From contig NZ_LWSK01000013.1 of assembly GCF_001642955.1 (NCBI RefSeq), positions 1 through 64,000 of the forward strand: a DNA stretch of 64,000 nt, read 5' to 3'. Below are positions 1 through 64,000 of the stretch, one piece after another. This DNA is from Rubripirellula obstinata (GTDB lineage: Bacteria; Planctomycetota; Planctomycetia; Pirellulales; Pirellulaceae). The position numbers were made by a program, and so were the translations under genes. Under the pieces are notes generated by a model. It did not search any database, was not told the DNA's origin, and saw only the letters and a program-made list of their open reading frames with translations. Position 1 is the first letter of the stretch, and each line of letters opens with the position of its first letter.

Positions 1-21
1 ACCCGGATGGCTGCCCCACAT

Positions 22-74
22 CAATTCTCTGGGTCGGTTTCGCGGCTACGCCGCGAAACCGACCCAGAGAATTG
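22..74. repeat. perfect 24-bp inverted repeat (strong hairpin)
   Basis: Arms at 22-45 and 51-74 are exactly complementary with a 5-base loop. There is no T-run on either side, so it is more likely a dispersed palindromic element or an RNA processing hairpin than a terminator. The rest of 1-298 shows no convincing gene. Confidence 0.85.
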
Positions 75-298
75 GTGAGAGATAACGCTGCCATCCGGGG
101 ATTTACATCCCCGGCAGAGAGCTTCCGTCCCGCCGGGACTATTTACGAACGTTATGATCGCGGATCGATAAGCGACAATTTGCATTTATTTGTTCGACTT
201 CCCTTGGGATGAGTGACGACACCAATCCGGCAGTAACTAATACGACGTTCCCTGCGAAATGACCTGCGAAAGGCGACACTTATTCCCCGCTCGGTCCT

Positions 299-394
299 AA
301 ACGCGTGGGCATCGCCCCGCGCGTCGTGCTGGCCCGAACGCGCGGGGCGATGCCCACGCGGTTAAACAATTTAGAAACCCTTCACAGCGTTGGG
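299..394. repeat. R1 nested palindrome, half copy
   Basis: The inner arms at 302-324 and 338-360 are perfect complements (core CGTGGGCATCGCCCCGCGCG). The outer right arm, reading GTTAAACAATTTAGAAACCC and on to TTCACAGCGTTGGG, lies at 361-394. The matching outer left arm is missing. The same unit recurs near 1.5, 3.9, 15.1, 57.6 and 62.3 kb. It lies just downstream of the stop of the leftward MoxR gene and has no T-run. Confidence 0.85.
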
Positions 395-416
395 CGGTAC
401 GGCCTTTCAAAAACCA

Positions 417-1445
417 CTACAAAACCTTCGCTGGTCCAGTCGTTTGTTCGTCGATCATTCGGCTGATCAAATCATCGACCGTGATGCCGTCCGCTTCCGC
501 GGCGAACGTGGGGACAATGCGATGTCGCAGCACCGGATGCGCCAGGGCTTGGACATCATCAATTGTTACATGCGTTCGTCCCTTCAATAGCGCTCGCGAT
601 TTTGCGGCCAGCACCAGTTGTTGGCTGGCGCGAGGCCCTGGGCCCCACTGAATCAGTTCCCGAACCCAAGGCTGACAATCAGGATCTTTAGGGCGGACGC
701 TGCGCACCGAATCCAGAACCCAATCCTTGACATGTTTTGGTAGCGGAACACGACGAACGGTGCGTTGGAAACCGACGATGTCCTCACCACTGACCACCGC
801 ATCGATCGCAGCAGCAAAGGTGGACGTGGTTCGATCGACAATCTCTGACTCTTCATCACGACTGGGGTAATCGACCACGACGTGAAACAAAAACCGATCT
901 CGCTGTGCTTCGGGCAGCGGGTAAGTTCCTTCTTGCTCGATTGGATTTTGTGTCGCTAAAACAAAGAAGGGCTCATCCAATCGATAGGTCTTTCCCGCAG
1001 CGGTGACCTCGTGTTCCTGCATCGCCTCCAGCAATGCCGCTTGAGTTTTTGGTGGCGTTCGGTTGATCTCGTCCGCCAACAACATCTGAGTAAACACGGG
1101 CCCTTTCTCAAAAATAAACTTTCGACGACCTGTTTCCGGATCCTCCTGGATAATGTCCGTCCCCGTGATGTCACCGGGCATCAAATCCGGCGTAAACTGG
1201 ATGCGGCGGAACTTCAAATCCATCGATTCGGCCAACGTGCGAACCATCAGCGTTTTTGCTAGGCCGGGAACGCCTTCCAGCAAGCAATGGCCACGGGACA
1301 AAATCGCGATCAACAATTGCTCTAAGACCGTTTCTTGTCCCACGACAACTCGAGCCACTTGTTGGCGAATTTGGTTGCATGAGTCGACTAAACGTTCAGC
1401 CGCGGCAAGGTCGTCATCAGATTCAATCGGAGGTGGAAGAACCAT
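417..1445 (-). CDS. MoxR-family AAA+ ATPase
   Basis: A 342-residue AAA+ ATPase of the MoxR family, which act as chaperone-like ATPases that remodel or activate partner proteins, often beside DUF58 or von Willebrand proteins. Visible motifs are Walker A ([10 protein letters not shown]), Walker B ([21 protein letters not shown]), sensor 1 ([20 protein letters not shown]) and the C-terminal lid. The start is set at MVLPPP because the frame upstream, to 1730, only translates the R1 palindrome. There is no clear Shine-Dalgarno. The gene diverges from an FHA-GAF kinase gene across a palindromic spacer. A second MoxR paralogue lies at 7645. Its usual DUF58 partner is not adjacent here; it may lie left of the window. 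Confidence 0.9.
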
Positions 1446-1756
1446 GGAGGAAGTTTGAAGAGTGAAAGGTGAGGAGTGAAAGCCAACGCCGTGAAGGGTT
1501 TCTAAGCTGTTAAACCGCGTGGGCATCGCCCCGCGCGTCGTGCGGCCGCGAACGCGCGGGGCGATGCCCACGCGGTTAAACGAACTAAACACGTGTTTTC
1601 CGGGACCAAAACTGCTCACGGCGTTGGGTGAAAGCTGCTGCCGTCTCATCTTAACAGCCAAATCGTTTATGATCTTTAACCACTCGCCTTCCAACCCTAG
1701 AATTCCCGTTGACGGCCTTTCACCCTTCACCTTTCACTCTTCAAACTTCCCAATGG
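1441..1756. repeat. giant imperfect palindrome between divergent genes, containing a full R1 element
   Basis: This spacer holds an R1 element (1482-1628). It is bracketed by a second inverted repeat: 1451-1482 (AAGTTTGAAGAGTGAAAGGT...) is the near-perfect complement of 1718-1749. The symmetry reaches both start codons: MoxR begins at 1445 leftward and the kinase at 1753 rightward. Each transcript therefore starts its coding region at a border of the palindrome. No sigma-54-like or clear sigma-70 promoter stands out. Confidence 0.8.
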
Positions 1757-3627
1757 CCTCTTTGTTTGTTGTCCGTGGCCGAGACCAAGGAAAGCACTTT
1801 CAGCTTTCCCGGGGAGCAATCAAGATCGGGCGTGACCGAAATAGTGAAATCCAGCTCTCAGATTCGGAATCGTCGCGTCACCATGCCGAAATCCATTCTG
1901 ATTCGACCGATGGATTCGAACTGGTTGACTTAAACAGCAGTAATGGAACGCGGGTCAACGGTAAGGCCATTGATCGAGTGGGCCTGGCGAGCGGTGATCG
2001 AATTGAAATCGGATCAACCTTGTTGATCTTTACCGGCACCACGCACACGACGTCAACTTCCAGTCTTTCGAGTAGCGAAGATGGTTCTCGCTACCTTGCG
2101 ACGGGAAGCAGAATTCGCAGCGGCAAGGAAATGGAAGCGGCGCATGGCGTTGATATCGTTCAAAAAAGCCAAGTTGACGCTAGCCGAATCGTGTCTTCTC
2201 TTTCGCAAGCAGGCGTTGCGCCGTTTGAATCTCCGGTTCAATCTCTGGCCGACGATCAAGGTCCCCAATCCCAGGACCAACAACGCCATCTCGAAAGTGG
2301 GCTGAACGACGCGGACCGATCTTTGGAAGTGATGTACTTGACCGCGATCGCCGTTGGTCGAACCGACGACTTGGGCGAAGTTTTGAATCGGGTTCTTCGA
2401 TTGGTTTTCGATTGGGTGGAAGCCGACCGAGGTTGCATCATGTTGCGTGATAACGAAAGCGATGATCTTCGCGCGGCAGCTCGCTGTGATCGCGATGACG
2501 CAAAGAACTCCGTTCGCGGCAAACCTATTTCCATCAGCCAAACCATTCTGCAATGGGTGATGGAAAAAAAGCAGGGCGTCCGCACCAGCGATGCTCGCGA
2601 TGACGTTCGTTTTGACGCAGCGGCATCGATTGTCACCGCCGGTGTCCGTGAAGCTTTGTGCGTCCCGCTTCAAGGTCGTTACGGGATTGTTGGCGCACTT
2701 TACGTTGACACCTACACCACACCAGGAAACCTGATCGCCAGTGGAAACAAAAAGCGTTTCAATGACGATCACCTTCGATTGATCACGGCGATCGGGCATC
2801 AAGCTGCACTCGCCATCGAAGATACCACCTATTACTCGGCGCTGGTGCAAAGTGAACGCTTGGCAGTGATGGGCCAAACGATTGCAACATTGTCTCACCA
2901 CATCAAAAACATTCTGCAAGGCATTAGTGGCGGCAGTTACTTGATCGAATCGGGACTCGGACGTGATGACACCGATGCAGTCCGCCGGGGATGGAGCATC
3001 GTTGATCGCAACCAGGAAAGAATTTCAAATCTGGTCATGGACATGCTGACGTTTAGCAAAGAACGCGAACCAGAAAGAGTTGACGCCGACCTAAACGAGA
3101 CGGTTCACGACGTGTTGGAATTGATGCAGGCTCGCGCTGGCGAATTGGGTGTCGAATTGGGCAGCGACTTGGGGACTGACCTACCCGTTGCCTCGTTTGA
3201 CCAAGACGGGATGCATCGCGCAATCATGAACTTGGTCACCAATGCGATCGATGCCGCGTCAGGAATGATGGCGGTGGAGGATGATTTCGATTCAGACGAT
3301 TCAGAGGATCAGGAAATCAAAGAATCGCCGAAGGTATTCGTGCAAACGACCTTTGATCCTAAAACGGGATGGATGATCGATGTCGTTGATAACGGACCAG
3401 GCGTTGCACCGGAGGATCGCGAGAAGATCTTCTCGCTCTTTGAATCTCGTAAAGGGATGCGTGGAACAGGCCTGGGATTGCCCGTTAGCGCGAAAATCAT
3501 GCGTGAACACGGTGGAGAGATTGACATCGTGCAGCCCGAGAATGTCAGCGGAACCTGCTTTCGCCTACGCCTACCACCTATCGGAACGCGTACGTCGGAA
3601 ATGGAAAACCGGAAAACGCTTAGCTGA
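1753..3627 (+). CDS. FHA-GAF sensor histidine kinase
   Basis: A 624-residue soluble kinase. Residues about 1-95 form an FHA phosphothreonine-binding domain (GRDRNSEIQLSD, SSRHHAEI, NGTRVNG). Residues about 190-350 are a GAF domain. The C-terminal half is a histidine kinase: the phospho-acceptor helix has LSHHIKNILQG, the N box is MNLVTNAIDAAS, the G1 box is DNGPGVAPEDREKIF and the G2 box is GTGLGLPVSAKIMREHGG. The absence of membrane segments points to a cytoplasmic sensor, perhaps reading Ser/Thr phosphorylation through FHA. No response regulator is adjacent. The start is MASLFVV; the longer frame from 1519 translates repeat sequence and is rejected. Confidence 0.9.
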   Translation: MASLFVVRGRDQGKHFQLSRGAIKIGRDRNSEIQLSDSESSRHHAEIHSDSTDGFELVDLNSSNGTRVNGKAIDRVGLASGDRIEIGSTLLIFTGTTHTTSTSSLSSSEDGSRYLATGSRIRSGKEMEAAHGVDIVQKSQVDASRIVSSLSQAGVAPFESPVQSLADDQGPQSQDQQRHLESGLNDADRSLEVMYLTAIAVGRTDDLGEVLNRVLRLVFDWVEADRGCIMLRDNESDDLRAAARCDRDDAKNSVRGKPISISQTILQWVMEKKQGVRTSDARDDVRFDAAASIVTAGVREALCVPLQGRYGIVGALYVDTYTTPGNLIASGNKKRFNDDHLRLITAIGHQAALAIEDTTYYSALVQSERLAVMGQTIATLSHHIKNILQGISGGSYLIESGLGRDDTDAVRRGWSIVDRNQERISNLVMDMLTFSKEREPERVDADLNETVHDVLELMQARAGELGVELGSDLGTDLPVASFDQDGMHRAIMNLVTNAIDAASGMMAVEDDFDSDDSEDQEIKESPKVFVQTTFDPKTGWMIDVVDNGPGVAPEDREKIFSLFESRKGMRGTGLGLPVSAKIMREHGGEIDIVQPENVSGTCFRLRLPPIGTRTSEMENRKTLS

Positions 3628-4196
3628 AAGCGGCGCTGGCCCGTTTAGCCGCTTGGGGAACGCCTAGGCTGACGAAAATGTTTGCGTGGAGGGAAACTGG
3701 ACGGCTTTGGGGATTTGTGGCTGACCGGCCTCGGTGTTGATTGCAAAATGAACACTGAAAAATGTAAATTGACCAGCAAATACCGCTTCCCAAGAATTTT
3801 CAGTTTGCAATGTTCATTTTGCAATTTGCAATGTTCGACTGGTTCGCGAAAAACATCACCCACCGCATTTTCATCAGCCCAGGCAACGCCCCGCGTGTCG
3901 TGCGGCCCCACAGTGCGCGGGGTGTGTCCACGGCGGGGGGCCGCCATGCTACTTTTCGCACCGCATGGACGCGCGGGGCGATGCCCACGCGGTTAAACAA
4001 TTTAGAAACCCTTCATAGCGTTGCCCGGCAGGGGCGGCAGCGAGCATTTATCGGATCGATTACCCCTCCGGGGCAAGTCATGTTTTCTGGTCGATTACCG
4101 GTGGCCGTTGGCCACCGGCAAAGTGCTATTACCCCTCCGGGGCAGTTCAATGTTTTTAGCAAGTGCCATTGGGCGATGCGCACGCGGTCAAACAGT
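3628..4196. other. 569-bp gene-free spacer with repeats
   Basis: No credible gene. A degenerate R1 copy occupies about 3875-4027; its centre is interrupted by a G/C-rich hairpin unit (GGGGGGCCGCCATGC near 3935). Further on, the short sequence ATTACCCCTCCGGGGCA occurs twice (near 4058 and 4129), around a GGTGGCC/GGCCACC hairpin near 4100. Near 3740-3830 a second, looser inverted repeat pairs TTGCAAAATGAAC with its complement. Confidence 0.7.
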
Positions 4197-6359
4197 CTAT
4201 CCCATCCAATTTTGCGGCATGATTCCCTGATAGCGTGCGTCTGCAAAACTCCGAAGCCACTGGGTTGCTCGAAGGGTTTTTGCTTGTTTTGCTTCGGTTA
4301 ATTGATTCGTCGGCTGGGACACTTCCAGCTCAACGCGGTTCGCAAATTGATAAAGCGATTCACTTGGTTCGCGAACAAATCCTTTGCGGCCAAGCATGCG
4401 ATCCACACGAGCCAACATTTTCCGACAAACCCGCTCGGCAACTTCACCTGGTGTCTCGTTGGCTCTCCTAAGCCGTCCAACCAACCAACCGATCAACCCA
4501 ATCAGAATCGCGACTTGGCCGTATCGGAAAATCACGAAGAACGTGTCGGTTGCTCGTATCGAAAACAGATAACCCCACATGTTGCTTAGAAACCCTCTGA
4601 CACCACCGCCCGAATCCGATTCACCAGCAAGTCCTGCATCAATTTCGGTTTGGGATGCCAACACATCCGGTGGCGAAACACTCTGGTAGCTACGTCCGGG
4701 GGTTGATTCGACTGCGAACCAACGCCGCGCCGCGTCGTCGTAGGCTTCGGCCCAGGCGTGTGCGTCGCGATTGCGCGCCAGCCATCTGTCCCGATCGTCA
4801 CTCTCTTCGTCGGCAGCGTAGCCCACGACATATCGACTCGGGACACCGGCGGCTCGAAGCAAAAGCACGGTCGCGGTCGCAAAGTACTCGCAGTGCGCCG
4901 GATGGCGACTGTTCAAAAAATGCAAAACTGGATCAACGTTGGGCGGACGGCGGATCGATTCCAAGCCATATGAAAAATTGGATTGGAAGTAAGCTGCGAC
5001 TGCATCCGTTTTCTCTTTTGTTGATTGCGTATTCGCAAAAACAGTATCCGCGATCAGGGTTAGTCCCTCCCGCTGCTGCGGTGCAACTTCTGTCAAAAGC
5101 ATGCGCTCGGTCTCGGACAACGTCACTTCTGCTGGACCAGATTCAGCCCCGACGACGTACGGTTTGCTGGTATCGACCCCCACTCGTATTGCTTGATGAC
5201 AAGTGATGGTTAGCGAATAGCTTCTTGCTTCCATCCAGCGAGTTCCAAGCGGCACAAAAGCGTTGTTGCCGCGCATCGGATCACCAACAATTTCCATCTG
5301 CGCTTGTCTGCCTGAAGCCACAGGTGCAAGCTCGAATCGATTTAGCTTTGCGCCCGAATTTGATTTCAGTTGGACTCGCCCACGTCCACTGGGCGAAACG
5401 GATCGATCAGCGAGCGGAGAATCGAGCAGGTCATCGCTGGGGATTTGTTCGGTAACGCTGTACCAACGTGAATCTCGATACAGGTCAAAAACATTGCCTC
5501 TTAAGTAACCCGGGCGCTGGTTTGAGAGAATCACCATCACGACAGCTTGTGGATCGATCGTCAAATGCTGTCTTATTGAACCTAAGCTGCTGCCACGCAC
5601 ATACCTCATTCCGCCGACCAAACGATTGTGCTCAACCACCTCGATGGTTGATCGCAATCGTTTCTGCAAATCGTTTTGAATCGAAGGTAAAAACATCTCC
5701 GTCACGCTGGCGACCGCACCAGTGACCATCATCAGGGCAGTCGCAGTTGCGATGATGACAACGCGACGTTGTCTAAATGCCTGGCTTAAATGCTTCTCAG
5801 TGCTCTCTGCGATTTGAATGGCTTGTCCCTCAGCTCCACGCGACGCTCGCTGCGGGAAAACGATCTTTGTTACCGACAAGAATCCCAGACAAGCAAAAAC
5901 GCCGACGGTTGTCTGCGCCTGAAGCGAACGGCTGACGCCCCCGGATGCCACGCACAGTAAAACGACCGTCAAGCCAAGGAATGGCATCAGCGCGTGTCCT
6001 CGTGACGGCCGAAGCGACCATAGCATTAACGTTGTCAGCAGAGAAAAATGGGCCAGCGTATCCACCGCGACTGCGACCACGTTCCCGCCTTCGCCCAGGT
6101 TGCCGGGAACCCGCCAAGCAATCGAAATGACCGCGATGATCAGCATTCCCACCATCACCGATAGTGGCTTCAATGGTGATCTCACGTCGAAATCATGATT
6201 GGCTTGCTTCCGAATCAAACCACTGCCATGAATCCCCATAACCAGGGCGATTGCTAAGGCAAAGAAACCTCCCAACGTGATCCATTCATCGAAGGTCGAA
6301 CAAACCAGTGCAGCCTGAGCGGCAACGATCATTCCCAGTACACGTACCGACCGATTCAT
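4197..6359 (-). CDS. TgpA-like membrane transglutaminase (DUF3488/transglutaminase core)
   Basis: A 720-residue membrane protein. Five or six hydrophobic helices lie in residues 1-240. A periplasmic transglutaminase-like domain follows, with catalytic Cys in HPAHCEYFAT and His in NRDAHAWAEAY, then VESTPGR. One more membrane helix lies near 610 and a DUF4129-like tail ends the protein. This order matches the TgpA/YebA family, whose members act on peptide substrates at the cell envelope. The gene is last in a leftward operon and overlaps the DUF58 gene by 4 bases (ATGA). MoxR, DUF58 and transglutaminase genes are a widely conserved trio. The exact substrate is unknown. Confidence 0.9.
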   Translation of the reverse strand: MNRSVRVLGMIVAAQAALVCSTFDEWITLGGFFALAIALVMGIHGSGLIRKQANHDFDVRSPLKPLSVMVGMLIIAVISIAWRVPGNLGEGGNVVAVAVDTLAHFSLLTTLMLWSLRPSRGHALMPFLGLTVVLLCVASGGVSRSLQAQTTVGVFACLGFLSVTKIVFPQRASRGAEGQAIQIAESTEKHLSQAFRQRRVVIIATATALMMVTGAVASVTEMFLPSIQNDLQKRLRSTIEVVEHNRLVGGMRYVRGSSLGSIRQHLTIDPQAVVMVILSNQRPGYLRGNVFDLYRDSRWYSVTEQIPSDDLLDSPLADRSVSPSGRGRVQLKSNSGAKLNRFELAPVASGRQAQMEIVGDPMRGNNAFVPLGTRWMEARSYSLTITCHQAIRVGVDTSKPYVVGAESGPAEVTLSETERMLLTEVAPQQREGLTLIADTVFANTQSTKEKTDAVAAYFQSNFSYGLESIRRPPNVDPVLHFLNSRHPAHCEYFATATVLLLRAAGVPSRYVVGYAADEESDDRDRWLARNRDAHAWAEAYDDAARRWFAVESTPGRSYQSVSPPDVLASQTEIDAGLAGESDSGGGVRGFLSNMWGYLFSIRATDTFFVIFRYGQVAILIGLIGWLVGRLRRANETPGEVAERVCRKMLARVDRMLGRKGFVREPSESLYQFANRVELEVSQPTNQLTEAKQAKTLRATQWLRSFADARYQGIMPQNWMG

Positions 6360-7636
6360 GACGCATCCCTCACTTCAGCCAAGTCGGGTACTGCATTACC
6401 ACGCAGCTTGGGTTCCGATTCGTAGCGAACGATGTTCACTTGCCCAATCGAACTATCCCGGTATTCGGTCTGATGGGTCATTCCTACGTCCTGGTCCCCT
6501 TGGTTTGGGCCAAATCTTTTTCGGACGGTAAACAAGATCACCGACTTGGGATCAACATTGCCAAGAACCGTTTCAATCCGTCGCTCACTTTCATTGGCTT
6601 CGATCATTGTAGCGGCAGCCAATTGCACCATCAATTTTGGCAAGTCAGAAACGCCAAGATAGTCGGACCCTAGAAACGCGGATGCAGGTTCACTTGAAAC
6701 ATACATGCGAGTTGCCACCGACAACCGGCTCCAGTGCTCGATGGCGGTAGCGACCCATCGCAATAGCTGTTCAAAATCAGCTTCCTGTTCTTTAACGGAC
6801 TTATCGCTATGAATCGAAGTATCAACGGACGAATCAACAATAATGGTTGCCATCCGCGTGGAAGGGCTTTGGAATTCTTGCACGATCGGTCGCCCAAGCC
6901 TGGCCCACGAACGAAAGTCCCAGCGTCGAACCGGCATTCCAACTTCATACTCGCGATTGCCTGCGAAATCAAAGCTGTCGCCTGATTGCCATCGCCGAGT
7001 CCAGCGACTGATTTGATCGATCAAAGCTCCGCACATCACGTCCTTATCACGATCCAAAGGCGCGGGAGCGATGGCGATCGATGCGTTACCATCCCACGCT
7101 CTCTTGCACTCAAACAGATGAAACGGAAACAGAGTCGTCGCTTCGACTGGCGGCAAAATGTGAATACCGCGTCTGAATCCTTTGAGCGAAACATGGGTTT
7201 GAAGCCGTCCGTTTGCTTCAATAAACGGAACCATCTGAAAGCTCTGTTGATCGCATGGAACGATTGACCGTTCACGGTTCGAAAGCAATCGACTCGGCTG
7301 ATTCTCAAATCCAATTCGGTTGTCAAACGTTGGCAATCGACCGCGATGGTGCAGGTGCATCGTGACCGAGAACGAGTCACCCGATACTGCATAATTGGGC
7401 AGCGACAATTGCACCGCCAATCTTGGTCCAAGCAAGCGGTTGACGATAATGCCAATGACCAGCATCGTGGACGTGGCCGCAAACATGCCCATCCACGGGT
7501 AACCCCAAACAATGTTCAGCGAAACAATTGCGATCAATAGCAATGACGCCGAGGCTCCGGTCATCGATCGACGAATGCCCACCAGTAGCGAAACGGGCAT
7601 CCACAGCAACCTCCAAACGCGGCGTCCAGCGTGCAT
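6356..7636 (-). CDS. DUF58-family protein
   Basis: A 426-residue protein with two N-terminal membrane helices (residues about 24-65) and a DUF58 domain with the signature block REYEVGMPVRRWDFRSWAR. Residues about 260-400 resemble a von Willebrand A-like fold: TIIVDSSVDTS stands where the MIDAS-like strand is expected. DUF58 proteins are the usual partners of MoxR ATPases. The gene lies 8 bases after the MoxR gene and overlaps the transglutaminase gene by 4 bases, so the three are very likely co-translated. The molecular function is not established. Confidence 0.88.
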   Translation of the reverse strand: MHAGRRVWRLLWMPVSLLVGIRRSMTGASASLLLIAIVSLNIVWGYPWMGMFAATSTMLVIGIIVNRLLGPRLAVQLSLPNYAVSGDSFSVTMHLHHRGRLPTFDNRIGFENQPSRLLSNRERSIVPCDQQSFQMVPFIEANGRLQTHVSLKGFRRGIHILPPVEATTLFPFHLFECKRAWDGNASIAIAPAPLDRDKDVMCGALIDQISRWTRRWQSGDSFDFAGNREYEVGMPVRRWDFRSWARLGRPIVQEFQSPSTRMATIIVDSSVDTSIHSDKSVKEQEADFEQLLRWVATAIEHWSRLSVATRMYVSSEPASAFLGSDYLGVSDLPKLMVQLAAATMIEANESERRIETVLGNVDPKSVILFTVRKRFGPNQGDQDVGMTHQTEYRDSSIGQVNIVRYESEPKLRGNAVPDLAEVRDAS

Positions 7637-7644
7637 GTTTTCGC

Positions 7645-8970
7645 CTAAACGGGGATGTCAGTCTTCTGCAAGATATCTTCGACGATCCGCATCGCACTCG
7701 AACTCGATCCCACGCCGCTTCGGGGAACCAAGCGGTGTGCGATCACTGACACAGCCAGCGATTGAACGTCATCTGGAATCACAAAGCTGCGTTGTGACAA
7801 CATTGCTTTTGCCTTGGCCGCTTGCAGCAACATTTTGGACCCACGCGGACTGCACCCAACGCGAATCCGAGAATCGCGACGTGTCGAGCCGACTAGATCC
7901 ACGACGTAGCTGGCGACCTTACGTTCCACATGAATCTGCCTGACCGCTGATTGAAGCGTCAACAATTCGGAACGATCCATCACGGGTTGATGACGGCTGC
8001 CATCGTCCCTCCCTTCGTCTGATACTAATTCATCCTTCGCTTCCATCAGCAAATCGATCTCGCTTTCCGCATCGGGGTAGTCCATGGAAAGACGTAGCAA
8101 GAAACGATCAAGCTGGGATTCGGGCAGCGGGAACGTGCCCTCAAAGCCACTGGGGTTTTGCGTCGCGATGACCAGGAAAGGTTGCTTCAGTTCGTATTGA
8201 TTTCCGTCAATGGTGACCTGCGATTCCGCCATTGCTTCCAACAGCGCACTTTGGGTCCGAGGTGACGCGCGATTGACTTCATCTGCGATCAGTAGATCAC
8301 AAAAAATGGGGCCGGGCCGAAACTCAAACTTGCCGGTCGCAGGTTGAAAAACCGAACTTCCCAAAATGTCGGCTGGCAACAAATCCGGCGTGCATTGAAC
8401 GCGAGCAAACTTCAAATCGATCAACGAGGCAAGCGATTTTGCGAGCGTCGTTTTGCCGACTCCCGGAACGTCCTCCAATAATACTGAACCGCCGGCCAGC
8501 ATCGCGGTAAGCACAGACTCGATCACATCCGCTTTACCGCGGATGATGTTTTGCAAGCGGGAACGGACTTGATCTAATTTGCGTAGCGATTCTGTGATCT
8601 TGGCGTCTTCAAAAGGAGAAACGCTTGCATCTTGGTTGCCGATGCGAGGTCTGTCATTCCCAAGCTCGGGTTGATGTTCAGAAACAAGTGACTTTTCACT
8701 TGAAGGAGGGTCTTGAGACTCAGATGGGGCGTCTCTAAACGCAGACGCGCCGTCGCTAGACGCAGACGCGCCGTCGCTAGACACTGATGAGCCGTCACTA
8801 AACAAGGGGCATATCCAAGATGCGGAAAGCAACAATAGAGAAAATCGTAGGGGTTCAGCGTGCCCTAGTTTACGAATACTGGCAAGGCGTGTGTAAATTC
8901 TGAACGTTCTTTTTTCGATCAATCCACGTAACGGGTACCGGGCTATCCGCCAATTGATTCTCGGCCTCAT
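7645..8970 (-). CDS. MoxR-family AAA+ ATPase (second copy)
   Basis: The AAA+ core starts near residue 120: Walker A LEDVPGVGKTT, Walker B LLIADEVNRASPRTQSALLEAM, sensor ATQNPSGFEGTFPLPESQLD. The first 120 residues are atypical: a hydrophobic stretch, then a Ser/Asp/Gly-rich segment encoded by a 21-base tandem repeat. The ATG at 8970 gives a 101-base overlap with the upstream gene. No in-frame ATG exists before the core, so a TTG near 8834 or a GTG in the repeat may be the true start. Gene order (MoxR, DUF58, transglutaminase) supports the assignment. Confidence 0.87.
   Translation of the reverse strand: MRPRINWRIARYPLRGLIEKRTFRIYTRLASIRKLGHAEPLRFSLLLLSASWICPLFSDGSSVSSDGASASSDGASAFRDAPSESQDPPSSEKSLVSEHQPELGNDRPRIGNQDASVSPFEDAKITESLRKLDQVRSRLQNIIRGKADVIESVLTAMLAGGSVLLEDVPGVGKTTLAKSLASLIDLKFARVQCTPDLLPADILGSSVFQPATGKFEFRPGPIFCDLLIADEVNRASPRTQSALLEAMAESQVTIDGNQYELKQPFLVIATQNPSGFEGTFPLPESQLDRFLLRLSMDYPDAESEIDLLMEAKDELVSDEGRDDGSRHQPVMDRSELLTLQSAVRQIHVERKVASYVVDLVGSTRRDSRIRVGCSPRGSKMLLQAAKAKAMLSQRSFVIPDDVQSLAVSVIAHRLVPRSGVGSSSSAMRIVEDILQKTDIPV
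8740..8802. repeat. 21-bp tandem repeat inside the MoxR N-terminus
   Basis: Two exact copies (8740-8760 and 8761-8781, CGCAGACGCGCCGTCGCTAG plus A) and a diverged third (8782-8802). In the gene's frame they encode Ser-Ser-Asp-Gly-Ala-Ser-Ala heptads. The segment is likely a flexible linker that grew by slippage. Confidence 0.85.
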
Positions 8971-10231
8971 TCGACCTCAGTGCAAACACATGAAGATCCT
9001 CGCTCGGGATCGCCTGCAAATCTAAGCTGCCGGGACACCGCCATTCACGCTCCTTTCGCCAGTCATAAGTTTTACCGACGGGGTGAAATCGAAATCGATC
9101 ATCGGGTTTTAGTTTCGTCTTCATTGCTGGCTGGCCGTAGATGACTGGTTGACACCCCATCGCTGTGGCAGCGGATCTGCGAATCGCGACACCGAATGGT
9201 TCATAATCCCATCGGCCCAAGTGGGGACGAAAACAACGCTGAGACAACGTAAGTGATAATGTGTTTTCAGTCAGGCAGACCACCGGGTAATTTTTGGACG
9301 TGGCAACCGATGACGCTACCAAACGACCGCTTCTTAGAATCTGTTGCAGCGAATCGAGCGGTTGGCGATTCAAAACAGACCGATCACCAAGGATCATCGA
9401 ATCGCGGTATTGATTGATCGTCTGGTCAGGCCATGGTCCCGTCGGGGCGCGCGTGCAATGAATCAACCATTGTCCCGATTGCGTTGCCCAGGAAGCGTCA
9501 GTTTGGAAACTGAATTCCTCGGACGACGTGGATGACGTGGACGATTCAGCAGCAATCTTTTCCGAATCGATGCTGAAATCGAACCAGCCGACTGCACCGG
9601 CTTGGACCAATGCGGCCGCGTCGGACTTCAGCGATTTGGAAACACTGGCCGGCGGGATCGCGACGCGGATCGACGCATCATTGGATCGCAACATGCGAGA
9701 CCGCAACGCTGCCGAAATGCGACCGCCCCGTCGCACATGGACTGCATCGATTCGGTCGGCAATCTCTAACAAAATCTGATCACGAGAAAGCGACTGCTCT
9801 TCCGATCCAATCGAGATTTCAGCGTGTGTTTTTTCGCAGCGCTGATTCGAAGACTTCTCGCTAGCGACAGCAATACGAACAACCGGCGCATCAAAAAGTT
9901 CAGCAGCTCGAATCGCCCAGGGCTCGATCGCCGAACCAGACGCGACCAACAGAATTGCGTCACGGCGACGACAATCCAAAATGCTCCGCGATAAAAATCG
10001 ACAGACGTGCCAATGGATTTCAGAGCGATGTCCAAGCCGGCTGCTGGTCAACGCGATCAAGGTCTTGGAAGATTTCAGCCAAGCATCCGGGTCGTCCACT
10101 GTTGCCTTTCCCAGCACGTCGGCGATTCGCTGTTCGCGTTGTCGATTTGGCCGCCCATGCCTGAGTTGTTCTGACCACTCCTGCATCGATCCATCCCTAG
10201 CGAGTATCATCCGGACTTTACGCAAGTTCAT
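8870..10231 (-). CDS. protein of unknown function, first gene of the MoxR operon
   Basis: 453 residues, no signal peptide and no membrane helix. I do not recognise the family securely. The first half has a Rossmann-like feel (TLIALTSSRLG, AILLVASGSAIEPWAIRAA). The C-terminal half has the pattern VVCLTENTLSLTL ... YEPFGVAIRR ... VIYGQ ... DWRKEREWRCP, which recalls DUF2971-type proteins (a Glu-rich REWR end), but this is a weak resemblance. An Ala/Ser/Thr-rich linker lies near residue 235. A later start at MQEW (10186) is possible. It diverges from the hemolysin III gene. Confidence 0.65.
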   Translation of the reverse strand: MNLRKVRMILARDGSMQEWSEQLRHGRPNRQREQRIADVLGKATVDDPDAWLKSSKTLIALTSSRLGHRSEIHWHVCRFLSRSILDCRRRDAILLVASGSAIEPWAIRAAELFDAPVVRIAVASEKSSNQRCEKTHAEISIGSEEQSLSRDQILLEIADRIDAVHVRRGGRISAALRSRMLRSNDASIRVAIPPASVSKSLKSDAAALVQAGAVGWFDFSIDSEKIAAESSTSSTSSEEFSFQTDASWATQSGQWLIHCTRAPTGPWPDQTINQYRDSMILGDRSVLNRQPLDSLQQILRSGRLVASSVATSKNYPVVCLTENTLSLTLSQRCFRPHLGRWDYEPFGVAIRRSAATAMGCQPVIYGQPAMKTKLKPDDRFRFHPVGKTYDWRKEREWRCPGSLDLQAIPSEDLHVFALRSNEAENQLADSPVPVTWIDRKKNVQNLHTPCQYS

Positions 10232-10277
10232 TGTACTGGATTTGCATCGCGATCACCAAAACCAGATTGTTTGTTTC

Positions 10278-10952
10278 GTGGAAGAACAGTTCGCAGGCGA
10301 TTCATCCGTCGATTTAGAGACAGTTTTCGATGACACGCCGTGGCAGGTTGGTCAGGAATGGGCGAACGCATTGACGCACGGGTTGGCTGCGATTGGAACG
10401 ATTGCAGTCGCAATTCCGTTGTTGGCGGCGACGCAGACCACCGGGATGATGTTGGCGTGCGGTGCCTACATGGCCTCGGTTTTTGGGACGTTTACCTGTT
10501 CGACGCTGTCGCATTTGGTGCGTCCCAGCCCGTTATTGATTCGATTGCGTTCTTGGGATCAGGCTGTCATCTATACCATGATCGCCGGTACCTACACGCC
10601 GCTGATTTATCGTTTCGCCGATGACAGCGTTCGACCGTGGTTGTTGGGGGCGGTGTGGATTGCGGCCGGATACGGTTTTCTGGGGAAGGTGGCGTTGAAG
10701 CATCGCGTCAATTCAATCAGCACCGTCACCTACCTTGCACTGGGTTGGCTACCCGCAATTCCGCTGATCGGCCGCGTACCGGGGAACGTCGTAATGTGGA
10801 TGTTCATTGGCGGTATTCTTTACACCGTTGGCGTTGGATTCCTGATCAACGATCGCAAAGTTCGTTACATGCATGTGATGTGGCATTTGTTCGTGATCAT
10901 GGCGGCACTCGCGCACTACTGGACCATCTATCAACACGTGGTGGTGCTATAG
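10278..10952 (+). CDS. hemolysin III family (YqfA/TrhA-like) membrane protein
   Basis: About 224 residues with seven predicted membrane helices. The family pattern is clear: ANALTHGLAAIGT, the His-containing STLSHL, the conserved AVIYTMIAGTYTP and the C-terminal HVMWHLFVIMAALAHY with metal-ligand type His residues of the PAQR/hemolysin III superfamily. No ATG is available. The GTG at 10278 gives the usual family length, whereas the open frame back to 9981 only overlaps the opposing gene. The name is historical; family members are membrane proteins of uncertain enzymatic activity. Confidence 0.85.
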   Translation: MEEQFAGDSSVDLETVFDDTPWQVGQEWANALTHGLAAIGTIAVAIPLLAATQTTGMMLACGAYMASVFGTFTCSTLSHLVRPSPLLIRLRSWDQAVIYTMIAGTYTPLIYRFADDSVRPWLLGAVWIAAGYGFLGKVALKHRVNSISTVTYLALGWLPAIPLIGRVPGNVVMWMFIGGILYTVGVGFLINDRKVRYMHVMWHLFVIMAALAHYWTIYQHVVVL

Positions 10953-10972
10953 CAACGATCGGGGAAGTTAGT

Positions 10973-11030
10973 GTCGCCTTTCGCTCCGCGAAAGTAGCGA
11001 ATCTACTACTTTCGCGGAGCGAAAGACGAC
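10973..11030. repeat. 25-bp inverted repeat after the hemolysin III gene
   Basis: Arms 10973-10997 and 11006-11030 match with one mismatch (core TTTCGCTCCGCGAAAGTAG). There is no T-run, so it is a weak terminator candidate. The rest of 11031-11351 holds only a short GACAC/GTGTC inverted repeat near 11283-11301. It contains TGGTACG and TTGAT at sigma-54 spacing but lacks the essential GC. Confidence 0.75.
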
Positions 11031-11351
11031 TATAAGAAATCGCACGTTCCTTAGTCGCATCATTGGTATTCAAAATTTTTCGCAAATGATGTTGTGCTGA
11101 AAAATCCTCTAGCACGAGCGATGCGATCGCCTGACGAATATGCGGGATCTAACGATTGTGAAGGCATCGGTTGTGAATCCCTCGGCTGGTTAATCAGTAT
11201 TTGTTCGCCTACTTGAAAACACGAACTAGCTTCGGGGTTTCAATGGGTTGCGTGAATGTTTACTGAACACGCGTCCCAGTAAGACACTGGTACGTGTCTT
11301 GATCCAACACCTGTGTTTTTCATCCAGATTGAAACCGAAAGAGTAACCACC

Positions 11352-11987
11352 ATGAAGTCAACTTTCCGAACACGATCGCTGATCGCTTCGCTCGCGATTG
11401 CCGCCCTGACGTTTGGCAGCCTGCAAGCTCAAGACAAAGATGGCAAGAAGGCAGCGATCGCCAAGGCCAAGCCAGTAGCACGCGCCGTTGCGTCCACCCC
11501 CAAAATTCGTCCGCTTAGCGTCTCGGTTGACTTGCTCAGCAAGACACGGCTGGAAGGCACATTGACCGACGCGACGACCCTTGAAATGCAAACCTCGTTT
11601 GGCGGAGCCAGCATTCCACTTTCCGAAGTCGCAGGCATCCGTTTTGCTTCGGCTGAAAATGCCTCGACAACCGTTGTGATGCTTAATGGTGACTCGATCA
11701 CCGGTGCAACCGACGTAAAATTGGTAACGGTCGAAACCGAATGGGGCACTGCAACGATCAACGGGTCGAACATTTCTTCGATCATGTTCGTTCCCGGCTT
11801 GGATTGGAATCCGGCATCGGGTTTGAATGGCAAGCGATGGAACCTGATCAACGAAAAGACCGCCGTAAAGCCTAAGACCACCACGGTTCCCGCGACTTCC
11901 AGCAATGGACGAACGATGGCTCCACCGGCACCACGTCAAAGCTACCCGAGCAACATCCAGCCAAGCCAGATCTACCGAACTCGCTAG
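11352..11987 (+). CDS. secreted protein of unknown function
   Basis: 211 residues. MKSTFRTRSLIASLAIAALT then a Gln-Ala-Gln cleavage region forms a typical signal peptide. The mature part has an Ala/Lys-rich linker, then about 110 residues of short beta-strands (VSVDLLSKTRLEGTL, ASIPLSEVAGIRF, NGDSITGATDVKLVT) that look like two SH3/LSM-like barrels. A Pro/Ser-rich tail follows. The ATG at 11352 is chosen because the signal peptide begins there. A strong terminator follows, so it is probably a single-gene transcript. The function is unknown. Confidence 0.8.
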   Translation: MKSTFRTRSLIASLAIAALTFGSLQAQDKDGKKAAIAKAKPVARAVASTPKIRPLSVSVDLLSKTRLEGTLTDATTLEMQTSFGGASIPLSEVAGIRFASAENASTTVVMLNGDSITGATDVKLVTVETEWGTATINGSNISSIMFVPGLDWNPASGLNGKRWNLINEKTAVKPKTTTVPATSSNGRTMAPPAPRQSYPSNIQPSQIYRTR

Positions 11988-12047
11988 TTGATTCGGATGG
12001 AATCATCGTTGAAAAACGATGGTTTCTGAGCCAAAAGAGCACAAAGG

Positions 12048-12081
12048 CGGCCCCGTCAGCGGATGGGGCCGTCTTTTTTTT
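12048..12081 (+). terminator. rho-independent terminator
   Basis: The stem CGGCCCC / GGGGCCG (12048-12054 with 12065-12071) is followed by a run of eight or nine T. It lies about 60 bases after the stop of the secreted-protein gene. Confidence 0.92.
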
Positions 12082-12171
12082 GCTTTCGTAGTAGTGAACG
12101 ATTGTATTGAACAGCGTTTGACCTACTATCGAGTAGTCCTTTGACCCAGCAGGGTTTGGGGACCGCCCTGC

Positions 12172-12300
12172 ATTGATTTGCAGAGCAAAACCGCTCGGCA
12201 TTATGCAGAGCAAAACCGCTCGGCATTATGCAGAGCAAAACCGCCCTGCATTATGCAGAGCAAAAACCGCCCTGCATTATGCAGAGCAAAAACCGCTCGG
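12172..12300. repeat. 25-bp tandem repeat array (about five copies)
   Basis: The unit ATTATGCAGAGCAAAACCGC plus TCGGC or CCTGC repeats five times with only small changes. It ends about 85 bases before the YTV protein start. GCATTATGC is a self-complementary core of each unit. The array lies between a terminator and the next start, so it may sit in the 5' leader of the YTV mRNA. It has no CRISPR-style spacers. Confidence 0.85.
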
Positions 12301-12386
12301 GGGATGCGGATGTCCGACGCCATGTACAGCACGGCACGCAAAAACGTTTGAAACTCGTTTCTTTTCCCCTATGGAGGATTTCTACT

Positions 12387-14777
12387 GTGAAGTGGATTTC
12401 TCAATTGTTCTACGCGTCGGCATTCCTGTTGACGACAGCCAGCATCAGTGCGGCTGGAAACTGTGGCTGCGACCCTTGCAGCAGCGGATCTGGTGCTTGC
12501 ACCGGCGGTGCCGGCGGCATGTCGTCCAGCTACGGCATGGTCGATGGTGCCGGTTCGGGTGCTTCGCTTGGTGCCGGTGGCGCTTGCGGACCATCAGTCA
12601 GCTATGAAACGCGAACGGTAATGCGTTCGCAAATGGTCACCGAAACTCGCGAAGTTCCTGTGACGACGTACCAACGTCAAACTCAAACACGCATGCGCAG
12701 CGTTACTCGCCGCGTCGCACGCGTCGAAACACGCCAGCAAACCTACACGGTCAACGTTCCGCAAACGCAAACGCGTACCGAGAACTACACCGTTCAAGTT
12801 GCTGTTCCTTACACCGAGGAAGTGCCGTACACGGTTCAGGTTCCTGTGACAACGCAAGTTCAGCAGTCCTACCAAGTATCGGTTCCGTACACCGAGCAAG
12901 TTGCGCAAACGTACACGGTTCAAGTTCCACAAACCTCGCAAGTCGAACAGACTTACACGGTCAGTGTTCCTTACACCGAAACGCAAACGCAAAACTACAT
13001 GGTCAACGTTCCTTACACCGAGCAAGTCGAACAGGCTTACACGGTTCAGGTTCCTGTTCAACAAACTCGCGAAGAAACCTACACCGTTAGCGTTCCTTAC
13101 ACCGAAAATGTCGAACAGACTTACACCGTCAACGTGCCCGTCACTTCGACGCGAACGCAGACTTATCAAGTCAGCGTTCCCTACACCGAAATGGTGACGC
13201 AGAACTACAGCGTTCAGGTTCCTTACACAGAAACGAAAACGCAAACTTACAGCGTTAACGTTCCTTACACCGAAACGGTACAGCAACCTTACTCGGTCAC
13301 GGTTCCTTACACCGAAGCAGTTCAGCAGAACTACACGGTGCAAGTTCCTTACACCGAGCAAGTCGCTCAAAACTACACCGTTCGAGTACCAGTTCAGGAA
13401 ACCCGCACTGCTTACCGAACGGTCAGCAAGCGAGTTCCGGTAACTACCATGCGTACGGTTAGCCGTGACATGGGCAGTTACCAAAGCGTTCCTGTCACCG
13501 TCGGTGGCGGATCGTCCTACAGCAGCAACTACGGCGGTGGCGGTTACGCCAGCGGCGGACGTCGCAGCGGTGTTCTGGGTGGTCTGCTTGGCGGATTGCT
13601 CGGTTGCAAAGGCGGAAACGGATGCGGCGGCGGTTCATCCTGCGGCAGCAGTTGTGGAAGCAGTGGCGGTTGCGAATCCAGTTGCGGATGTGCACCTGAA
13701 CCAGCTTGCCCGACCGTTTGTTACAAAAAGGTTTGGGTTCCAAACGTTGTTTGCGAACAAGTTCCTTGCACCACGTATCAAACTCAGTGCAGCCAAGAAC
13801 CGTACACCTACACGGTCACCAAGTACACGTGCCAAACGCAAACGCGAATGGTTCCTGTCACCCGGACTCGCACCGAAACTCGTTCGCGTACGGTCAACGT
13901 GACCAAGTACACGACCGAGCAACGCATGCGTGCGGTTCAGGTTCAACGTTGTCGAACCGAGCAACGCTCGCGCGACTACACCGTCACCAAGTACCGCACT
14001 GAAACTCGTGCTCGTCAAGTTCCCGTTCGTCGTTGCCGCACTGAAACTCGCACCCGCGAAATTCCAGTCACCACGATGACGACTCAAACGCGAACTCGCA
14101 CTGTGCCTGTCACTCGCACCCGAACTGAAACTCGTACTCGATCGGTTCCTTACACCGTCATGACGACTCAGCAACGGACTCGAATGGTCACGGTTCAGAA
14201 GACACGTCAAGAACAACGGACTCGTAGTTACCAAGTGCAAAAGACTCGCACTGAAACTCGCACCCGTACTGTTCCTGTCACAACGATGACGACTCAAACT
14301 CGCACCCGCATGGTGCCTGTCACACGTACTCGTATGGAAACTCGCACCCGCATGGTTCCTCAAACGACCATGACGACCGAGCAACGTACTCGTACCGTCA
14401 ATCGCACTCGAATGGAATCGCAAACGCGAAGCCGTCAAGTGAACTTCACCGTGAACGTACCCGAGCAGCGTACCCGATCTTACAACGTGACTGTCTATGA
14501 CAACGTCACCGAGCAAGTGCCGGAAAACTACACCGTGTGCGTTCCCGTTCAATCGACTCGCACCGTTCAAGTGCAAGTGTGCAAGCAAGTGCCATCGACC
14601 GTTCAGGTCCCGGTATACAGCTACAACACTGCACCTGCGATGTCGTCTCCTGTAATTTCTTCACCAGTAATGTCGTCACCGGGCATCAGCAGCGGCACCA
14701 TCATTGATGGCGGCAGCAGCACGATGGGCGGAAGCTCGATGCAAACTGGTGCTGGTTGCACTAGCTGTGGTGGTTAA
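12387..14777 (+). CDS. YTV-repeat cell-surface protein
   Basis: 796 residues. The GTG start is supported by GGAGG at 12373-12377 and by the signal peptide that begins there (VKWISQLFYASAFLLTTASI). After a Cys/Gly-rich segment, residues about 80-355 are some twenty YTV units (YTVQVPYTEQVAQ-type). A Gly/Cys-rich linker of many CG and SCGSS steps spans about 370-435. A second array of basic TRTETRTRTVPVT-type units follows, then a Ser/Met-rich tail. YTV repeats (Pfam YTV) are known from Rhodopirellula, where such proteins are reported as cell-wall-associated. The Cys-rich segments could cross-link subunits. A terminator follows, so it is monocistronic. Confidence 0.92.
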   Translation: MKWISQLFYASAFLLTTASISAAGNCGCDPCSSGSGACTGGAGGMSSSYGMVDGAGSGASLGAGGACGPSVSYETRTVMRSQMVTETREVPVTTYQRQTQTRMRSVTRRVARVETRQQTYTVNVPQTQTRTENYTVQVAVPYTEEVPYTVQVPVTTQVQQSYQVSVPYTEQVAQTYTVQVPQTSQVEQTYTVSVPYTETQTQNYMVNVPYTEQVEQAYTVQVPVQQTREETYTVSVPYTENVEQTYTVNVPVTSTRTQTYQVSVPYTEMVTQNYSVQVPYTETKTQTYSVNVPYTETVQQPYSVTVPYTEAVQQNYTVQVPYTEQVAQNYTVRVPVQETRTAYRTVSKRVPVTTMRTVSRDMGSYQSVPVTVGGGSSYSSNYGGGGYASGGRRSGVLGGLLGGLLGCKGGNGCGGGSSCGSSCGSSGGCESSCGCAPEPACPTVCYKKVWVPNVVCEQVPCTTYQTQCSQEPYTYTVTKYTCQTQTRMVPVTRTRTETRSRTVNVTKYTTEQRMRAVQVQRCRTEQRSRDYTVTKYRTETRARQVPVRRCRTETRTREIPVTTMTTQTRTRTVPVTRTRTETRTRSVPYTVMTTQQRTRMVTVQKTRQEQRTRSYQVQKTRTETRTRTVPVTTMTTQTRTRMVPVTRTRMETRTRMVPQTTMTTEQRTRTVNRTRMESQTRSRQVNFTVNVPEQRTRSYNVTVYDNVTEQVPENYTVCVPVQSTRTVQVQVCKQVPSTVQVPVYSYNTAPAMSSPVISSPVMSSPGISSGTIIDGGSSTMGGSSMQTGAGCTSCGG

Positions 14778-14827
14778 TACCATCCATCCCGAACAGTCAT
14801 TCAAAGTGAGTGACTGATAGAAAACGA

Positions 14828-14862
14828 AAGCCTCGCAGTGAAAACTGCGGGGCTTTTTTTTG
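14828..14862 (+). terminator. rho-independent terminator of the YTV gene
   Basis: The stem AGCCTCGCAG / CTGCGGGGCT (one G-T wobble) has a GTGAAAA-type loop and is followed by eight T. It lies about 50 bases after the stop codon. Confidence 0.92.
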
Positions 14863-15021
14863 GCCGAAGAACTAGCTGGACTACGCCATTCCGAACACCA
14901 ACATCAGCTAATACGAGATCACCAGCCGCAACACGATACCGATCGTCCAGCTTTAGATGGTGCCATGAATGCATCGCAAACCAGCCAATCTAGCCGCGTA
15001 GCACTGACAGCCCTTTGCCGT

Positions 15022-15165
15022 AACGCTGTGAAGCTTTTCTAAATTGTTTAACCGCGTGGGCATCGCCCCGCGCGTTTCGTTCAGCGTGGACGCGCGGGGC
15101 GATGCCCACGCGGCTAAACAAAACAATGGGCTTTTACTGGATAAAATCTCTTCACGGCGTTGCCT
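15022..15165. repeat. R1 nested palindrome copy
   Basis: Outer left arm GTAACGCTGTGAAG and TCTAAATTGTTTAAC, inner arms CGCGTGGGCATCGCCCCGCG / CGCGGGGCGATGCCCACGCG, and a diverged right end with CTTCACGGCGTTGCC. The span 14863-15021 before it shows no gene. Confidence 0.85.
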
Positions 15166-15230
15166 TTGCCGGGTGCCATGGCCCTCTAAAACGGCACCAC
15201 CTCAACTTGTTCGCTCGGTAACCATCAGTT

Positions 15231-15426
15231 GCGGTCCCGCCGAGGCAAGCTCGGACGAAAACAGTCCCTCGCGAAATCAGCTTCCCCTGCGATTCCTCCC
15301 CGCTTCCGCCGGGCTCGCCCCGGACGGAGCGCACAACTGGCGGCTACCAGCCAACGCCAAAAACAATCATAAATTCTGAATTTTCAGGCCTCCGCTCCGG
15401 GCTGTCCCGGCGGAGCCAACGACTCA
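15231..15426. repeat. REP unit, left copy (3' side of the transposase gene)
   Basis: This unit of about 195 bases is repeated in the same orientation at 16328-16535. Shared blocks include GAAATCAGCTTCCC (ATATCAGCTTCCC on the right), GGGCTCGCCCCGG, GGAGCGCACAA, TGGCGGCTAC and TTTTCAGGCCTCCGCTCCGG, ending in AACGACTCA. The unit contains G/C-rich palindromes (CCGGGCTnnCCCGGCGGAG). Its end overlaps the last codon and stop of the transposase gene. Confidence 0.85.
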
Positions 15427-16212
15427 CGACTCAAGCTTCCGCACCACCCCGCGATCATACCCACCAAACGTCCCGACATAATAGCTGAACTTCAGGATCG
15501 GTTTCATCTCGTACACATGCGCGATATTGTTCATCAGCGATAACGCCACCGACTGTGGAGAATCCGTCACATCAGCACCGAGCAGCACATGCACATGGTT
15601 GCTCAACAATCCAATGCGAGACAATCGCCACGGCTTCTTCTCGCAAGCACGAACAATCACGCGACGCACTCGCTGCAATTGAGAATCGCGCACCTCGTGC
15701 CAGCTTTCTGCATTCTCCACGACGACTTGCAGCGAGTTTAGGTATTTTCCGTAAGTGCCTATCGAGGTTTTCGAGAGATCAACGGATTCGTCATGGAACT
15801 GCGCGGCTTCGATTCGTGCCTGAACCGCGTCGTCGGCAATCGGATGCTTCGCGGTCTGCCCAGCGACGTACTGATCCAGGACATTTGAGTTTGCTTCGCC
15901 GACGCTTTGGATGTGGTAATTGCGACGGAACGCCTTCGGGTTTTGGTCGCGAATTAGATACTGCAAGCGACCTTTAACACTGCGAACAATATCTGAAGGC
16001 GATGATTCAGGACGGGTACTGGCGAGGAATTGAATTGTGTTTTCAGACCGAGCATTGGCTGAAAGAATTCGCACACCATCGGCTTCCGTGGCCGCTTGCA
16101 GTTCTTCGAGCCAAGCAGATTGATCTGATAGGTCCGATTTCCCGAACAGCGCGAGTGACCAATTGAGTTGGTACGCTGCGGTGGTTTTGTCGGCTGTGTA
16201 AATTGGTTCCAT
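15424..16212 (-). CDS. REP-associated tyrosine transposase (RAYT), two-half Y1 protein
   Basis: 262 residues. RAYTs are single-strand DNA nucleases of the IS200/Y1 HUH family that act on REP palindromes. Residues about 10-140 align by eye to a Y1 domain: AYQLNWSLALF, PSDIVRSVKGRLQYL, RRNYHIQSVGEAN and the tyrosine helix LDQYVAGQ. Where HUH should stand it reads ENTIQFLAS. Residues about 150-262 are a second half: YLNSLQVVVENAESW, an intact HUH in LLSNHVHVLLG, ALSLMNNIAHV and YYVGTFGGYDRG. It ends just before a tyrosine helix would occur. The two halves may therefore complement each other. REP units flank the gene on both sides. Confidence 0.87.
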   Translation of the reverse strand: MEPIYTADKTTAAYQLNWSLALFGKSDLSDQSAWLEELQAATEADGVRILSANARSENTIQFLASTRPESSPSDIVRSVKGRLQYLIRDQNPKAFRRNYHIQSVGEANSNVLDQYVAGQTAKHPIADDAVQARIEAAQFHDESVDLSKTSIGTYGKYLNSLQVVVENAESWHEVRDSQLQRVRRVIVRACEKKPWRLSRIGLLSNHVHVLLGADVTDSPQSVALSLMNNIAHVYEMKPILKFSYYVGTFGGYDRGVVRKLES

Positions 16213-16228
16213 GCGCGGGTGCCAAGCC

Positions 16229-16265
16229 GAGTCGTTGATCCCGCCGGGGCAAGCCCGGAGCGGAG
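16229..16265. repeat. inverted partial REP at the 5' end of the transposase gene
   Basis: GAGTCGTTGATCCCGCCGGG and the following AAGCCCGGAGCGGAG are the inverted counterpart of 15390-15425. The transposase gene is thus bounded by inverted REP ends, like an element of about 880 bases (15390-16265). Confidence 0.8.
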
Positions 16266-16327
16266 ATCGCGAAAGGGAATATAGGACGGTTCGGTTTTAG
16301 TTTAGCGTTAGTAGCTGCCAGTTGTTT

Positions 16328-16535
16328 GCTCCGCCGGGACAAGCCCGGACGGAAGCAATCACTCACGATATCAGCTTCCCTTGGATCGGCACCGCGCTTC
16401 CTCCTCGCTTCCGTCGGGCTCGCCCCGGTCGGAGCGCACAAGTGGCGGCTACAACGCAGACTCAAGAATTACCCATCTACATTCCTGATTTTCAGGCCTC
16501 CGCTCCGGGCTCGCCCCGGCGGAGCAAACGACTCA
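16328..16535. repeat. REP unit, right copy (5' side of the transposase gene)
   Basis: Direct repeat of 15231-15426 with moderate divergence. It begins GCTCCGCCGGGACAAGCCCG and ends GGCGGAGCAAACGACTCA. The remaining bases to 16607 hold nothing recognisable. Confidence 0.85.
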
Positions 16536-16607
16536 TTTCTCGTATGCACCCGAGTCGAAGAAACCGCCCTCGGACAAATCAGTGGCGACGTAAGAATTTC
16601 GGATTCG

Positions 16608-17120
16608 TTAGTTCTCTTCTACCCTCTTTTCCTTTGATCCGTCTTTTGACGCGCCAAGGGTCGCGAAAACACAGACGAGCGTGAACAGAACCGCCATCAT
16701 CAGGTTTTGCTCGTAACGAAAGTAGTCCAACCAATGGATGGGCCGAACATCAGGCAAGCTCTGTAGTCGTTGCAAGCTTGCAACTCGAACGCAGCTATGG
16801 CTGTGTAGTCGTGACCATTGATCATGCGGGGTTGGTCGCAGGTAAGAACGTAAGGCGTCGATCCGCACGCCATCGGGAACGCCGTAGGTCTGCATCAATT
16901 CAATGGCATCAACCGTTGCCAGTTCATTGCTGAAGTTCAATTTGGGACTACTGGCAAATCCGCCTCGTCGGGTGCCAAATCTGCCGCTTAAACGCTGCCG
17001 GTTGACCAGTGTCTGGTGAACGAATTCGCGATGCGAATCGATATCGAGGGGCCGATTGATCCGTTGAGCGAGTTTCGTGATCGCCAACTGCTGTTCCAGA
17101 TCTACCTGCCAGTGAAACAC
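16608..17120 (-). CDS. uncharacterised protein, possibly a truncated remnant
   Basis: 170 residues from a GTG at 17120; a stop lies just upstream in frame. The C-terminus has one membrane helix (NLMMAVLFTLVCVFATL) followed by a charged tail, so the product would be tail-anchored. The middle (TVDAIELMQTYGVPDGVRID, then LRSYLRP) vaguely resembles helical repeats of prenyltransferase-like proteins. There is no ATG, no ribosome site and an unusual composition (many His and Arg), and the gene sits between REP DNA and a transporter gene. It may be the surviving 3' part of a longer gene. Confidence 0.4.
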   Translation of the reverse strand: MFHWQVDLEQQLAITKLAQRINRPLDIDSHREFVHQTLVNRQRLSGRFGTRRGGFASSPKLNFSNELATVDAIELMQTYGVPDGVRIDALRSYLRPTPHDQWSRLHSHSCVRVASLQRLQSLPDVRPIHWLDYFRYEQNLMMAVLFTLVCVFATLGASKDGSKEKRVEEN

Positions 17121-17228
17121 TCCGCCGGGACGGAGCAGTCATCGAGATTCGCTTCGACAATGAGCAGGTTGGTGGCAGCGTTTCATCAGCGGTCGCACCA
17201 CTGGATCATTGTGCTGGATACTACCGAA

Positions 17229-18452
17229 CTAGCTTGGCGATGCGTCACGTACCGTGACAAACCTCCGCGACACCCAGTTAGCAAAATAGAACCAAGGCAG
17301 CAAAAGCCCGATCCAAGCCCAAGTCAAAACATTAGCGGTCACGAAGTCGGCATAGAAAAGCAGCCCCAATGCTGCGATGAACTCCGCAAACGGCTTGATC
17401 ATCCCCGTCACCAAAACAATCGTTTCCGAACGTATCCGTGGATCCAAGATTGAGTAGGCCGCGGCCAAACCCGGATCATGAAGTGCCCGCCGCAACACGT
17501 TCAGACCGCTGCCGACGGTGAACACAAGCATCAACATCGGTAAAGAATCTGACGCCACTGCGGCGAGTCCCATCACCGCCAGGCAAACCGGATACATCCT
17601 TAGCGGCACGCCAATGCCGAACCGATCGAGCAGCTTACCGGAGGCTGCAAGCTGGATCAGCAAAATCAATCCATCGCTGATCGCGTAGAACGCTGCAAAG
17701 TAGCGAATCATCTTTTCTTCTGACAACAAGTAATCATTGACCACAACATTCCATTGATAGCCCACCAGCGTCAGTACAATCACTTTCAAGGCAACGAGTG
17801 CCGCCAACCGGTAACGATAGTGTTGCAAACGGTTGGACGTTTTCGGAGGAGCTTTTAAGACGCTCAGAGCTTCGTTCTTCGGCTGCGTCCAATCCGGCAA
17901 GAAACACGACAACAACATTGTCATGGCATCCAAGCCCGCAATGACCGCCAACCAAGTTGTCGCGGAAATAACAGAAGCTTCGTAAGACAGCAGAAACCCG
18001 GCTAAGATCCCGGCAATCGGTGCCCCCGCAAATACCAATACAAACGGTCGAGCAGTGGTCGAGTCGGCAAAAAAATCGTTCGCCATAGTCGTGGAGTAGA
18101 CCGTATTCAAACAGCCACGGACTTCCGCCAAAACAAAGATCGTCCCAACCACGACGAACGAATACGGCATCGTCACAATCTTCAACGACAGTATCAGTGT
18201 TACAACGCCCAGCGCAAACCAAGTCACCATCAAGCAAAGACGATGATTCGCATAGCGAACAGCAAATCGCGTCAGAAAGGAAATTGCAATCACCGCAATC
18301 GCCGACGCGCTCAAAGCAAGCGGCAAGGCTTCACTGCCGACCCGTGCCATCAACAGGCTGACGCCAAGAGCACGAGTCAGGACGTAAGCGGCAGTGCTTA
18401 GGAAGGAAAACCCAAACAGGGTCGCCGTCGGATTCGGTTTTCCAACCTTCAA
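17229..18452 (-). CDS. MFS/NPT-like multi-pass transporter
   Basis: 407 residues with about twelve hydrophobic helices. The segment QWNVVVNDYLLSEEKMIRYF, followed by FYAISDGLILLIQL, resembles the central region of the bacterial and plastid ATP/ADP translocase (NTT/Tlc) superfamily, so it may belong there rather than to a sugar or drug MFS group. The substrate cannot be inferred. The only available start at the expected position is TTG (18452), 34 bases after the PlsC stop, so the two are probably co-transcribed. Confidence 0.75.
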   Translation of the reverse strand: MKVGKPNPTATLFGFSFLSTAAYVLTRALGVSLLMARVGSEALPLALSASAIAVIAISFLTRFAVRYANHRLCLMVTWFALGVVTLILSLKIVTMPYSFVVVGTIFVLAEVRGCLNTVYSTTMANDFFADSTTARPFVLVFAGAPIAGILAGFLLSYEASVISATTWLAVIAGLDAMTMLLSCFLPDWTQPKNEALSVLKAPPKTSNRLQHYRYRLAALVALKVIVLTLVGYQWNVVVNDYLLSEEKMIRYFAAFYAISDGLILLIQLAASGKLLDRFGIGVPLRMYPVCLAVMGLAAVASDSLPMLMLVFTVGSGLNVLRRALHDPGLAAAYSILDPRIRSETIVLVTGMIKPFAEFIAALGLLFYADFVTANVLTWAWIGLLLPWFYFANWVSRRFVTVRDASPS

Positions 18453-18486
18453 AACATTCCCTCGCTCGCAAAGATGTCCAGTCGCA

Positions 18487-19095
18487 CTACTTCTCTTTCA
18501 ACCTCAACACAGCCGAGCGAGCCCTCGCTAAAAAATCATTCTTTGGCTCGCCAGCTTCTAAAAAGATAGGCGGTCCAATCGTGATGCATGACAACAGGGG
18601 AACCGGCAACACTTCGCCGCGCGGCAAGATACGATTGACGTTGTCAATATAGACGGGAACCAATTCAAGGTCGGGACGTTTCTTCGCCATATAGAACAGA
18701 CCACTTTTAAACTTCCCCATTTCATCCTCGTTCGCCGACCGTCCGCCCTCAGGAAACATGATTAGCGAATACACGTCGCCCATTTGTTGCAACATGATAT
18801 CGATCGGGCTCTTGTGAACCTTGATCTCCTTGCGATCGACCAACAACGCATTGAAACTTTTGGCCAAATGCGGTTTTAACCAGCCGCCGGTCCAGTAATC
18901 CTTCGCCGCGACCGGTCGAGTCACGCTGCGCAGCTCGCGCGGCAGCGACGACCACAACACCACCGCATCTAAGTGGCTAGTGTGATTGGCAAAATAGATA
19001 CGTTGGCACGTGTCAGGCTGGCAATCGACCCAGCGAACGGTAAATCCGCTGAAAAGTTTGGCCAACAACACGATCGCGTGGCTGGTGAGCGTCAT
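18487..19095 (-). CDS. 1-acyl-sn-glycerol-3-phosphate acyltransferase (PlsC family)
   Basis: 202 residues from ATG 19095; a GTG at 19116 would add seven. PlsC-type enzymes transfer an acyl chain to lysophosphatidic acid in phospholipid synthesis at the inner membrane. The HX4D motif is in ANHTSHLDAVV, the glycerophosphate-binding block in FPEGGRSANEDEMGKFKSGL and the VPVYIDN motif follows. One N-terminal hydrophobic helix is present. Length and motif order fit the family, although the exact acyl acceptor is not certain. Confidence 0.88.
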   Translation of the reverse strand: MTLTSHAIVLLAKLFSGFTVRWVDCQPDTCQRIYFANHTSHLDAVVLWSSLPRELRSVTRPVAAKDYWTGGWLKPHLAKSFNALLVDRKEIKVHKSPIDIMLQQMGDVYSLIMFPEGGRSANEDEMGKFKSGLFYMAKKRPDLELVPVYIDNVNRILPRGEVLPVPLLSCITIGPPIFLEAGEPKNDFLARARSAVLRLKEK

Positions 19096-19331
19096 GGAGC
19101 AGTTGGGCTGAATCACAAGAGCAGCACAAAACAGCGCCGCATCACCCGCCCAGTTTAGCCGCTAACCATTCAGAAACGCAGACCACTGAATAACGCCTCA
19201 CAAGGCAAACGAAACCAAGAACCGCATCAATCCCGCAAAAACCGTTCTTCCAGAGCGCCACTAGCAATTCTGTCGCCATTCGATACACTTTCCGGCGTCG
19301 CCAGGAGACACAACTCGTCTTCCACCGACAC

Positions 19332-19405
19332 GCCTCCGTAGCTCAACTGGATAGAGCATCGGTCTTCGGAACCGAGGGTTAGGGGTTCGAATCCCTTCGG
19401 GGGTA
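19332..19405 (+). tRNA. tRNA-Arg (anticodon TCG)
   Basis: 74 bases fold as a cloverleaf: acceptor GCCTCCG / CGGGGGT, D-stem GCTC/GAGC, anticodon stem TCGGT/ACCGA with loop CTTCGGA (anticodon 19366-19368), and T-arm AGGGG-TTCGAAT-CCCTT. The 3' CCA is not encoded. It is followed 370 bases later by the Wadjet operon. No second copy of the tRNA 3' end was found near 26.6 kb, so an integrase-type attachment site is not supported. Confidence 0.95.
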
Positions 19406-19771
19406 CTCTTTTCAATCTGCGGAATTGGCCCTCCCGGCCAGTTCGCGGGTTGGGAGTCCTTTTTTGGCCAAGCTGGCGGGTCAAGAGACTCCGTGATTCG
19501 GGCGTTTTTTTGATTCCTGTGATTTGCCCTGGGCCTCTTTTCCGGAATCGGCTGCTCCAAATCCGCATGGGTTGCATCCGTCTCAACGGTTTTTTTTCTG
19601 CGAACCATCGCGCTCTCGGTTCACAAAGTGGCTGCTAGTTGCCACGCCGTTTGCCTCCGACGCACCGAACCAGACGGGGCGTAGGCAGCTAGGTCTTTGT
19701 GAATTGAGAAGCGGTTTCACTCTGCACCGTGGAAGGACCGAACGTGTCACGGAAGAAGTTACAATCCCGGC
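19406..19771. other. gene-free spacer between tRNA-Arg and the jet operon
   Basis: Nothing convincing is encoded here. A G/T-rich stretch with repeated short TTTTTT runs (near 19458, 19502, 19591) follows the tRNA and may end its transcript. The promoter of the jet operon should lie here, but no clear one is visible. Confidence 0.5.
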
Positions 19772-21301
19772 ATGGAAATTGAGAGACTGGTCGCTTTTCT
19801 GGAATCTTCACCCACGGTTCGTTTGCTGCGTGCCGATCAGGCGGCGTTTGTGGTGTGCTTTTTACGCAAAACGCTGAAGCTGACGAGCGAGGATTCGGCG
19901 ATCTCGTTGTCTCATGAGGAACTTCAGCACCAACTGACGACTTTTCAAGAACAACTTCGAGACGATGGCTACGACGCGTTCTCGGGAACCCAGGATCGCT
20001 ATCTTCGGGAATGGTCCGATGCGGGTTGGCTGCGGCGGTTCTTGCCGGCTGAATCGTCGAGCCCGCATTATCAATTGACTCGTTACGCCGAAGACGCGAT
20101 CGGATTCCTTGAAAATGCAGTCTCGCGTGAACACCGAATGGTCGGTACGGAGAGTCGATTGCGGTTGGTCATCGATACGCTGACTGACCTGGTGCAGGGA
20201 GCGTCGGCGGATCGCGATTTGCGACTGCAAACATTGGTCGCACAACGTGACGACTTGAACCGCCAAATCGACGCAATCCGCGGCGGTGCGGAAATCGAAA
20301 CCTATCATCCGGCTCAGGTGCGCGAGCGGTTTCATACGGCGGTCGATCTGCTGAAGACGCTGCAAGGCGATTTCCGTGCCGTCGAAGATCGCTTTGAAGA
20401 GATCGCTCGCGACGTCACTCGCGGCGCGCTGAATGTTGACCGCGGTCGCGGCGACATTTTGGCCGGGGCACTCGACGCGGAGGACTTGGTCAAACAACAA
20501 GACGAAGGCGTTAGCTTTGATGCCTTCGTCGCGTTCCTGTTTTCGCCCCAAGCCCAAGCAAAACTTCGTGAGACGATCGGCGAAGTGACGCGATTGGAAG
20601 CCATTGCCGATCAACGCGGTGCGATTGAACATGTCCGGGCGATGGTGCCGTCGCTATTGGCCGAAGCCGAGAACGTGCTGCGTCAGACGGGACGGTTGTC
20701 ACAAACGCTCCGTCGGTTGTTGGACAGTCAATCGACCAGCCATCGCAAGCGTACCGCCGAATTGCTGCAAGGAATTCGGACGTTGGCGTCGAAGATGAAA
20801 CAATCAACTCAGCAAACCGGCGAACCCGTGCCCAGTGAAATGGGTTTGCGAGTCGACACAACGCTGGGCGTCAATTCACCACTGGCCCGACCCTTTTGGA
20901 CGCCGGCCCAAGTTTTCGACATCGCCGTCGAAACCAACGAGATCGATTGGGAAACCGCCAAACGGCAAGCTCGCAAGTTGTCCGGGCTCAAACGCTTGCA
21001 ATGGGATCGTATGCGAGCATTGGTTCATCAGATCACCGATCTGCAAACCAACATCACGTTGTCACAGTTGTTGGAACATCGCCCGCCCAAGGTTGGCGTG
21101 ATTGAATTGGTCGGATGGATGCAGATCGCTCACGAAGATGGTCACAAAATCGATGCCGAGGCGATTGAGCAAGTGACGGTGACGACGGACGATCCGTTAA
21201 CGGGCGAGTCGAGCACCGTTCGCGTACGCATCCCGTTGGTCACCTTTTCAAAAACCCAACAAACCGAAAACAAAACGGTTCGCAAAGGAAAACCGAGATG
21301 A
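19772..21301 (+). CDS. jetA: Wadjet anti-plasmid protein JetA (DUF3375, kleisin subunit)
   Basis: 509 residues. The N-terminus (IERLVAFLESSPTVRLLRAD, then FVVCFLRKTLK) and the whole length match DUF3375, the JetA/MksF-like kleisin of type I Wadjet systems. Kleisins bridge the SMC motor JetC and the KITE protein JetB. Long helical stretches lie in the middle (residues about 120-340). The stop overlaps the JetB start by 4 bases (ATGA). Wadjet is known to recognise and cleave closed circular plasmid DNA. The start at 19772 has a weak GAAG upstream. Confidence 0.92.
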   Translation: MEIERLVAFLESSPTVRLLRADQAAFVVCFLRKTLKLTSEDSAISLSHEELQHQLTTFQEQLRDDGYDAFSGTQDRYLREWSDAGWLRRFLPAESSSPHYQLTRYAEDAIGFLENAVSREHRMVGTESRLRLVIDTLTDLVQGASADRDLRLQTLVAQRDDLNRQIDAIRGGAEIETYHPAQVRERFHTAVDLLKTLQGDFRAVEDRFEEIARDVTRGALNVDRGRGDILAGALDAEDLVKQQDEGVSFDAFVAFLFSPQAQAKLRETIGEVTRLEAIADQRGAIEHVRAMVPSLLAEAENVLRQTGRLSQTLRRLLDSQSTSHRKRTAELLQGIRTLASKMKQSTQQTGEPVPSEMGLRVDTTLGVNSPLARPFWTPAQVFDIAVETNEIDWETAKRQARKLSGLKRLQWDRMRALVHQITDLQTNITLSQLLEHRPPKVGVIELVGWMQIAHEDGHKIDAEAIEQVTVTTDDPLTGESSTVRVRIPLVTFSKTQQTENKTVRKGKPR

Positions 21302-21966
21302 ATGAATCGCCTTCGGATCCGAACTCATTCACCAGCGACGCTTTGCCCGACACGCTGCCGCCTCCGGTGCCGTGGGCACCCGCGGCGGTTCGGTTGCTGC
21401 AAGGCATTGTCTACCACGACGACGCCGGCGACACGTGGGAACGAATTCTATCGGGCGTCACGCCGCTGACGGATTACTTCGCGCGCATCGGGTTGCAATT
21501 GATCGTCAATGAAGAAGACGGGATGGCCTATTTGCGTCAGATTGATCCAGAGACATTGCCGCCTGAATATCCACCCATCCCCAAATTGTTTCGTAGCATG
21601 CGATTGACGTTTGAAGCGTCACTTTTGTGTGTCTTGCTGCGCGAAGAATTGCGACGGTTTGAGGAAGAGATTCATCGCGACGGTCGTTGTGTGGTAACGC
21701 AGTCGGCGCTATTGGAAGTTTGGCAATCGCTCGTTCCTGAGGACACTGACGACGTGCGTGCGAATCGAAATTTAGGCGGGCAGCTTCGCAAGTTGGAAGA
21801 ACTGAAATTCGTTCGGCAATTCGACAAGGAGCCACCAAGCTGGGAGGTGCGGCGAATTTTGAAGGCGAGGTTGCCGCTTCAAGAATTGGAACGATTGAGA
21901 AGTGATTTGGAGGCGGAATTGAAACGACGCGGGGAGAAAGCAGGTGACGCAGAGGATGCCTTGTGA
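21298..21966 (+). CDS. jetB: Wadjet protein JetB (DUF4194, KITE subunit)
   Basis: 222 residues. DUF4194 features are visible: an N-terminal helical part, the winged-helix-like LIVNEEDGMAYLRQI, then LPPEYPPIPKLF, LLCVLLREELRRFEE and a C-terminal LGGQLRKLEELKFVRQF, then WEVRRILKARLPLQELER. It is the small accessory subunit of the JetABC condensin-like complex. Overlap with jetA and a 68-base gap to jetC keep it in one operon. Confidence 0.9.
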   Translation: MNESPSDPNSFTSDALPDTLPPPVPWAPAAVRLLQGIVYHDDAGDTWERILSGVTPLTDYFARIGLQLIVNEEDGMAYLRQIDPETLPPEYPPIPKLFRSMRLTFEASLLCVLLREELRRFEEEIHRDGRCVVTQSALLEVWQSLVPEDTDDVRANRNLGGQLRKLEELKFVRQFDKEPPSWEVRRILKARLPLQELERLRSDLEAELKRRGEKAGDAEDAL

Positions 21967-22034
21967 AAGTTCTATCTCCCGCGTTCCCCTCTGCGTCTCT
22001 CGCGACTCCGCGTCAATTTATTAGTGAATGATCG

Positions 22035-25000
22035 ATGACCAAATTGCCCAAACAAAATCGACCGCTCGAATTGTTCGCCGACGATGACCTTGTCTTGAAG
22101 CAAACAACGCCAGGTTTTCGTCTCGCAACGTTCGAAGTTTTCAACTGGGGAACCTTCGATGGCCAGGTTCATTCGATTTCGCCGCAGGGCACCTCTTGTT
22201 TGTTGGTCGGGGAAAACGGGGCCGGCAAGTCGACATTGGTCGATGCGATGCTGACATTATTGGTTCGTCCAGGCGTGCGAAATTACAACGTCGCGGCCGG
22301 AGCGGGGAAGAAAGAACGCGACGAGCGAACCTACATTCGCGGCGCTTACGACCGGACCGCCGGCAGCGACGAAAAGCCCAAGATCCAGTACCTGCGCGAA
22401 GGCAATGGGTTTTACACCGCGCTGTTGGCAACCTTCGCCAGCGGTCGATCCGATCGGACGTTCACGATTTGCCAAGTCATGTATTTGACGTCCAGCGGCG
22501 ACAAGAAAATCTACTACGCCTTCGATAAGAAGCCTCGCAGTATTGCTGGCGACCTGGGCGACTTGACGTCCGGCGGTGACATCAAAAGCACGCTCACCGA
22601 TCGCGGCTTTGACGTCACCGAGAGTTTCAAAACGTATCACGGATGGATCAAGCGATTGGTCAAGTTCCGGTCCAAGGCTATGGACATTTTCAACCAGACC
22701 GTCGCGGTCAAGGACGTTCAACGGCTCGATCAATTCATCCGCGATCACATGCTGGAGAAAAAATCGTGGAATGATAAGGTCAGCAAACTGCTCGAGCATT
22801 TCGCTCAACTGAGCGAAGCCCACCGGGCGCTCGTGCAAGTGCGTCAGCAATCTGAATTGTTGGTTCCCATCTTGAAGGCGGGTGAGCGGTTTCGCAAAAC
22901 CAACGTCAAACTGCAATCCGCCCGCGACGAATTGGCTGCGGCAGGACTCTTCTTTGACGTCGCGACCGGCGACTTGCTGCGGCCGATGTGTCAGCAATGG
23001 AAGTTGCGGATCGAGCATTTGAATGAACAAATCACGCTGCTGGATCGATCGTTGAAATCCAAACGTGGCGAAGCGGCATCGGTGGAGCACGAGATCGGGC
23101 ACAGCGGCGGCGCGAGACTGCAACAGCTTCCGTTTTTGATCGAACAACAAGAACAGCATGCGGCGTCCAAGAAAGAGAAACGGCTCGCCTTTGAGGCGAA
23201 GATCCAGCAAGTTGGCATCCGTCAAACGATCAACAGCCCCGAGCAGCTTGAAAAGGTTCACTGCCAGATCGCGGAGCAACAACAACGCATCGCGGCAGAA
23301 AAAACAGCGGCCGTCAGTCAGCTTGAAACACTGAACTATGAAATCGGGACCTTGCGTCAAGAACTCGCCGCTGACGAAAACGAACTCGAATCGCTTCGTC
23401 AACGCAAAGGAAATCTGCCCGATGCGTTCATCGAAATTCGCGGTGATTTGTGTACCGCATTCAAACTGTCGCCCAGCGACCTGCCGTTCGCGGCCGAGTT
23501 GATTTCGGTCGATCCGGATCACGGACGTTGGGAAGCCTCGATTGAACAGGTGCTTCATTCGTTTGCACGCACGTTGTTGGTCCCTGACGATCTGTATGCA
23601 AAGGTTTCCGGCTACGTCGATTCCCAACGTTTGACCGATTCGCGTGGTCGTGGTTTGCGACTGACCTACGATCGAGTCGGCGCTCGCACGTCCGCGACGT
23701 CGCAACGATGGACCGAATTGAGTTTGCCGGACATGTTGCTTTACCGTGACGACCATCCGCTGGTTCCGTACGTTCGCGGCGAGATTCTGTCGCGGTTTGA
23801 CCACTTGGCGTGTGATTCAATCGCCGACTTTCAAATGGCCGGTCGCCGCGCGATGACCATTCACCGACACGTCAAACAGAACCAACGTCAGCATGCCAAG
23901 GACGACCGTGCCAGCCTGGGCGACCGCAAACACTTTGTTCTGGGTTGGGACAATCGTGCCAAACGCGAAGCGTTGGAACATTCGATTCGCGAACAAAAAA
24001 TAGCGATTCAAAAGAAGACGACGTCGGCCGAATCATTACGCCGCAGCAACGACCAAGCGACGCGGCTCATCAGTCTTTTGGATGAACTTTCCGTGGTGAC
24101 GCAGTTCGATGCGATCGATGATCACCGGCATGATTTCGAAGCGTCGCAGTTGAGACTCGAAAAGCAGAAGTTGGAAGCGTCCAACGATCAAGTTCGACAG
24201 CTCAAGGCAAAGCTGGCCGCGCTCAATGCCGAGGTCGAGGGTCTGGAGTCCGACCGTGATCTGTTGGTGGGCGAACGGTCGAACTTGCAAACCCGAATCG
24301 GTGATGGCGAAACGGTTCTGAAACGTGTCGACGCCAAAGTGCAGCAAGCTCGGGCGGAGGATCGTTTCGCAGCGGCCGAGAAATTCTTTGACGGGATCAC
24401 CACCCAGATCGGTGAACGAAAGCTGACGCTGGACAATCTCGGGATCCTGCCGCGGGATGTTTCGGATGAATTGGCGGCGAAAGTCAATGAACTGGAAGAG
24501 CGCATCGATCCGCTTCGGGATAACTTGACCAAAGCCATGAGTCGGTTGTTGAATCGGTTTCCGGTTTTTGAATCGGAACTGGATCCGACGCCTCAGGCTT
24601 TGCCCAGTTTCGAACAACTTGCCGAGCGAATCAACAAAGACGATTTACCGCGTCATGAACGCCGCTTCAAACAACGACTCAAAGAAAAGGTGTTGCAAGA
24701 AATCGGTTTGCTTCACGGTTCGCTCGAAGACGAACGCGAGGAAATTCGCAGCAAGGTCGAAACGCTCAACGAAGCCCTGCGTCAACTCGATTGGAATCCC
24801 GGCACGTTCATGCGGTTGGAACCGAGCGACACGTCGGACGCGGAAATTCGTGACTTCCGGCGTGAGCTTGCCGGTTGCCTGGAAGGCACCCTGGGCGGCA
24901 CCGACGAGGCGAACGAAGTGACGTTCAAGAAGATTGAAAAGCTGGTCGATCGGCTTCGCGATGACGCGAACCTTCGTTGGCGAGAAAAGGTGATCGATGT

Positions 25001-25430
25001 CCGCAATTGGTTCAAATTTGCGGCCCGCGAATACGACGCGGCATCCGGTGAGGCGGGCAGCTATTACGACGGCGGCACGGGTCAATCCGGTGGCGAGAAA
25101 GGCAAGTTGGCGTTCTTGGTTTTGGTGGCGGCGATCGCGTATCAATACGATTTGCAACCAGACGATCCGGCCAGCGAGCGGTTTCAATTCGTCATGGTGG
25201 ATGAAATGTTTTCGCGCAGCGATGACACGCGGGCCAAGTACGCGCTGAATCTGTTTGAACAATTTGGATTGCAACTAGCGATCGTCGCACCGCTGGATGC
25301 GAAGGCGCGAATCACCGAAAGCTATGTCGGCACCTACGGTCACATCATCAAAGACCCGGACACGCACCGCAGCCAGTTGATCAGTTTGACAACCGAGCAG
25401 TACCGAGCCGCCGCGGGCGATGAATCATGA
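22035..25430 (+). CDS. jetC: Wadjet SMC-like ATPase JetC
   Basis: 1131 residues, an SMC/MukB-type ATPase and DNA-loop-extruding motor. Walker A is GENGAGKST (residues 59-67). Long coiled-coil arms follow on both sides of a central hinge-like region (about 480-640). The C-terminal head carries the ABC signature GQSGGEKGKL (about 1016) and Walker B FVMVDEMFSRSDD (about 1053). Nothing essential is missing. The ATG is 68 bases after jetB, and the stop overlaps jetD by 4 bases. Confidence 0.93.
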   Translation: MTKLPKQNRPLELFADDDLVLKQTTPGFRLATFEVFNWGTFDGQVHSISPQGTSCLLVGENGAGKSTLVDAMLTLLVRPGVRNYNVAAGAGKKERDERTYIRGAYDRTAGSDEKPKIQYLREGNGFYTALLATFASGRSDRTFTICQVMYLTSSGDKKIYYAFDKKPRSIAGDLGDLTSGGDIKSTLTDRGFDVTESFKTYHGWIKRLVKFRSKAMDIFNQTVAVKDVQRLDQFIRDHMLEKKSWNDKVSKLLEHFAQLSEAHRALVQVRQQSELLVPILKAGERFRKTNVKLQSARDELAAAGLFFDVATGDLLRPMCQQWKLRIEHLNEQITLLDRSLKSKRGEAASVEHEIGHSGGARLQQLPFLIEQQEQHAASKKEKRLAFEAKIQQVGIRQTINSPEQLEKVHCQIAEQQQRIAAEKTAAVSQLETLNYEIGTLRQELAADENELESLRQRKGNLPDAFIEIRGDLCTAFKLSPSDLPFAAELISVDPDHGRWEASIEQVLHSFARTLLVPDDLYAKVSGYVDSQRLTDSRGRGLRLTYDRVGARTSATSQRWTELSLPDMLLYRDDHPLVPYVRGEILSRFDHLACDSIADFQMAGRRAMTIHRHVKQNQRQHAKDDRASLGDRKHFVLGWDNRAKREALEHSIREQKIAIQKKTTSAESLRRSNDQATRLISLLDELSVVTQFDAIDDHRHDFEASQLRLEKQKLEASNDQVRQLKAKLAALNAEVEGLESDRDLLVGERSNLQTRIGDGETVLKRVDAKVQQARAEDRFAAAEKFFDGITTQIGERKLTLDNLGILPRDVSDELAAKVNELEERIDPLRDNLTKAMSRLLNRFPVFESELDPTPQALPSFEQLAERINKDDLPRHERRFKQRLKEKVLQEIGLLHGSLEDEREEIRSKVETLNEALRQLDWNPGTFMRLEPSDTSDAEIRDFRRELAGCLEGTLGGTDEANEVTFKKIEKLVDRLRDDANLRWREKVIDVRNWFKFAAREYDAASGEAGSYYDGGTGQSGGEKGKLAFLVLVAAIAYQYDLQPDDPASERFQFVMVDEMFSRSDDTRAKYALNLFEQFGLQLAIVAPLDAKARITESYVGTYGHIIKDPDTHRSQLISLTTEQYRAAAGDES

Positions 25431-26584
25431 TCGACCCGCAATCGATCCGCGACAAAGCGAAACGTTTGTTTGGCAAGGCGATCAAGGCGTGGTTGGCGGG
25501 CGAGATGGAAGTTTTTTTCCCCCACCGAATTCCCGCCAACCTGACACCGTCGAAGGATCAATCCAAAGCGATCGCGGAAGTCGAGTCGCTGCGTGATCAC
25601 AGCCAACAAGCAACCGGCGCTGGATACCGCATCGAATGGGAATCGCGTCGCAGTCGAACGCACGGGAGGAATGATTTTCCCCACGCGATCTTTGTCGACA
25701 CGATGGAGGATCTGGCTTGTTTGAGCAACCGCATGGACGACTGGAACAGGCTTCAATCGTCGGTTGATCTTCTGCGAAGCCGCCAGCCGAATCTTGAAAG
25801 CTGGCTGCGAAAGGGAACGAATTGGAAGCTGCTGCTGGAGTTGTCGGATGGGCTTTCGGATTTGCTGTGCATCTTGGACTACATGGTTGAACATCCGCGA
25901 CCAGACTGTTTTGCCCGCGAACTTCCGGTCGCCGTATCGACCAAACTGATCGAACAGCATCGTCGTCGACTTGCGAGCTGGTTGGATCTTCTGCTGCCAC
26001 CCCAAGCGATTGATTTTCGGTTTGGGTATGACCAATTCGAGCCACGGTATGGGCTTCGCTACGCGCGGCCGCATTATCTGTTGCGAGTTCTTGATCAGGA
26101 TTTGCAACACGAGCTCGGTCTTCCGTTTGACGAGCTTTCGTTACCTGCGGAATCGATCGCCAAGCTACCGGCGAGAGATCAACGAGTCATCATTGTCGAA
26201 AATAAGGTGAGCCTGCTGTCGCTGCCACCGATGCGTCGAACGCTCGCTCTGGGCGGCCTCGGCAATGGCGTGACCCAGCTTTCCGGTATCTCGTGGCTGC
26301 GACAGTGCGATGTGATTTACTGGGGCGATCTCGATGCCGATGGCTTTCGAATCCTCGATCGACTACGAGCTGTTCTTCCCCATGTTGAAAGTCGATTGAT
26401 GGAGCAAGCGGTCGTGGACGAATTTCGTCATCTGGCAACAGACGGCAACGGCGACCAGCCACACGAAACTGAAAATCTCTGTGAAAGCGAACGTCAGTGC
26501 TATCACTTCTTGTGCCAAAGAAACCTGCGAATCGAGCAAGAACACTTGCCGAATGTGTTGATCCACAATGCTTTGTCACAATGA
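25427..26584 (+). CDS. jetD: Wadjet nuclease JetD (DUF3322-DUF2220, Toprim)
   Basis: 385 residues. The N-terminal half is DUF3322-like (DNA-binding and arm region) and the C-terminal half is DUF2220, a Toprim-type fold. The catalytic Glu is in RVIIVENKVS (about 257) and the DxD in YWGDLDADGFRIL (about 300-306), so the metal-binding residues are intact. JetD makes the plasmid cut in type I Wadjet. It is the last gene; 279 bases of apparently non-coding DNA follow. Confidence 0.93.
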   Translation: MIDPQSIRDKAKRLFGKAIKAWLAGEMEVFFPHRIPANLTPSKDQSKAIAEVESLRDHSQQATGAGYRIEWESRRSRTHGRNDFPHAIFVDTMEDLACLSNRMDDWNRLQSSVDLLRSRQPNLESWLRKGTNWKLLLELSDGLSDLLCILDYMVEHPRPDCFARELPVAVSTKLIEQHRRRLASWLDLLLPPQAIDFRFGYDQFEPRYGLRYARPHYLLRVLDQDLQHELGLPFDELSLPAESIAKLPARDQRVIIVENKVSLLSLPPMRRTLALGGLGNGVTQLSGISWLRQCDVIYWGDLDADGFRILDRLRAVLPHVESRLMEQAVVDEFRHLATDGNGDQPHETENLCESERQCYHFLCQRNLRIEQEHLPNVLIHNALSQ

Positions 26585-26863
26585 GATTTTCAAGACTCAC
26601 CGTGGGCGACCATTTCACGCCACTGCCTTGACATTTCGCGTTGACGTTTCCAATCAAGTGTTTTGGCGATGGATCGGCTGGCAAAGCGAGCGGAACACCT
26701 GTCCGCTTCGGGAAAACTCTGCCGGCTTGATAACGCGGCGATGTTGCAAGGGGCGTGCCAATCGCCCATGTCTGATGGATCGAAATGTCAGCGGTTTGCG
26801 CCGCACGCGACGTCGAGACCGCCCGTTGGCATTGATGAAAGGTGCAATCGCTGCTTCAAGAAT

Positions 26864-27673
26864 CTATTCATCCGCGACGACTTGCGAGTGGTTCGCCACG
26901 GTGGTCAGAAACACGCCACCGAGAACGTTTCCGATCAACGCTGGCATCGAGTAGTCAAGCAGCACGGTGGTCCAGGTTTCCGAGCCTGCAGCGGCGAGAT
27001 AGAACACCTCGATCGAACCGGCAATGACGTGAGTAAAATGGGCCAATCCGATGAGATACGCAAACACGATGATGGCCCAAAATCTCGCCGAGCCGGCAGC
27101 GGGCAGAATCCAAACGAGCAGAGCGATCAGCCAACCGGCGAAGATACCACGCAGGACGGTGACGCCGAACGAAGGCTCCATGGCGGTCCGGCCGATCTCT
27201 TGAAAGGACGCTTGAACTTCGGGCGCGAAGGTTTGTGTCTTGGCAAGAGCGATTGCGACCAACGCACCGCCGAGCAGATTGCACACCAGGACGACCGACC
27301 ATACACGAAGCACATTCAAGATCGTCTTGATTGTTCGATCGCGGAGCAGCGGGATGACGACCGTCAGCGTTGTTTCGGTGAACAGTTGCTGCCGACCGAG
27401 GATGACGACCAGGAACCCGGCGCTGTATCCGAAGTTGGTGATCAACGGACGCCAAGATTCTTGGGGCAAGCCATGATGCAAAAGCCCCTCGGTGATCAGC
27501 GAAAGACTCATCGCCATTCCGGCAGCGATGCCGGACCAAATCAGCGCCGATGTGCTGCGTTCCAGTTCGTGCTCGCCATCGGATCGTACCACGTCGTAAA
27601 TAGATCTCAGTGACGCACGACTGTCACCGGAGGCGTCAGATTGTCCACTCAGTTTCGATCCATCGTATTGCAT
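26864..27673 (-). CDS. formate/nitrite transporter (FNT) family protein
   Basis: 269 residues from ATG 27673. Six membrane helices are seen, with the FNT-like pattern AGMAMSLSLITEGLL, FGYSAGFLVVILGRQQLFTE and LVCNLLGGALVAI, then a C-terminal PALIGNVLGGVFL. It resembles the YfdC subgroup, which has a longer N-terminus. The extension to 27823 would enter the next gene and is rejected. A weak sigma-54-like site lies on the minus strand at 27761-27775. Confidence 0.87.
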   Translation of the reverse strand: MQYDGSKLSGQSDASGDSRASLRSIYDVVRSDGEHELERSTSALIWSGIAAGMAMSLSLITEGLLHHGLPQESWRPLITNFGYSAGFLVVILGRQQLFTETTLTVVIPLLRDRTIKTILNVLRVWSVVLVCNLLGGALVAIALAKTQTFAPEVQASFQEIGRTAMEPSFGVTVLRGIFAGWLIALLVWILPAAGSARFWAIIVFAYLIGLAHFTHVIAGSIEVFYLAAAGSETWTTVLLDYSMPALIGNVLGGVFLTTVANHSQVVADE

Positions 27674-27786
27674 CCGTGGAATCCGTCGTTGGTAAGAAGG
27701 TTGAGCGGTTCGTTTGTTTGCTCGTGAGAATTTCGACCGCCTAGTTGATATGGGTTCCTTGCAATTGATAGACCAAAGGATACGTG

Positions 27787-28524
27787 CTAACTGATCAAGA
27801 TCACCGTCGCATACAGGACGCATCCAATCACAAACGAGCCGAACCGGCTTTCACGCTGGGCGGGCAGCTCTTCCTTGAACGTGTTGAGCAAAATACCGCC
27901 CGCCAAGAACGCGGTCAGTCCCGCCGTCAGCAGGTCATGAACCGACGTCACGGTACCGAGGCCCCAGCCAGCCGCCACCGCCAGAACGAGCACCCAGCGG
28001 CCGACACGGTGATAGCGATCCGGGTAGTGGCGACGCAGTGCGTCGTCGTTGACCAGAAAATGCAGTCCGATTCCAATCGTGTAGAGCGATAGCTGCGACA
28101 AACTCCGGTCTTCGCGGACCAAGACGTAGCCGGTGATCGCGTTGTAGGCCGCAAAGATGGCGACGTGCGACCAGAACAACGTGCTGCTTTCTTCCGCACT
28201 TGTTTCGGATCGCTCGGCGTACCAGTCGATCCCGTAGAAAACGACGAGACCCGCCAAGGCGATTGCGTAGATCACATGCGTGACGCCCGACCGATCAAAT
28301 TGCTCGCTGATCGCTCGCGCGTATTCGGCAAGTTCCGGCAGAAGATGCAACAACGCATAGGAGACCGCGACACCGCCGGCAAGCGAAAGCCAGCGACTGC
28401 GCGGCCGAGTGTTCAAGAACTTCAGCTTGCCAGCCGAGGCGTGAACCACCACCAATAGCGTCGTCGCGATTGCCGAAGTCAACAGACGGTTGCTCGACCA
28501 GTCGTCAAAGTTTGAATCCCACAT
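27787..28524 (-). CDS. ZIP-like integral membrane protein
   Basis: 245 residues from ATG 28524; the frame opens with a TTG six codons earlier. About seven or eight membrane helices. SYALLHLLPEL near residue 60 and GGILLNTFKEELP near 215 resemble the metal-ligand helices of ZIP transporters, including the Glu-Glu-x-Pro. The His-rich helix is less typical (VTSVHDLL). It is likely a divergent ZIP-superfamily protein; metal transport is inferred only. It diverges from the DUF998 gene, and the FNT gene follows in the same direction. Confidence 0.7.
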   Translation of the reverse strand: MWDSNFDDWSSNRLLTSAIATTLLVVVHASAGKLKFLNTRPRSRWLSLAGGVAVSYALLHLLPELAEYARAISEQFDRSGVTHVIYAIALAGLVVFYGIDWYAERSETSAEESSTLFWSHVAIFAAYNAITGYVLVREDRSLSQLSLYTIGIGLHFLVNDDALRRHYPDRYHRVGRWVLVLAVAAGWGLGTVTSVHDLLTAGLTAFLAGGILLNTFKEELPAQRESRFGSFVIGCVLYATVILIS

Positions 28525-28576
28525 GTGTCGTTGGTCCTGCAAATTGCGAACCGATCGGAACGCTGCCAGGGATCAC

Positions 28577-28592
28577 CGGCACGTCGGTTGCA
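28577..28592 (+). promoter_or_regulatory. sigma-54 promoter candidate (DUF998 gene)
   Basis: CGGCACGTCGGTTGCA has GG and GC exactly 10 bases apart and TTGCA at -12. It lies 56 bases before the ATG at 28648. Confidence 0.72.
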
Positions 28593-28647
28593 TCGTCCAG
28601 GATGCAATACGACTTCACAGCACTCTTGCAAAGGATTGACCAATACG

Positions 28648-29358
28648 ATGTCCACTACCCAAGCCACTTCTGACAGAACCGCGGTCGATGATCGCCGAGA
28701 GCACGTGAGTCAGGCGAACGACGTGAGTCAGGCGAACGATGAACAATCCTCGTCAAAGATCGTGCTCGGATCGCTCACGCTATTGAGCTGCGTCCTCGTG
28801 GTCGCGGCTGACTTCATCGGCTGGGCGATCGTCGAAAAGCACAACCCGATCTCTGAAACGATCAGCAAACTCGCGATCGGCGATTACGCGTGGGTGATGG
28901 ACTGGGGGCTGAACCTGTTCGCCGCCGGCATCATCGCGGTCGCCGTCGGCATGTTCCGTTGGAACTTCGGAAACAAAAAGTGGAAACTCGCCAGCGGGCT
29001 GCTCGTTCTGACTGCGATTTCGATCCTGGTGATCTCCGAATACGATCAATACAGGGGCTTTGACGGCTTCGGTGCCGACGTTCACTACGGCGCGTGTTAC
29101 GCACTGTTTGGGGTCGTTTTCGTTTCAGCAGCCTGCCTCGGCTTTGACCTCCAGGCGATCGGTCGACGCTACAGTCGCTTGACGTTTGCTTTCGCCGCGT
29201 TGTGGTTGATCGGTTGCCCGTTGTTCATGTTCGCCGCACCGGACAGCATCGACGGTGCGGTCGAACGCGGGCTCGCGATCGCTTTGGTCTCCTGGATCGC
29301 GATGCTCGGTTGGTTGCTTACACAAGCGCCATCACGCCGAGCAGACTCAAGTAGATGA
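28648..29358 (+). CDS. DUF998-type membrane protein
   Basis: 236 residues from ATG 28648. AAAGGA lies 12 bases upstream, and the earlier frame is leader. A polar, Gln/Ser-rich N-terminus is partly encoded by an 18-base direct repeat near 28705-28740 (VSQAND twice). Six membrane helices follow, with the DUF998 pattern NPISETISKLAIGDYAWVMD. The function of the family is unknown. Its last 41 bases overlap the end of the opposing cation exchanger gene. Confidence 0.82.
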   Translation: MSTTQATSDRTAVDDRREHVSQANDVSQANDEQSSSKIVLGSLTLLSCVLVVAADFIGWAIVEKHNPISETISKLAIGDYAWVMDWGLNLFAAGIIAVAVGMFRWNFGNKKWKLASGLLVLTAISILVISEYDQYRGFDGFGADVHYGACYALFGVVFVSAACLGFDLQAIGRRYSRLTFAFAALWLIGCPLFMFAAPDSIDGAVERGLAIALVSWIAMLGWLLTQAPSRRADSSR

Positions 29359-30358
29359 TGATGATGCCGGTCGATTCAAATCCGATGCCCGCCACCCCGC
29401 TTTTTTCGCGGTACAACAAACCGCCCAGCAGTAACGCCGTCATCGCGATCGTTGCGGCGATCAACGTCATTTCGCTCGGACCTGATGAACTGGTTGCGGT
29501 CGCGGCGGCGTGATAGATCGAACCGTCTCGGTAGGCGATGTCCGACACCGCAGCGAACAGTGTGTCGAAGCAGTTTCCGCCAACGATCCCGCCGACCGCG
29601 AGCGTTAACGCGCCGCGACGGATGGCGGCAATCGACGTCACCAATTCGGGCAACGACGTCGCGACGGCGGTCATGAACGCACCGGCCGCGGATTCACCGA
29701 GCCAGTTGTGATGGTCCACCATCGTGGAAACAGCCTTCGTGACAACGATGCCGCAAATCACGACGACCAACGCGAACCCGGCAAAACGAAGCCACAAACC
29801 CCAGTCTTGCGACGCCGGCGTTTCTTTTTCATCCGGTTGGTCGGTTCGCGTGTGGTCGGTCGAACGTGGCTGCCACATCGGATGTTCCTTGGCTCGTTTG
29901 ACCATCACCAATCCGGCGAAGTAAATCACGAACATCAATGGCGATACCGGATGGATACCGAAGAAAGCGATCGCGGGTGTCGCCATCGTGATCAACAACA
30001 GCGACAAGATGAACACCAACAGAACCGCTTGCAGCATATTGGCCAAGCTCGCCGCCGCGTGTTCCAAATTCGCTTTGCGATACGTTAAGTCGGCGATGGC
30101 CAAGAACATCGTTTGGGCGGCGATGCCTCCGATCGCATTGGACAGGGCCATTTGCGGTTTACCATCCACCGCGGCGGTGACCGACGCGGTGATTCCCGGC
30201 AGACTCGTCGCCGCTCCCAGCAACGTGGCTCCCACGATCGCTTCGCCCCATCCGGTGCGATCGGCCAACCGGTCGGCCACCGCCGTCATGCGAGTACCGA
30301 CTGCGGCAATCACCACGGCAGCGATCGCGAATAAGCACCAGGCGGTAATGATGGACAA
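29318..30358 (-). CDS. CaCA-family cation/calcium exchanger
   Basis: 346 residues, about ten membrane helices in two halves. Each half carries the alpha-repeat: GATLLGAATSLPGITASV and AVATSLPELVTSIAAIRRG, then VGGIVGGNCFDTL. These pore motifs define Ca2+/cation antiporters (YrbG-like); ion specificity is not proven. The start is a TTG (30358) directly after an in-frame TAA, and the first helix begins at once, so no other start fits. It converges on the DUF998 gene with a 41-base overlap. Confidence 0.88.
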   Translation of the reverse strand: MSIITAWCLFAIAAVVIAAVGTRMTAVADRLADRTGWGEAIVGATLLGAATSLPGITASVTAAVDGKPQMALSNAIGGIAAQTMFLAIADLTYRKANLEHAAASLANMLQAVLLVFILSLLLITMATPAIAFFGIHPVSPLMFVIYFAGLVMVKRAKEHPMWQPRSTDHTRTDQPDEKETPASQDWGLWLRFAGFALVVVICGIVVTKAVSTMVDHHNWLGESAAGAFMTAVATSLPELVTSIAAIRRGALTLAVGGIVGGNCFDTLFAAVSDIAYRDGSIYHAAATATSSSGPSEMTLIAATIAMTALLLGGLLYREKSGVAGIGFESTGIIIIYLSLLGVMALV

Positions 30359-30502
30359 AGCTTAGCTTCCGTTGAATGGACTATCGGCGAAACCGACTTC
30401 CCACGAAGCGCGGCTGCGGTCGAGCAGGCAACTTGCGATCAATGACGCACCTTGCGTGCCGTTTGCTCGCCCCCGAAACAGCCCAGTCAGTGGTCCAACG
30501 AA

Positions 30503-30518
30503 TGGCACAGCGATTGCA
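30503..30518 (+). promoter_or_regulatory. sigma-54 promoter candidate (Cys-rich protein)
   Basis: TGGCACAGCGATTGCA is an essentially perfect -24/-12 sequence (GG-N10-GC), 68 bases before the ATG at 30587. Confidence 0.85.
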
Positions 30519-30586
30519 ACCCCGAGCGTTCATTTGAAAACACTGTTTCGAGGAACGATTTCGCCGTCAAAGGGAGACCCGAACGG

Positions 30587-30739
30587 ATGAGTCACTCTCA
30601 AAACGGCATGGATGCTTGCCAAAAATGCGCGATCGCGTGCGAGCGATGTCTCAACGCACTGATCGACATGAATTGCGATGACGACTGCCCACACTTCTGT
30701 CGCCAGTGCATGGAAACCTGCCACAGCATGGCGGCATAA
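30587..30739 (+). CDS. short Cys-rich protein (DUF326/Csp-like half)
   Basis: 50 residues with nine Cys in CxxC and CxxxC steps (ACQKCAIACERC ... CDDDCPHFCRQCMETC). The pattern is that of the DUF326/copper-storage four-helix bundle family, whose members are roughly twice as long. AGGGAG lies about 10 bases before ATG 30587, and a strong sigma-54 site lies upstream. Both support a real gene. It probably binds metal, perhaps as a dimer. The alternative is a truncated relic. Confidence 0.75.
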   Translation: MSHSQNGMDACQKCAIACERCLNALIDMNCDDDCPHFCRQCMETCHSMAA

Positions 30740-30752
30740 CGATCAACGGTCG

Positions 30753-31487
30753 TCAGAGGTTGGCGATCCAGTCCGCCACCAAACGCTCATCTTCGAGTGG
30801 CATCAAGTGACCGACATCACGCACCCGTGTGAGCCGGCTATCGGGAATGATGCCGATGACATCACGCTCAAGGTTGGCCATCGGAATCACTGGGTCGTCA
30901 TCGGACGCCAAAACTGAAACGGGCACGTCGATTTGCGAGGCTTCTTTTGCGATCGAGTGCTCCATCCCCTCTCGGAGCCACCAACGCCACGCTTGCCGAT
31001 GCGACTGCAGGTTCGTCTGGACGGCTAGGTCTCGACGATCCATTGACAGTCGGCTGATTGCCGAATCATCAACCATGTTCTCCGCCGCCGCGGCGCTCGG
31101 GTGAGTCGATTCTAACTCGTCCTTTTTTGATTCGGGCATCGGTTCGCAAGTGGCCGGTGAGGGCGCGATCAAACCCAGACGTTGTAGGCCGCTGTGTCGC
31201 TGGCTGTCACCGGGTTGCGATGACTGCATCGCCGCCATGTCCATCGCGATCTTGCCGCCCATGGAATGACCGATCAAGACAAATCGTTCGATCCCAAGAT
31301 GCTTGAGCTGCTGCCAAACCCAAGTCGAATAGCCACGAATGCTTGGGTTAGCGATCATTGGTGATTGCCCGAATCCGGGGAGGTCCAGCGTCACCACTTT
31401 CCGATCGGCTGGCAAGCATCGTGCAACATACCTCCAGCTTTCAGAGGAACCGCTGAAATAGTGCAGCAAGACAATCGTTTGCGTCAT
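30753..31487 (-). CDS. alpha/beta-fold hydrolase
   Basis: 244 residues. The nucleophile elbow is GHSMGG, the acid is in ASDDDPVIPM and the catalytic His is in DVGHLMPLED. The oxyanion region is LLHYFSGSSESW. The size and order fit small cytosolic esterases or lipases. It stands alone, 14 bases past the end of the opposing Cys-rich gene. The substrate is unknown. Confidence 0.85.
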   Translation of the reverse strand: MTQTIVLLHYFSGSSESWRYVARCLPADRKVVTLDLPGFGQSPMIANPSIRGYSTWVWQQLKHLGIERFVLIGHSMGGKIAMDMAAMQSSQPGDSQRHSGLQRLGLIAPSPATCEPMPESKKDELESTHPSAAAAENMVDDSAISRLSMDRRDLAVQTNLQSHRQAWRWWLREGMEHSIAKEASQIDVPVSVLASDDDPVIPMANLERDVIGIIPDSRLTRVRDVGHLMPLEDERLVADWIANL

Positions 31488-32086
31488 GAGTTGTTGGCCG
31501 CCATCACGCTGTTGCTGTTAACACGGTTTTGCACTGGTCGATCCAGAAGAGAACGTCTTGCGTGTCGTGACGTTCGAGTCCTGACGTATGCCAAAGAAAA
31601 AGCAACCGTCATGCCAATTGGGATATGTTTTTTTGAAGACGCTTCGTCGCAATTCCATTTTTGTTCCTGATTGTCGTTCCCCTATCGCAAAGGGATTTCA
31701 GCCATTCGCCGGGGGTCGAGCGCAGCGAACACCGCCGGAACAGAAATCATCACGGAACACCGACCCCGAAGGTGTGGTCGTCATCGTTGCCCCCAGGTGC
31801 GCTACGCGACCTGGGGCTAATCGAGATATCCCTTCGGGATGAAGACAATCGCAAGCCGAAACCCCAAAGATATAGCGGCCCAGGTCGACCCGGCCAGTAC
31901 AAAGTAAATCCTTGGTCGAAAGCTTCGCGTATCGGCGAAAGCGTGGTGCTGTTCACCGAAAAGGAGGCGTTGAATCCAAAGCTGAATCGCAAACCAATTG
32001 TCGCCTCCGGACGATTCGTAGATAATTTGCTCCGCGATCTCATCGGGAATGAAACCAACTTCGACAACTGACCGGCGATAACACTC
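31488..32086. other. 599-bp spacer with an R2 repeat
   Basis: 31676-31845 is an R2 repeat. The rest has a weak open frame from 31661 to 32071 (plus strand) that begins inside the repeat and has no recognisable domain, and an equally weak 92-codon frame on the minus strand. I do not support either. No promoter is evident for the large kinase gene that follows. Confidence 0.55.
31676..31845 (+). repeat. R2 dispersed repeat, copy 1
   Basis: It contains AAGGGATTTCAGCCATTCGC, CGAACACCGCCGGAAC, CACCGACCCCGAAGGTG, GTGGTCGTCATCGTTG and an inner hairpin CCCCAGGT / ACCTGGGG, ending ATCCCTTCGGGATG. The same blocks occur in inverted order at 57318-57505. Confidence 0.85.
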
Positions 32087-35000
32087 ATGAATCAACTGAC
32101 TGAACCCGTTGAAAATGATTCCCCCATCGACCGCCCCGTCGTCGTGGGCGTTGGCGCATCAGCCGGCGGACTCGAAGCGATCGTGCAATTGCTGATCCAA
32201 TCACCGGTCGATGTGGAGATCAGTTATGTCATCATTCAACACCTCTCGCCGGATCACGACAGTGCGCTCGCGGAGATCCTTGGCAAACGTGTCAAGCTGC
32301 CGATTCATCAGGTCACCGAATCGACCAAGGTGCTGCCCAATCACGTTTATGTGATTCCACCGGGAAAGTATTTGTCGATCAAGGATTGCGAGCTGACTCT
32401 TTCCGAGCCGCCGGATGCTCGCAACGCTCGCATGGCGGTGGACTACTTCTTTCGATCGCTTGCCGAAGACGCTTGGGAACACGGCATCGGCGTGATCTTG
32501 TCGGGCACGGGCAGCGACGGGTCAGCGGGCTTGAAAGAGATCAAAGATCACGGCGGTTTGACCGTTGTGCAAGATCCTGACGAAGCCTCGCACCGCGGGA
32601 TGCCTCAGGCCGCCGTCAAAGCCGGCGCGGTCGACCTGATCTTGCCGGTCAGCGAGATCGCACCGCGGCTGGTGCGTTATGTCCATCACGCGCGTGAGCA
32701 TGGACCATTGTCGGCACAAGCGATCGCGTCGATGGAACAAGCCGACCACACGGCGGTCATGGACGTGCTGCGTCAAGTCACCAAACATGACTTTCGCAAT
32801 TACCGCAACGCCACGCTCGCCCGACGAATTTCACGGCGAATGGGATTGGCCGGACTCGATCAGATTCACGACTACGTCGCGTTGTTGCACGACAACCGTG
32901 ATGAATTGGAACAGCTTCGGAACGATTTGCTGATCGGTGTGACCCGTTTCTTTCGCGATGCGCGTTCATGGAAGATGTTGCAAGAGAAAGTGATCAAAGA
33001 CCTGGTCATGAAGGCGGACGAGCGCACGCCGCTACGTTTTTGGTCGGCCGGATGTGCCAGCGGCGAAGAGCCGTACACGCTGGCGATGGTCGTGCTGGAA
33101 CAAATGAAATTGAGCGACAAACACGTTCCGTTTCAAATCTTTGCTTCGGACGTGTCGGCCGAGTCGTTGGATTTTGCCCGTGAAGGTGTGTATCCCGATT
33201 CGATCGCGGCCGACGTCCCGGTCGAACAATTGCGCGAGTACTTTCAGAAAGTCGACGGTGGCTATCGCGTCAGCAAACAACTTCGTGAGCATGTCGTTTT
33301 TGCCGAGCAAAACGTGTTGGTGCAGGCCCCGTTTTCCAAGTTGGATTGTATCACGTGCCGCAACTTGCTGATCTATTTGAAACGGCAGGCACAGGAGAAC
33401 ATCTTCTCGGTGTTCCAGTTCGCTTTGAAAACCGGCGGGCATCTTTTCTTGGGTAGCAGCGAATCCGTCGAACGCAGTGCGGACTTGTTTGACACCATCA
33501 ACGCCAAGCACCGCATCTACCGACGCACCAACGCGAAAGTGTTCCCACCCACGCGTGCCAACGAAGCGGAATCCCCTTCCATTGTGAAGTCCGACCAGCC
33601 CAGTTCGCCACCGCCACCGACCGGACGACTCGGGCATCTGGCCTATCGCCAATTGATGCAGGAATTCGAGCAAGGCGTCGCGATCATCGACGAACAGTTC
33701 CGGGTGTTGTACGTCGAGGGCCGAGCCGACCTGTACCTGCAACTGCACACCGGTGAGATGTCGGCGGAGCTTCCGGATCTGTTTGCGATCGCTCGCGATG
33801 GCGTCAAGTCGCGATTGCGAACGATGATTCGGAAAACTCGACAAGCCAACGATCCGGTGGAAGAAACTTGCCGTGTGCAACGGGACGGTTCCGTGTTTCC
33901 CTGCCGCATTCGGATGCGGAAACTGTCTGCCGTGACCGGTCCTGATCGACCGATTCTGATCACATTTCAACCGCTCAGTGTGGAAACGACTCCGGTCCCC
34001 GAACGTTTGCTTTCCGGCGATGAAGCGCCGGTGGATCAAGAGGAACTACGGCACGAGTTGCTGACCACGCGAGAGCAACTCAGCACCACGATTGCCCAGC
34101 TTGAAACCGCCAACGAGGAATTGAAGGCGTCCAACGAAGAAGCGATGTCGATGAACGAGCAGTTGCAATCGGGCAACGAAGAACTCGAAACGTCGAAAGA
34201 GGAACTGCAATCACTCAACGAAGAACTGACGACGCTGAACAATCAGTTGGAATTGAAACTGGAGGAATTGCAGCACACCACCGATGACCTGAACAACCTT
34301 CTCACAAGTGCCAGCGTTCCGACGATCTTCCTGGACACGAACCTGCGGCTGCGTCGGTTCACGCCATCTTGCGATGTGCTTTACAACTTCATCGGCACCG
34401 ACGTTGGTCGACCATTATCGGACATCGTGCAAAAGCACGACGACGATTCTTTGATCGACGATGCCAAGCGGGTGCTGCAAGACTTGGTGCCACTGGATAA
34501 GGAATTGATTTGTTCTAACGGCCAGTGTTTCATCCGTCGGATTCTGCCATACCGGACCGAAGACGATCGCATTCAGGGCGTTGTCGTCACCTTTGCCGAC
34601 GTGACGGAACTTTCAGGTGCCAAGAAAGAACTTTCGCAGAACCTTGCCGTGATGGACAACATCTATCAGTCCGCGCCGGTCGGTTTGGGGTTCCTAACGC
34701 AAGATTTAAAATTCGTCCGCATCAATGATGAACTCGCCGAGATCGACGGGGTGTCGGCAGACGATCACATCGGCCGTCACTTGCGAGACATCCTGCCACC
34801 CGACTTGGCGGGTGATGTCGTCAAGCTTTATCAGAAAATCATTGACACCGGCGAGCCGCTGCTCAATGTGGAAATCAAGGGCAGGACCAAGGCCAGCGAG
34901 TCCGAACGGACTTGGCAAGCCAGCTACATGCCGGTCAAAGGTGACGATGGGAATGTGATTGGCATCAACGTCGTTGTTCAAGATGTGACAGACCGCCAAC

Positions 35001-36589
35001 GCAACGCGAAAGACCTAGCCGAAAGTCGCGACCGTTTGGAGATCGCGTTGACCGGCGGCCGAATGGGAACATGGCACTACCACATCGAAAGCGGTCAGGT
35101 TGATTGGTCGAGTCAGATGTACGACTTGTTCGGTGTCAACCGCGAGGAGTTCGTGCCGCGTCGAGACAGCTTCCTCAAACGCGTCCATCCCGACGACCGA
35201 GAATACGCCAACGAAGCGATCGACGGACCGCTGCAAAATGGAGGCGAGACGCATCGTTTGGAATGCCGCATCGTTCGCGACAATGACCGTGAAGTCGTCT
35301 GGATCGAAAGCCGAGGATTGATTCGTCGCGACGAAGACGGCAAACCAATCAGCATGACCGGTGTGACGATCGACGTGACCGAGCGACATCGCCATGAGGA
35401 ACGTTTGCAACTTGCCAAAGATTCCGCCGAAGCCGCCAACCGATCTCGCGGCGAGTTTCTGGCAAACATGTCGCATGAAATCCGCACTCCGATGACAGCG
35501 ATCATTGGCTACGCCGACATGCTGTCGAGCCACTTACGTGATCCGGACAATCTGCAGTGCGTCGAAACGATCCGCCGCAACGGACGGTTCCTGCTGGAGA
35601 TCATCGACGACATTTTGGACCTGTCGAAAATCGACGCCGGCAAGTTCGAGGTCGAACGAGAACGCATCGCGCCCGAACGCATCATCGCCGATATCGTTTC
35701 GTTGATGAACGTGCGAGCCGAGGAGAAGAAGTTGAAATTGGAGGTCGAATTTGAATCGGAATTGCCCAAGTTGATCGAGACCGATGGCAAACGTTTGCGG
35801 CAGATTTTGTTGAACCTTGTCGGTAACGCGATCAAGTTCACCGAAGACGGCAAGGTGCGTTTGGTTGCCCGCTACGATCACGACCAGAACCAGTTAGCGT
35901 TGTCGGTCGAGGACACCGGCATCGGAATCGACAGCGAGAGTTTGGACAATTTGTTCGAGCCATTCACGCAGGCTGACGGCAGCATCACGCGAACGTTTGG
36001 CGGCACCGGCTTGGGGTTGGCCATCAGCCACCGATTGGCCGAAGTGCTGGGCGGAAAGATCGAAGTCGAAAGCAAACCGGGTCAGGGCAGCATGTTCACG
36101 CTGGCCATCGACCCCGGCGAGATCGACGGTGTCGAGTTCGCCATGCCCAGCACGGTTCAGGTGGTGTCAAACGCCGACGAGGAAGACGTTCAACTTGATG
36201 GCTACTACCTGATCGTCGACGACCGTCGCGACATCCGCTACTTGGCCCAACATTTCATCGAGTCGGCTGGCGGCACGATCAGCACGGCCGGCGACGGCCA
36301 AGCCGGCGTTGACGCGATCCAAACCGCCATCGACGAAGGCCGCCCGTTCACGGCCGTTTGCATGGACATGCAAATGCCGATTCTAGACGGTTACGGTGCA
36401 GTCCGCGAAATCCGCCGCCGTGGCATCGACGTCCCCATCATCGCCCTGACCGCCAACGCCATGCAGGGCGATCAAGACGATTGCATGGAAGCGGGATGCA
36501 CGGCGTTCATTAGCAAGCCGATTGATAAGAAGGCGCTGCTATCGAAACTAAAGGAAGTCAGCGGGAAGAAGCATGGGGAAGTTGGGTGA
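32087..36589 (+). CDS. CheB-CheR-PAS hybrid histidine kinase
   Basis: 1500 residues, soluble. In order: CheB methylesterase (about 17-200; Ser in GASAGG, His in IIQHLSPDH, Asp in GTGSDGS); CheR methyltransferase (about 218-480; SAM site WSAGCASGEEPYTLA); a long coiled coil (about 655-730); three PAS/PAC domains (about 735-1115); HisKA (FLANMSHEIRTPM); HATPase (LLNLVGNAIKFTE, FGGTGLGLAIS); and a receiver (IVDDRRD, CMDMQMPILDGYG, Lys in ISKPID). All catalytic residues are present. Such CheB/R-PAS proteins are known in planctomycetes and other bacteria as sensors unlinked to chemotaxis operons; none lies nearby here. Confidence 0.93.
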   Translation: MNQLTEPVENDSPIDRPVVVGVGASAGGLEAIVQLLIQSPVDVEISYVIIQHLSPDHDSALAEILGKRVKLPIHQVTESTKVLPNHVYVIPPGKYLSIKDCELTLSEPPDARNARMAVDYFFRSLAEDAWEHGIGVILSGTGSDGSAGLKEIKDHGGLTVVQDPDEASHRGMPQAAVKAGAVDLILPVSEIAPRLVRYVHHAREHGPLSAQAIASMEQADHTAVMDVLRQVTKHDFRNYRNATLARRISRRMGLAGLDQIHDYVALLHDNRDELEQLRNDLLIGVTRFFRDARSWKMLQEKVIKDLVMKADERTPLRFWSAGCASGEEPYTLAMVVLEQMKLSDKHVPFQIFASDVSAESLDFAREGVYPDSIAADVPVEQLREYFQKVDGGYRVSKQLREHVVFAEQNVLVQAPFSKLDCITCRNLLIYLKRQAQENIFSVFQFALKTGGHLFLGSSESVERSADLFDTINAKHRIYRRTNAKVFPPTRANEAESPSIVKSDQPSSPPPPTGRLGHLAYRQLMQEFEQGVAIIDEQFRVLYVEGRADLYLQLHTGEMSAELPDLFAIARDGVKSRLRTMIRKTRQANDPVEETCRVQRDGSVFPCRIRMRKLSAVTGPDRPILITFQPLSVETTPVPERLLSGDEAPVDQEELRHELLTTREQLSTTIAQLETANEELKASNEEAMSMNEQLQSGNEELETSKEELQSLNEELTTLNNQLELKLEELQHTTDDLNNLLTSASVPTIFLDTNLRLRRFTPSCDVLYNFIGTDVGRPLSDIVQKHDDDSLIDDAKRVLQDLVPLDKELICSNGQCFIRRILPYRTEDDRIQGVVVTFADVTELSGAKKELSQNLAVMDNIYQSAPVGLGFLTQDLKFVRINDELAEIDGVSADDHIGRHLRDILPPDLAGDVVKLYQKIIDTGEPLLNVEIKGRTKASESERTWQASYMPVKGDDGNVIGINVVVQDVTDRQRNAKDLAESRDRLEIALTGGRMGTWHYHIESGQVDWSSQMYDLFGVNREEFVPRRDSFLKRVHPDDREYANEAIDGPLQNGGETHRLECRIVRDNDREVVWIESRGLIRRDEDGKPISMTGVTIDVTERHRHEERLQLAKDSAEAANRSRGEFLANMSHEIRTPMTAIIGYADMLSSHLRDPDNLQCVETIRRNGRFLLEIIDDILDLSKIDAGKFEVERERIAPERIIADIVSLMNVRAEEKKLKLEVEFESELPKLIETDGKRLRQILLNLVGNAIKFTEDGKVRLVARYDHDQNQLALSVEDTGIGIDSESLDNLFEPFTQADGSITRTFGGTGLGLAISHRLAEVLGGKIEVESKPGQGSMFTLAIDPGEIDGVEFAMPSTVQVVSNADEEDVQLDGYYLIVDDRRDIRYLAQHFIESAGGTISTAGDGQAGVDAIQTAIDEGRPFTAVCMDMQMPILDGYGAVREIRRRGIDVPIIALTANAMQGDQDDCMEAGCTAFISKPIDKKALLSKLKEVSGKKHGEVG

Positions 36590-37209
36590 GCGGTAAGGCC
36601 AGGTGCCACGACCCCTTAACGCGTCGATTGTTTTAGTAACGGCAGGTAAGACTTCTTGTTTCTCGATCGCTTGTTGCTCGATGACTTGTTGCGCTCGGGG
36701 GTTCTTGGATGTTTTGACATTCAGGTTCGATTGTCGTGGCAGTCACGCGTTCACCTTGTTTTTGAGAAGTCAAACAAAACAACGGCCCGCTTCATGGCTA
36801 GATTCTGAGCCATCGACTCGAACAGAGATCTTTTTTGGCAGAAATATGTACGATGAAAATTGGAAAGGAAGTTTTTCTATCGATGAGGCAGCACCTGGCC
36901 TGATGAAAATCATTGCAACGCAGCAAAATTGGGCAAGCTGCACCATGGCAGACAACACAAACTGGGACGCTGTGAAGCATTGTGGCAACGGCACATTTTC
37001 TTATTCGCCAGCATGTAGGCCGTAGCGAGCCATAGCGAGTTACGGCAATTTGCGCAACGCCGTAACTCGCTATGGCTCGCTACGGCCTACTTTGGAGCGG
37101 GCTGTTGAAACAAAAGCGTAGTCGCGCAAATCCCGTGCAAATCAAAATGGGTTTTGAAAAATCTTTGTGGGTAATCAACAGCTCTTAGCCTCGTTCACTA
37201 CGTTTCAAC
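36590..37209. other. gene-free spacer upstream of DUF1206
   Basis: An open frame at 36603-37025 has no known domain, no ribosome site and ends in a palindrome. It is not accepted as a gene. A large palindrome lies at 37015-37090. Confidence 0.5.
37015..37090. repeat. perfect 32-bp inverted repeat
   Basis: Arms at 37015-37046 and 37059-37090 (starting GTAGGCCGTAGCGAGCCATA) are fully complementary around a 12-base loop. No T-run follows. It is a dispersed hairpin, probably mobile or structural. Confidence 0.92.
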
Positions 37210-37225
37210 CGGCACACCATTTGCC
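37210..37225 (+). promoter_or_regulatory. sigma-54 promoter candidate (DUF1206-DUF421 operon)
   Basis: CGGCACACCATTTGCC keeps GG-N10-GC with GGCAC and TTGC. It lies 45 bases before the ATG at 37270. It shares ACACCATTTGC with the site upstream of the SDR gene near 60.9 kb. Confidence 0.75.
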
Positions 37226-37269
37226 TTGAACCGATGGCATTACTCATTACCCACACTGGAGCACTGCCG

Positions 37270-38145
37270 ATGTCAATCACACAGCCCACCACTCGCCGCG
37301 ATTCACACAGTCGATCCTGGCATGGTTTTGAAACCCGTTCGATGCCAGAGGTTCCTTCATGGATCGAAACGCTGGGCCGGTTTGGTCATGCCGCAAAGGG
37401 CGTCGTGTACTTCGTCATCGGTTTGTTGGCGTTCAAACTGGCGGTTGGTGCCGGCGGTGAAATTTCTGGATCACGCGACGCGATCCGCGAAATCGGACAA
37501 CAACCGTTTGGCAAGTTTTTGCTTGGGCTGATGGCCATTGGGTTGCTCGGCTACACGGCCTGGCGATGGGTGCAGGCGGGCAAGGACACCGAAGGTGCCG
37601 GGCACGATGCGAAAGGGATCTGCAAACGAACCGGTTACGCGATCAGCGGCTTTGCCTACCTGTCGCTCGGTATCTTTGCGGGATCGTTGGCGTTGGGTCT
37701 GGGTGGTTCCTCGGAATCAGGAAACAGTACGACCAGCAGCCTGCTTGAATCATCTTGGGGACGAGTTCTGTTGGGCATCGCCGGAGCCGTGACGATCGGT
37801 GTCGCGATTTTCTTTGTTTACAAAGCGTTCAAGGCAAAGTTCATGAGCAATTATGCGATCGCCGAGATGAGTGAGAAGGCTCGCAAAGCAGCCCTGAATG
37901 TGGGTCGCATTGGACTGTCCACTCGCGGCGTTGCATTCGCAATCATTGGCGGATTCATCTTGGTGTCCGCCATTCGTGGAACAGCCGATGGCGAGATTGC
38001 GGGAATGAGTGACGCGTTGGCCGCGATCGCTTCGCAAACCTACGGCAAGGTGCTCATTGGACTGACGGGATTTGGGTTGATGTGCTATGCCGTTCACATG
38101 TTTTTGATGGCTCGCTATCGCAAGTTCAACGTGGCATCATCATGA
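37270..38145 (+). CDS. DUF1206-family membrane protein
   Basis: 291 residues. ATG 37270 is supported by GGAG 8 bases upstream. Three homologous pairs of helices form the DUF1206 repeat, each with a Gly-rich turn (RFGHAAKGVVYFVIGLLAF; RTGYAISGFAYLSLGIFAG; RIGLSTRGVAFAIIGGFIL). The function is unknown, but the family is often found with stress-related membrane genes. The stop overlaps the DUF421 start (ATGA). Confidence 0.88.
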   Translation: MSITQPTTRRDSHSRSWHGFETRSMPEVPSWIETLGRFGHAAKGVVYFVIGLLAFKLAVGAGGEISGSRDAIREIGQQPFGKFLLGLMAIGLLGYTAWRWVQAGKDTEGAGHDAKGICKRTGYAISGFAYLSLGIFAGSLALGLGGSSESGNSTTSSLLESSWGRVLLGIAGAVTIGVAIFFVYKAFKAKFMSNYAIAEMSEKARKAALNVGRIGLSTRGVAFAIIGGFILVSAIRGTADGEIAGMSDALAAIASQTYGKVLIGLTGFGLMCYAVHMFLMARYRKFNVASS

Positions 38146-38717
38146 TTGAAAAATGGATCACCGCGTCGCTTCCCCAGTTGGCCATGATCTTGGCGACATC
38201 GTTCTTCGTCTATGCAGGCATCTTGATTTACACCCGCATCGCCGGTTTGCGAAGTTTCTCCAAAATGTCATCGGCCGACTTTGCGATGACGATTGCCACG
38301 GGGTCACTGTTCGGTGCGACGATCTCATCCCCAACCCCCACGCTGTTCATGGGACTGTTCGCGATTTTCTGCATCTTTGCCGGACAGTGGGCGCTGGCAA
38401 GGCTACGAATGCGATCGGACCGCTTTTCACGAGCCGTCGACAATCAACCGTTGTTGTTGATGGCGGGAGGTGAAATTTTGCACGACAATTTACGTCAGTC
38501 GAACATGACCGAAAGCGACCTGTTTGGAAAATTGCGAGAAGCGAACGCGATGAATTTTGATCAGGTGAAAGCTGTTGTGTTCGAGACGACCGGCGATGTT
38601 TCTGTTATCCATTCAGCGGAAGAACGTGAACTGGACATGCGCATCTTCGCAAATGTCATTGATGCCAACAGGCTGGTTCACCGTCAACAACACGTGGGGA
38701 ATTCTGTACTCTCTTAA
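38142..38717 (+). CDS. DUF421 (YetF-like) membrane protein
   Basis: 191 residues from ATG 38142, in 4-base overlap with DUF1206. Three N-terminal helices (ILIYTRIAGLRSFSKMSSAD is the typical RIxGxRxxxxMsxxD block) precede the cytoplasmic DUF421 domain (LLMAGGEILHDNLRQSNMTE, DLFGKLREANA). It is a YetF/YcaP type protein of unknown function. It ends 4 bases inside the opposing glycosyltransferase gene. Confidence 0.88.
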   Translation: MIEKWITASLPQLAMILATSFFVYAGILIYTRIAGLRSFSKMSSADFAMTIATGSLFGATISSPTPTLFMGLFAIFCIFAGQWALARLRMRSDRFSRAVDNQPLLLMAGGEILHDNLRQSNMTESDLFGKLREANAMNFDQVKAVVFETTGDVSVIHSAEERELDMRIFANVIDANRLVHRQQHVGNSVLS

Positions 38718-39577
38718 AACCCGGCGGGGTTTGTCTTGGTGGCGTTTGCAATTTGCTGTTTCGTTGGATGGGCGAGCACTTCGATTGTTTCTGCGGTTGG
38801 ATCGAAATGGATCAGCCGCATATCCGCGAATGCGTTCAACCACGACTCCATCGGCCAGACATTCCAGCGCCTGCGGAACTGGATCGCGTTGCGAACCATC
38901 GCGTCGAAGTGATTCAGTGGCGGTTTGCATACCGAATGATGTTGGTGGTATGCGGTGGCACCGACAAAGCCGAATGGCACCTCCGCCGATCGGGCAGCGA
39001 ACGCAAAGTCGGTGTCTTCCCCGCCGTAACCAGCGAACGACTCATTGAAGCCACCAATACGTGTGAACGTTTGCTTTCGTACCGCGAAACAAAGTGACCA
39101 GAACTTCTCGTATTCGGTGGACGCTAGCCGTTGAGCCGACGTCAGTTCTGGTTGCAGCGGATGCTTCACGGCCGAGGATTGCAGGTCTTGCATCGACCAG
39201 TCTGCTGCGGCAGCGTTCTTGGGCAAGTAACGCGGGTGGCCCATCCACAATCGGTCCTCGTCCGCGACGGCTGATACTAGATGAGACAACATCGCCGGCG
39301 CTGGAATGCAGTCGACGTCCAGAAAAACCATCGTCTTGGAATCACAAAGTTTGGCGGCGTGGTTTCGGGCGCGAGCAAGCGGCAACGATTTGCCGTCGCC
39401 GTCTACACGACTGGTGATTACCTTGATAGAACCGGCACGTTCCGGTGGCTCGACATCCTGATCCATGCCGACAATGATCCAGCGATCCGGTTTCTGTTCC
39501 GATTGCTGCCATCCCTTCCACTGATTTAGCAGATGCGTTTTGCGGCCGCGAACAATCGTCAGTGCACTGACACTCAT
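38714..39577 (-). CDS. glycosyltransferase family 2-like protein
   Basis: 287 residues from ATG 39577, overlapping the upstream gene by 4 bases (ATGA). GT-A features: SVSALTIVRGR at the first strand, the DxD-type FLDVDCIP and a galactosyltransferase-like C-terminal lobe with FNESFAGYGGEDTDFAF. It transfers sugar from a nucleotide sugar; the product is unknown. It is third of three glycosyltransferases transcribed together, which suggests synthesis of one surface glycan or glycolipid. Confidence 0.87.
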   Translation of the reverse strand: MSVSALTIVRGRKTHLLNQWKGWQQSEQKPDRWIIVGMDQDVEPPERAGSIKVITSRVDGDGKSLPLARARNHAAKLCDSKTMVFLDVDCIPAPAMLSHLVSAVADEDRLWMGHPRYLPKNAAAADWSMQDLQSSAVKHPLQPELTSAQRLASTEYEKFWSLCFAVRKQTFTRIGGFNESFAGYGGEDTDFAFAARSAEVPFGFVGATAYHQHHSVCKPPLNHFDAMVRNAIQFRRRWNVWPMESWLNAFADMRLIHFDPTAETIEVLAHPTKQQIANATKTNPAGF

Positions 39578-40689
39578 AACGAGATCTCCGCGGGTGTCCG
39601 CCGCTGTTCCAAGGACCAGCATGCAACGTCGTTGATGTGCTTTGCCGCCTGTTGTGCTCCGTCGTTTGCGAAAACTTCGTCCCACCGCGTAACGTTAATC
39701 TGCTTCGCTTCGACAATCAACGAAGGCCAAGCATCATCGCTGGGCCAACGGTCCAAGCCGATGGCCAGTCCTTCCCGCTGAAGCACTTCGGCTTTGCGAA
39801 CTTGTTCGTCGAACGGTCGTGATTCCGCAACCGCAATGAACGGACGTCGGCGCGATCCCAATTCCATCACGCTGTTGTGACCGGCGGCGGTAACGACAAC
39901 TTCAGCGTTGTCGGTGTAGGTAGAAACATCGTCCACCCAACCAAGGTAGTGAAGGTTGGAAGGATCACGATCACGATCCGTGTCAGCTTCTTTGCCTAGA
40001 ACCAGCAATCGATGCGAGGGAAGAAGCTCTGCGGCCCGACGCAGACGCTCGTGAACTTCTTCGTCGCCACCGCGGCCGAACAGGAACACGATATCCTTTG
40101 TGGATCGTGCCAAGGGTTCGCAAGAAGCACGTGGTGCCACATCCACTTCGTTTGTGCTGCGACAAAACCCATTCAGGTAAACCGTCTTGTTCCGAACCCA
40201 TGGCGGCGTCCTCTCGTCCTCCATCATTTTTGGGAACGGAGCCAGCAGCGAATGAGCGGCCGCGTAAGCGCTCGCGTGGGCCGCATCGTTGCGATCACCA
40301 TGTTGTCGCATCACGACTTGCGGGACACCGGACAAACGAGTCAGCATCGAAATTTCAGCACTGACATCTACAACCATCACGTCCGGACGTTTGTCGGCCA
40401 ACCAAGCCGTGTAATTCGCAACTCGCGAGGCAACGTTGTCGGACCACAGCGGCGCAAAATGCAAGGCCGGAACGTTGGACGCTGCGCGCAATCCATCCTC
40501 GTTCAACCCGTCGTTGTCGCACGGCAAGTCGATCACTTCCCCGAGTGTTGGCCCGGACCACTGCAGTCCGCCGGATCGGCTGGTGACGACGGTGGCCATG
40601 ACAGTCAGATGTTCCAAGATCGCTTCGGTACGATGCTTGTGTCCTCTGCCGTGATAGTGAACGTAGAATCCGACATGTGGCATCCTCAC
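39574..40689 (-). CDS. glycosyltransferase, GT-B fold (MurG/GT28-like)
   Basis: 371 residues. The start is GTG 40689, overlapping the upstream stop as GTGA. The N-terminus HVGFYVHYHGRGHKHRTEAI is the GxGH-type acceptor loop. The C-terminal donor half has VVVTAAGHNSVMELGSRRRP, then FIAVAESRPFDEQ, typical of nucleotide-sugar binding in GT28/GT1 enzymes. The middle gene of the trio. Donor and acceptor are unknown. Confidence 0.85.
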   Translation of the reverse strand: MRMPHVGFYVHYHGRGHKHRTEAILEHLTVMATVVTSRSGGLQWSGPTLGEVIDLPCDNDGLNEDGLRAASNVPALHFAPLWSDNVASRVANYTAWLADKRPDVMVVDVSAEISMLTRLSGVPQVVMRQHGDRNDAAHASAYAAAHSLLAPFPKMMEDERTPPWVRNKTVYLNGFCRSTNEVDVAPRASCEPLARSTKDIVFLFGRGGDEEVHERLRRAAELLPSHRLLVLGKEADTDRDRDPSNLHYLGWVDDVSTYTDNAEVVVTAAGHNSVMELGSRRRPFIAVAESRPFDEQVRKAEVLQREGLAIGLDRWPSDDAWPSLIVEAKQINVTRWDEVFANDGAQQAAKHINDVACWSLEQRRTPAEISL

Positions 40690-41804
40690 GCCGCGACCTC
40701 AACTTGGCTGTTTCGATAAAGCAACTCGTACTGATCGACCATTTGATCCCACCCGAACCGACGCTGGGCCACATGACGGCACTGCAACGCAGAAACCGAA
40801 ACGCATTGTTTAGTCGCGTCCGCCAACGCATGGATGTTGCCCGGTTCCGCGAGTCGGCCGGTGGAATCATCAATGATTTCGGGAAGGGCACCGCGAGCGA
40901 ACCCGGCGACGGGAGTGCCGCAGGCGAGTGCTTCCGTCACGACCAACCCGAACGGTTCGTCCCAACAGGGCGTCACCATCGCCACCGATGCTCGGCCGAT
41001 AAGTTCGCAAAGCTGACCATGATCTTTGTGGCCAAGATAGGAAGCCTGTTGGTTGAGGCGCGGTACGATTTGTTGGTTGAAGTATTCTGCGTCGGCGATC
41101 GGGCCAACGATGTCGATCGGTAGCCCGGCGAGTCGCGCGGCGTCGAGTGCCATGTGAGTTCCCTTGTCGGGCAGGATTCGCCCAAAACAGATGGCCCGGC
41201 GTTGTCTGGAATTTTGTTGGCTGGAATTTTGTTGTCCGGGTTTTTGTGGTCTGGGTTTTTGACAACCACTGTTCCAAAACTGCGTGTCGATTCCGTTGTA
41301 CACCACCGTTTGCTCCGACACGTAGGGCCGCCAAGCACCCGCGTTGGCGTGTGAGATATTGACGAAGTTGCCGCATTGGGTGTCGGCTCGGTTCGTCAAT
41401 TCTTCCAACATTCTTGGCAACGGCGGTGCGTGCAGCGTCGTCAACATCGGCGTCGGCAACACGCTGGCAAAACGAAGCGGAATGGGGCTGAGCGAGTGAT
41501 TGTGAATGACATCGAAATCTTGATTGCCAAGTCCCACGAACAGGTCTGCGTAGGAATCATCCTCCACCTTTTCAATCCATTCATGGTGAACATGGCCCAG
41601 CCGACGACGACTTTCGTTCACCGTGGCACGCTGGACGATTGGTGTGATCGGCAACGTCGAATCTGAATCACCCGATGCAAACAGCGTGACGTCGTGACCG
41701 CGGTTTATCAGGTAACGCACAAACGAATGCGTGAACGCTTCCAGACCACCCGCGAAGGGTTTCGCGATGGGGTGCTTCAAGTGTCCGATTATGCCGATTT
41801 TCAT
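40686..41804 (-). CDS. glycosyltransferase family 4 protein
   Basis: 372 residues. The GT-B fold has KPFAGGLEAFTHSFVRYLIN at the N-terminus, an ICFGRILPDKGTHMALDAA strand-loop and the GT4 EX7E motif in DEPFGLVVTEALACGTPV. A low-complexity QKPxPQKPGQQNSSQQNS insert near residue 185 comes from short slippage repeats (41210-41270). First gene of the operon, with a strong sigma-54 site upstream. Confidence 0.9.
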   Translation of the reverse strand: MKIGIIGHLKHPIAKPFAGGLEAFTHSFVRYLINRGHDVTLFASGDSDSTLPITPIVQRATVNESRRRLGHVHHEWIEKVEDDSYADLFVGLGNQDFDVIHNHSLSPIPLRFASVLPTPMLTTLHAPPLPRMLEELTNRADTQCGNFVNISHANAGAWRPYVSEQTVVYNGIDTQFWNSGCQKPRPQKPGQQNSSQQNSRQRRAICFGRILPDKGTHMALDAARLAGLPIDIVGPIADAEYFNQQIVPRLNQQASYLGHKDHGQLCELIGRASVAMVTPCWDEPFGLVVTEALACGTPVAGFARGALPEIIDDSTGRLAEPGNIHALADATKQCVSVSALQCRHVAQRRFGWDQMVDQYELLYRNSQVEVAA

Positions 41805-41877
41805 CCGTTCATCTCCGTTGCCAAATTATGGAAAGCCGTTCCATCGGGTTGCGTTCAGTCCGTTTGATCCAGTGCCA

Positions 41878-41893
41878 AGCAACGTGTGTGCCA
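41878..41893 (-). promoter_or_regulatory. sigma-54 promoter candidate (glycosyltransferase operon)
   Basis: On the minus strand TGGCACACACGTTGCT matches the -24/-12 consensus with GG-N10-GC. The predicted leader to the GT4 ATG at 41804 is about 60 bases. Confidence 0.85.
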
Positions 41894-41942
41894 GTTTGAT
41901 GTTTCAAATAAACAAACAAGTACGAATCGATTTTTCATGCGT

Positions 41943-41987
41943 CAACGAAAACCAGCCAGACGAAGCATCGCTCGCCTGGCTGGTTGC
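41943..41987 (-). terminator. terminator of the PDZ gene
   Basis: The stem AACCAGCCAG / CTGGCTGGTT (41976-41985 with 41950-41959) is followed on the minus strand by TTTTC. It lies about 50 bases past the PDZ stop. Confidence 0.75.
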
Positions 41988-42035
41988 ACTCGATAGGGTT
42001 CGTCTTGATCGCTAGAAGCTGCGGCAATACGACGG

Positions 42036-42854
42036 TTACTCGGTCACCTGTTTCGCAGCCGAACCATCCGAGAAGGTATTGAAACGTTGCGACAGGTCAT
42101 CAACTTGGCGTCGCAAATCATCAAAATCGCGGCGGAATTGATTCATGTTCATGGACCCGCGATTACGCATCATGCCGTCCCAAATGGGCCGCGCGGATCG
42201 GTAAAGTTCATCCTGCATCGTTGCCGATCCCAAAGTCGCATTGGCACGTTGCTGTTGCCCGTTGCGGGTGTAGTCCATGACCAATGGATCGCCTGCGTTC
42301 ATCTGGCCGACTCGATTGACGAAGTCTTCAGAACTGGTCGCATCCTGATCGTTCACGCGGTTGATGATGTCGCCGGTGCGGATTCCCGCTTGCTCAGCGG
42401 CACTGCCGGGTTGAACGGCGGAAACTTGCACGCCCGACGGCGTATCCGACAACGCAACGCCCAGGACTGGACGTTGATTGATCGCAAGTCCGTTTCGATT
42501 TCGGTTGGCCGTGCGTGGACCGTAAACTTGATCTTCGTAGACCGAATTACCTGCTTCGTCGCGATAGAAGAATCGCCCATCGTTTCCGCGAAACCAGGGT
42601 TGGTCGGGACCAGGTCGAGTGATTTGACTGCCTGCTTGTGGTTGGCTTTGCGATTCACCACCGGCATAGCCGTTGGTTTCCGCGTTCGGCTCGCCCGCCC
42701 AGTCGGGGCCGTTGCCCGGACTCAATCGGTCACGTACGGAATCTTGCGCCGTGGCGGTTGAGGCAACAAAGCAGAGGGTGAGCGACGCCAAGGCTGCTGT
42801 TGAAAGAAGCTTTCGCAGGCTGCGCCGATGAGTTTTGATTGGTTGGTAAGTCAT
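42036..42854 (-). CDS. secreted PDZ-domain protein
   Basis: 272 residues. A basic N-terminus and LSTAALASLTLCFVASTATA form a signal peptide. A Gly/Gln-rich linker is followed by a PDZ domain (about residues 120-200: RPVLGVALSD, AVQPGSAAEQAGIRTGDIIN, FVNRVGQMNAGDPL). A helical tail is rich in Asn, Met and Arg. There is no protease domain, so it is probably an envelope adaptor or chaperone-like protein. A sigma-54 site lies upstream and a terminator downstream. Confidence 0.85.
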   Translation of the reverse strand: MTYQPIKTHRRSLRKLLSTAALASLTLCFVASTATAQDSVRDRLSPGNGPDWAGEPNAETNGYAGGESQSQPQAGSQITRPGPDQPWFRGNDGRFFYRDEAGNSVYEDQVYGPRTANRNRNGLAINQRPVLGVALSDTPSGVQVSAVQPGSAAEQAGIRTGDIINRVNDQDATSSEDFVNRVGQMNAGDPLVMDYTRNGQQQRANATLGSATMQDELYRSARPIWDGMMRNRGSMNMNQFRRDFDDLRRQVDDLSQRFNTFSDGSAAKQVTE

Positions 42855-42939
42855 ACTGTTTCCTTTCTGATTTGGAATCTTAGAACGACCTCATGCGATG
42901 CGGAGGTTTTTTAACGTTCGTGAGTTGATGAACCGAAAC

Positions 42940-42955
42940 TGCAAGTCGGATGCCA
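42940..42955 (-). promoter_or_regulatory. sigma-54 promoter candidate (PDZ gene)
   Basis: Minus-strand TGGCATCCGACTTGCA is a near-perfect -24/-12 element, 86 bases before the PDZ start. It resembles the site at 58103 (TGGCATGCGACTTGCG). Confidence 0.82.
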
Positions 42956-42983
42956 AGTCATTCAGGCGAATGCTGCCCAGAGT

Positions 42984-43058
42984 TTTCGGTAGCCATGCTT
43001 TCGGTAGCCATGCTTTCGGTCGCCATGCTTTCGGTCGCCATGGTTTCGGTCGCCATTG
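42984..43058. repeat. 15-bp tandem repeat, five copies
   Basis: The unit TTTCGGTAGCCATGC (or TCGCC) repeats at 42984, 42999, 43014, 43029 and 43044. Read on the minus strand it would encode MATES pentads, but no gene around it is supported. The span 43059-43255 shows nothing else. Confidence 0.9.
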
Positions 43059-43255
43059 GAATCGACGCGGACCTTTCAACGGTTGGGATCACGGCACCGG
43101 CACGGTGAAGTCGCCGATTGGATTGATTGATGAAGGCGATCATTCTCGCCAGACGCTGTATCAATGCGCGGAATGGGGTCAAACCGCGGAATGGGTGGGA
43201 GCGGACGTGATCGGAACTGCGATGCGTGTGCTTGGTCGGTGCGGAAGTTGCTGAC

Positions 43256-44779
43256 ATGGTTGACTTTCAGTTGCGTGAAAACGGGGCAGTCTGTTTGTTT
43301 TCAGTGCCCTGCATCTTCCGAACCAATCTTCCGAACCAATCGCAAAGAAAGAAGCCGCCCATCGTTTTGTCTTTTCCAACGAATTCAAAAAACAGCCGAG
43401 ATCCATTTGGGTATTGGGCGATCTTGGCCGTTGCCGTGCCATTGGCTGCGACCGTTGGGTGCTTTTCGATCACGCTCTTCACCGATCGAACCCTGTTGAT
43501 GTGGTACGGTCCCACGTCGTCGGCGGCCTCGGTTTCGGCCGGCAATCTGTACTGGGCGGTCGCTTGCATTCCCGTGACCACGATGGGGTTCATCACGCCG
43601 TTGGTCGCGTTGGCGATGGGCAGGCAACGCCGACGCGGGGCGGCGACGCGGCGAGTTTGGGCATTGGTGTGGCAATGCGTTTGGTTGACGCTTGCGTGCT
43701 TACCAGCGTTGCTGCTGATTGGGGTTTTTAGCTCCAATCTTTTCGCCGCGTTCGGGCACGAGCCGCAACTCGCTCGCCAAGAAGCTCAGTACTTTCGCAC
43801 TTTGTTGTTGGTCGCGCCGGCGTCCATGTTGGAAGCCGGTTTGACCGCGTTCTTTGTCGGTCGACGAATCACGCGGCCGATCTTGCGAACCAATGTTGCA
43901 TCGTCAGCCATCAACGTGCTGCTCGATTTCTGGTTGATCTTTGGCGGACTGGGCGTTCCTGCAATGGGCGTGTTCGGAGCGGCGTTTGCGACAACGTTGG
44001 CAATGTGGTTCAAGGTTGTGGTCTTTGTCATGCTATTGATCCGCGTGAAGTCTTTCCGTCGCAACTTCGCTGCTGCGTGGAAGCCAGATCGGACGATCAT
44101 TCGCGAAATTGTCGTTCCGGGGTCCGCGCTGGGACTTCAGCAACTGATCCGATCAAGCTTGTTCAGTTTTATCCTGCTGGTGATCGGATCCGCGTCGGTG
44201 GCAGGCTTGGCGGCGACCTCGGCGGCGCTCAGTCTTTATCAATTGCTCTCCATTCCCGCGATCGGATTGGCAACCGCAGTCACGGTCGTGACCGGGCAAG
44301 CCTATTCGTCCGGTGGAATTCGATTGGCCCGCGTCGTGATCGGTCGAGCACTGGTGGTTGGGATGTTCGTTGCGATCATGGTCGCGGGATCCTTGGTGGT
44401 GTTTCCAAATGCCTTGCTGCAGATCCAACTTGGCGGTTTGGAACCCAACGAGCGCGACAGCATTCAACCGCTCGCGATCACGCTGCTTGGTTACGCCGCT
44501 GTTTATGGATTGGCGGACATCGCCGGTTTGGTGCTGGGGGCATGCATCAAGGGAATCGGTCGCACGTTCATCATTTTGGTCGCGACTGCGGTTCCCGGTT
44601 TGGTTTGCGTCGCCGGCGGTTGGTTGCTTGAACCAACGGGCGAAGCTGCGGTGACGCATTGGTGGCTGACTTTGGCCGTGTGGGCGGCGCTGCAAGCATC
44701 CATCATCGGCGCGAGTTTGCTGCGGATCAGCCGAGACCCTGGCGTCGCATCGGTGAGTCAACGGCACAAGGCTTGCTAA
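43256..44779 (+). CDS. MATE-family multidrug/organic exporter
   Basis: 507 residues from ATG 43256 (a GTG ten codons earlier is also open). About twelve membrane helices in two six-helix halves, with MATE features such as VPLAATVGCFSITLFTDRTL, NVLLDFWLIFGGLGVPAMG and LYQLLSIPAIGLATAVTVVT, then GQAYSSG. It exports organic cations or drugs by ion antiport; substrate unknown. The N-terminal 50 residues are longer than usual and may reflect a later start. It stands alone; the methyltransferase gene follows after 78 bases. Confidence 0.85.
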   Translation: MVDFQLRENGAVCLFSVPCIFRTNLPNQSQRKKPPIVLSFPTNSKNSRDPFGYWAILAVAVPLAATVGCFSITLFTDRTLLMWYGPTSSAASVSAGNLYWAVACIPVTTMGFITPLVALAMGRQRRRGAATRRVWALVWQCVWLTLACLPALLLIGVFSSNLFAAFGHEPQLARQEAQYFRTLLLVAPASMLEAGLTAFFVGRRITRPILRTNVASSAINVLLDFWLIFGGLGVPAMGVFGAAFATTLAMWFKVVVFVMLLIRVKSFRRNFAAAWKPDRTIIREIVVPGSALGLQQLIRSSLFSFILLVIGSASVAGLAATSAALSLYQLLSIPAIGLATAVTVVTGQAYSSGGIRLARVVIGRALVVGMFVAIMVAGSLVVFPNALLQIQLGGLEPNERDSIQPLAITLLGYAAVYGLADIAGLVLGACIKGIGRTFIILVATAVPGLVCVAGGWLLEPTGEAAVTHWWLTLAVWAALQASIIGASLLRISRDPGVASVSQRHKAC

Positions 44780-44857
44780 CGTGCTAACGGGAGCTTGCTA
44801 ACGGGAGTCTGTCAATAAATAGAAAACAGATCCACTACGAAGAAGAAAGCCCATGCC

Positions 44858-45484
44858 ATGAACGTTTCCACCCCACCGCAAACCATCCGCCCGCTATCGA
44901 CGCGAATTGGCTGCGTTGTCAAAGCATTTTTGCGTCAACCAGTTCAGGTTGCCACGGTGGTGCCAAGTTCCAGCAAGTTGATTGGAGCGATCGCCAATCG
45001 TGATTGTGTTCGCAAAGCATCCACAGTGGTTGAACTGGGACCGGGTGCGGGTGGAACGACCGCCGGACTGTTGGCGAACATGCGCCCCGAATCGACTTTG
45101 TTGGCAATCGAAAAGACGCAAGCGTTCGATCAAGTGCTTCAGGAAATTGCAGATCCACGACTGCGAATTGAGTACGCCGACGCCATGCGAATGCTGGAAT
45201 TCTTGCAAGACCACGAACTTGGGTTGGTCGACGTAGTGGTCTCGGGCATCCCGTTCAGTACTTTGCCCGAACAGGTGGGGAAACGAATTTCGCAATCCGT
45301 TCACGAAGCCCTACGCCCCGGCGGCACGTTCATTGCATATCAAGTTCACAACGATGTCGAACGGTACACGCGACCCTTGTTCGGCCCCTCTAAAACCAAC
45401 GGTGTGCTTTGGAACCTGCCGCCACTGACGGTCTATTCGTGGGTGAAGGTCGACATCGACGATCAGGCGATCGCCAAGACGTGA
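44858..45484 (+). CDS. class I SAM methyltransferase (PmtA-like)
   Basis: 208 residues. The SAM motif I is VVELGPGAGGTTAGLL, followed by TLLAIEKTQAF, RIEYADAM and VSGIPFSTLPEQ. The block AFLRQPVQVATVVPSSSKLI at the N-terminus and the overall pattern resemble phospholipid N-methyltransferases related to the KsgA fold. If so, it methylates phosphatidylethanolamine. This could relate to the Pcs-like gene at 55.4 kb, but the link is speculative. Confidence 0.78.
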   Translation: MNVSTPPQTIRPLSTRIGCVVKAFLRQPVQVATVVPSSSKLIGAIANRDCVRKASTVVELGPGAGGTTAGLLANMRPESTLLAIEKTQAFDQVLQEIADPRLRIEYADAMRMLEFLQDHELGLVDVVVSGIPFSTLPEQVGKRISQSVHEALRPGGTFIAYQVHNDVERYTRPLFGPSKTNGVLWNLPPLTVYSWVKVDIDDQAIAKT

Positions 45485-45540
45485 ACACCAATCCGCTCTG
45501 CACGAGTCACGATTCAATTCTAATAAAAAAAAATAATCCA

Positions 45541-46794
45541 ATGCGTCAAACAACCCACCAAGTCATCGTCCTGTATTTTTTGATGGCTGCGTTTGCAGCC
45601 GTCTCTCTGGTCGGCCAAGAACCAGCACCACAATCGTCTGAAAAGCCGGACGGAAAACCCGGCGCGATCAGTGAATGGGGATTGTCAGGCATTGTCTGGA
45701 GCGAAGCCAACTTGGTTCGCAAGCTAGCGGTGGAGACGGCTCAGTCGGATCCATCGCTGACGCCGAAGCAGGTCGAGGAACTCGAAAAGGTTGCTTCGGG
45801 AGCGGAAACGTTGGTCGAGTCGATGGAACGATTCGGTTGGCGACGACTGCGGCGTGGCTTAGGTCCCAGTGGCTCTTCGCAAACCACCGACAGCTCACTC
45901 GATGACGATTCACTCGGCGAAACAGACCTGCCCGATCCGCAACAAGTCGGCCGGCAGCTTGCGGATTCGATGGGATTGGAAACGGACCCGAAGGAGATCA
46001 CCAATCTCAATCCAGCACGCGATCCGGCCATCGTGTCGCGCTACGACACCGAAACACCGATCGGCCACGACGATCCTGGCATCGACGACGAACGAACGGC
46101 CAACCGCTTGCGAATTGACATCGACCACTATCGCGTCGACGACTACATCGACGAGACACCCCAGGAAGCACGCAACCTTGCCGACGCTCGTGAAGACGGT
46201 GTGGAGGGTGCCATTGCTGCGGCCGATCCCGAAGGCATCGCCGGTCCTACCGCCGGCTACATCAGTCGCCGCGAGGTGCAAACTCGATCGACGACGTTGC
46301 CCTATTCGCAGGATTCAATCTATGACGCCGACGACTATGATCCCGATGTCGATTATGACGTCGAGCATCCGTTGACCGAGCGAAAAATGAATCGCGAGGC
46401 GTCTGAAATGCTCGACGGTGACGATGACATTTCGGTTCGCAACCCGGCGATCGCGGCCGAGGGCGAAGACGAATTGCTGGCGGCAATGGAGCGTGGCGGC
46501 ACGGCCAGACCAGATTGGGATCCTGCCACCACCGCCATCGAAGGCAACCCGACAGACCGCGATCACGATGCTTCGATGCCGCGTTACAACGTGACGCCCG
46601 ACGCTCGCCCCGCCGATGCGGATTGGGTCCAGTTGCATTTGGAACTCAACGAGGCGAGGTGGTTTGCGGCTCGCGATCAAGGGTTGAGTTATCAAGCGGT
46701 CCGATCAGCTCAATCGCGTTTGATGACCACCGTCGAATCAGTGCGTCGTGCCAGCGACAGTCGGCGTCTGCGAAATTTGTTGGGAATGAATTGA
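45541..46794 (+). CDS. acidic secreted protein of unknown function
   Basis: 417 residues. A signal sequence (VIVLYFLMAAFAAVSLVGQ) begins after ATG 45541. The mature protein is highly acidic, with many Asp and Glu (DADDYDPDVDYDVEHPL). It has no domain I know. A helical N-terminal part (EANLVRKLAVETAQ, then VEELEKVASGAETLV) and a helical C-terminus frame a long disordered middle. The stop shares one base with the next start (TGATG), so the two are co-translated. Confidence 0.75.
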   Translation: MRQTTHQVIVLYFLMAAFAAVSLVGQEPAPQSSEKPDGKPGAISEWGLSGIVWSEANLVRKLAVETAQSDPSLTPKQVEELEKVASGAETLVESMERFGWRRLRRGLGPSGSSQTTDSSLDDDSLGETDLPDPQQVGRQLADSMGLETDPKEITNLNPARDPAIVSRYDTETPIGHDDPGIDDERTANRLRIDIDHYRVDDYIDETPQEARNLADAREDGVEGAIAAADPEGIAGPTAGYISRREVQTRSTTLPYSQDSIYDADDYDPDVDYDVEHPLTERKMNREASEMLDGDDDISVRNPAIAAEGEDELLAAMERGGTARPDWDPATTAIEGNPTDRDHDASMPRYNVTPDARPADADWVQLHLELNEARWFAARDQGLSYQAVRSAQSRLMTTVESVRRASDSRRLRNLLGMN

Positions 46795-47657
46795 TGTCGA
46801 TCGTCACCGAACAGGAATCCTGCGGTCAAGCATTGGAAACACCCGACGGCCGGCGGCTTGCACTTCGCTGCGAAGGCGATGCGGACGTGCCGTTAGCCTT
46901 TGTGGTTGTTCATGGCCTTGGCGAACACATCGGATGCTATGGCGACTTCATCAACAGAATGGTTGCGGCGGGTCGAGGCGTGTTGATCTATGACCAACAC
47001 GGCCATGGCGAGAGTCCCGGACGTCGCGGTGACGCTCCCAGTTTCGACACGTTGATCGACGACATCGCGGTTGCGTTGGAATATGCCGCCAAACATTTTC
47101 GCGGTGCCGAGATCGTGCTTCTTGGACACAGCATGGGTGGCAACTTGGTCCTGAACCATCTACTCGATCGTGACCACGAATACGTTCACCGGGCGATCGT
47201 CACCAACCCGATGATCCTGCCACCGAATCCGCCGACGCCCCCACAGGCCTTTGCCGCGTGGCTGACCGGCAAACTCATTCCGCACCTTCGAGTCTCCGCG
47301 TCAGTCGAACCAGAACAACTGACTCGCGATGCCGGCGTTCAAAACATCATCGCCGACGATGAACTGACGCACGAGAAGCTAGCGGTTGGCATCGGAGCTC
47401 AATTGATCAATCAAGGACTTTGGCTCAGCGAACATGCCGATCATTTGAGCGTCAAACTTCTCGTCTTGATGGGCGACCAGGATGAGCTTTGCGATCACGA
47501 CACGACCAACGAATTGATCGCCAAAGCGGGCAAGCAATGTCAACAACAAGTCTTCCCCGGCCTCCGTCACTCCTTGTTGATCGAACGAGATCGCCAACAG
47601 GTCTACAACGCCATTCACGGTTGGCTCGAATCCACTTCCGATCATGCGTTAAAGTAG
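46794..47657 (+). CDS. monoacylglycerol lipase-like alpha/beta hydrolase
   Basis: 287 residues from ATG 46794. Hydrolase_4/S33 features: VVVHGLGEHIGCYGDF, IYDQHGHGESPGRRGD, nucleophile GHSMGGNLV, acid in LVLMGDQDELCD and His in FPGLRHSLLIERD. The His-Gly and GHGxSxGxR blocks are characteristic of monoglyceride lipases or lysophospholipases. It is coupled to the acidic secreted protein gene. The open frame back to 46515 merely overlaps that gene. Confidence 0.88.
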   Translation: MSIVTEQESCGQALETPDGRRLALRCEGDADVPLAFVVVHGLGEHIGCYGDFINRMVAAGRGVLIYDQHGHGESPGRRGDAPSFDTLIDDIAVALEYAAKHFRGAEIVLLGHSMGGNLVLNHLLDRDHEYVHRAIVTNPMILPPNPPTPPQAFAAWLTGKLIPHLRVSASVEPEQLTRDAGVQNIIADDELTHEKLAVGIGAQLINQGLWLSEHADHLSVKLLVLMGDQDELCDHDTTNELIAKAGKQCQQQVFPGLRHSLLIERDRQQVYNAIHGWLESTSDHALK

Positions 47658-47696
47658 GAGCATCGATCGAGACTCTTCACCGATCACTCCGGCTGC

Positions 47697-48959
47697 ATGG
47701 AAACCATTATCGAAACGCATCGCGGGTCAGAGACCGCGCGCCGAAAAGACGCCAATCAAACGCTGTTGTTGATCGAGATCGGTATCGTTGTCGCTGGCGA
47801 GCTTGATTCGATCGACCAGCGGTCGCTACGTGACGCGGTGGAATCATTGCGATCGAACCTGCAGCGGTCGCACCAATCCGCTGGACTAACGTTTCGATTT
47901 GTTCAAGTGCAACGGCGTGAGATGGTTTTGGGGACGCGAGTCGAGCCAAGCGTGTTGCTGCGACGGGCGCAAGAAGAACGTGATGCGAAGGGTTGGGATT
48001 TCGCGTTCGTGGTGACGGCCGCCGAATTGCTTGGCAAGTATTCCTCGTCCACTTGCTACGCCGCGCTCAGTCGCCCGCTCGACGCGGCGGTGTTTTCGAC
48101 TTCGCTGATCGATCCGCATGCCATCGGTGAAAAAATCGAGTCTTCGCAACGAATCAAGCGTCTGACCGAACGATTGCATCGCTTAATGCTCCACGCCATC
48201 GGCCATCTTTCGGGGTTGTCGCAAACGGATGCCAACGACCGGATCATGTCGCGGCCGACGGCAATCGCGGATCTGGACACCGCTGCCAGTTTCAGTGACA
48301 CCGAGCAAACGAAGATTCAGCGTGCGTTGATCGAGACTGCTGACCAGCGTTTGGAAGAACAAAACGGGGACGCGGGAAACGAGCTGTCGTTTTTGATGCG
48401 AGCCGCTTGGATCAACCGGCATGAGATCGCCGAAGCCGTCCGCGCGGCTCGCCCGTGGCAATTTCCACTGCGGTTGCCTGGTTTGACGATCGCTTCGGTG
48501 TCAACGCTGTTGATCTTGTTGATGACCGCCGAAGCATGGGATTTGGCTTTGTCGCAAAGCACAACGTCCGTGATCGTGCTGGGCATTCTTGTCGCAATCA
48601 CGACGACCATTTTTGTGGCTATCCGGCAACAGTTGTTGATTCGCCGTCGACGCAATCGCAGCGAGCAAAACGTCGTGACCGCCTTGTCCGCAATTTTGAT
48701 CGTTGCCGGTGGAATGGCAACGACCTGGGTTTGTTTGGCAGCGGCAGGAATGTTGGTGGTGACCGCACTTTTTTCGTCGAACTTGATCGCGGGTTGGGCG
48801 GCATCGAGCGACCTGGACGCCGTCAACGTCGGTCTGAGTAGCCGGTGGATGATGAGCTGCTTTTGCAGTTCGCTGGGGATTTTGATCGGTGCCTTGGGAG
48901 CAAGCTTTGAATCGCAGAACTATTTTCAGCACGTGATCTTCGTGGACGAAGAGTTGTGA
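47697..48959 (+). CDS. membrane protein with degenerate zincin motif
   Basis: 420 residues. The N-terminal domain (1-190) resembles an archaemetzincin-like fold and ends in HRLMLHAIGHLSGLSQ. The zinc ligands look like HxxxHxxGL, but the catalytic Glu of HExxH is Ala. The C-terminal part has five or six membrane helices (about 260-410), with an Arg-rich stretch RQQLLIRRRRNRS between them. It is probably an inactive or altered metallopeptidase-like membrane protein. It starts 39 bases after the lipase gene. Confidence 0.65.
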   Translation: METIIETHRGSETARRKDANQTLLLIEIGIVVAGELDSIDQRSLRDAVESLRSNLQRSHQSAGLTFRFVQVQRREMVLGTRVEPSVLLRRAQEERDAKGWDFAFVVTAAELLGKYSSSTCYAALSRPLDAAVFSTSLIDPHAIGEKIESSQRIKRLTERLHRLMLHAIGHLSGLSQTDANDRIMSRPTAIADLDTAASFSDTEQTKIQRALIETADQRLEEQNGDAGNELSFLMRAAWINRHEIAEAVRAARPWQFPLRLPGLTIASVSTLLILLMTAEAWDLALSQSTTSVIVLGILVAITTTIFVAIRQQLLIRRRRNRSEQNVVTALSAILIVAGGMATTWVCLAAAGMLVVTALFSSNLIAGWAASSDLDAVNVGLSSRWMMSCFCSSLGILIGALGASFESQNYFQHVIFVDEEL

Positions 48960-49002
48960 TTTTGTGTCATTCTCCGTCAGCAAATGCCAGATCCCTCGGC
49001 TC

Positions 49003-49018
49003 TGGAACAACGTTTGCG
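49003..49018 (+). promoter_or_regulatory. sigma-54 promoter candidate (DUF3140 gene)
   Basis: TGGAACAACGTTTGCG has GG-N10-GC and TTGC, with A for C at one position. It lies 57 bases before the ATG at 49075. Confidence 0.65.
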
Positions 49019-49074
49019 GTTTCGTTCCAACTGTCCGGATCCACCATGCAAAGCCACCCAGCAAAGAGAATCAA

Positions 49075-49419
49075 ATGACTCGCACTTTGAATGACCAGCA
49101 CGAAGAAACCTACCAGCAGTTCAAAGACCTGGTGAACATGCAGCCGCAGGAACTCGCCGATTGGCTCGAGACGGATGAATCCAAATCCGTCGGGTACGTG
49201 CGCGATGGCGAAGACGAATCAGTCGGCCATCAATCGGGCGAGTCGATCGTTCAGATCAAACGGACCAACAAAGCCGACTTAACCGATCAACAGATCGAAC
49301 ACATGAACAAAGTCTGCCATTACATCAAACGACACACCGCCCAGCGACCGGAAGGCGACATCGCCGAAACCGATTGGTGTTACAGCTTGAAAAACTGGGG
49401 ACACGATCCCACGAAATGA
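49075..49419 (+). CDS. DUF3140-family protein
   Basis: 114 residues. The family signature is clear: LVNMQPQELADWLETDESKS, GHQSGESIVQI, HMNKVCHYIKRHTAQRPEGD and NWGHDP at the end. The family is a small soluble protein of unknown function, often in genomic neighbourhoods with stress genes. ATG 49075 matches the family start. The CAP gene follows 59 bases later. Confidence 0.88.
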   Translation: MTRTLNDQHEETYQQFKDLVNMQPQELADWLETDESKSVGYVRDGEDESVGHQSGESIVQIKRTNKADLTDQQIEHMNKVCHYIKRHTAQRPEGDIAETDWCYSLKNWGHDPTK

Positions 49420-49478
49420 TTTCAAAACCCAACGCAATTCCCCCAACGCCGTTTCTTCAACCAGAATCGAGTCATCCC

Positions 49479-50216
49479 ATGCTCCGCATCCACATTACCC
49501 TGTTCTTTGTTCTCTGCTTTGCATCGGGGCGTTCGATCGGAAACGAACCGGTCGACGACAAAGAAATGATTCGCAACGTCGAATCAGCGATCGCTGAACA
49601 AACCAATGCCTTTCGCGCTCAAAACGGGCTGGAACCGGTGTCGATCGACGAAGACTTGAACCAAGCCGCTGCCAAGTTCGCTCGGTTCATGGCCGAAACC
49701 GGAAAGTACGGGCACCGCGCCGACGGACGAACACCGGCTGCCCGTGCCAAAGCAGCGGGCTACCGATACTGCGTCGTCCGTGAAAACATTGCCTATCGCA
49801 CCAACACGGGCGAAGTGAGTTCCGACGGTTTGATCGAAACGTTCGTGCAAGGTTGGATCGACTCGCCACCGCATCGTGAAAACATGCTCGCCGACTACGT
49901 CCTTGATACTGGCGTGGCCGTCGCGACCACTGATGGCGTCACCTACTATGCCGTGCAATTGTTCGGTCGGCCGAAGTCTGCGGCGATTGAATTGGAAGTG
50001 ACCAACCGGTCAAGCGAAGCGAAGACGCTTGAGATTTTGGCCAACGACAGCGAAGACACCGTCGAGCTTCCGCCGCGAGGAGTCATTCGCATGAAACGCT
50101 GCTTCCCAACCACCCTCCAAATGCAGGAAAGCGAAACAGAGTTCTCAATCACGGAATCAACCCGATTGGTGATCACCGACGACGGCCTGCAAAAGATCTC
50201 GCAACAAGCCCCATAA
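49479..50216 (+). CDS. secreted CAP/SCP-domain protein
   Basis: 245 residues from ATG 49479 (an ATG at 49416 is also open). A signal peptide (MLRIHITLFFVLCFASG) is followed by a CAP domain (about 35-165): ETNAFRAQNGLEPV-like helix, GHRADGRTP, ENIAY, WIDSPPHRENML and VGVAV-type strand. The conserved His and Glu of bacterial CAP proteins are present. A beta-rich tail (170-245) is of unknown fold. Extracellular function unknown. Confidence 0.85.
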   Translation: MLRIHITLFFVLCFASGRSIGNEPVDDKEMIRNVESAIAEQTNAFRAQNGLEPVSIDEDLNQAAAKFARFMAETGKYGHRADGRTPAARAKAAGYRYCVVRENIAYRTNTGEVSSDGLIETFVQGWIDSPPHRENMLADYVLDTGVAVATTDGVTYYAVQLFGRPKSAAIELEVTNRSSEAKTLEILANDSEDTVELPPRGVIRMKRCFPTTLQMQESETEFSITESTRLVITDDGLQKISQQAP

Positions 50217-50220
50217 GGCT

Positions 50221-50236
50221 CGGCACACGATTCGCT
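50221..50236 (+). promoter_or_regulatory. sigma-54 promoter candidate (PfpI gene)
   Basis: CGGCACACGATTCGCT has GGCAC and GG-N10-GC, with TTCGC in place of TTTGC. It lies 48 bases before the ATG at 50284. Confidence 0.6.
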
Positions 50237-50283
50237 GCTGTGTTCACAAAGAGTTACCTTTCTTTCATCCAAAGGAGCGAAAC

Positions 50284-50856
50284 ATGACTGACAAACAGCT
50301 ACGTGGAAAACGCATTGCATTCTTGGCAACCGACGGATTTGAACAAATTGAACTAACGCAGCCCTGGGAAGCGATCCGCGACGCCGGAGCCGAAGTGGTT
50401 TTGGTGTCGCCGAAGGATGGCGAGATTCAAGGAATGAACCACGACGAAAAAGCCGACACGTTCTCGGTGGACTTGAACGTCAATTCGGCGTCGGCCGAAA
50501 ACTTCGACGGCTTGGTTCTGCCAGGCGGCGTCGCGAATCCCGATTCCCTGCGGACCTGTGAAGACTCGGTAAGTTTCGTGCGAGACTTTTTCAAACAGCA
50601 CAAGCCCGTGGCCGCGATTTGTCACGGCCCTTGGACGTTGATCGAAGCCGACGTTGTCCATGGACGCCGAGTCACGTCTTGGCCAAGTTTGAAAACCGAC
50701 TTGAAGAACGCGGGAGCCGAGTGGGTCAATGAGTCGTGTGTTTGCGACCAAGGACTGGTCACCAGTCGAAACCCCGACGACCTGGACGCGTTTTGCGCAA
50801 AGGCGATCGAAGAATTCGCTGAAGGGAAGCACGCGGAGCAGACCGCCGCAGGCTGA
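50284..50856 (+). CDS. PfpI/YhbO-family DJ-1 superfamily protein
   Basis: 190 residues. Nucleophile elbow AAICHGPWTLIEA (Cys), Glu in FEQIELTQPW and His next to Cys form the PfpI triad. FDGLVLPGGVANPDSLR is the characteristic loop. Members act as deglycase or general stress proteins; the precise activity is debated. AAGGAG precedes ATG 50284 with good spacing. A sigma-54 site lies upstream. Confidence 0.9.
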   Translation: MTDKQLRGKRIAFLATDGFEQIELTQPWEAIRDAGAEVVLVSPKDGEIQGMNHDEKADTFSVDLNVNSASAENFDGLVLPGGVANPDSLRTCEDSVSFVRDFFKQHKPVAAICHGPWTLIEADVVHGRRVTSWPSLKTDLKNAGAEWVNESCVCDQGLVTSRNPDDLDAFCAKAIEEFAEGKHAEQTAAG

Positions 50857-50871
50857 GAACAAGGGTGAATC

Positions 50872-51222
50872 GTGAACGAGCTTGTGCAAGTACTCTTGCT
50901 AACCACCATGGCCGGTGCGGCAATACCGATCGGTGGCGCGATCGCGATGATCGAGAAGATTTCGCCACAGTGGATCGGCTATCAGCATTTATCCGCGTAC
51001 CCGAAAGTCGTCGGCTTCATCATGCTCTTCGCCGCCAGTGGCATCCTCTATCTCACCTTTCAAGACCTTGCCCCTCAATCCAAAAGCGGCAATCAAAGGG
51101 CACCTGCCGTCGCTTCCGTTCTGGGGTTCTTGCTCGGTGTCATCGGCCAGGTTTTGCTCGACGGATGGCGTCGTGGACGAGGTGACGAGTCCCCCGGCGC
51201 TTTCCCGTGCCAGGACTCGTGA
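50872..51222 (+). CDS. mini ZIP-like membrane protein
   Basis: 116 residues from a GTG with AAGGG seven bases upstream. Three membrane helices. LTTMAGAAIPIGGAIAM resembles the first helix of ZIP transporters and GFIMLFAASGILYLTFQDLAP the last part. The middle of a normal ZIP protein (about 130 residues with the metal-binding helices) is missing. The last codons lie in an inverted repeat and may be read-in sequence. It is either a short membrane protein or a gene with a large internal deletion. Confidence 0.6.
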   Translation: MNELVQVLLLTTMAGAAIPIGGAIAMIEKISPQWIGYQHLSAYPKVVGFIMLFAASGILYLTFQDLAPQSKSGNQRAPAVASVLGFLLGVIGQVLLDGWRRGRGDESPGAFPCQDS

Positions 51223-51232
51223 CCTCATCCAC
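51173..51232. repeat. inverted repeat across the end of the mini ZIP gene
   Basis: Arms 51173-51191 (GTGGACGAGGTGACGAGTC) and 51214-51232 match with two mismatches. The stop at 51222 lies inside the right arm. A T-run is missing, so it is not a typical terminator. Confidence 0.8.
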
Positions 51233-51269
51233 CACTAAACCACACTTCCCCAACCCCCGAGAGACAATC

Positions 51270-51983
51270 ATGACATTTGCAGAACCGACCTTTGAAACCG
51301 ATCTGGACACCGAGGGCTTCACGCCAACCGAGCGTGAGCAAGAAGCCATTGCGGCCGAGTGTGACCGTATCCGCCAACTCATCGAAGAATTCCCGACGCA
51401 GATCCTGCACATCAACGTCGAATACAACTCCAACAGCGAAGAGTACGAGATCAAACTTGCGTTGGTGCTGCCCGGCCAAACGTTTGCCACCGGCGACGTC
51501 AGCGAATCGTGGGAGCAGAGTCTCGAAAAAAGCGTTCAAAAGATGATCCGCCGCATTGAACATTACAAGGCAACCATGTCCGGCGAACCGGAACAAGCTC
51601 GCATGGCCGCAGGCACGACGATGGAAGTCGAACCAAATCGGCGGATGGATGGAAAGCAAGTTGCCAAGGCGGTTGAGCAAGGCAACTACTTGGAATTTCG
51701 CAAGGCGATGTATCCGATCGAAGAGAGTTTGCGAGAGCGAGTTGGCCGCTGGTTGCAGCGTTACCCGCAAATTCAAGCCAAGATCGGAAATCGCTTCACC
51801 ATCGCCGACATCGTCGAAGAAACGTTCATCATGGCGTTCGACAACTTCAACGATTGGCAACCCGAAATGTTGTTCGGCCAATGGGTGGAGACGCTTATTG
51901 ACCCTGCCATGAAGGCGATCGCACGTGACCCCGAAGGCGAGTTGGAAGCGATCAGCTTTCAACAAACCTGGAATGAGGTGTAG
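51270..51983 (+). CDS. HPF/RaiA-like protein fused to a sigma-70 region 2-like domain
   Basis: 237 residues from ATG 51270. Residues about 35-110 read like ribosome hibernation factor (S30AE): ILHINVEYNSNSEEYEIKLA, LVLPGQTF and KSVQKMIRRIEHYKATM. Residues about 130-235 resemble sigma-factor region 2: ERVGRWLQRYPQIQAKI, FTIADIVEETFIMAFDNFND, WQPEMLFGQWVETLIDPAM. There is no region 4, so it may not drive transcription. A role coupling ribosome inactivation to stress is inferred. Resemblance was judged by eye only. Confidence 0.72.
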   Translation: MTFAEPTFETDLDTEGFTPTEREQEAIAAECDRIRQLIEEFPTQILHINVEYNSNSEEYEIKLALVLPGQTFATGDVSESWEQSLEKSVQKMIRRIEHYKATMSGEPEQARMAAGTTMEVEPNRRMDGKQVAKAVEQGNYLEFRKAMYPIEESLRERVGRWLQRYPQIQAKIGNRFTIADIVEETFIMAFDNFNDWQPEMLFGQWVETLIDPAMKAIARDPEGELEAISFQQTWNEV

Positions 51984-52053
51984 AAGCTGAGAACCGCCGT
52001 TCGCCGCTCAGCCTAGGTCTGTCATTGCTCACGCTATCGCTAGAAGAACCTTC

Positions 52054-53880
52054 ATGAGTACGTCTGCCAAATCTTACGCCATGACATCGCAACAACTCTT
52101 TCGAGCGTTGGCGGCGTTCGTTCTACTGGCATGCGTTTCCGATTCCGCTTGCGCTCAATCGCTGCTTTCGTCCGGCGATAGTCATCCCGATGGTGGACGG
52201 CCCAAGTCGACGCAAGTTGGTTTCTTTGAATTGATGGAATCCGGCGGCGATGCGATGCTGGATCTGTTTCAACCTGAACACCAGAAGTTCACCGCCGAGT
52301 CGCCCGAGTACGATTCACAGGCGAGTCCGCGTGACGCCTTGATGACGTTCGTTGAAGCAATGAACCACGTCGCCCAAGGTCGGCGAGAACCGTTGGATCG
52401 GGCACTCGGTGTCCTTCCTGCTGGTACGAACAATCCCGAGCAAGTTGCAACCGATTTGCTGCACGTCTTTGATCGACTGCCAGAGATCAGCCCAGGAACG
52501 ATTCCCGGCGAGAAGATGGTCGCCGACCAAAAAATCACGCGTTTTGAGTTGTTCCCACGCGGAATCGCGAGCGATTGGGCGTACAAAGCCATTGGCAGTG
52601 CTCCCCAAGGCAGCATCGTGTTGGTGGAAAATGGCGACCAGTGGAACTTCAGTGAGAAGACCGCGAGCGGGGCGGCCGATCTGCTTGATAGTTTGAAAGC
52701 CATTCCGCCACGTAAACGCATTGAGCGGAAAGGCGATCTGTTTTTGAGCGTCGTCGAACCGACCTATCGCAAGACATCGGCAGTGGATTGGTTACTGGCA
52801 ATCGTTTGGACGGTTGCGGGGATCGCTGTCGCTTGGCTTGTCTACAAGGGCGTCACTAAGTTGATTGCCAAACGTGAAAGCGATGGTGACAACTTCATCA
52901 CGCCAATTTTAAGCAGCTTGATGATCCCGGCCGTGATCCTGCTAATCGTTCTGGGGGCGGCGATCGGTTCGGCCAAAATCTATATGCACCCGGCGTTGTC
53001 GGCGTTCCGTTGGAACTTGATCGAAGCCGCCATGGTGCTGGCAGGTGTCTATCTGATCGTGTCACTGATCGAGTTGCTTTGCTTGGGCGTCCGCCGTACT
53101 TTCTATGGCGATGATGATCCGTATGCCAAAATGATGTCGCTGGTCGTTCGGCGTGGCTTGCGAGTCTTTGCCACCGTGGTCTTGCTGTTGTTCGTCTTTC
53201 AAAATGTTTTCAAGTGGAACGTGACCGCTCTGATTGGTGGGTTCAGCATCATTGCGCTGGCGTTGTCGCTGGCGGCACAGGACGCGGTGAAGAACTTGTT
53301 CGGAGCGCTGACGATTTTCGCCAGCCGTCCGTTTATCAAAGGTGACTGGATCAAGTTCGCGGGCGAAATTGGTCAAGTCGAAGACGTCAGTTTGCAGGTC
53401 ACACGAGTGCGGTTGTTGTCCGGCGAAGTCTTGTCCGTGCCCAACATGAAGTTCATCGACGACACGGTAGAAAACATGTCAATGCGAAAGTATTTGCGGC
53501 GGATCATGGATGTGCAGATCACCTACGACACGCCCGCCCACAAGGTTAACGAAGCGATCGATATCCTGAACGATATTCTTAACAGCGACCCGATCGTCAG
53601 CGACGGACAAGCCGATCTGGATGCTCACCCGCCACAGGTTTGGTTCGAGGAATTTGGATCGCACTATCTAAATATACGCGCTGACTATTGGTACATGATG
53701 GACGAAGATTCCACCTCACCGCAGCGTGACACCGAGCGAGGTTGGTTCAGCTATCTCGACCATGCCACGATCGTTAACACGATGTTGCTGGAACGTTTCA
53801 ATGACGCCGGAATCGACTTTGCTTTTCCTACTCAATCGATTCGACTGTCCAACGAAATGGGTGAAGCATTGGTGAGTTAA
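52054..53880 (+). CDS. MscS-type mechanosensitive channel with extracytoplasmic domain
   Basis: 608 residues. A signal peptide (FRALAAFVLLACVSDSACA) is followed by about 230 extracytoplasmic residues. Then come membrane helices near 245-265, 290-310 and 325-345, and the pore-forming MscS helix (LSLAAQDAVKNLFGALTIFA, then SRPFIKGDWI). The cytoplasmic beta domain is VEDVSLQVTRVRLLSGEVLS, then VPNMKFID. It is probably an osmotic release valve. It starts 70 bases after the HPF gene; the final gene stop abuts the sigma-54 site of the next gene. Confidence 0.9.
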   Translation: MSTSAKSYAMTSQQLFRALAAFVLLACVSDSACAQSLLSSGDSHPDGGRPKSTQVGFFELMESGGDAMLDLFQPEHQKFTAESPEYDSQASPRDALMTFVEAMNHVAQGRREPLDRALGVLPAGTNNPEQVATDLLHVFDRLPEISPGTIPGEKMVADQKITRFELFPRGIASDWAYKAIGSAPQGSIVLVENGDQWNFSEKTASGAADLLDSLKAIPPRKRIERKGDLFLSVVEPTYRKTSAVDWLLAIVWTVAGIAVAWLVYKGVTKLIAKRESDGDNFITPILSSLMIPAVILLIVLGAAIGSAKIYMHPALSAFRWNLIEAAMVLAGVYLIVSLIELLCLGVRRTFYGDDDPYAKMMSLVVRRGLRVFATVVLLLFVFQNVFKWNVTALIGGFSIIALALSLAAQDAVKNLFGALTIFASRPFIKGDWIKFAGEIGQVEDVSLQVTRVRLLSGEVLSVPNMKFIDDTVENMSMRKYLRRIMDVQITYDTPAHKVNEAIDILNDILNSDPIVSDGQADLDAHPPQVWFEEFGSHYLNIRADYWYMMDEDSTSPQRDTERGWFSYLDHATIVNTMLLERFNDAGIDFAFPTQSIRLSNEMGEALVS

Positions 53881-53884
53881 TGAG

Positions 53885-53900
53885 TGGCACAGCATGTGCA
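53885..53900 (+). promoter_or_regulatory. sigma-54 promoter candidate (DUF2382 gene)
   Basis: TGGCACAGCATGTGCA has TGGCAC and GG-N10-GC, with GTGCA for TTGCA. It starts just after the MscS stop and lies 75 bases before the ATG at 53975. Confidence 0.72.
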
Positions 53901-53974
53901 TTTGGTTTAGGTATCTCCGCCAGCGAGCGCTGGACCAACGGAACACTCATTACTTATGCACAAGGAACACAACC

Positions 53975-54952
53975 ATGGCAACTCAAACTGCCCGCAACAC
54001 CACCGCTAGCAACACTCGTCACAACACCAAACACACCAACCGCGAAACCGTCGTCGGTGTCTTCCACTCGCACGCCGAAGCTCAAAAGGCTGTCCGCGAT
54101 TTGAAGAACGCCGGCTTCACCGAAGAACAAATCGGCATCGCCGCCAAGGACCACGATGGCAGCTACGGCAAGCAAACGAAAACCGAAGGCAATCACGCCG
54201 CCGAAGGTGCCACCGCGGGTGCCGTGGGCGGACTCGGCGCGGGAGCATTGTGGGGACTCGGCATCGTCGCTGGTGCGCTACCCGCGGTTGGCCCCGTGAT
54301 CGCTGGCGGAGCACTCGCCGCGGTCGCTGCCAGTGCCGCCGGAACCGCCGCGGCTGGCGGATTGATCGGTGCTCTTGTCGGTTTGGGCATCCCTGAAGAA
54401 GAAGCTGAATACTACGAAAGCGAATTCAACCGTGGCCGCACTGTGGTGACCGTTAAGGCGGGCAAGGACAAGTACCACAAGGCAAGCTGCATTCTGGATG
54501 ACAGCAACTCGTACGATTACGACCGCCGCGAAAGCGACCATGCCAGCAACCCCAAGGCAAAGCAACGCGTCAACACTGACGGCAAGATGGTCGCTCGCAA
54601 GGAAGTCTTGGACGTTGACAAGACGACCGATCACCACGCCGGATCAGCCACGGTTCGCAAGGAAGTCACCAGCGACACCAAGCACGTCGAAGTGCCCGTC
54701 AAGCGAGAAGAATTGGTTGTCGAACGCACTGATATGGACGGCCGAGCCGCTGGCCCGATCACCGGCCGCGACACCGACGAAGAACGCATCACGTTGAAGG
54801 AAGAAGAGGTCGACGTGAACAAGCGAACCGTCGCCAAAGAAGGCGTCAAGGTCGGCAAGCGAACCGTCACCGATCACGAAACCGTCCAGGCGAACGTGAA
54901 GGAAGAGAACATCGTCGTTGACCGCGACGGTTCATCGAACAAGAAGAACTGA
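53975..54952 (+). CDS. YsnF/DUF2382 stress protein with Gly-zipper segment
   Basis: 325 residues from ATG 53975 (AAGGA upstream). Residues about 25-60 match the N-terminal alpha-beta segment of general stress protein 17M (VVGVFHSHAEAQKAVRDLKN, GFTEEQI). A Gly/Ala-rich membrane-like stretch follows (about 80-145). Residues about 205-320 are DUF2382 (VARKEVLDVDKTT, VEVPVKREELVVERT, EERITLKEEEVDVNK). DUF2382 proteins are stress-induced; some bind to membranes or desiccation-related complexes. Function unclear. Confidence 0.87.
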   Translation: MATQTARNTTASNTRHNTKHTNRETVVGVFHSHAEAQKAVRDLKNAGFTEEQIGIAAKDHDGSYGKQTKTEGNHAAEGATAGAVGGLGAGALWGLGIVAGALPAVGPVIAGGALAAVAASAAGTAAAGGLIGALVGLGIPEEEAEYYESEFNRGRTVVTVKAGKDKYHKASCILDDSNSYDYDRRESDHASNPKAKQRVNTDGKMVARKEVLDVDKTTDHHAGSATVRKEVTSDTKHVEVPVKREELVVERTDMDGRAAGPITGRDTDEERITLKEEEVDVNKRTVAKEGVKVGKRTVTDHETVQANVKEENIVVDRDGSSNKKN

Positions 54953-55006
54953 TGATTCTGTTGAACGTACATGTTGCACCTCACCCCTTCCTGAGAGGCC
55001 AGTACG

Positions 55007-55261
55007 ATGAAAACGACTCTCATTATGCTGACCTTTGCGCTAGGTCTAGCGCTGGCTGGATGCAACGACAGCGTTTATGACGAGCAAGCCGATGCCGTCC
55101 GCAACCGAGCAGACGCGATAGCCGACAACGTCGAAGAACGTGGCGATGCGATTGAAGAACGGAGCGAAACGCTGGCGGACGAAATCGAAGACGCCGGCGA
55201 ACGTCGCGCTGATCAACTCGAAGCGATGGACGACCACGGCGTTGTCAATGAAGTTAAGTAG
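55007..55261 (+). CDS. small lipoprotein (paralogue A)
   Basis: 84 residues. The signal peptide MKTTLIMLTFALGLALAGC ends in a lipobox. The mature part is acidic and wholly helical with heptad-like Glu/Ala/Arg spacing (DNVEERGDAIEERSETLADE). It is closely related to the protein at 56910. GAGAGG precedes the start. It is probably co-transcribed with the DUF2382 gene and ends at a terminator. Confidence 0.85.
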   Translation: MKTTLIMLTFALGLALAGCNDSVYDEQADAVRNRADAIADNVEERGDAIEERSETLADEIEDAGERRADQLEAMDDHGVVNEVK

Positions 55262-55289
55262 GACGCTTGACAATAACTTAAGCGATCCG

Positions 55290-55322
55290 ATGGGCCGCAC
55301 CACAAGGTAGCGGCCCATTTTT
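55290..55322 (+). terminator. rho-independent terminator
   Basis: The stem ATGGGCCGC / GCGGCCCAT is followed by TTTTTG. It ends the DUF2382-lipoprotein transcript. Confidence 0.9.
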
Positions 55323-55347
55323 GCGTTAAAGCAATCGAATCAAACCG

Positions 55348-55911
55348 CTAGAAGACGATTCCCAAGCTAGCCATTTTCCATCGCCTTGGGGCCAAGTTGG
55401 GATACAGAACCCAGACCGGGGAAACGGTCAGCACCGTCAACACCCACAGTGTGATTGCCGTTAACCAGGGACTGATTTGGGTGCTGAACGCGCCAGCATA
55501 GATCGCGTACAAATTCCAATAAGACGGAAAGCCGCGAAACACGCCGCGTGATTCATCTTTGGCGTGTTGATGCGCGAACCCCAGCAGACTGGCGACCATG
55601 GCAAACGTCACCGTGAACCCAAGTCCCGCGGGCATCCACTGCATTCGCCAAATCAACATCAACGGAATGAATGCGAATGTCAGGTAGTCGAGCAAGTCGT
55701 CGATCACTCGCCCGTCAATGCTGCCCGCGTTCTGCTTGACATCAAACCGCCGAGCGAGCGGTCCATCGACGGCGTCAATCAATGTTGCAAGCAGTAGGTA
55801 TGCAAACACGATTCGCGGATCGCAATCGGGCTGAACCAGCTCGCGGACCGCCAGCGCCGCCGGGATGACACCGGATGCGGTCAACAGGTGAACAAGATAG
55901 GCGGGATTCAT
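55348..55911 (-). CDS. phosphatidylcholine synthase-like CDP-alcohol phosphotransferase
   Basis: 187 residues, five or six membrane helices. The CDP-alcohol motif is DAVDGPLARRFDVKQNAGSI, then DGRVIDDLLDY: DxxDG-xx-AR-x8-G with the following Asp residues. LDYLTFAFIPL and GFPSYWNLYAIY are features of phosphatidylcholine synthase (Pcs), which joins choline to CDP-diacylglycerol. The protein is shorter than typical Pcs (about 230-250 residues), mainly at the N-terminus. The start is ATG 55911. Enzyme specificity is inferred. Confidence 0.78.
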   Translation of the reverse strand: MNPAYLVHLLTASGVIPAALAVRELVQPDCDPRIVFAYLLLATLIDAVDGPLARRFDVKQNAGSIDGRVIDDLLDYLTFAFIPLMLIWRMQWMPAGLGFTVTFAMVASLLGFAHQHAKDESRGVFRGFPSYWNLYAIYAGAFSTQISPWLTAITLWVLTVLTVSPVWVLYPNLAPRRWKMASLGIVF

Positions 55912-55937
55912 TTAGCGTTGGACACTTTTCTGATGGA

Positions 55938-56010
55938 ACCACAGAGTCACAGAGGAGCACAGAGTTTCCACTTCCAGAAAACTCTCTGTGTCCCTCTGTG
56001 GCTCTGTGGT
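55938..56010. repeat. inverted repeat upstream of the Pcs-like gene
   Basis: ACCACAGAGTCACAGAGG (55938-55955) pairs with 55993-56010 (one mismatch). A related ACAGAG-rich stretch occurs near 60820. The rest of 56011-56422 holds no gene that I can support. Confidence 0.75.
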
Positions 56011-56422
56011 AAACTTTTCGCTGGTCGAATCTTTGTTGCTTTTTCCTTCTTGCTTCTCGTCTTCGCTGTCTTTTGATTTGCCTTGCATCGAGACCGACTC
56101 AATGGAGAAGCCGTTGGCCTTTGGCAGCGGCAACAATGGCAGTGCAAGCGATCGCTCGCAGCGTGCCTCGCCATGAAGGATGAATGGTTCGTGACATGAT
56201 CGTGTTCTGATGTGAGGGGTGATAAAGGCAAGTGAGTCGCTCGCTCGGTGACCAGTCGCAGTGACGCGCAATGGGTATGCCAAAATTATTTGATGGGGAT
56301 GTTTAGACACGGCAGTTGAATGGGATCGGGGTTTTTAAAAGGCGCATCGTTTGCGGCTTGGTTGAGAAACCGATCGCGAGTAGATACACGGACGGCGCAG
56401 TGAATAACGTACGCGTCGCCGG

Positions 56423-56493
56423 TAGCATGGCCCCCTGGGCCGTGGAGATCGTGGCGTGTTGCTAAAGACCACGGCCCAGGGGGCCATGCTACT
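56423..56493. repeat. perfect 24-bp inverted repeat
   Basis: Arms 56423-56446 and 56470-56493 (GTAGCATGGCCCCCTGGGCC and on) are exact complements. The shorter unit GCCATGCTACTT also occurs near 3944 in another spacer. Confidence 0.9.
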
Positions 56494-56559
56494 TGTTGGT
56501 TGATCGGCTGCGTCGGGTGTTTTCCTGCCAACCCCGTTTACTTGTACTTTCGTTTTTAA

Positions 56560-56842
56560 TGTCTCACTGTTCTGCAGATCACTGGACTACTCGACCGAGG
56601 CGAAAGATCGCGGCGATCACAGGGAAGATCCGCGGACGATTCGCGTCGTGGTGTCCAATGTCGAAGAGGAGAACGACCAATTCACGCACTGGCGAGAAAC
56701 GGTTGCCGGTGCCAATCCGGACATCCTGGTTGTTTTGGAGACAGATGAGCGATGGGTGCAAGCGGCCAAGCCGGTTCATCCGCGATTGAAAACGGAACGC
56801 CGAGTCCCGCGAGATTTGGCACGAGGGTTGCGAGGGTCGTAG
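56560..56842 (+). pseudogene. fragment of an endonuclease/exonuclease/phosphatase (EEP) family gene
   Basis: The frame reads TIRVVVSNVEEENDQFTHWR and ANPDILVVLETDERWVQA, the first strand and the conserved Asn/Glu region of EEP-superfamily proteins (the N in VSNV and the E in VLETD). It then stops after about 25 more residues. The rest of the roughly 200-residue catalytic domain and any proper start are absent. It is likely a deletion relic. Confidence 0.7.
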
Positions 56843-56909
56843 CAACATCGCCCTAACGTGGATCGTCCATGGGCAAGTAACAAACACACATTCACTGATA
56901 GGAAAAACC

Positions 56910-57179
56910 ATGAAGACCGCACTGACCGTTTTGACGTTGGCACTGGGATTGATCTTCGTCGGCTGTGACGACTCCGTTTACGACGAACGGGCCGAAGAGG
57001 TACGCGACACGACGGAGCAGTACGCCGACGATGTTCGCGATAACTACGACACGGCGGCCGAGACCTTGGAAGATCGTGGGGAGATGATTGCGGACAACAT
57101 CGAAGACGCGGGCGAAAATCGCGCCGACAACCTCGAAGAAATGGACGACGATGACGATGTCGTCACCGAAGTCGATTGA
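56910..57179 (+). CDS. small lipoprotein (paralogue B)
   Basis: 89 residues. Lipobox signal peptide MKTALTVLTLALGLIFVGC, then DDSVYDERAEEV and a long acidic helix ending MDDDDDVVTEVD. It aligns nearly end to end with the protein at 55007 (SVYDE, ADxIxD, MDD). Both are probably outer-membrane anchored helical lipoproteins. The two genes are about 1.9 kb apart and separated by the Pcs-like gene and the EEP relic. Confidence 0.85.
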   Translation: MKTALTVLTLALGLIFVGCDDSVYDERAEEVRDTTEQYADDVRDNYDTAAETLEDRGEMIADNIEDAGENRADNLEEMDDDDDVVTEVD

Positions 57180-57196
57180 AGGGGAAAGGGTACCAG

Positions 57197-57271
57197 CCCT
57201 GCGCAGACTTACCCTGCGCAGACTTACCCTGCGCAGACTTACCCTGAGCAATCTTACCCTGGGCATTCTAC
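57197..57271. repeat. 15-bp tandem repeat, five copies
   Basis: CCCTGCGCAGACTTA repeats at 57197, 57212 and 57227, with diverged copies at 57242 and 57257. It follows the lipoprotein stop by 17 bases. Confidence 0.9.
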
Positions 57272-57317
57272 AGATCCGTTCGATCCAGCGACGGACCAAA
57301 ATACGTAACTGCGACGG

Positions 57318-57505
57318 TATCCCGAAGGGATTTCACGATTAGCCCCAGGTCGCGGAGCGCACCTGGGGTCAACGATGACGACCACACCTGATCGACCCCG
57401 AAGGCGGTCGCAGAACCGTCCGCGCCGAGTCGCTGCGACCACCTTCGGGGTCGGTGTTCGGTGATGATTTCGGTTCCGGCGGTGTTCGCTACGCTCGACC
57501 GCCGG
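57318..57505 (-). repeat. R2 dispersed repeat, copy 2 (inverted)
   Basis: Inverted and slightly expanded relative to 31676-31845: CCGAAGGGATTTCACGATTA, GCACCTGGGGTCAACGATGA, CACCTTCGGGGTCGGTG and GGCGGTGTTCGCTACGCTC. It carries an additional GACCCCGAAGG / CCTTCGGGGTC inverted pair. Confidence 0.85.
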
Positions 57506-57569
57506 CTAATGGCTAAAACGCCTCCGGCGTAAAGACACTGACGTTTAACGGACAGGGCCGCCGTAGGCG

Positions 57570-57722
57570 CACCCCAACGCCGTGAAGAGTTTTGATCCCG
57601 TAAAAAACGTGTTAGTTCGTTTAGCCGCGTTGGGCATCGCCCCGCGCGTTCGGGCCAGCACAACGCGCGGGGCGATGCCCACGCGGTTAAACGATTTAGA
57701 AACTCTTCACGGCGTTGGGTGC
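57570..57722. repeat. R1 nested palindrome, complete copy
   Basis: Left outer arm CAACGCCGTGAAGAG, inner arms CGTTGGGCATCGCCCCGCGCG / CGCGCGGGGCGATGCCCACG, and right outer arm GGTTAAACGATTTAGAAACT through CTTCACGGCGTTGGG. The left arm is interrupted by a 20-base variant that also appears at 1580 and 62800. Confidence 0.85.
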
Positions 57723-57767
57723 ACCCCCGGAAACTCAAAGCGAACGATCAGTATCCGTGCCGATCAT

Positions 57768-57783
57768 TGGCACTAATCTTGCG
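57768..57783 (+). promoter_or_regulatory. sigma-54 promoter candidate (acidic peptide A)
   Basis: TGGCACTAATCTTGCG is a close -24/-12 match (GG-N10-GC), 109 bases before the peptide start at 57893. Confidence 0.82.
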
Positions 57784-57892
57784 ACGTCTTTCATCCCCAA
57801 TGTCTTGCGGCAGCATGATGGCCGTCGATGGCTGATTTCAAATCACACATTTTCCCAAAACACACATTTCATTTGGAGGAAAAGCACCCGTC

Positions 57893-58072
57893 ATGTCTGA
57901 GCCAACAAAAGCGTCCGTTCAAAACCAAAGGGCCACCGAACCATCCGAGGAGTTCGAGTCGCCCAATCCATCCGAAGTCACGAAGCATCCCGAACCACCG
58001 ACAGACGAGTTCGAGACTCACGAAAGAATGCAAAAGCTACACGAACGCAGCGATGCTGGTGATTCAAAGTAG
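57893..58072 (+). CDS. small acidic peptide, paralogue A
   Basis: 59 residues beginning MSEPTKASVQNQRATEP, then EEFESPNPSEVT and DEFETHERMQKLHE. It has no known domain, is rich in Glu, Pro and Ser, and likely disordered with a helical end. Its reality is supported by a homologue of nearly the same length at 61945, by GGAGG 12 bases upstream and by a sigma-54 site. Function unknown. Confidence 0.8.
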   Translation: MSEPTKASVQNQRATEPSEEFESPNPSEVTKHPEPPTDEFETHERMQKLHERSDAGDSK

Positions 58073-58102
58073 CATCGGTTGAACCAGTGCTTGCTCTGTC
58101 TT

Positions 58103-58118
58103 TGGCATGCGACTTGCG
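58103..58118 (+). promoter_or_regulatory. sigma-54 promoter candidate (Ala-rich membrane protein operon)
   Basis: TGGCATGCGACTTGCG, with GG-N10-GC, lies 48 bases before ATG 58167. Confidence 0.8.
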
Positions 58119-58166
58119 ACTCTTGTTTGTTTAACAACAACATTACTCGCACGAAGGAGTTTGAGA

Positions 58167-58814
58167 ATGGTTCAAGCAACCGACCGTGTGACGCCAGCCG
58201 ATTCAAGCGAGACGTTCGCGCAAGATCAAGCGTCGCACCCGACCCAATCAATTCACGCCGAGGCTGCTGCGAAGCAAGAAGAACTGAAGCGGCAAGCGGT
58301 CGAGATGACCGAGGCCGCCAAAGCGAAAGCTTGCCAGGCAGCCGAGCAGGCCAAGCAATCCGGTGCCCAGTACGCTCGCGAAAAGAAGGCTCGCGTCGCC
58401 GACGAAATCGGTGTGTTCAGCGGAGCGATTCGCAAGGCGTCCGGCAAGCTGCACGACGAGCAACATGACTCGATCGCCAGCTACGTCGACGCGGCCGCCG
58501 AGCAGCTCGATCGTTGTCGACAATCGCTCGAGTCGAAAGACGTCGGCGAACTCGTTGACGACGTTCAAGACTTTGCCCGTCGCCGTCCCGAAGTGGTGTA
58601 TGGCGGTCTGTTCGTGGCCGGTTTAGCAGCGATGCGATTCCTGAAAGCATCCAAGCCATCGCGACAACACACCAGCCATCGCGAACTTTCGCATGACCAA
58701 CACCGTCCGCCCGAAGCGTTCGGCCATGACACCACCGCCGTCGCCAACACGCGGCCGTCAATGGCAAGTCAAAACGAATGCTCGATCAACCTTAATGGAG
58801 GCTCGACATCATGA
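58167..58814 (+). CDS. DUF883-like helical protein with one membrane segment
   Basis: 215 residues from ATG 58167 (AAGGAG upstream). A long Ala/Glu/Lys-rich helix (about residues 30-90) is followed by an amphipathic segment and one hydrophobic stretch (VVYGGLFVAGLAAMRFL, about 150) preceded by RRRPE, as in ElaB/DUF883-type inner-membrane stress proteins. A Ser/Asn/His-rich tail ends it. The stop overlaps the next start (ATGA). It probably acts with the holin-like and DUF3618 proteins encoded next. Confidence 0.8.
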   Translation: MVQATDRVTPADSSETFAQDQASHPTQSIHAEAAAKQEELKRQAVEMTEAAKAKACQAAEQAKQSGAQYAREKKARVADEIGVFSGAIRKASGKLHDEQHDSIASYVDAAAEQLDRCRQSLESKDVGELVDDVQDFARRRPEVVYGGLFVAGLAAMRFLKASKPSRQHTSHRELSHDQHRPPEAFGHDTTAVANTRPSMASQNECSINLNGGSTS

Positions 58815-59269
58815 GTACTGGATATCACACCAACGGTAAAAACCGTTTAGACGATTACGACGCGAACGACCCCCGATCGCTATCCGACTTAGTGAAAGAA
58901 TTGCGCGACGAATCCGTCGCACTGGTTCGCGAAGAAGTCGCGTTAGCGAAGACCGAGATGAGTGAAAAGGCGAGCTTGGTTGGCCGTAACACGGGCATGT
59001 TGATCGCCGGCGGCGCGATCGCTCATCTGGGTTTGATCTTCTGCCTGCTCGCCGTCTCTTACGCACTCTACGTCGCCATCGGGCTGGCCGGCTTGCCGAT
59101 CCATGCCTTGTGGATCGCACCATTGATCGTTGGATTGGTGGTCGGTGGCATCGGATTGGCGATGTTCTCGAAAGCAAAGAACGCGTTGGCGAACGTATCG
59201 CCGATGCCTGAACGTACAAAACAATCATTGAGGGAGGACCAGCAATGGCTACACGCAAAAACCCGATAG
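58811..59269 (+). CDS. DUF1469/phage holin superfamily III-like membrane protein
   Basis: 152 residues. The N-terminal amphipathic helix (LSDLVKELRDESVALVREEV, then ALAKTEMSEK) and two adjacent membrane helices (about 60-115) are the actinobacterial holin-X/DUF1469 pattern. In bacteria it commonly sits between DUF883-like and DUF3618 genes, as here. The function is unknown and phage origin is not implied. Confidence 0.85.
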   Translation: MSTGYHTNGKNRLDDYDANDPRSLSDLVKELRDESVALVREEVALAKTEMSEKASLVGRNTGMLIAGGAIAHLGLIFCLLAVSYALYVAIGLAGLPIHALWIAPLIVGLVVGGIGLAMFSKAKNALANVSPMPERTKQSLREDQQWLHAKTR

Positions 59270-60690
59270 ACACCAACGGTCACCACGAAAACGGCCGGCA
59301 TACCAACCGCATCCCACCGACCGACGATTTAGATCATCGTGACAGTCGCCAGATCAAACAGCGGATCGACCAGACTCGCGGTGCGATGGACGAGACGCTC
59401 GACGAACTCGGCGAGCGATTGAACCCTCGCAACTTGTTGGACGATGTGCTATCGATCTTTCAAAGCCCATCGAGTCGCAACACCGCGAAGCAAGTGGGCG
59501 ACTCGGCGAGCGACTTCGCAACCAACCTAGGTCGGCAAGTCCGTGACAATCCCATCGGCGCGTCGTTGGTTGGTGCCGGTCTGGCGTGGTTGGCGTTGGG
59601 AAACCGCCGCGAAGAAGCTGAAGATAATTGTGAACCCATCCCGCGCAGGCGTGCCTTGCAGGACGATTTCATGGTCGGCGGCGAGCGACTCGACGATGAC
59701 CCCGGTTACTACACCGAAGACGATTTGTTGCTCGATACGCAATATGACGTCGGTGAGAGCCAATCCGATATCGTTGTGCCGGAAAGCTACCGAGATGACG
59801 GCAGCGATGAAAACTCGCCCGGCTTGACTGAAAAGGCACGGCGGACGACCGCGTCGGCAGCTTCGTCAACCGGCGACGCTTTCAGTTCCGCATGGGATTC
59901 CACCAAGTCGACTGCGTCTTCGGCCGCTGCATCGGTGTCGGACACGGCCAGCTCGACCGGCGACGCAATCAGCGATGCTGCTTGTTCCGCCGTGGACGGT
60001 GTGAAGTCTGCCGCATCATCGGTGGGTGACGCGGTTTCATCGGCTGGTGCAACGACGAAGGACACCTCACGCCGAGCCTATTTGCGCAGCCGTGCCGCCG
60101 CTCGTGACGCTGCTCGCGGCACGCGGCAAACCGGTCGTCAGTCCGCACGCCAAGTCGCATCGGCGTCGAGCCAAGCGGGCGAGCAAATTTCGCGTGCTTG
60201 CAGTGCAACCGCACGACGTGTCGAACGTGCTCACGATGAAGCTCCGCTCGCACTGGGTTTGGGGATCATGGCTTTGGGAGCGATCGCGGGCGCGTTGATC
60301 CCAAGAACTCGTCGCGAAGACGAGCTGATGGGTGAGACATCCGACGAAGCAATTCGCCAAACACGCAGTCACGCCGAACAAGTTTATCAGCGTGGCCAAG
60401 AAGCAGTCGAGAACACGGTCGAGACGGCGAAGCAGTCTGCCGAGTCACAAGGTCTGACTGGCGAAAGCCTCGCCGAGCGTGCCGCACGAACGGTCGAGAA
60501 GGCAGCCGATTCGATCAGTGACGCTGCAAAGGAAGAAGGCTTGCATCCCCAGCAGTTGAAGGATGATGCAAAGGCCGTCGCCGACGACGCGGCCGAGCAG
60601 GCCAAGTCGGAATCCGCGGACCTAAAGTCTGACGCGAAAGCGGAAGCCGCAAAGGTCGATCAGGATGCAAAAAAGGCAATCGAAAGCTAA
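59245..60690 (+). CDS. DUF3618-domain helical repeat protein
   Basis: 481 residues; GGGAGG precedes ATG 59245, which lies inside the previous gene (25-base overlap). DUF3618 pattern near residues 35-65 (IKQRIDQTRGAMDETLDELG, ERLNP). A membrane-like segment follows (IGASLVGAGLAWLALG). Three Ala/Ser-rich helical regions with Lys/Arg are separated by short acidic linkers, including SATAR and AARDAARGTR. The C-terminus is a Lys/Glu/Asp/Ala-rich apolipoprotein-like helix. It is likely membrane-associated and stress-linked. Confidence 0.82.
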   Translation: MATRKNPIDTNGHHENGRHTNRIPPTDDLDHRDSRQIKQRIDQTRGAMDETLDELGERLNPRNLLDDVLSIFQSPSSRNTAKQVGDSASDFATNLGRQVRDNPIGASLVGAGLAWLALGNRREEAEDNCEPIPRRRALQDDFMVGGERLDDDPGYYTEDDLLLDTQYDVGESQSDIVVPESYRDDGSDENSPGLTEKARRTTASAASSTGDAFSSAWDSTKSTASSAAASVSDTASSTGDAISDAACSAVDGVKSAASSVGDAVSSAGATTKDTSRRAYLRSRAAARDAARGTRQTGRQSARQVASASSQAGEQISRACSATARRVERAHDEAPLALGLGIMALGAIAGALIPRTRREDELMGETSDEAIRQTRSHAEQVYQRGQEAVENTVETAKQSAESQGLTGESLAERAARTVEKAADSISDAAKEEGLHPQQLKDDAKAVADDAAEQAKSESADLKSDAKAEAAKVDQDAKKAIES

Positions 60691-60719
60691 TGCTTTCGCG
60701 TCTTCCACGACCATCCATT

Positions 60720-60756
60720 GGGAAGCGAGACACTGGATCTCGCTTCCCTTTTCTTT
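60720..60756 (+). terminator. rho-independent terminator of the DUF3618 operon
   Basis: The stem GGGAAGCGAGA / TCTCGCTTCCC (60720-60730 with 60738-60748) is followed by TTTTCTTTT. It lies 30 bases after the stop. Confidence 0.92.
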
Positions 60757-60875
60757 TGGCTGGGAAGAATTAACGAAAACACAGTGACACGAAAACGAAA
60801 ATATAGTGACACAGAGTTACCGCGTGATGCAACGTCCTCTGCGATCTCTGTGCATCTGTGTTTCTCTTCTTTCAA

Positions 60876-60891
60876 CGGAACACCATTTGCG
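60876..60891 (+). promoter_or_regulatory. sigma-54 promoter candidate (SDR gene)
   Basis: CGGAACACCATTTGCG has GG-N10-GC and TTTGC. It shares ACACCATTTGC with the site at 37210 and lies 85 bases before the SDR start. Confidence 0.62.
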
Positions 60892-60975
60892 ACTAACACC
60901 ATTTGCGATTTGCGACTGGGGCCACCAATCAACCTCCCAATCCTTCCCAACCAAGCATCAAGGAACCCGTTCACC

Positions 60976-61878
60976 ATGTCCACCGCTACCGAAGCCCGAG
61001 TCACGCTCGCCGATCCTCGCCAATGCTATGCTTCACCGCCGTTCGATGAACAACAGTCTTTCGACATGCCGGGCAGCACGTCTGACATGCGACCGACACC
61101 TGATCACGGTGAAGAGAGCTACCAAGGTTCTGGAAAACTCAAGGGCCTGTCGGCTCTGATCACCGGCGGCGACAGTGGCATCGGTCGGGCGATCGCGATT
61201 TGTTACGCTCGCGAAGGAGCGAACGTGGCAATCAATTATTTAAGCGAAGACGACGATGCGAATCGAACCGCCGAAGTCGCCAGGGAAGCCGGCGGGAAGG
61301 TTGCCGTGATCGGCGGCGACTTGCGTGACGAATCGTTCTGCAAAGATCTCGTCAACCAGACGCGTGAAGAACTCGGCGGCATCGACATTCTGGTCAACAA
61401 CGCTGCTTACCAAGCGACGGCGGAAGAGATGGATGGTTTTTCAAGCGAGTTGTTTGATCGCATTTTCAAAACCAATGTCTACGCTCCATTTTGGTTATCC
61501 AAAGCCGCGATGAAGCACCTTCCGGTTGGCGGCAGCATCATCAACACCGCGTCGATTCAAGGCTACAAACCGTCTCCGTTCTTGTTGCCGTACGCGACCA
61601 CGAAGTCGGCGATTTTAGGCATGACCAAGGGCTTGGCGAAGCTTGCCATGGAAAACGGCATCCGCGTCAACGCGGTCGCACCCGGACCAGTCTGGACGCC
61701 GTTCATCCCCGGTTCAATGACCGCCGATAAGTTCAAACAATTCGGCAAGTCCACCGTGTTCGGTCGCCCCGCTCAGCCAATTGAACTGGCACCGCTATAC
61801 GTCTGGTTGGCCAGCAACGAAGCCAGCTACGTGACCGGTGAGGTGTTCGGCTGCACCGGCGGCAAGTCACCAGTCTGA
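60976..61878 (+). CDS. short-chain dehydrogenase/reductase (YghA/stress-SDR type)
   Basis: 300 residues from ATG 60976; the frame from 60718 overlaps a terminator. The N-terminal 50 residues are a Gln/Asp-rich extension, as in YghA/YhdF-type SDRs. NAD(P) binding TGGDSGIGRAIAICYAREGA, the Asp-rich GGDLRDE, NNAAYQ, the catalytic Ser in NTASIQGY and YATTK (Tyr, Lys) are all present. It reduces or oxidises an unknown alcohol or ketone. The second acidic peptide gene follows 66 bases later. Confidence 0.9.
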   Translation: MSTATEARVTLADPRQCYASPPFDEQQSFDMPGSTSDMRPTPDHGEESYQGSGKLKGLSALITGGDSGIGRAIAICYAREGANVAINYLSEDDDANRTAEVAREAGGKVAVIGGDLRDESFCKDLVNQTREELGGIDILVNNAAYQATAEEMDGFSSELFDRIFKTNVYAPFWLSKAAMKHLPVGGSIINTASIQGYKPSPFLLPYATTKSAILGMTKGLAKLAMENGIRVNAVAPGPVWTPFIPGSMTADKFKQFGKSTVFGRPAQPIELAPLYVWLASNEASYVTGEVFGCTGGKSPV

Positions 61879-61944
61879 TCGAAGCGGAACTGACTGAACA
61901 ACAACTTTCGTAAATTTACCCCCTCATACTCACGAGGCATTCCG

Positions 61945-62118
61945 ATGTCTGAACCAACGAAGCCTTCGATTCCCAACCGAAAAGCGACGGAACCCTCTGA
62001 CGAGTTCGAGTCGCCCAATCCATCCGAAGTGACGCAAAACCCAAAGCCACCGACGAAGGAGTTCGAGACACACAAACGAATGCAGAAACTGCATGAAAGC
62101 AGCGACGACGAAAACTAG
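61945..62118 (+). CDS. small acidic peptide, paralogue B
   Basis: 57 residues: MSEPTKPSIPNRKATEP, DEFESPNPSEVTQNP, EFETHKRMQKLHES. It is collinear with the peptide at 57893 and about 70 percent identical by eye. GAGG lies just upstream. It is likely co-transcribed with the SDR gene. No known function. Confidence 0.8.
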   Translation: MSEPTKPSIPNRKATEPSDEFESPNPSEVTQNPKPPTKEFETHKRMQKLHESSDDEN

Positions 62119-62286
62119 TTCCGCTCATTCAAGCTGTCGGCTCAAAAAGGGACAGGCATTGATTAGGTTGGCGGCGACGAGGTCAATCTGCTCGCACAGT
62201 TTGCCGAGGGCTGACAACTGTCGGCATTTCTGAGAAACACTGCTAAAGATGCTCAAGGATCAGCGTCGAATACTGGCACGCGCGCA

Positions 62287-62846
62287 GCCCAACGCCGTGA
62301 AGGGTTTCCAAATTGTTTAACCGCTTGGGCATCGCCTGGGCCGCTGTGGGGCTAGCACGACGCGCGGGGTGATGCCTGGGCCGCTAAAAGTTTGGGGTTG
62401 ACGCGGACATTGGAGGTCCAAGTTTTATTCCGTCCCTACTGAAGTACGCCAACGGCGTTGAACACCATAGCCCAGGGTTAAGGTTTTGCGAGCGTAGCGA
62501 AGCAAACCGCAACCCTGGGTTGATGACGTTAACGAATTAGTCTCCCCCGTCCCCGATTTTGGCGGCGAAGCCGTCAAAATCGGGGACGGGGGAGGAGGGC
62601 TGCTGGTGCTCCGTGACCCAGGGTTGCAGCGACCCAGGGTTGCAGTGACCCAGGGTTGCAGCGTCAAATCGCCAAGGCGATTGACGACTTTAACCCTGGG
62701 CTATGTTGTTTAACGCCGTTGGCGTAGAGAAAGAAAGTAGCACAAGCAAGAATGACTTTAACCCCAAACTTTTAGCGGCCCAGGCGATGCCAACGCGGCT
62801 AAACGAACTCATCCGTGTTTTCCGGGACCAAAACTCTTCACGGCGT
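62287..62846. repeat. nested palindrome built around an expanded R1 element
   Basis: The left half (62287-62400) and right half (62752-62846) are split R1 arms, joined by AAAAGTTTGGGGTT and its complement AACCCCAAACTTTT. Between them, GCCAACGGCGTTGAACACCA (62451-62470) pairs with about 62690-62722, an internal IR CCCGTCCCCGATTTTGGCGG / CCGTCAAAATCGGGGACGGG spans 62547-62591, and GACCCAGGGTTGCAG repeats three times (62626-62664). The rest of 62119-62975 shows no gene. Confidence 0.8.
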
Positions 62847-62975
62847 TGAGCTGTACCCGACTGAACCCTGGCGGGCCCAGCTACGAAAAATTGCGACGAA
62901 TACGGAACTTGTTTTAGGACAGTTCTCAAGGCGTTGGTTGGAAGTCCGACGCGTAAGCGGCTAAAGACTACTCAA

Positions 62976-64000
62976 CTAAGCCGCACGTCGATCTTGGCGG
63001 ATTCTGCGACTGGCTGCTTCGATGTTTTCTCGAACACATGCATGCGCACCCATTTCACTTGGCGATGCATCGGCGTACCACTGTCGCTCTTCAATCGAAT
63101 CGAGTACTTGATTGGCGACGGCCACGGCACGAGCACCGGCGAAACCATCGACCGTCGGGGCAACACCGGTTTGAATGCTGATTACGAAATCATGCAGTTC
63201 ATCCAGGATCGCGTTTCTTGGTTCCAGTTCAATCGTTTCGCACTTCATACGCGAACTAAACAGTGTCGATCCGTAACCGAGCGGGTTTTCGGTTTCCAAC
63301 CCCAAGTCAAACGATCGATTGACAATCGTTTCGCAAGGACGCACGACTGAAACCGAGGGTGTACCGAAATCGATGTCTGCAAAACCGCGGGCACCGAACA
63401 CCTGCATCGAACGAGCGGGCGATGGGCTGACCCGTGACGCTTTCACATTTGCGACGAGACCACACTCGAATTCAATTCGAGCTTCGGCAACGTCTTCGTG
63501 ATCGCTGATGATCGATAGACCGCTGCTGTGAATCGATTTTACGGATGCGTCCGTCATTGAAAGAATCAGGTCCAGGTCGTGAATCATCAGATCCATCACG
63601 ACACCGACATCCAAACAGCGACCGGGAAAGCTGGATGCACGAACGGCTTCGACGTACTTCACGTCGCTCGTCAAATCGCCAAGCGCCGTGAACGCAGGAT
63701 TGAATCGTTCGACATGGCCAACTTGCAACGTCAAACGATTCTTCGATGCCAACTGAGCCAAGCGATCAGCATCTTCGCGCTTGATCGTGATCGGCTTTTC
63801 GACAAAGACGTGTTTGCCGGCCTTCAAGAACGCTTCGGCAACTTCCGAGTGCGAATCGGTTGGCGAAGCGATGATCACCGCGTCAACTGAATCGATGGCG
63901 TCGCTGAATGCTTCGTGCGTTGGAACTGAAAAAAGTTCGGCCGCGTTCTTTCTTGCTGCTTCAAAAGGATCACTGACGCTAACCAGCGATGCACCTTCGA
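62976..64000 (-). CDS. Gfo/Idh/MocA-family oxidoreductase (5' end outside window)
   Basis: At least 341 residues. The gene runs off the right edge, so the N-terminal Rossmann GxGxxG is not seen. The visible part begins inside the NAD domain: DPFEAARKNAAELF, VIIASPTDSHSEVA and the conserved HVFVEKPITI (Lys of the EKP motif). The C-terminal substrate domain follows, with MIHDLDLIL and DHEDVAEARIEFE. Typical length about 350-380. These enzymes oxidise or reduce sugars or inositol-like substrates; the substrate is unknown. Confidence 0.88.
   Translation of the reverse strand, partial: EGASLVSVSDPFEAARKNAAELFSVPTHEAFSDAIDSVDAVIIASPTDSHSEVAEAFLKAGKHVFVEKPITIKREDADRLAQLASKNRLTLQVGHVERFNPAFTALGDLTSDVKYVEAVRASSFPGRCLDVGVVMDLMIHDLDLILSMTDASVKSIHSSGLSIISDHEDVAEARIEFECGLVANVKASRVSPSPARSMQVFGARGFADIDFGTPSVSVVRPCETIVNRSFDLGLETENPLGYGSTLFSSRMKCETIELEPRNAILDELHDFVISIQTGVAPTVDGFAGARAVAVANQVLDSIEERQWYADASPSEMGAHACVRENIEAASRRIRQDRRAA

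Follow-up and report, generated by a model that had tools for sequence, protein, structure and literature searches.

The locus

The window, by which we mean the whole 64,000-nucleotide stretch of Rubripirellula obstinata DNA analysed here, carries on its minus strand a gene for a two-half Y1 (HUH) transposase, set between two clusters of REP-like hairpins. In the list below, ORF counts refer to the 38-row alignment described further on, and G021 is a second genome of the same genus.

15424–16212, minus strand: two-half Y1 (HUH) transposase gene, 262 aa, ATG start, stop included
15793–16212, minus strand: N-half, residues 1–140; Y1 fold, HUH position (residues 58 and 61) degenerate, Tyr helix intact
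15868–15870, minus strand: Tyr115, aligned with Tyr132 of ISDra2 TnpA; 38/38 ORFs
15856–15858, minus strand: Gln119, at Tyr+4, the metal-ligand position as in Q131 of IS608 TnpA; 38/38 ORFs
15751–15792, minus strand: linker joining the halves, residues 141–154
15427–15750, minus strand: C-half, residues 155–262; Y1 fold with HUH, stopping at the start of its own Tyr helix
15589–15597, minus strand: HUH motif H206-V-H208; 38/38 and 37/38 ORFs
15205–15425, no strand assigned: downstream REP-like hairpin cluster, cores near 15240 (degenerate), 15310 and 15397; common to the G021 copy
15302–15347, minus strand: REP-like hairpin, GTAG at 15344–15347, 15 nt from the main stem
16215–16535, no strand assigned: four REP-like hairpins clustered upstream, cores at 16244, 16334, 16415 and 16506, orientation − − + +
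16311–16356, plus strand: REP-like hairpin, GTAG at 16311–16314, 13 nt from the stem
16407–16452, minus strand: REP-like hairpin, GTAG at 16449–16452, 15 nt from the main stem
16498–16534, minus strand: outermost upstream hairpin, without GTAG
307–355, 1521–1569, 3881–3986, 15058–15107 and 57632–57680: palindromes of the TTTAACCGCGTGGGCATCGCCCCGCGCG family

On its left, the hairpin cluster is bordered by a gene for an 849-aa repeat protein, in which YTV stretches (PF07639) number eight (12228–14777, plus strand). A plus-strand operon at 19772–26584 matched JetA, JetB, JetC and JetD (PADLOC E-values of 9.3e-93, 6.6e-44, 0 and 8.2e-126), and we take it to be a Wadjet-type defence system. The palindromes closing the list form a second REP-like family, TTTAACCGCGTGGGCATCGCCCCGCGCG with its inverted partner, of which the window holds five; the core of this family, with up to one mismatch allowed, was absent from 16 stretches around the other Y1 genes of G021 and of the window's own genome (G000).

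Two Y1 halves in one chain

The whole 262-residue protein matched the Pfam profile Y1_Tnp (PF01797) over two stretches, with an E-value of 5.3e-12 and 46.4 bits (cut-off 23). Profiled separately, residues 1–133 matched positions 32–121, the Tyr end of the profile (1.1e-6), and residues 135–262 matched positions 22–79, the HUH end (4.5e-4; 20.8 bits, just below the cut-off of 23). A profile–profile alignment of the N-half with the C-half (hhalign) was collinear, with E-values of 2.4e-6 (global) and 3.9e-6 (local) and probabilities of 77% and 87%. It placed ENTIQF at the HUH position of the N-half and the last residues of the chain at the Tyr position of the C-half. By these comparisons, the two halves are mutually homologous. 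The HUH motif and the catalytic Tyr are both present in the whole chain and are found together in neither half of the window protein. The initial annotation had read the ORF as two Y1-like halves, the first keeping LDQYVAGQ with ENTIQF at its HUH position, and the second keeping NHVHVLL and ending before a Tyr helix; the motifs, the Y1_Tnp matches and the hhalign positions all agree with that reading.

Relatives within Planctomycetota

Searches for the same fusion across planctomycetes yielded a set of 38 different full-length ORFs from 33 genomes, the window protein included. The profile searches, the scope of which was Planctomycetota, gave matches in 17 of the 392 genomes searched in the phylum and in 50 of the 397 searched in the class, single-domain Y1 genes and fragments included; full-length two-half ORFs, by our own count, occurred in 4 and 29 of these, respectively. 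Sequence was obtained for 30 loci and 20 further stretches of the class-wide matches, a part of all the places matched. The set of 38 also takes in G021 and three genomes of another class. G626, which belongs to the same class as the window, has a two-half ORF identical to the one in a Schlesneria record (L002). G000 holds a single copy of the two-half gene, and within the genus the gene was found in 2 of 22 genomes, the second being G021, whose copy is 93% identical. A single-query scan of genome contigs, limited by its short patterns, returned one relative only. Plasmids and phages searched for homologues gave no match, and a scan of viral contigs gave one weak match, to a 137-aa ORF.

For the 38-row alignment, we kept ORFs whose profile match started at or before position 15 and ended at or after position 240, counting identical ORFs once. 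Broken or partial copies (L059, L060, L067, L068, L070, L071, L072, L074, L075, L076, L006 and two L045 fragments), the single-domain Y1 proteins and the partial gene matches from the second-genus search described below lie outside it. Two unusual rows, L050 (its HUH motif reads HLP) and L057 (its C-end is a BlaI-like domain), were retained in the counts, and L057 was excluded from the tree and from the fold of residues 106–262. Y1_Tnp matched all 38 ORFs, with E-values up to 0.01.

Complementary loss of the two motifs

Y115, Q119, K80, G105 and H206 are kept in all 38 ORFs and H208 in 37, which is more than chance would give at the mean column identity of 35%. At the HUH position of the N-half, His occurs at residue 58 in 4 of the 38 ORFs and at residue 61 in one, residue 61 is Gln in 29, and HxH is absent from all 38. 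The Tyr position of the C-half (residue 260) bears Tyr in two ORFs, L012 and L073, and lacks it in the remaining 36. In those two, the Pfam match across the C-half reaches profile position 120, the Gln-ligand position at C-half Tyr+4 is Trp, and the N-half keeps its Tyr and Gln, without HUH. In the tree, they stand apart from the remaining 35 rows with a support of 100/100 (root at the midpoint only). This suggests an order of loss in which the HUH motif of the N-half went first, then the metal ligand of the C-half, then its Tyr helix.

The complementary loss is kept among relatives down to 17% identity. Comparison of the window gene with three relatives gave dN/dS values of 0.145, 0.111 and 0.069, indicating purifying selection. 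If the sites were assembled in trans, one of the two composite sites is expected to decay as a unit, which fits the observed pattern. Under a cis arrangement, both halves of the window protein would be dead, contrary to the dN/dS values.

Structure prediction and solved TnpA chains

The AF2 model of the full chain, with a mean pLDDT of 93.9 and a pTM of 0.91, has the Y1 order of strands and helices twice; its least sure part is residues 251–262 (pLDDT 62–70). Residues 106–262 folded alone gave a pTM of 0.84 and a pLDDT of 82–84 for the Tyr helix, compatible with a composite site though no proof of one. In Foldseek searches with the model, target TM-scores reached 0.80 for IS608 TnpA, 0.82 for ISDra2 TnpA and 0.50 for TnpAREP (4er8); the search against viral models returned nothing useful.

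Searching PDB sequences with the 38-row profile returned 2ec2 (5.7e-15), 2f4f (1.1e-14) and 2xm3 (ISDra2; 1.7e-9). In 2ec2, 2xm3 and 2xma, the C-half (from 151 or 156 to 224–231) covers the HUH part of the single solved chain, and the N-half (64–69 to 124–128) then covers its Tyr part, with weak i-E-values of 0.00055, 0.092 and 0.39 for the N-half parts. Here Y115 falls on the Tyr that PDB titles of ISDra2 TnpA name Y132. Matches to one half only were found for 2f4f, 2xo6, 2fyx and 4er8 (C-half) and for 2a6m and 2vhg (N-half). In IS608 TnpA, as described in the accessible text of PMC5934647, the site is built in trans, one chain supplying Tyr127 and Q131 and its partner H64/H66. Q131, on the Tyr helix, is a metal ligand according to the available parts of PMC5934647 and PMC6006769. 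The initial annotation had proposed that the complementary half-sites make one composite site, and the proposal is supported: both halves are Y1 domains, the loss persists over large divergence, and no test made here contradicted it.

Hairpins beside the gene across the family

REP-like hairpins accompany the gene in most of the family. A strict hairpin finder located 155 hairpins at 300 bp or less from the 38 genes; dinucleotide shuffles gave 30.25, with a maximum of 39 among 20. Hairpins flank the gene on both sides at 31 of the 38 loci and on at least one side at 36. The same finder reported none beside the window gene or the G021 copy, whose hairpins are bulged, so the count of spaced TAGs given below rests on the other 36 loci.

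GTAG often stands at a constant distance on the strand that bears the CAAG-type loop. With either strand counted, 110 of the 161 hairpins lying up to 320 bp from the gene had a TAG that started 21–16 nt before the stem, and these represent 33 of the 36 loci; the commonest starts were 19 or 18 nt before the stem, that is, with 16 or 15 nt between. Shuffled flanks gave 23.1 such hairpins (maximum of 37 among 200), and the other six intervals gave 4–20. The spacing was found in 2 of 59 hairpins located 800–1400 bp away and in 7 of 56 hairpins beside 24 single-domain Y1 ORFs. Three hairpins of the window bear GTAG, at 13–15 nt from the stem.

The accessible text of PMC6006769 places the GTAG or GTGG tetranucleotide of canonical REPs 0–2 nt from the foot of the hairpin. 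The guide bases of IS608 include +16 to +18, as given in the available part of PMC5934647. By our own reading of that numbering, the cleaved TTAC precedes the hairpin by about 18 nt, so the spaced GTAG may be a cut site rather than a guide. More broadly, we infer that GTAG is either the cut site or its guide.

A second genus hints at the same link between gene and hairpin. One hairpin type occurs 62 times in G638 and 0–6 times in each of the other 14 genomes, and gene matches, fragments included, were found in 8 of the 15 genomes. Four of these eight (G731, G626, G557 and G575) have a gene match without the G638 hairpin type, and G684 has two copies of the hairpin type without a gene match. 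The gene flanks in G731 (L041) and G575 (L040) bear other hairpin sequences.

Dispersal in the genus of the window

The hairpins of the window are imperfect, and single ones fold only modestly better than their shuffles (z from −0.42 to −3.36). Searches for their core CGGGCTYGYCCCGG gave 53 hits in G000, 19 in G021 and no more than one in any of the 20 remaining genus genomes; a reversed control occurred 0 times in G000 and once in G021. The abundance in both G000 and G021 need not represent two independent events, since these genomes may be closely related. The two genomes contain 10 and 6 other Y1 matches, respectively, and the core, with up to one mismatch, was absent from the 16 stretches around them.

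Comparison of the whole window with a 7.5-kb stretch around the G021 gene revealed only 15205–16533 in common, the gene with its hairpins, implying a gene–hairpin unit placed in different surroundings in the two genomes. The right-hand neighbour of the gene was found in 3 of the 22 genus genomes, the window's own included, and was absent from G021.

For the dispersed cores, we inspected 16 stretches in G000, a part of its 53 core hits, and five stretches in G021. The terminal repeat of an element of about 480 bp was borne by 14 of the 16 G000 stretches, with both ends in seven, and by none of the five from G021, the gene's own stretch included. The hairpin copies of G000 may thus have spread with this terminal-inverted-repeat (TIR) element, and their number need not be the work of the two-half enzyme.

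The elements in question (L083–L089 in G000) are bounded by the terminal inverted repeats CCGCTAAAnnTTTGGG and contain up to four REP-like hairpins. Related TIR-element ends occur in the window as a pair at 62381 and 62763 (62381–62763) and as a single end at 31863.

Comparison with known classes

The TnpA proteins of IS200/IS605 elements (IS608, ISDra2 and the Sulfolobus chains 2ec2 and 2f4f) share with the two-half family the Y1 fold, the HUH motif and a Tyr helix of the form Y---Q. This spacing, Y115 to Q119, is that of class 1 IS200/IS605 TnpA and is present in 38/38 ORFs. They probably share the trans logic of the site as well, by analogy with IS608 (PMC5934647, accessible text). The distance between the left cleavage site and the hairpin in IS608, as derived from its base numbering there, resembles the distance between GTAG and hairpin here. 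The differences lie in architecture. IS200/IS605 TnpA is a symmetric homodimer of subunits of about 150 aa with two catalytic sites, whereas the present protein is one 262-aa chain of two fused halves with what would be a single site. An IS200/IS605 element has one left and one right hairpin end, both cleaved, in contrast to the several hairpins found here on each side, and two-half genes, unlike those of IS200/IS605 TnpA, sit beside REP-like hairpin clusters. The window protein scored 47.1 bits with the NCBIfam equivalog transpos_IS200, below its cut-off of 55.

RAYT proteins (TnpAREP, class 2 of Quentin 2018) resemble the family in their surroundings: REP/BIME-like hairpin clusters around the gene with copies elsewhere, a GTAG tag and a low gene copy number. 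They differ in the Tyr motif, which is Y--NP (PMC6006769, accessible text) and not the Y---Q of all 38 ORFs, and in the position of GTAG, which lies 0–2 nt from the foot according to the same text and about 15–16 nt from it here. TnpAREP of E. coli (4ER8) is described in the available part of PMC6006769 as an apparent monomer with one HuH-Y core, compared with two domains here. The initial annotation had called the protein a RAYT; the hairpin surroundings agree with that name, but the Tyr motif and the spaced GTAG do not. An ordinary RAYT with a cis site was rejected, given the Y---Q motif, the lack of a half of the window protein that combines HUH with Tyr, and a score of 15.3 bits with NCBIfam REP_Tyr_transpos, below the cut-off of 80.

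TnpAY1 class 3 (Quentin 2018) is found mainly in planctomycetes, and its hairpins can reach high copy number; its members were called possible intermediates from IS to REP (PMC6006769, accessible text). Its Tyr motif has a spacing of five (Y----Q), compared with Y---Q in 38/38 ORFs here, its profile is 155 aa long and its median protein 178 aa (PMC6006769, available part), compared with 262 aa. A CnGA tetranucleotide is expected at the foot of its hairpins; the tag found here is of GTAG type and lies away from the foot. Membership in this class was rejected, as the Tyr spacing does not fit. The two-half family is IS200-like in motif and probably in the logic of its site; it is REP-associated in habit and, by the comparisons made here, a full member of neither class.

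Neither a two-half Y1 transposase nor a REP with a distant GTAG was described in the open-access literature searched (most subscription papers fall outside it), including the accessible portions of PMC6006769, PMC3733652, PMC5934647 and PMC8266576. The functional set of the 2018 survey, as set out in the available text of PMC6006769, was restricted to proteins combining HuH and Tyr in a single core, so two-half proteins would be set aside. For hairpins, the survey demanded GTAG or GTGG at 0–2 nt (PMC6006769, same text), so hairpins with a spaced GTAG would be hardly visible to it.

A proposed single-chain pseudo-dimer and its alternatives

We propose, with a probability of about 80%, that the protein is a natural single-chain pseudo-dimer of the IS200 type, with one composite site, acting on the flanking REP-like hairpins near the spaced (G)TAG. 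Two copies of an IS200-type Y1 domain would have fused. One trans site, formed by the HUH motif of the N-half and the Tyr of the C-half, would have been lost, and the other, which pairs Tyr115 and Gln119 from the N-half with His206 and His208 from the C-half, would have been kept. The pseudo-dimer most likely binds the single-stranded REP-like hairpins beside its own gene, and its single composite site (Tyr115 with the metal site H206/H208/Q119) most likely cuts and joins single-stranded DNA at or near (G)TAG, about 15–16 nt from the foot. In this way, the enzyme would move or maintain the hairpins and its own hairpin-flanked gene. The meeting of the two half-sites within one chain, the catalytic activity of the protein and the mobility of hairpins and gene are each presumed here from the evidence above.

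The working site could instead form between two chains, Tyr115 of one molecule joining the HUH motif of another in a swapped homodimer. The known TnpA sites do form between chains (PMC5934647, accessible text), and sequence conservation fits assembly within and between chains alike. The one-chain AF2 model, however, is confident of the halves and of their arrangement (pTM 0.91), which would be an odd coincidence unless the halves pack like a TnpA dimer, and we regard a swapped homodimer as improbable. It is still harder to see the gene as a decaying transposase, its inactive halves left by tandem insertions or a frameshift. Neither half alone holds a complete site, and broken copies exist in other genomes, but dN/dS values of 0.07–0.15, the presence of Y115, Q119 and H206 in every ORF over large divergence, and 38 different full-length ORFs in 33 genomes leave very little room for decay; with key residues invariant and such ratios, a pseudogene was rejected. 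An ordinary RAYT with Tyr and HUH in the same domain would account for the REP-like hairpins on both sides at 31/38 loci, yet it is scarcely credible in view of the split motifs of the window protein, the constant Y---Q in place of Y--NP, and the low score with REP_Tyr_transpos.

A different kind of alternative concerns function. The protein may have been domesticated as a hairpin-binding protein with another task, for example the control of hairpin-bearing transcripts or DNA, nicking without real mobility. The single copy in G000, the occurrence in 2/22 genus genomes and the chance that another element spread the G000 hairpins speak for such a role. Against it stand the restriction of the sequence common to window and G021 to the gene and its flanking hairpins, the patchy occurrence of the gene, the presence in five genomes of two full-length copies that diverge from each other, and relics of deletion and frameshift such as mobile genes leave. 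We consider domestication unlikely.

For the pseudo-dimer, we further suggest, tentatively and at somewhat less than even odds, that fusion produced an asymmetric one-site enzyme in which one half holds the hairpin and the site acts on a tetranucleotide about 15–16 nt away. Single hairpin half-sites could then be cut, copied or moved singly, and the family would be a living intermediate between IS200 and REP systems, with its own class of spaced-GTAG REPs. If this is true, the path from IS200 to REP led from two ends, a homodimer and a trans site to single hairpins, a monomer and a cis site, and the spaced-GTAG class has been overlooked by searches demanding GTAG at the foot.

Trans-site assembly in Y1 transposases is known from the crystal structures of a few homodimers. 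Complementary loss after fusion would amount to evolution's own test of this arrangement, with the outcome expected under a trans model and impossible under a cis one. The two-half enzyme could also offer a tractable one-site, one-chain cutter of single-stranded DNA, and the family suggests that there is a class of REP-like hairpins whose GTAG tag stands apart from the stem.

Rearranged copies and single-domain relatives

In L057 (724–1713, minus strand), the C-end has been exchanged in frame for a penicillinase-repressor-type domain (Penicillinase_R, 1.5e-17). The frameshifted two-half copies L067, L071, L072 and L070 are broken in or beside the linker (residues about 138–156), with an additional break near residue 31 in L070 and the break of L071 at a 10-bp tandem duplication. 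The position of these four breaks may reflect chance, a hot spot, or a tolerated splitting into two chains. In L076 (1471–1845), residues 2–51 are joined straight to 207–261 in one frame, resembling the deletion derivatives of mobile elements. L078 and L079, from G460 and G451, are IS200-like genes with a single domain. Their genomes contain six and five matches of similar score (one copy read in each), and these genes may be active insertion sequences within the same bacterial order.
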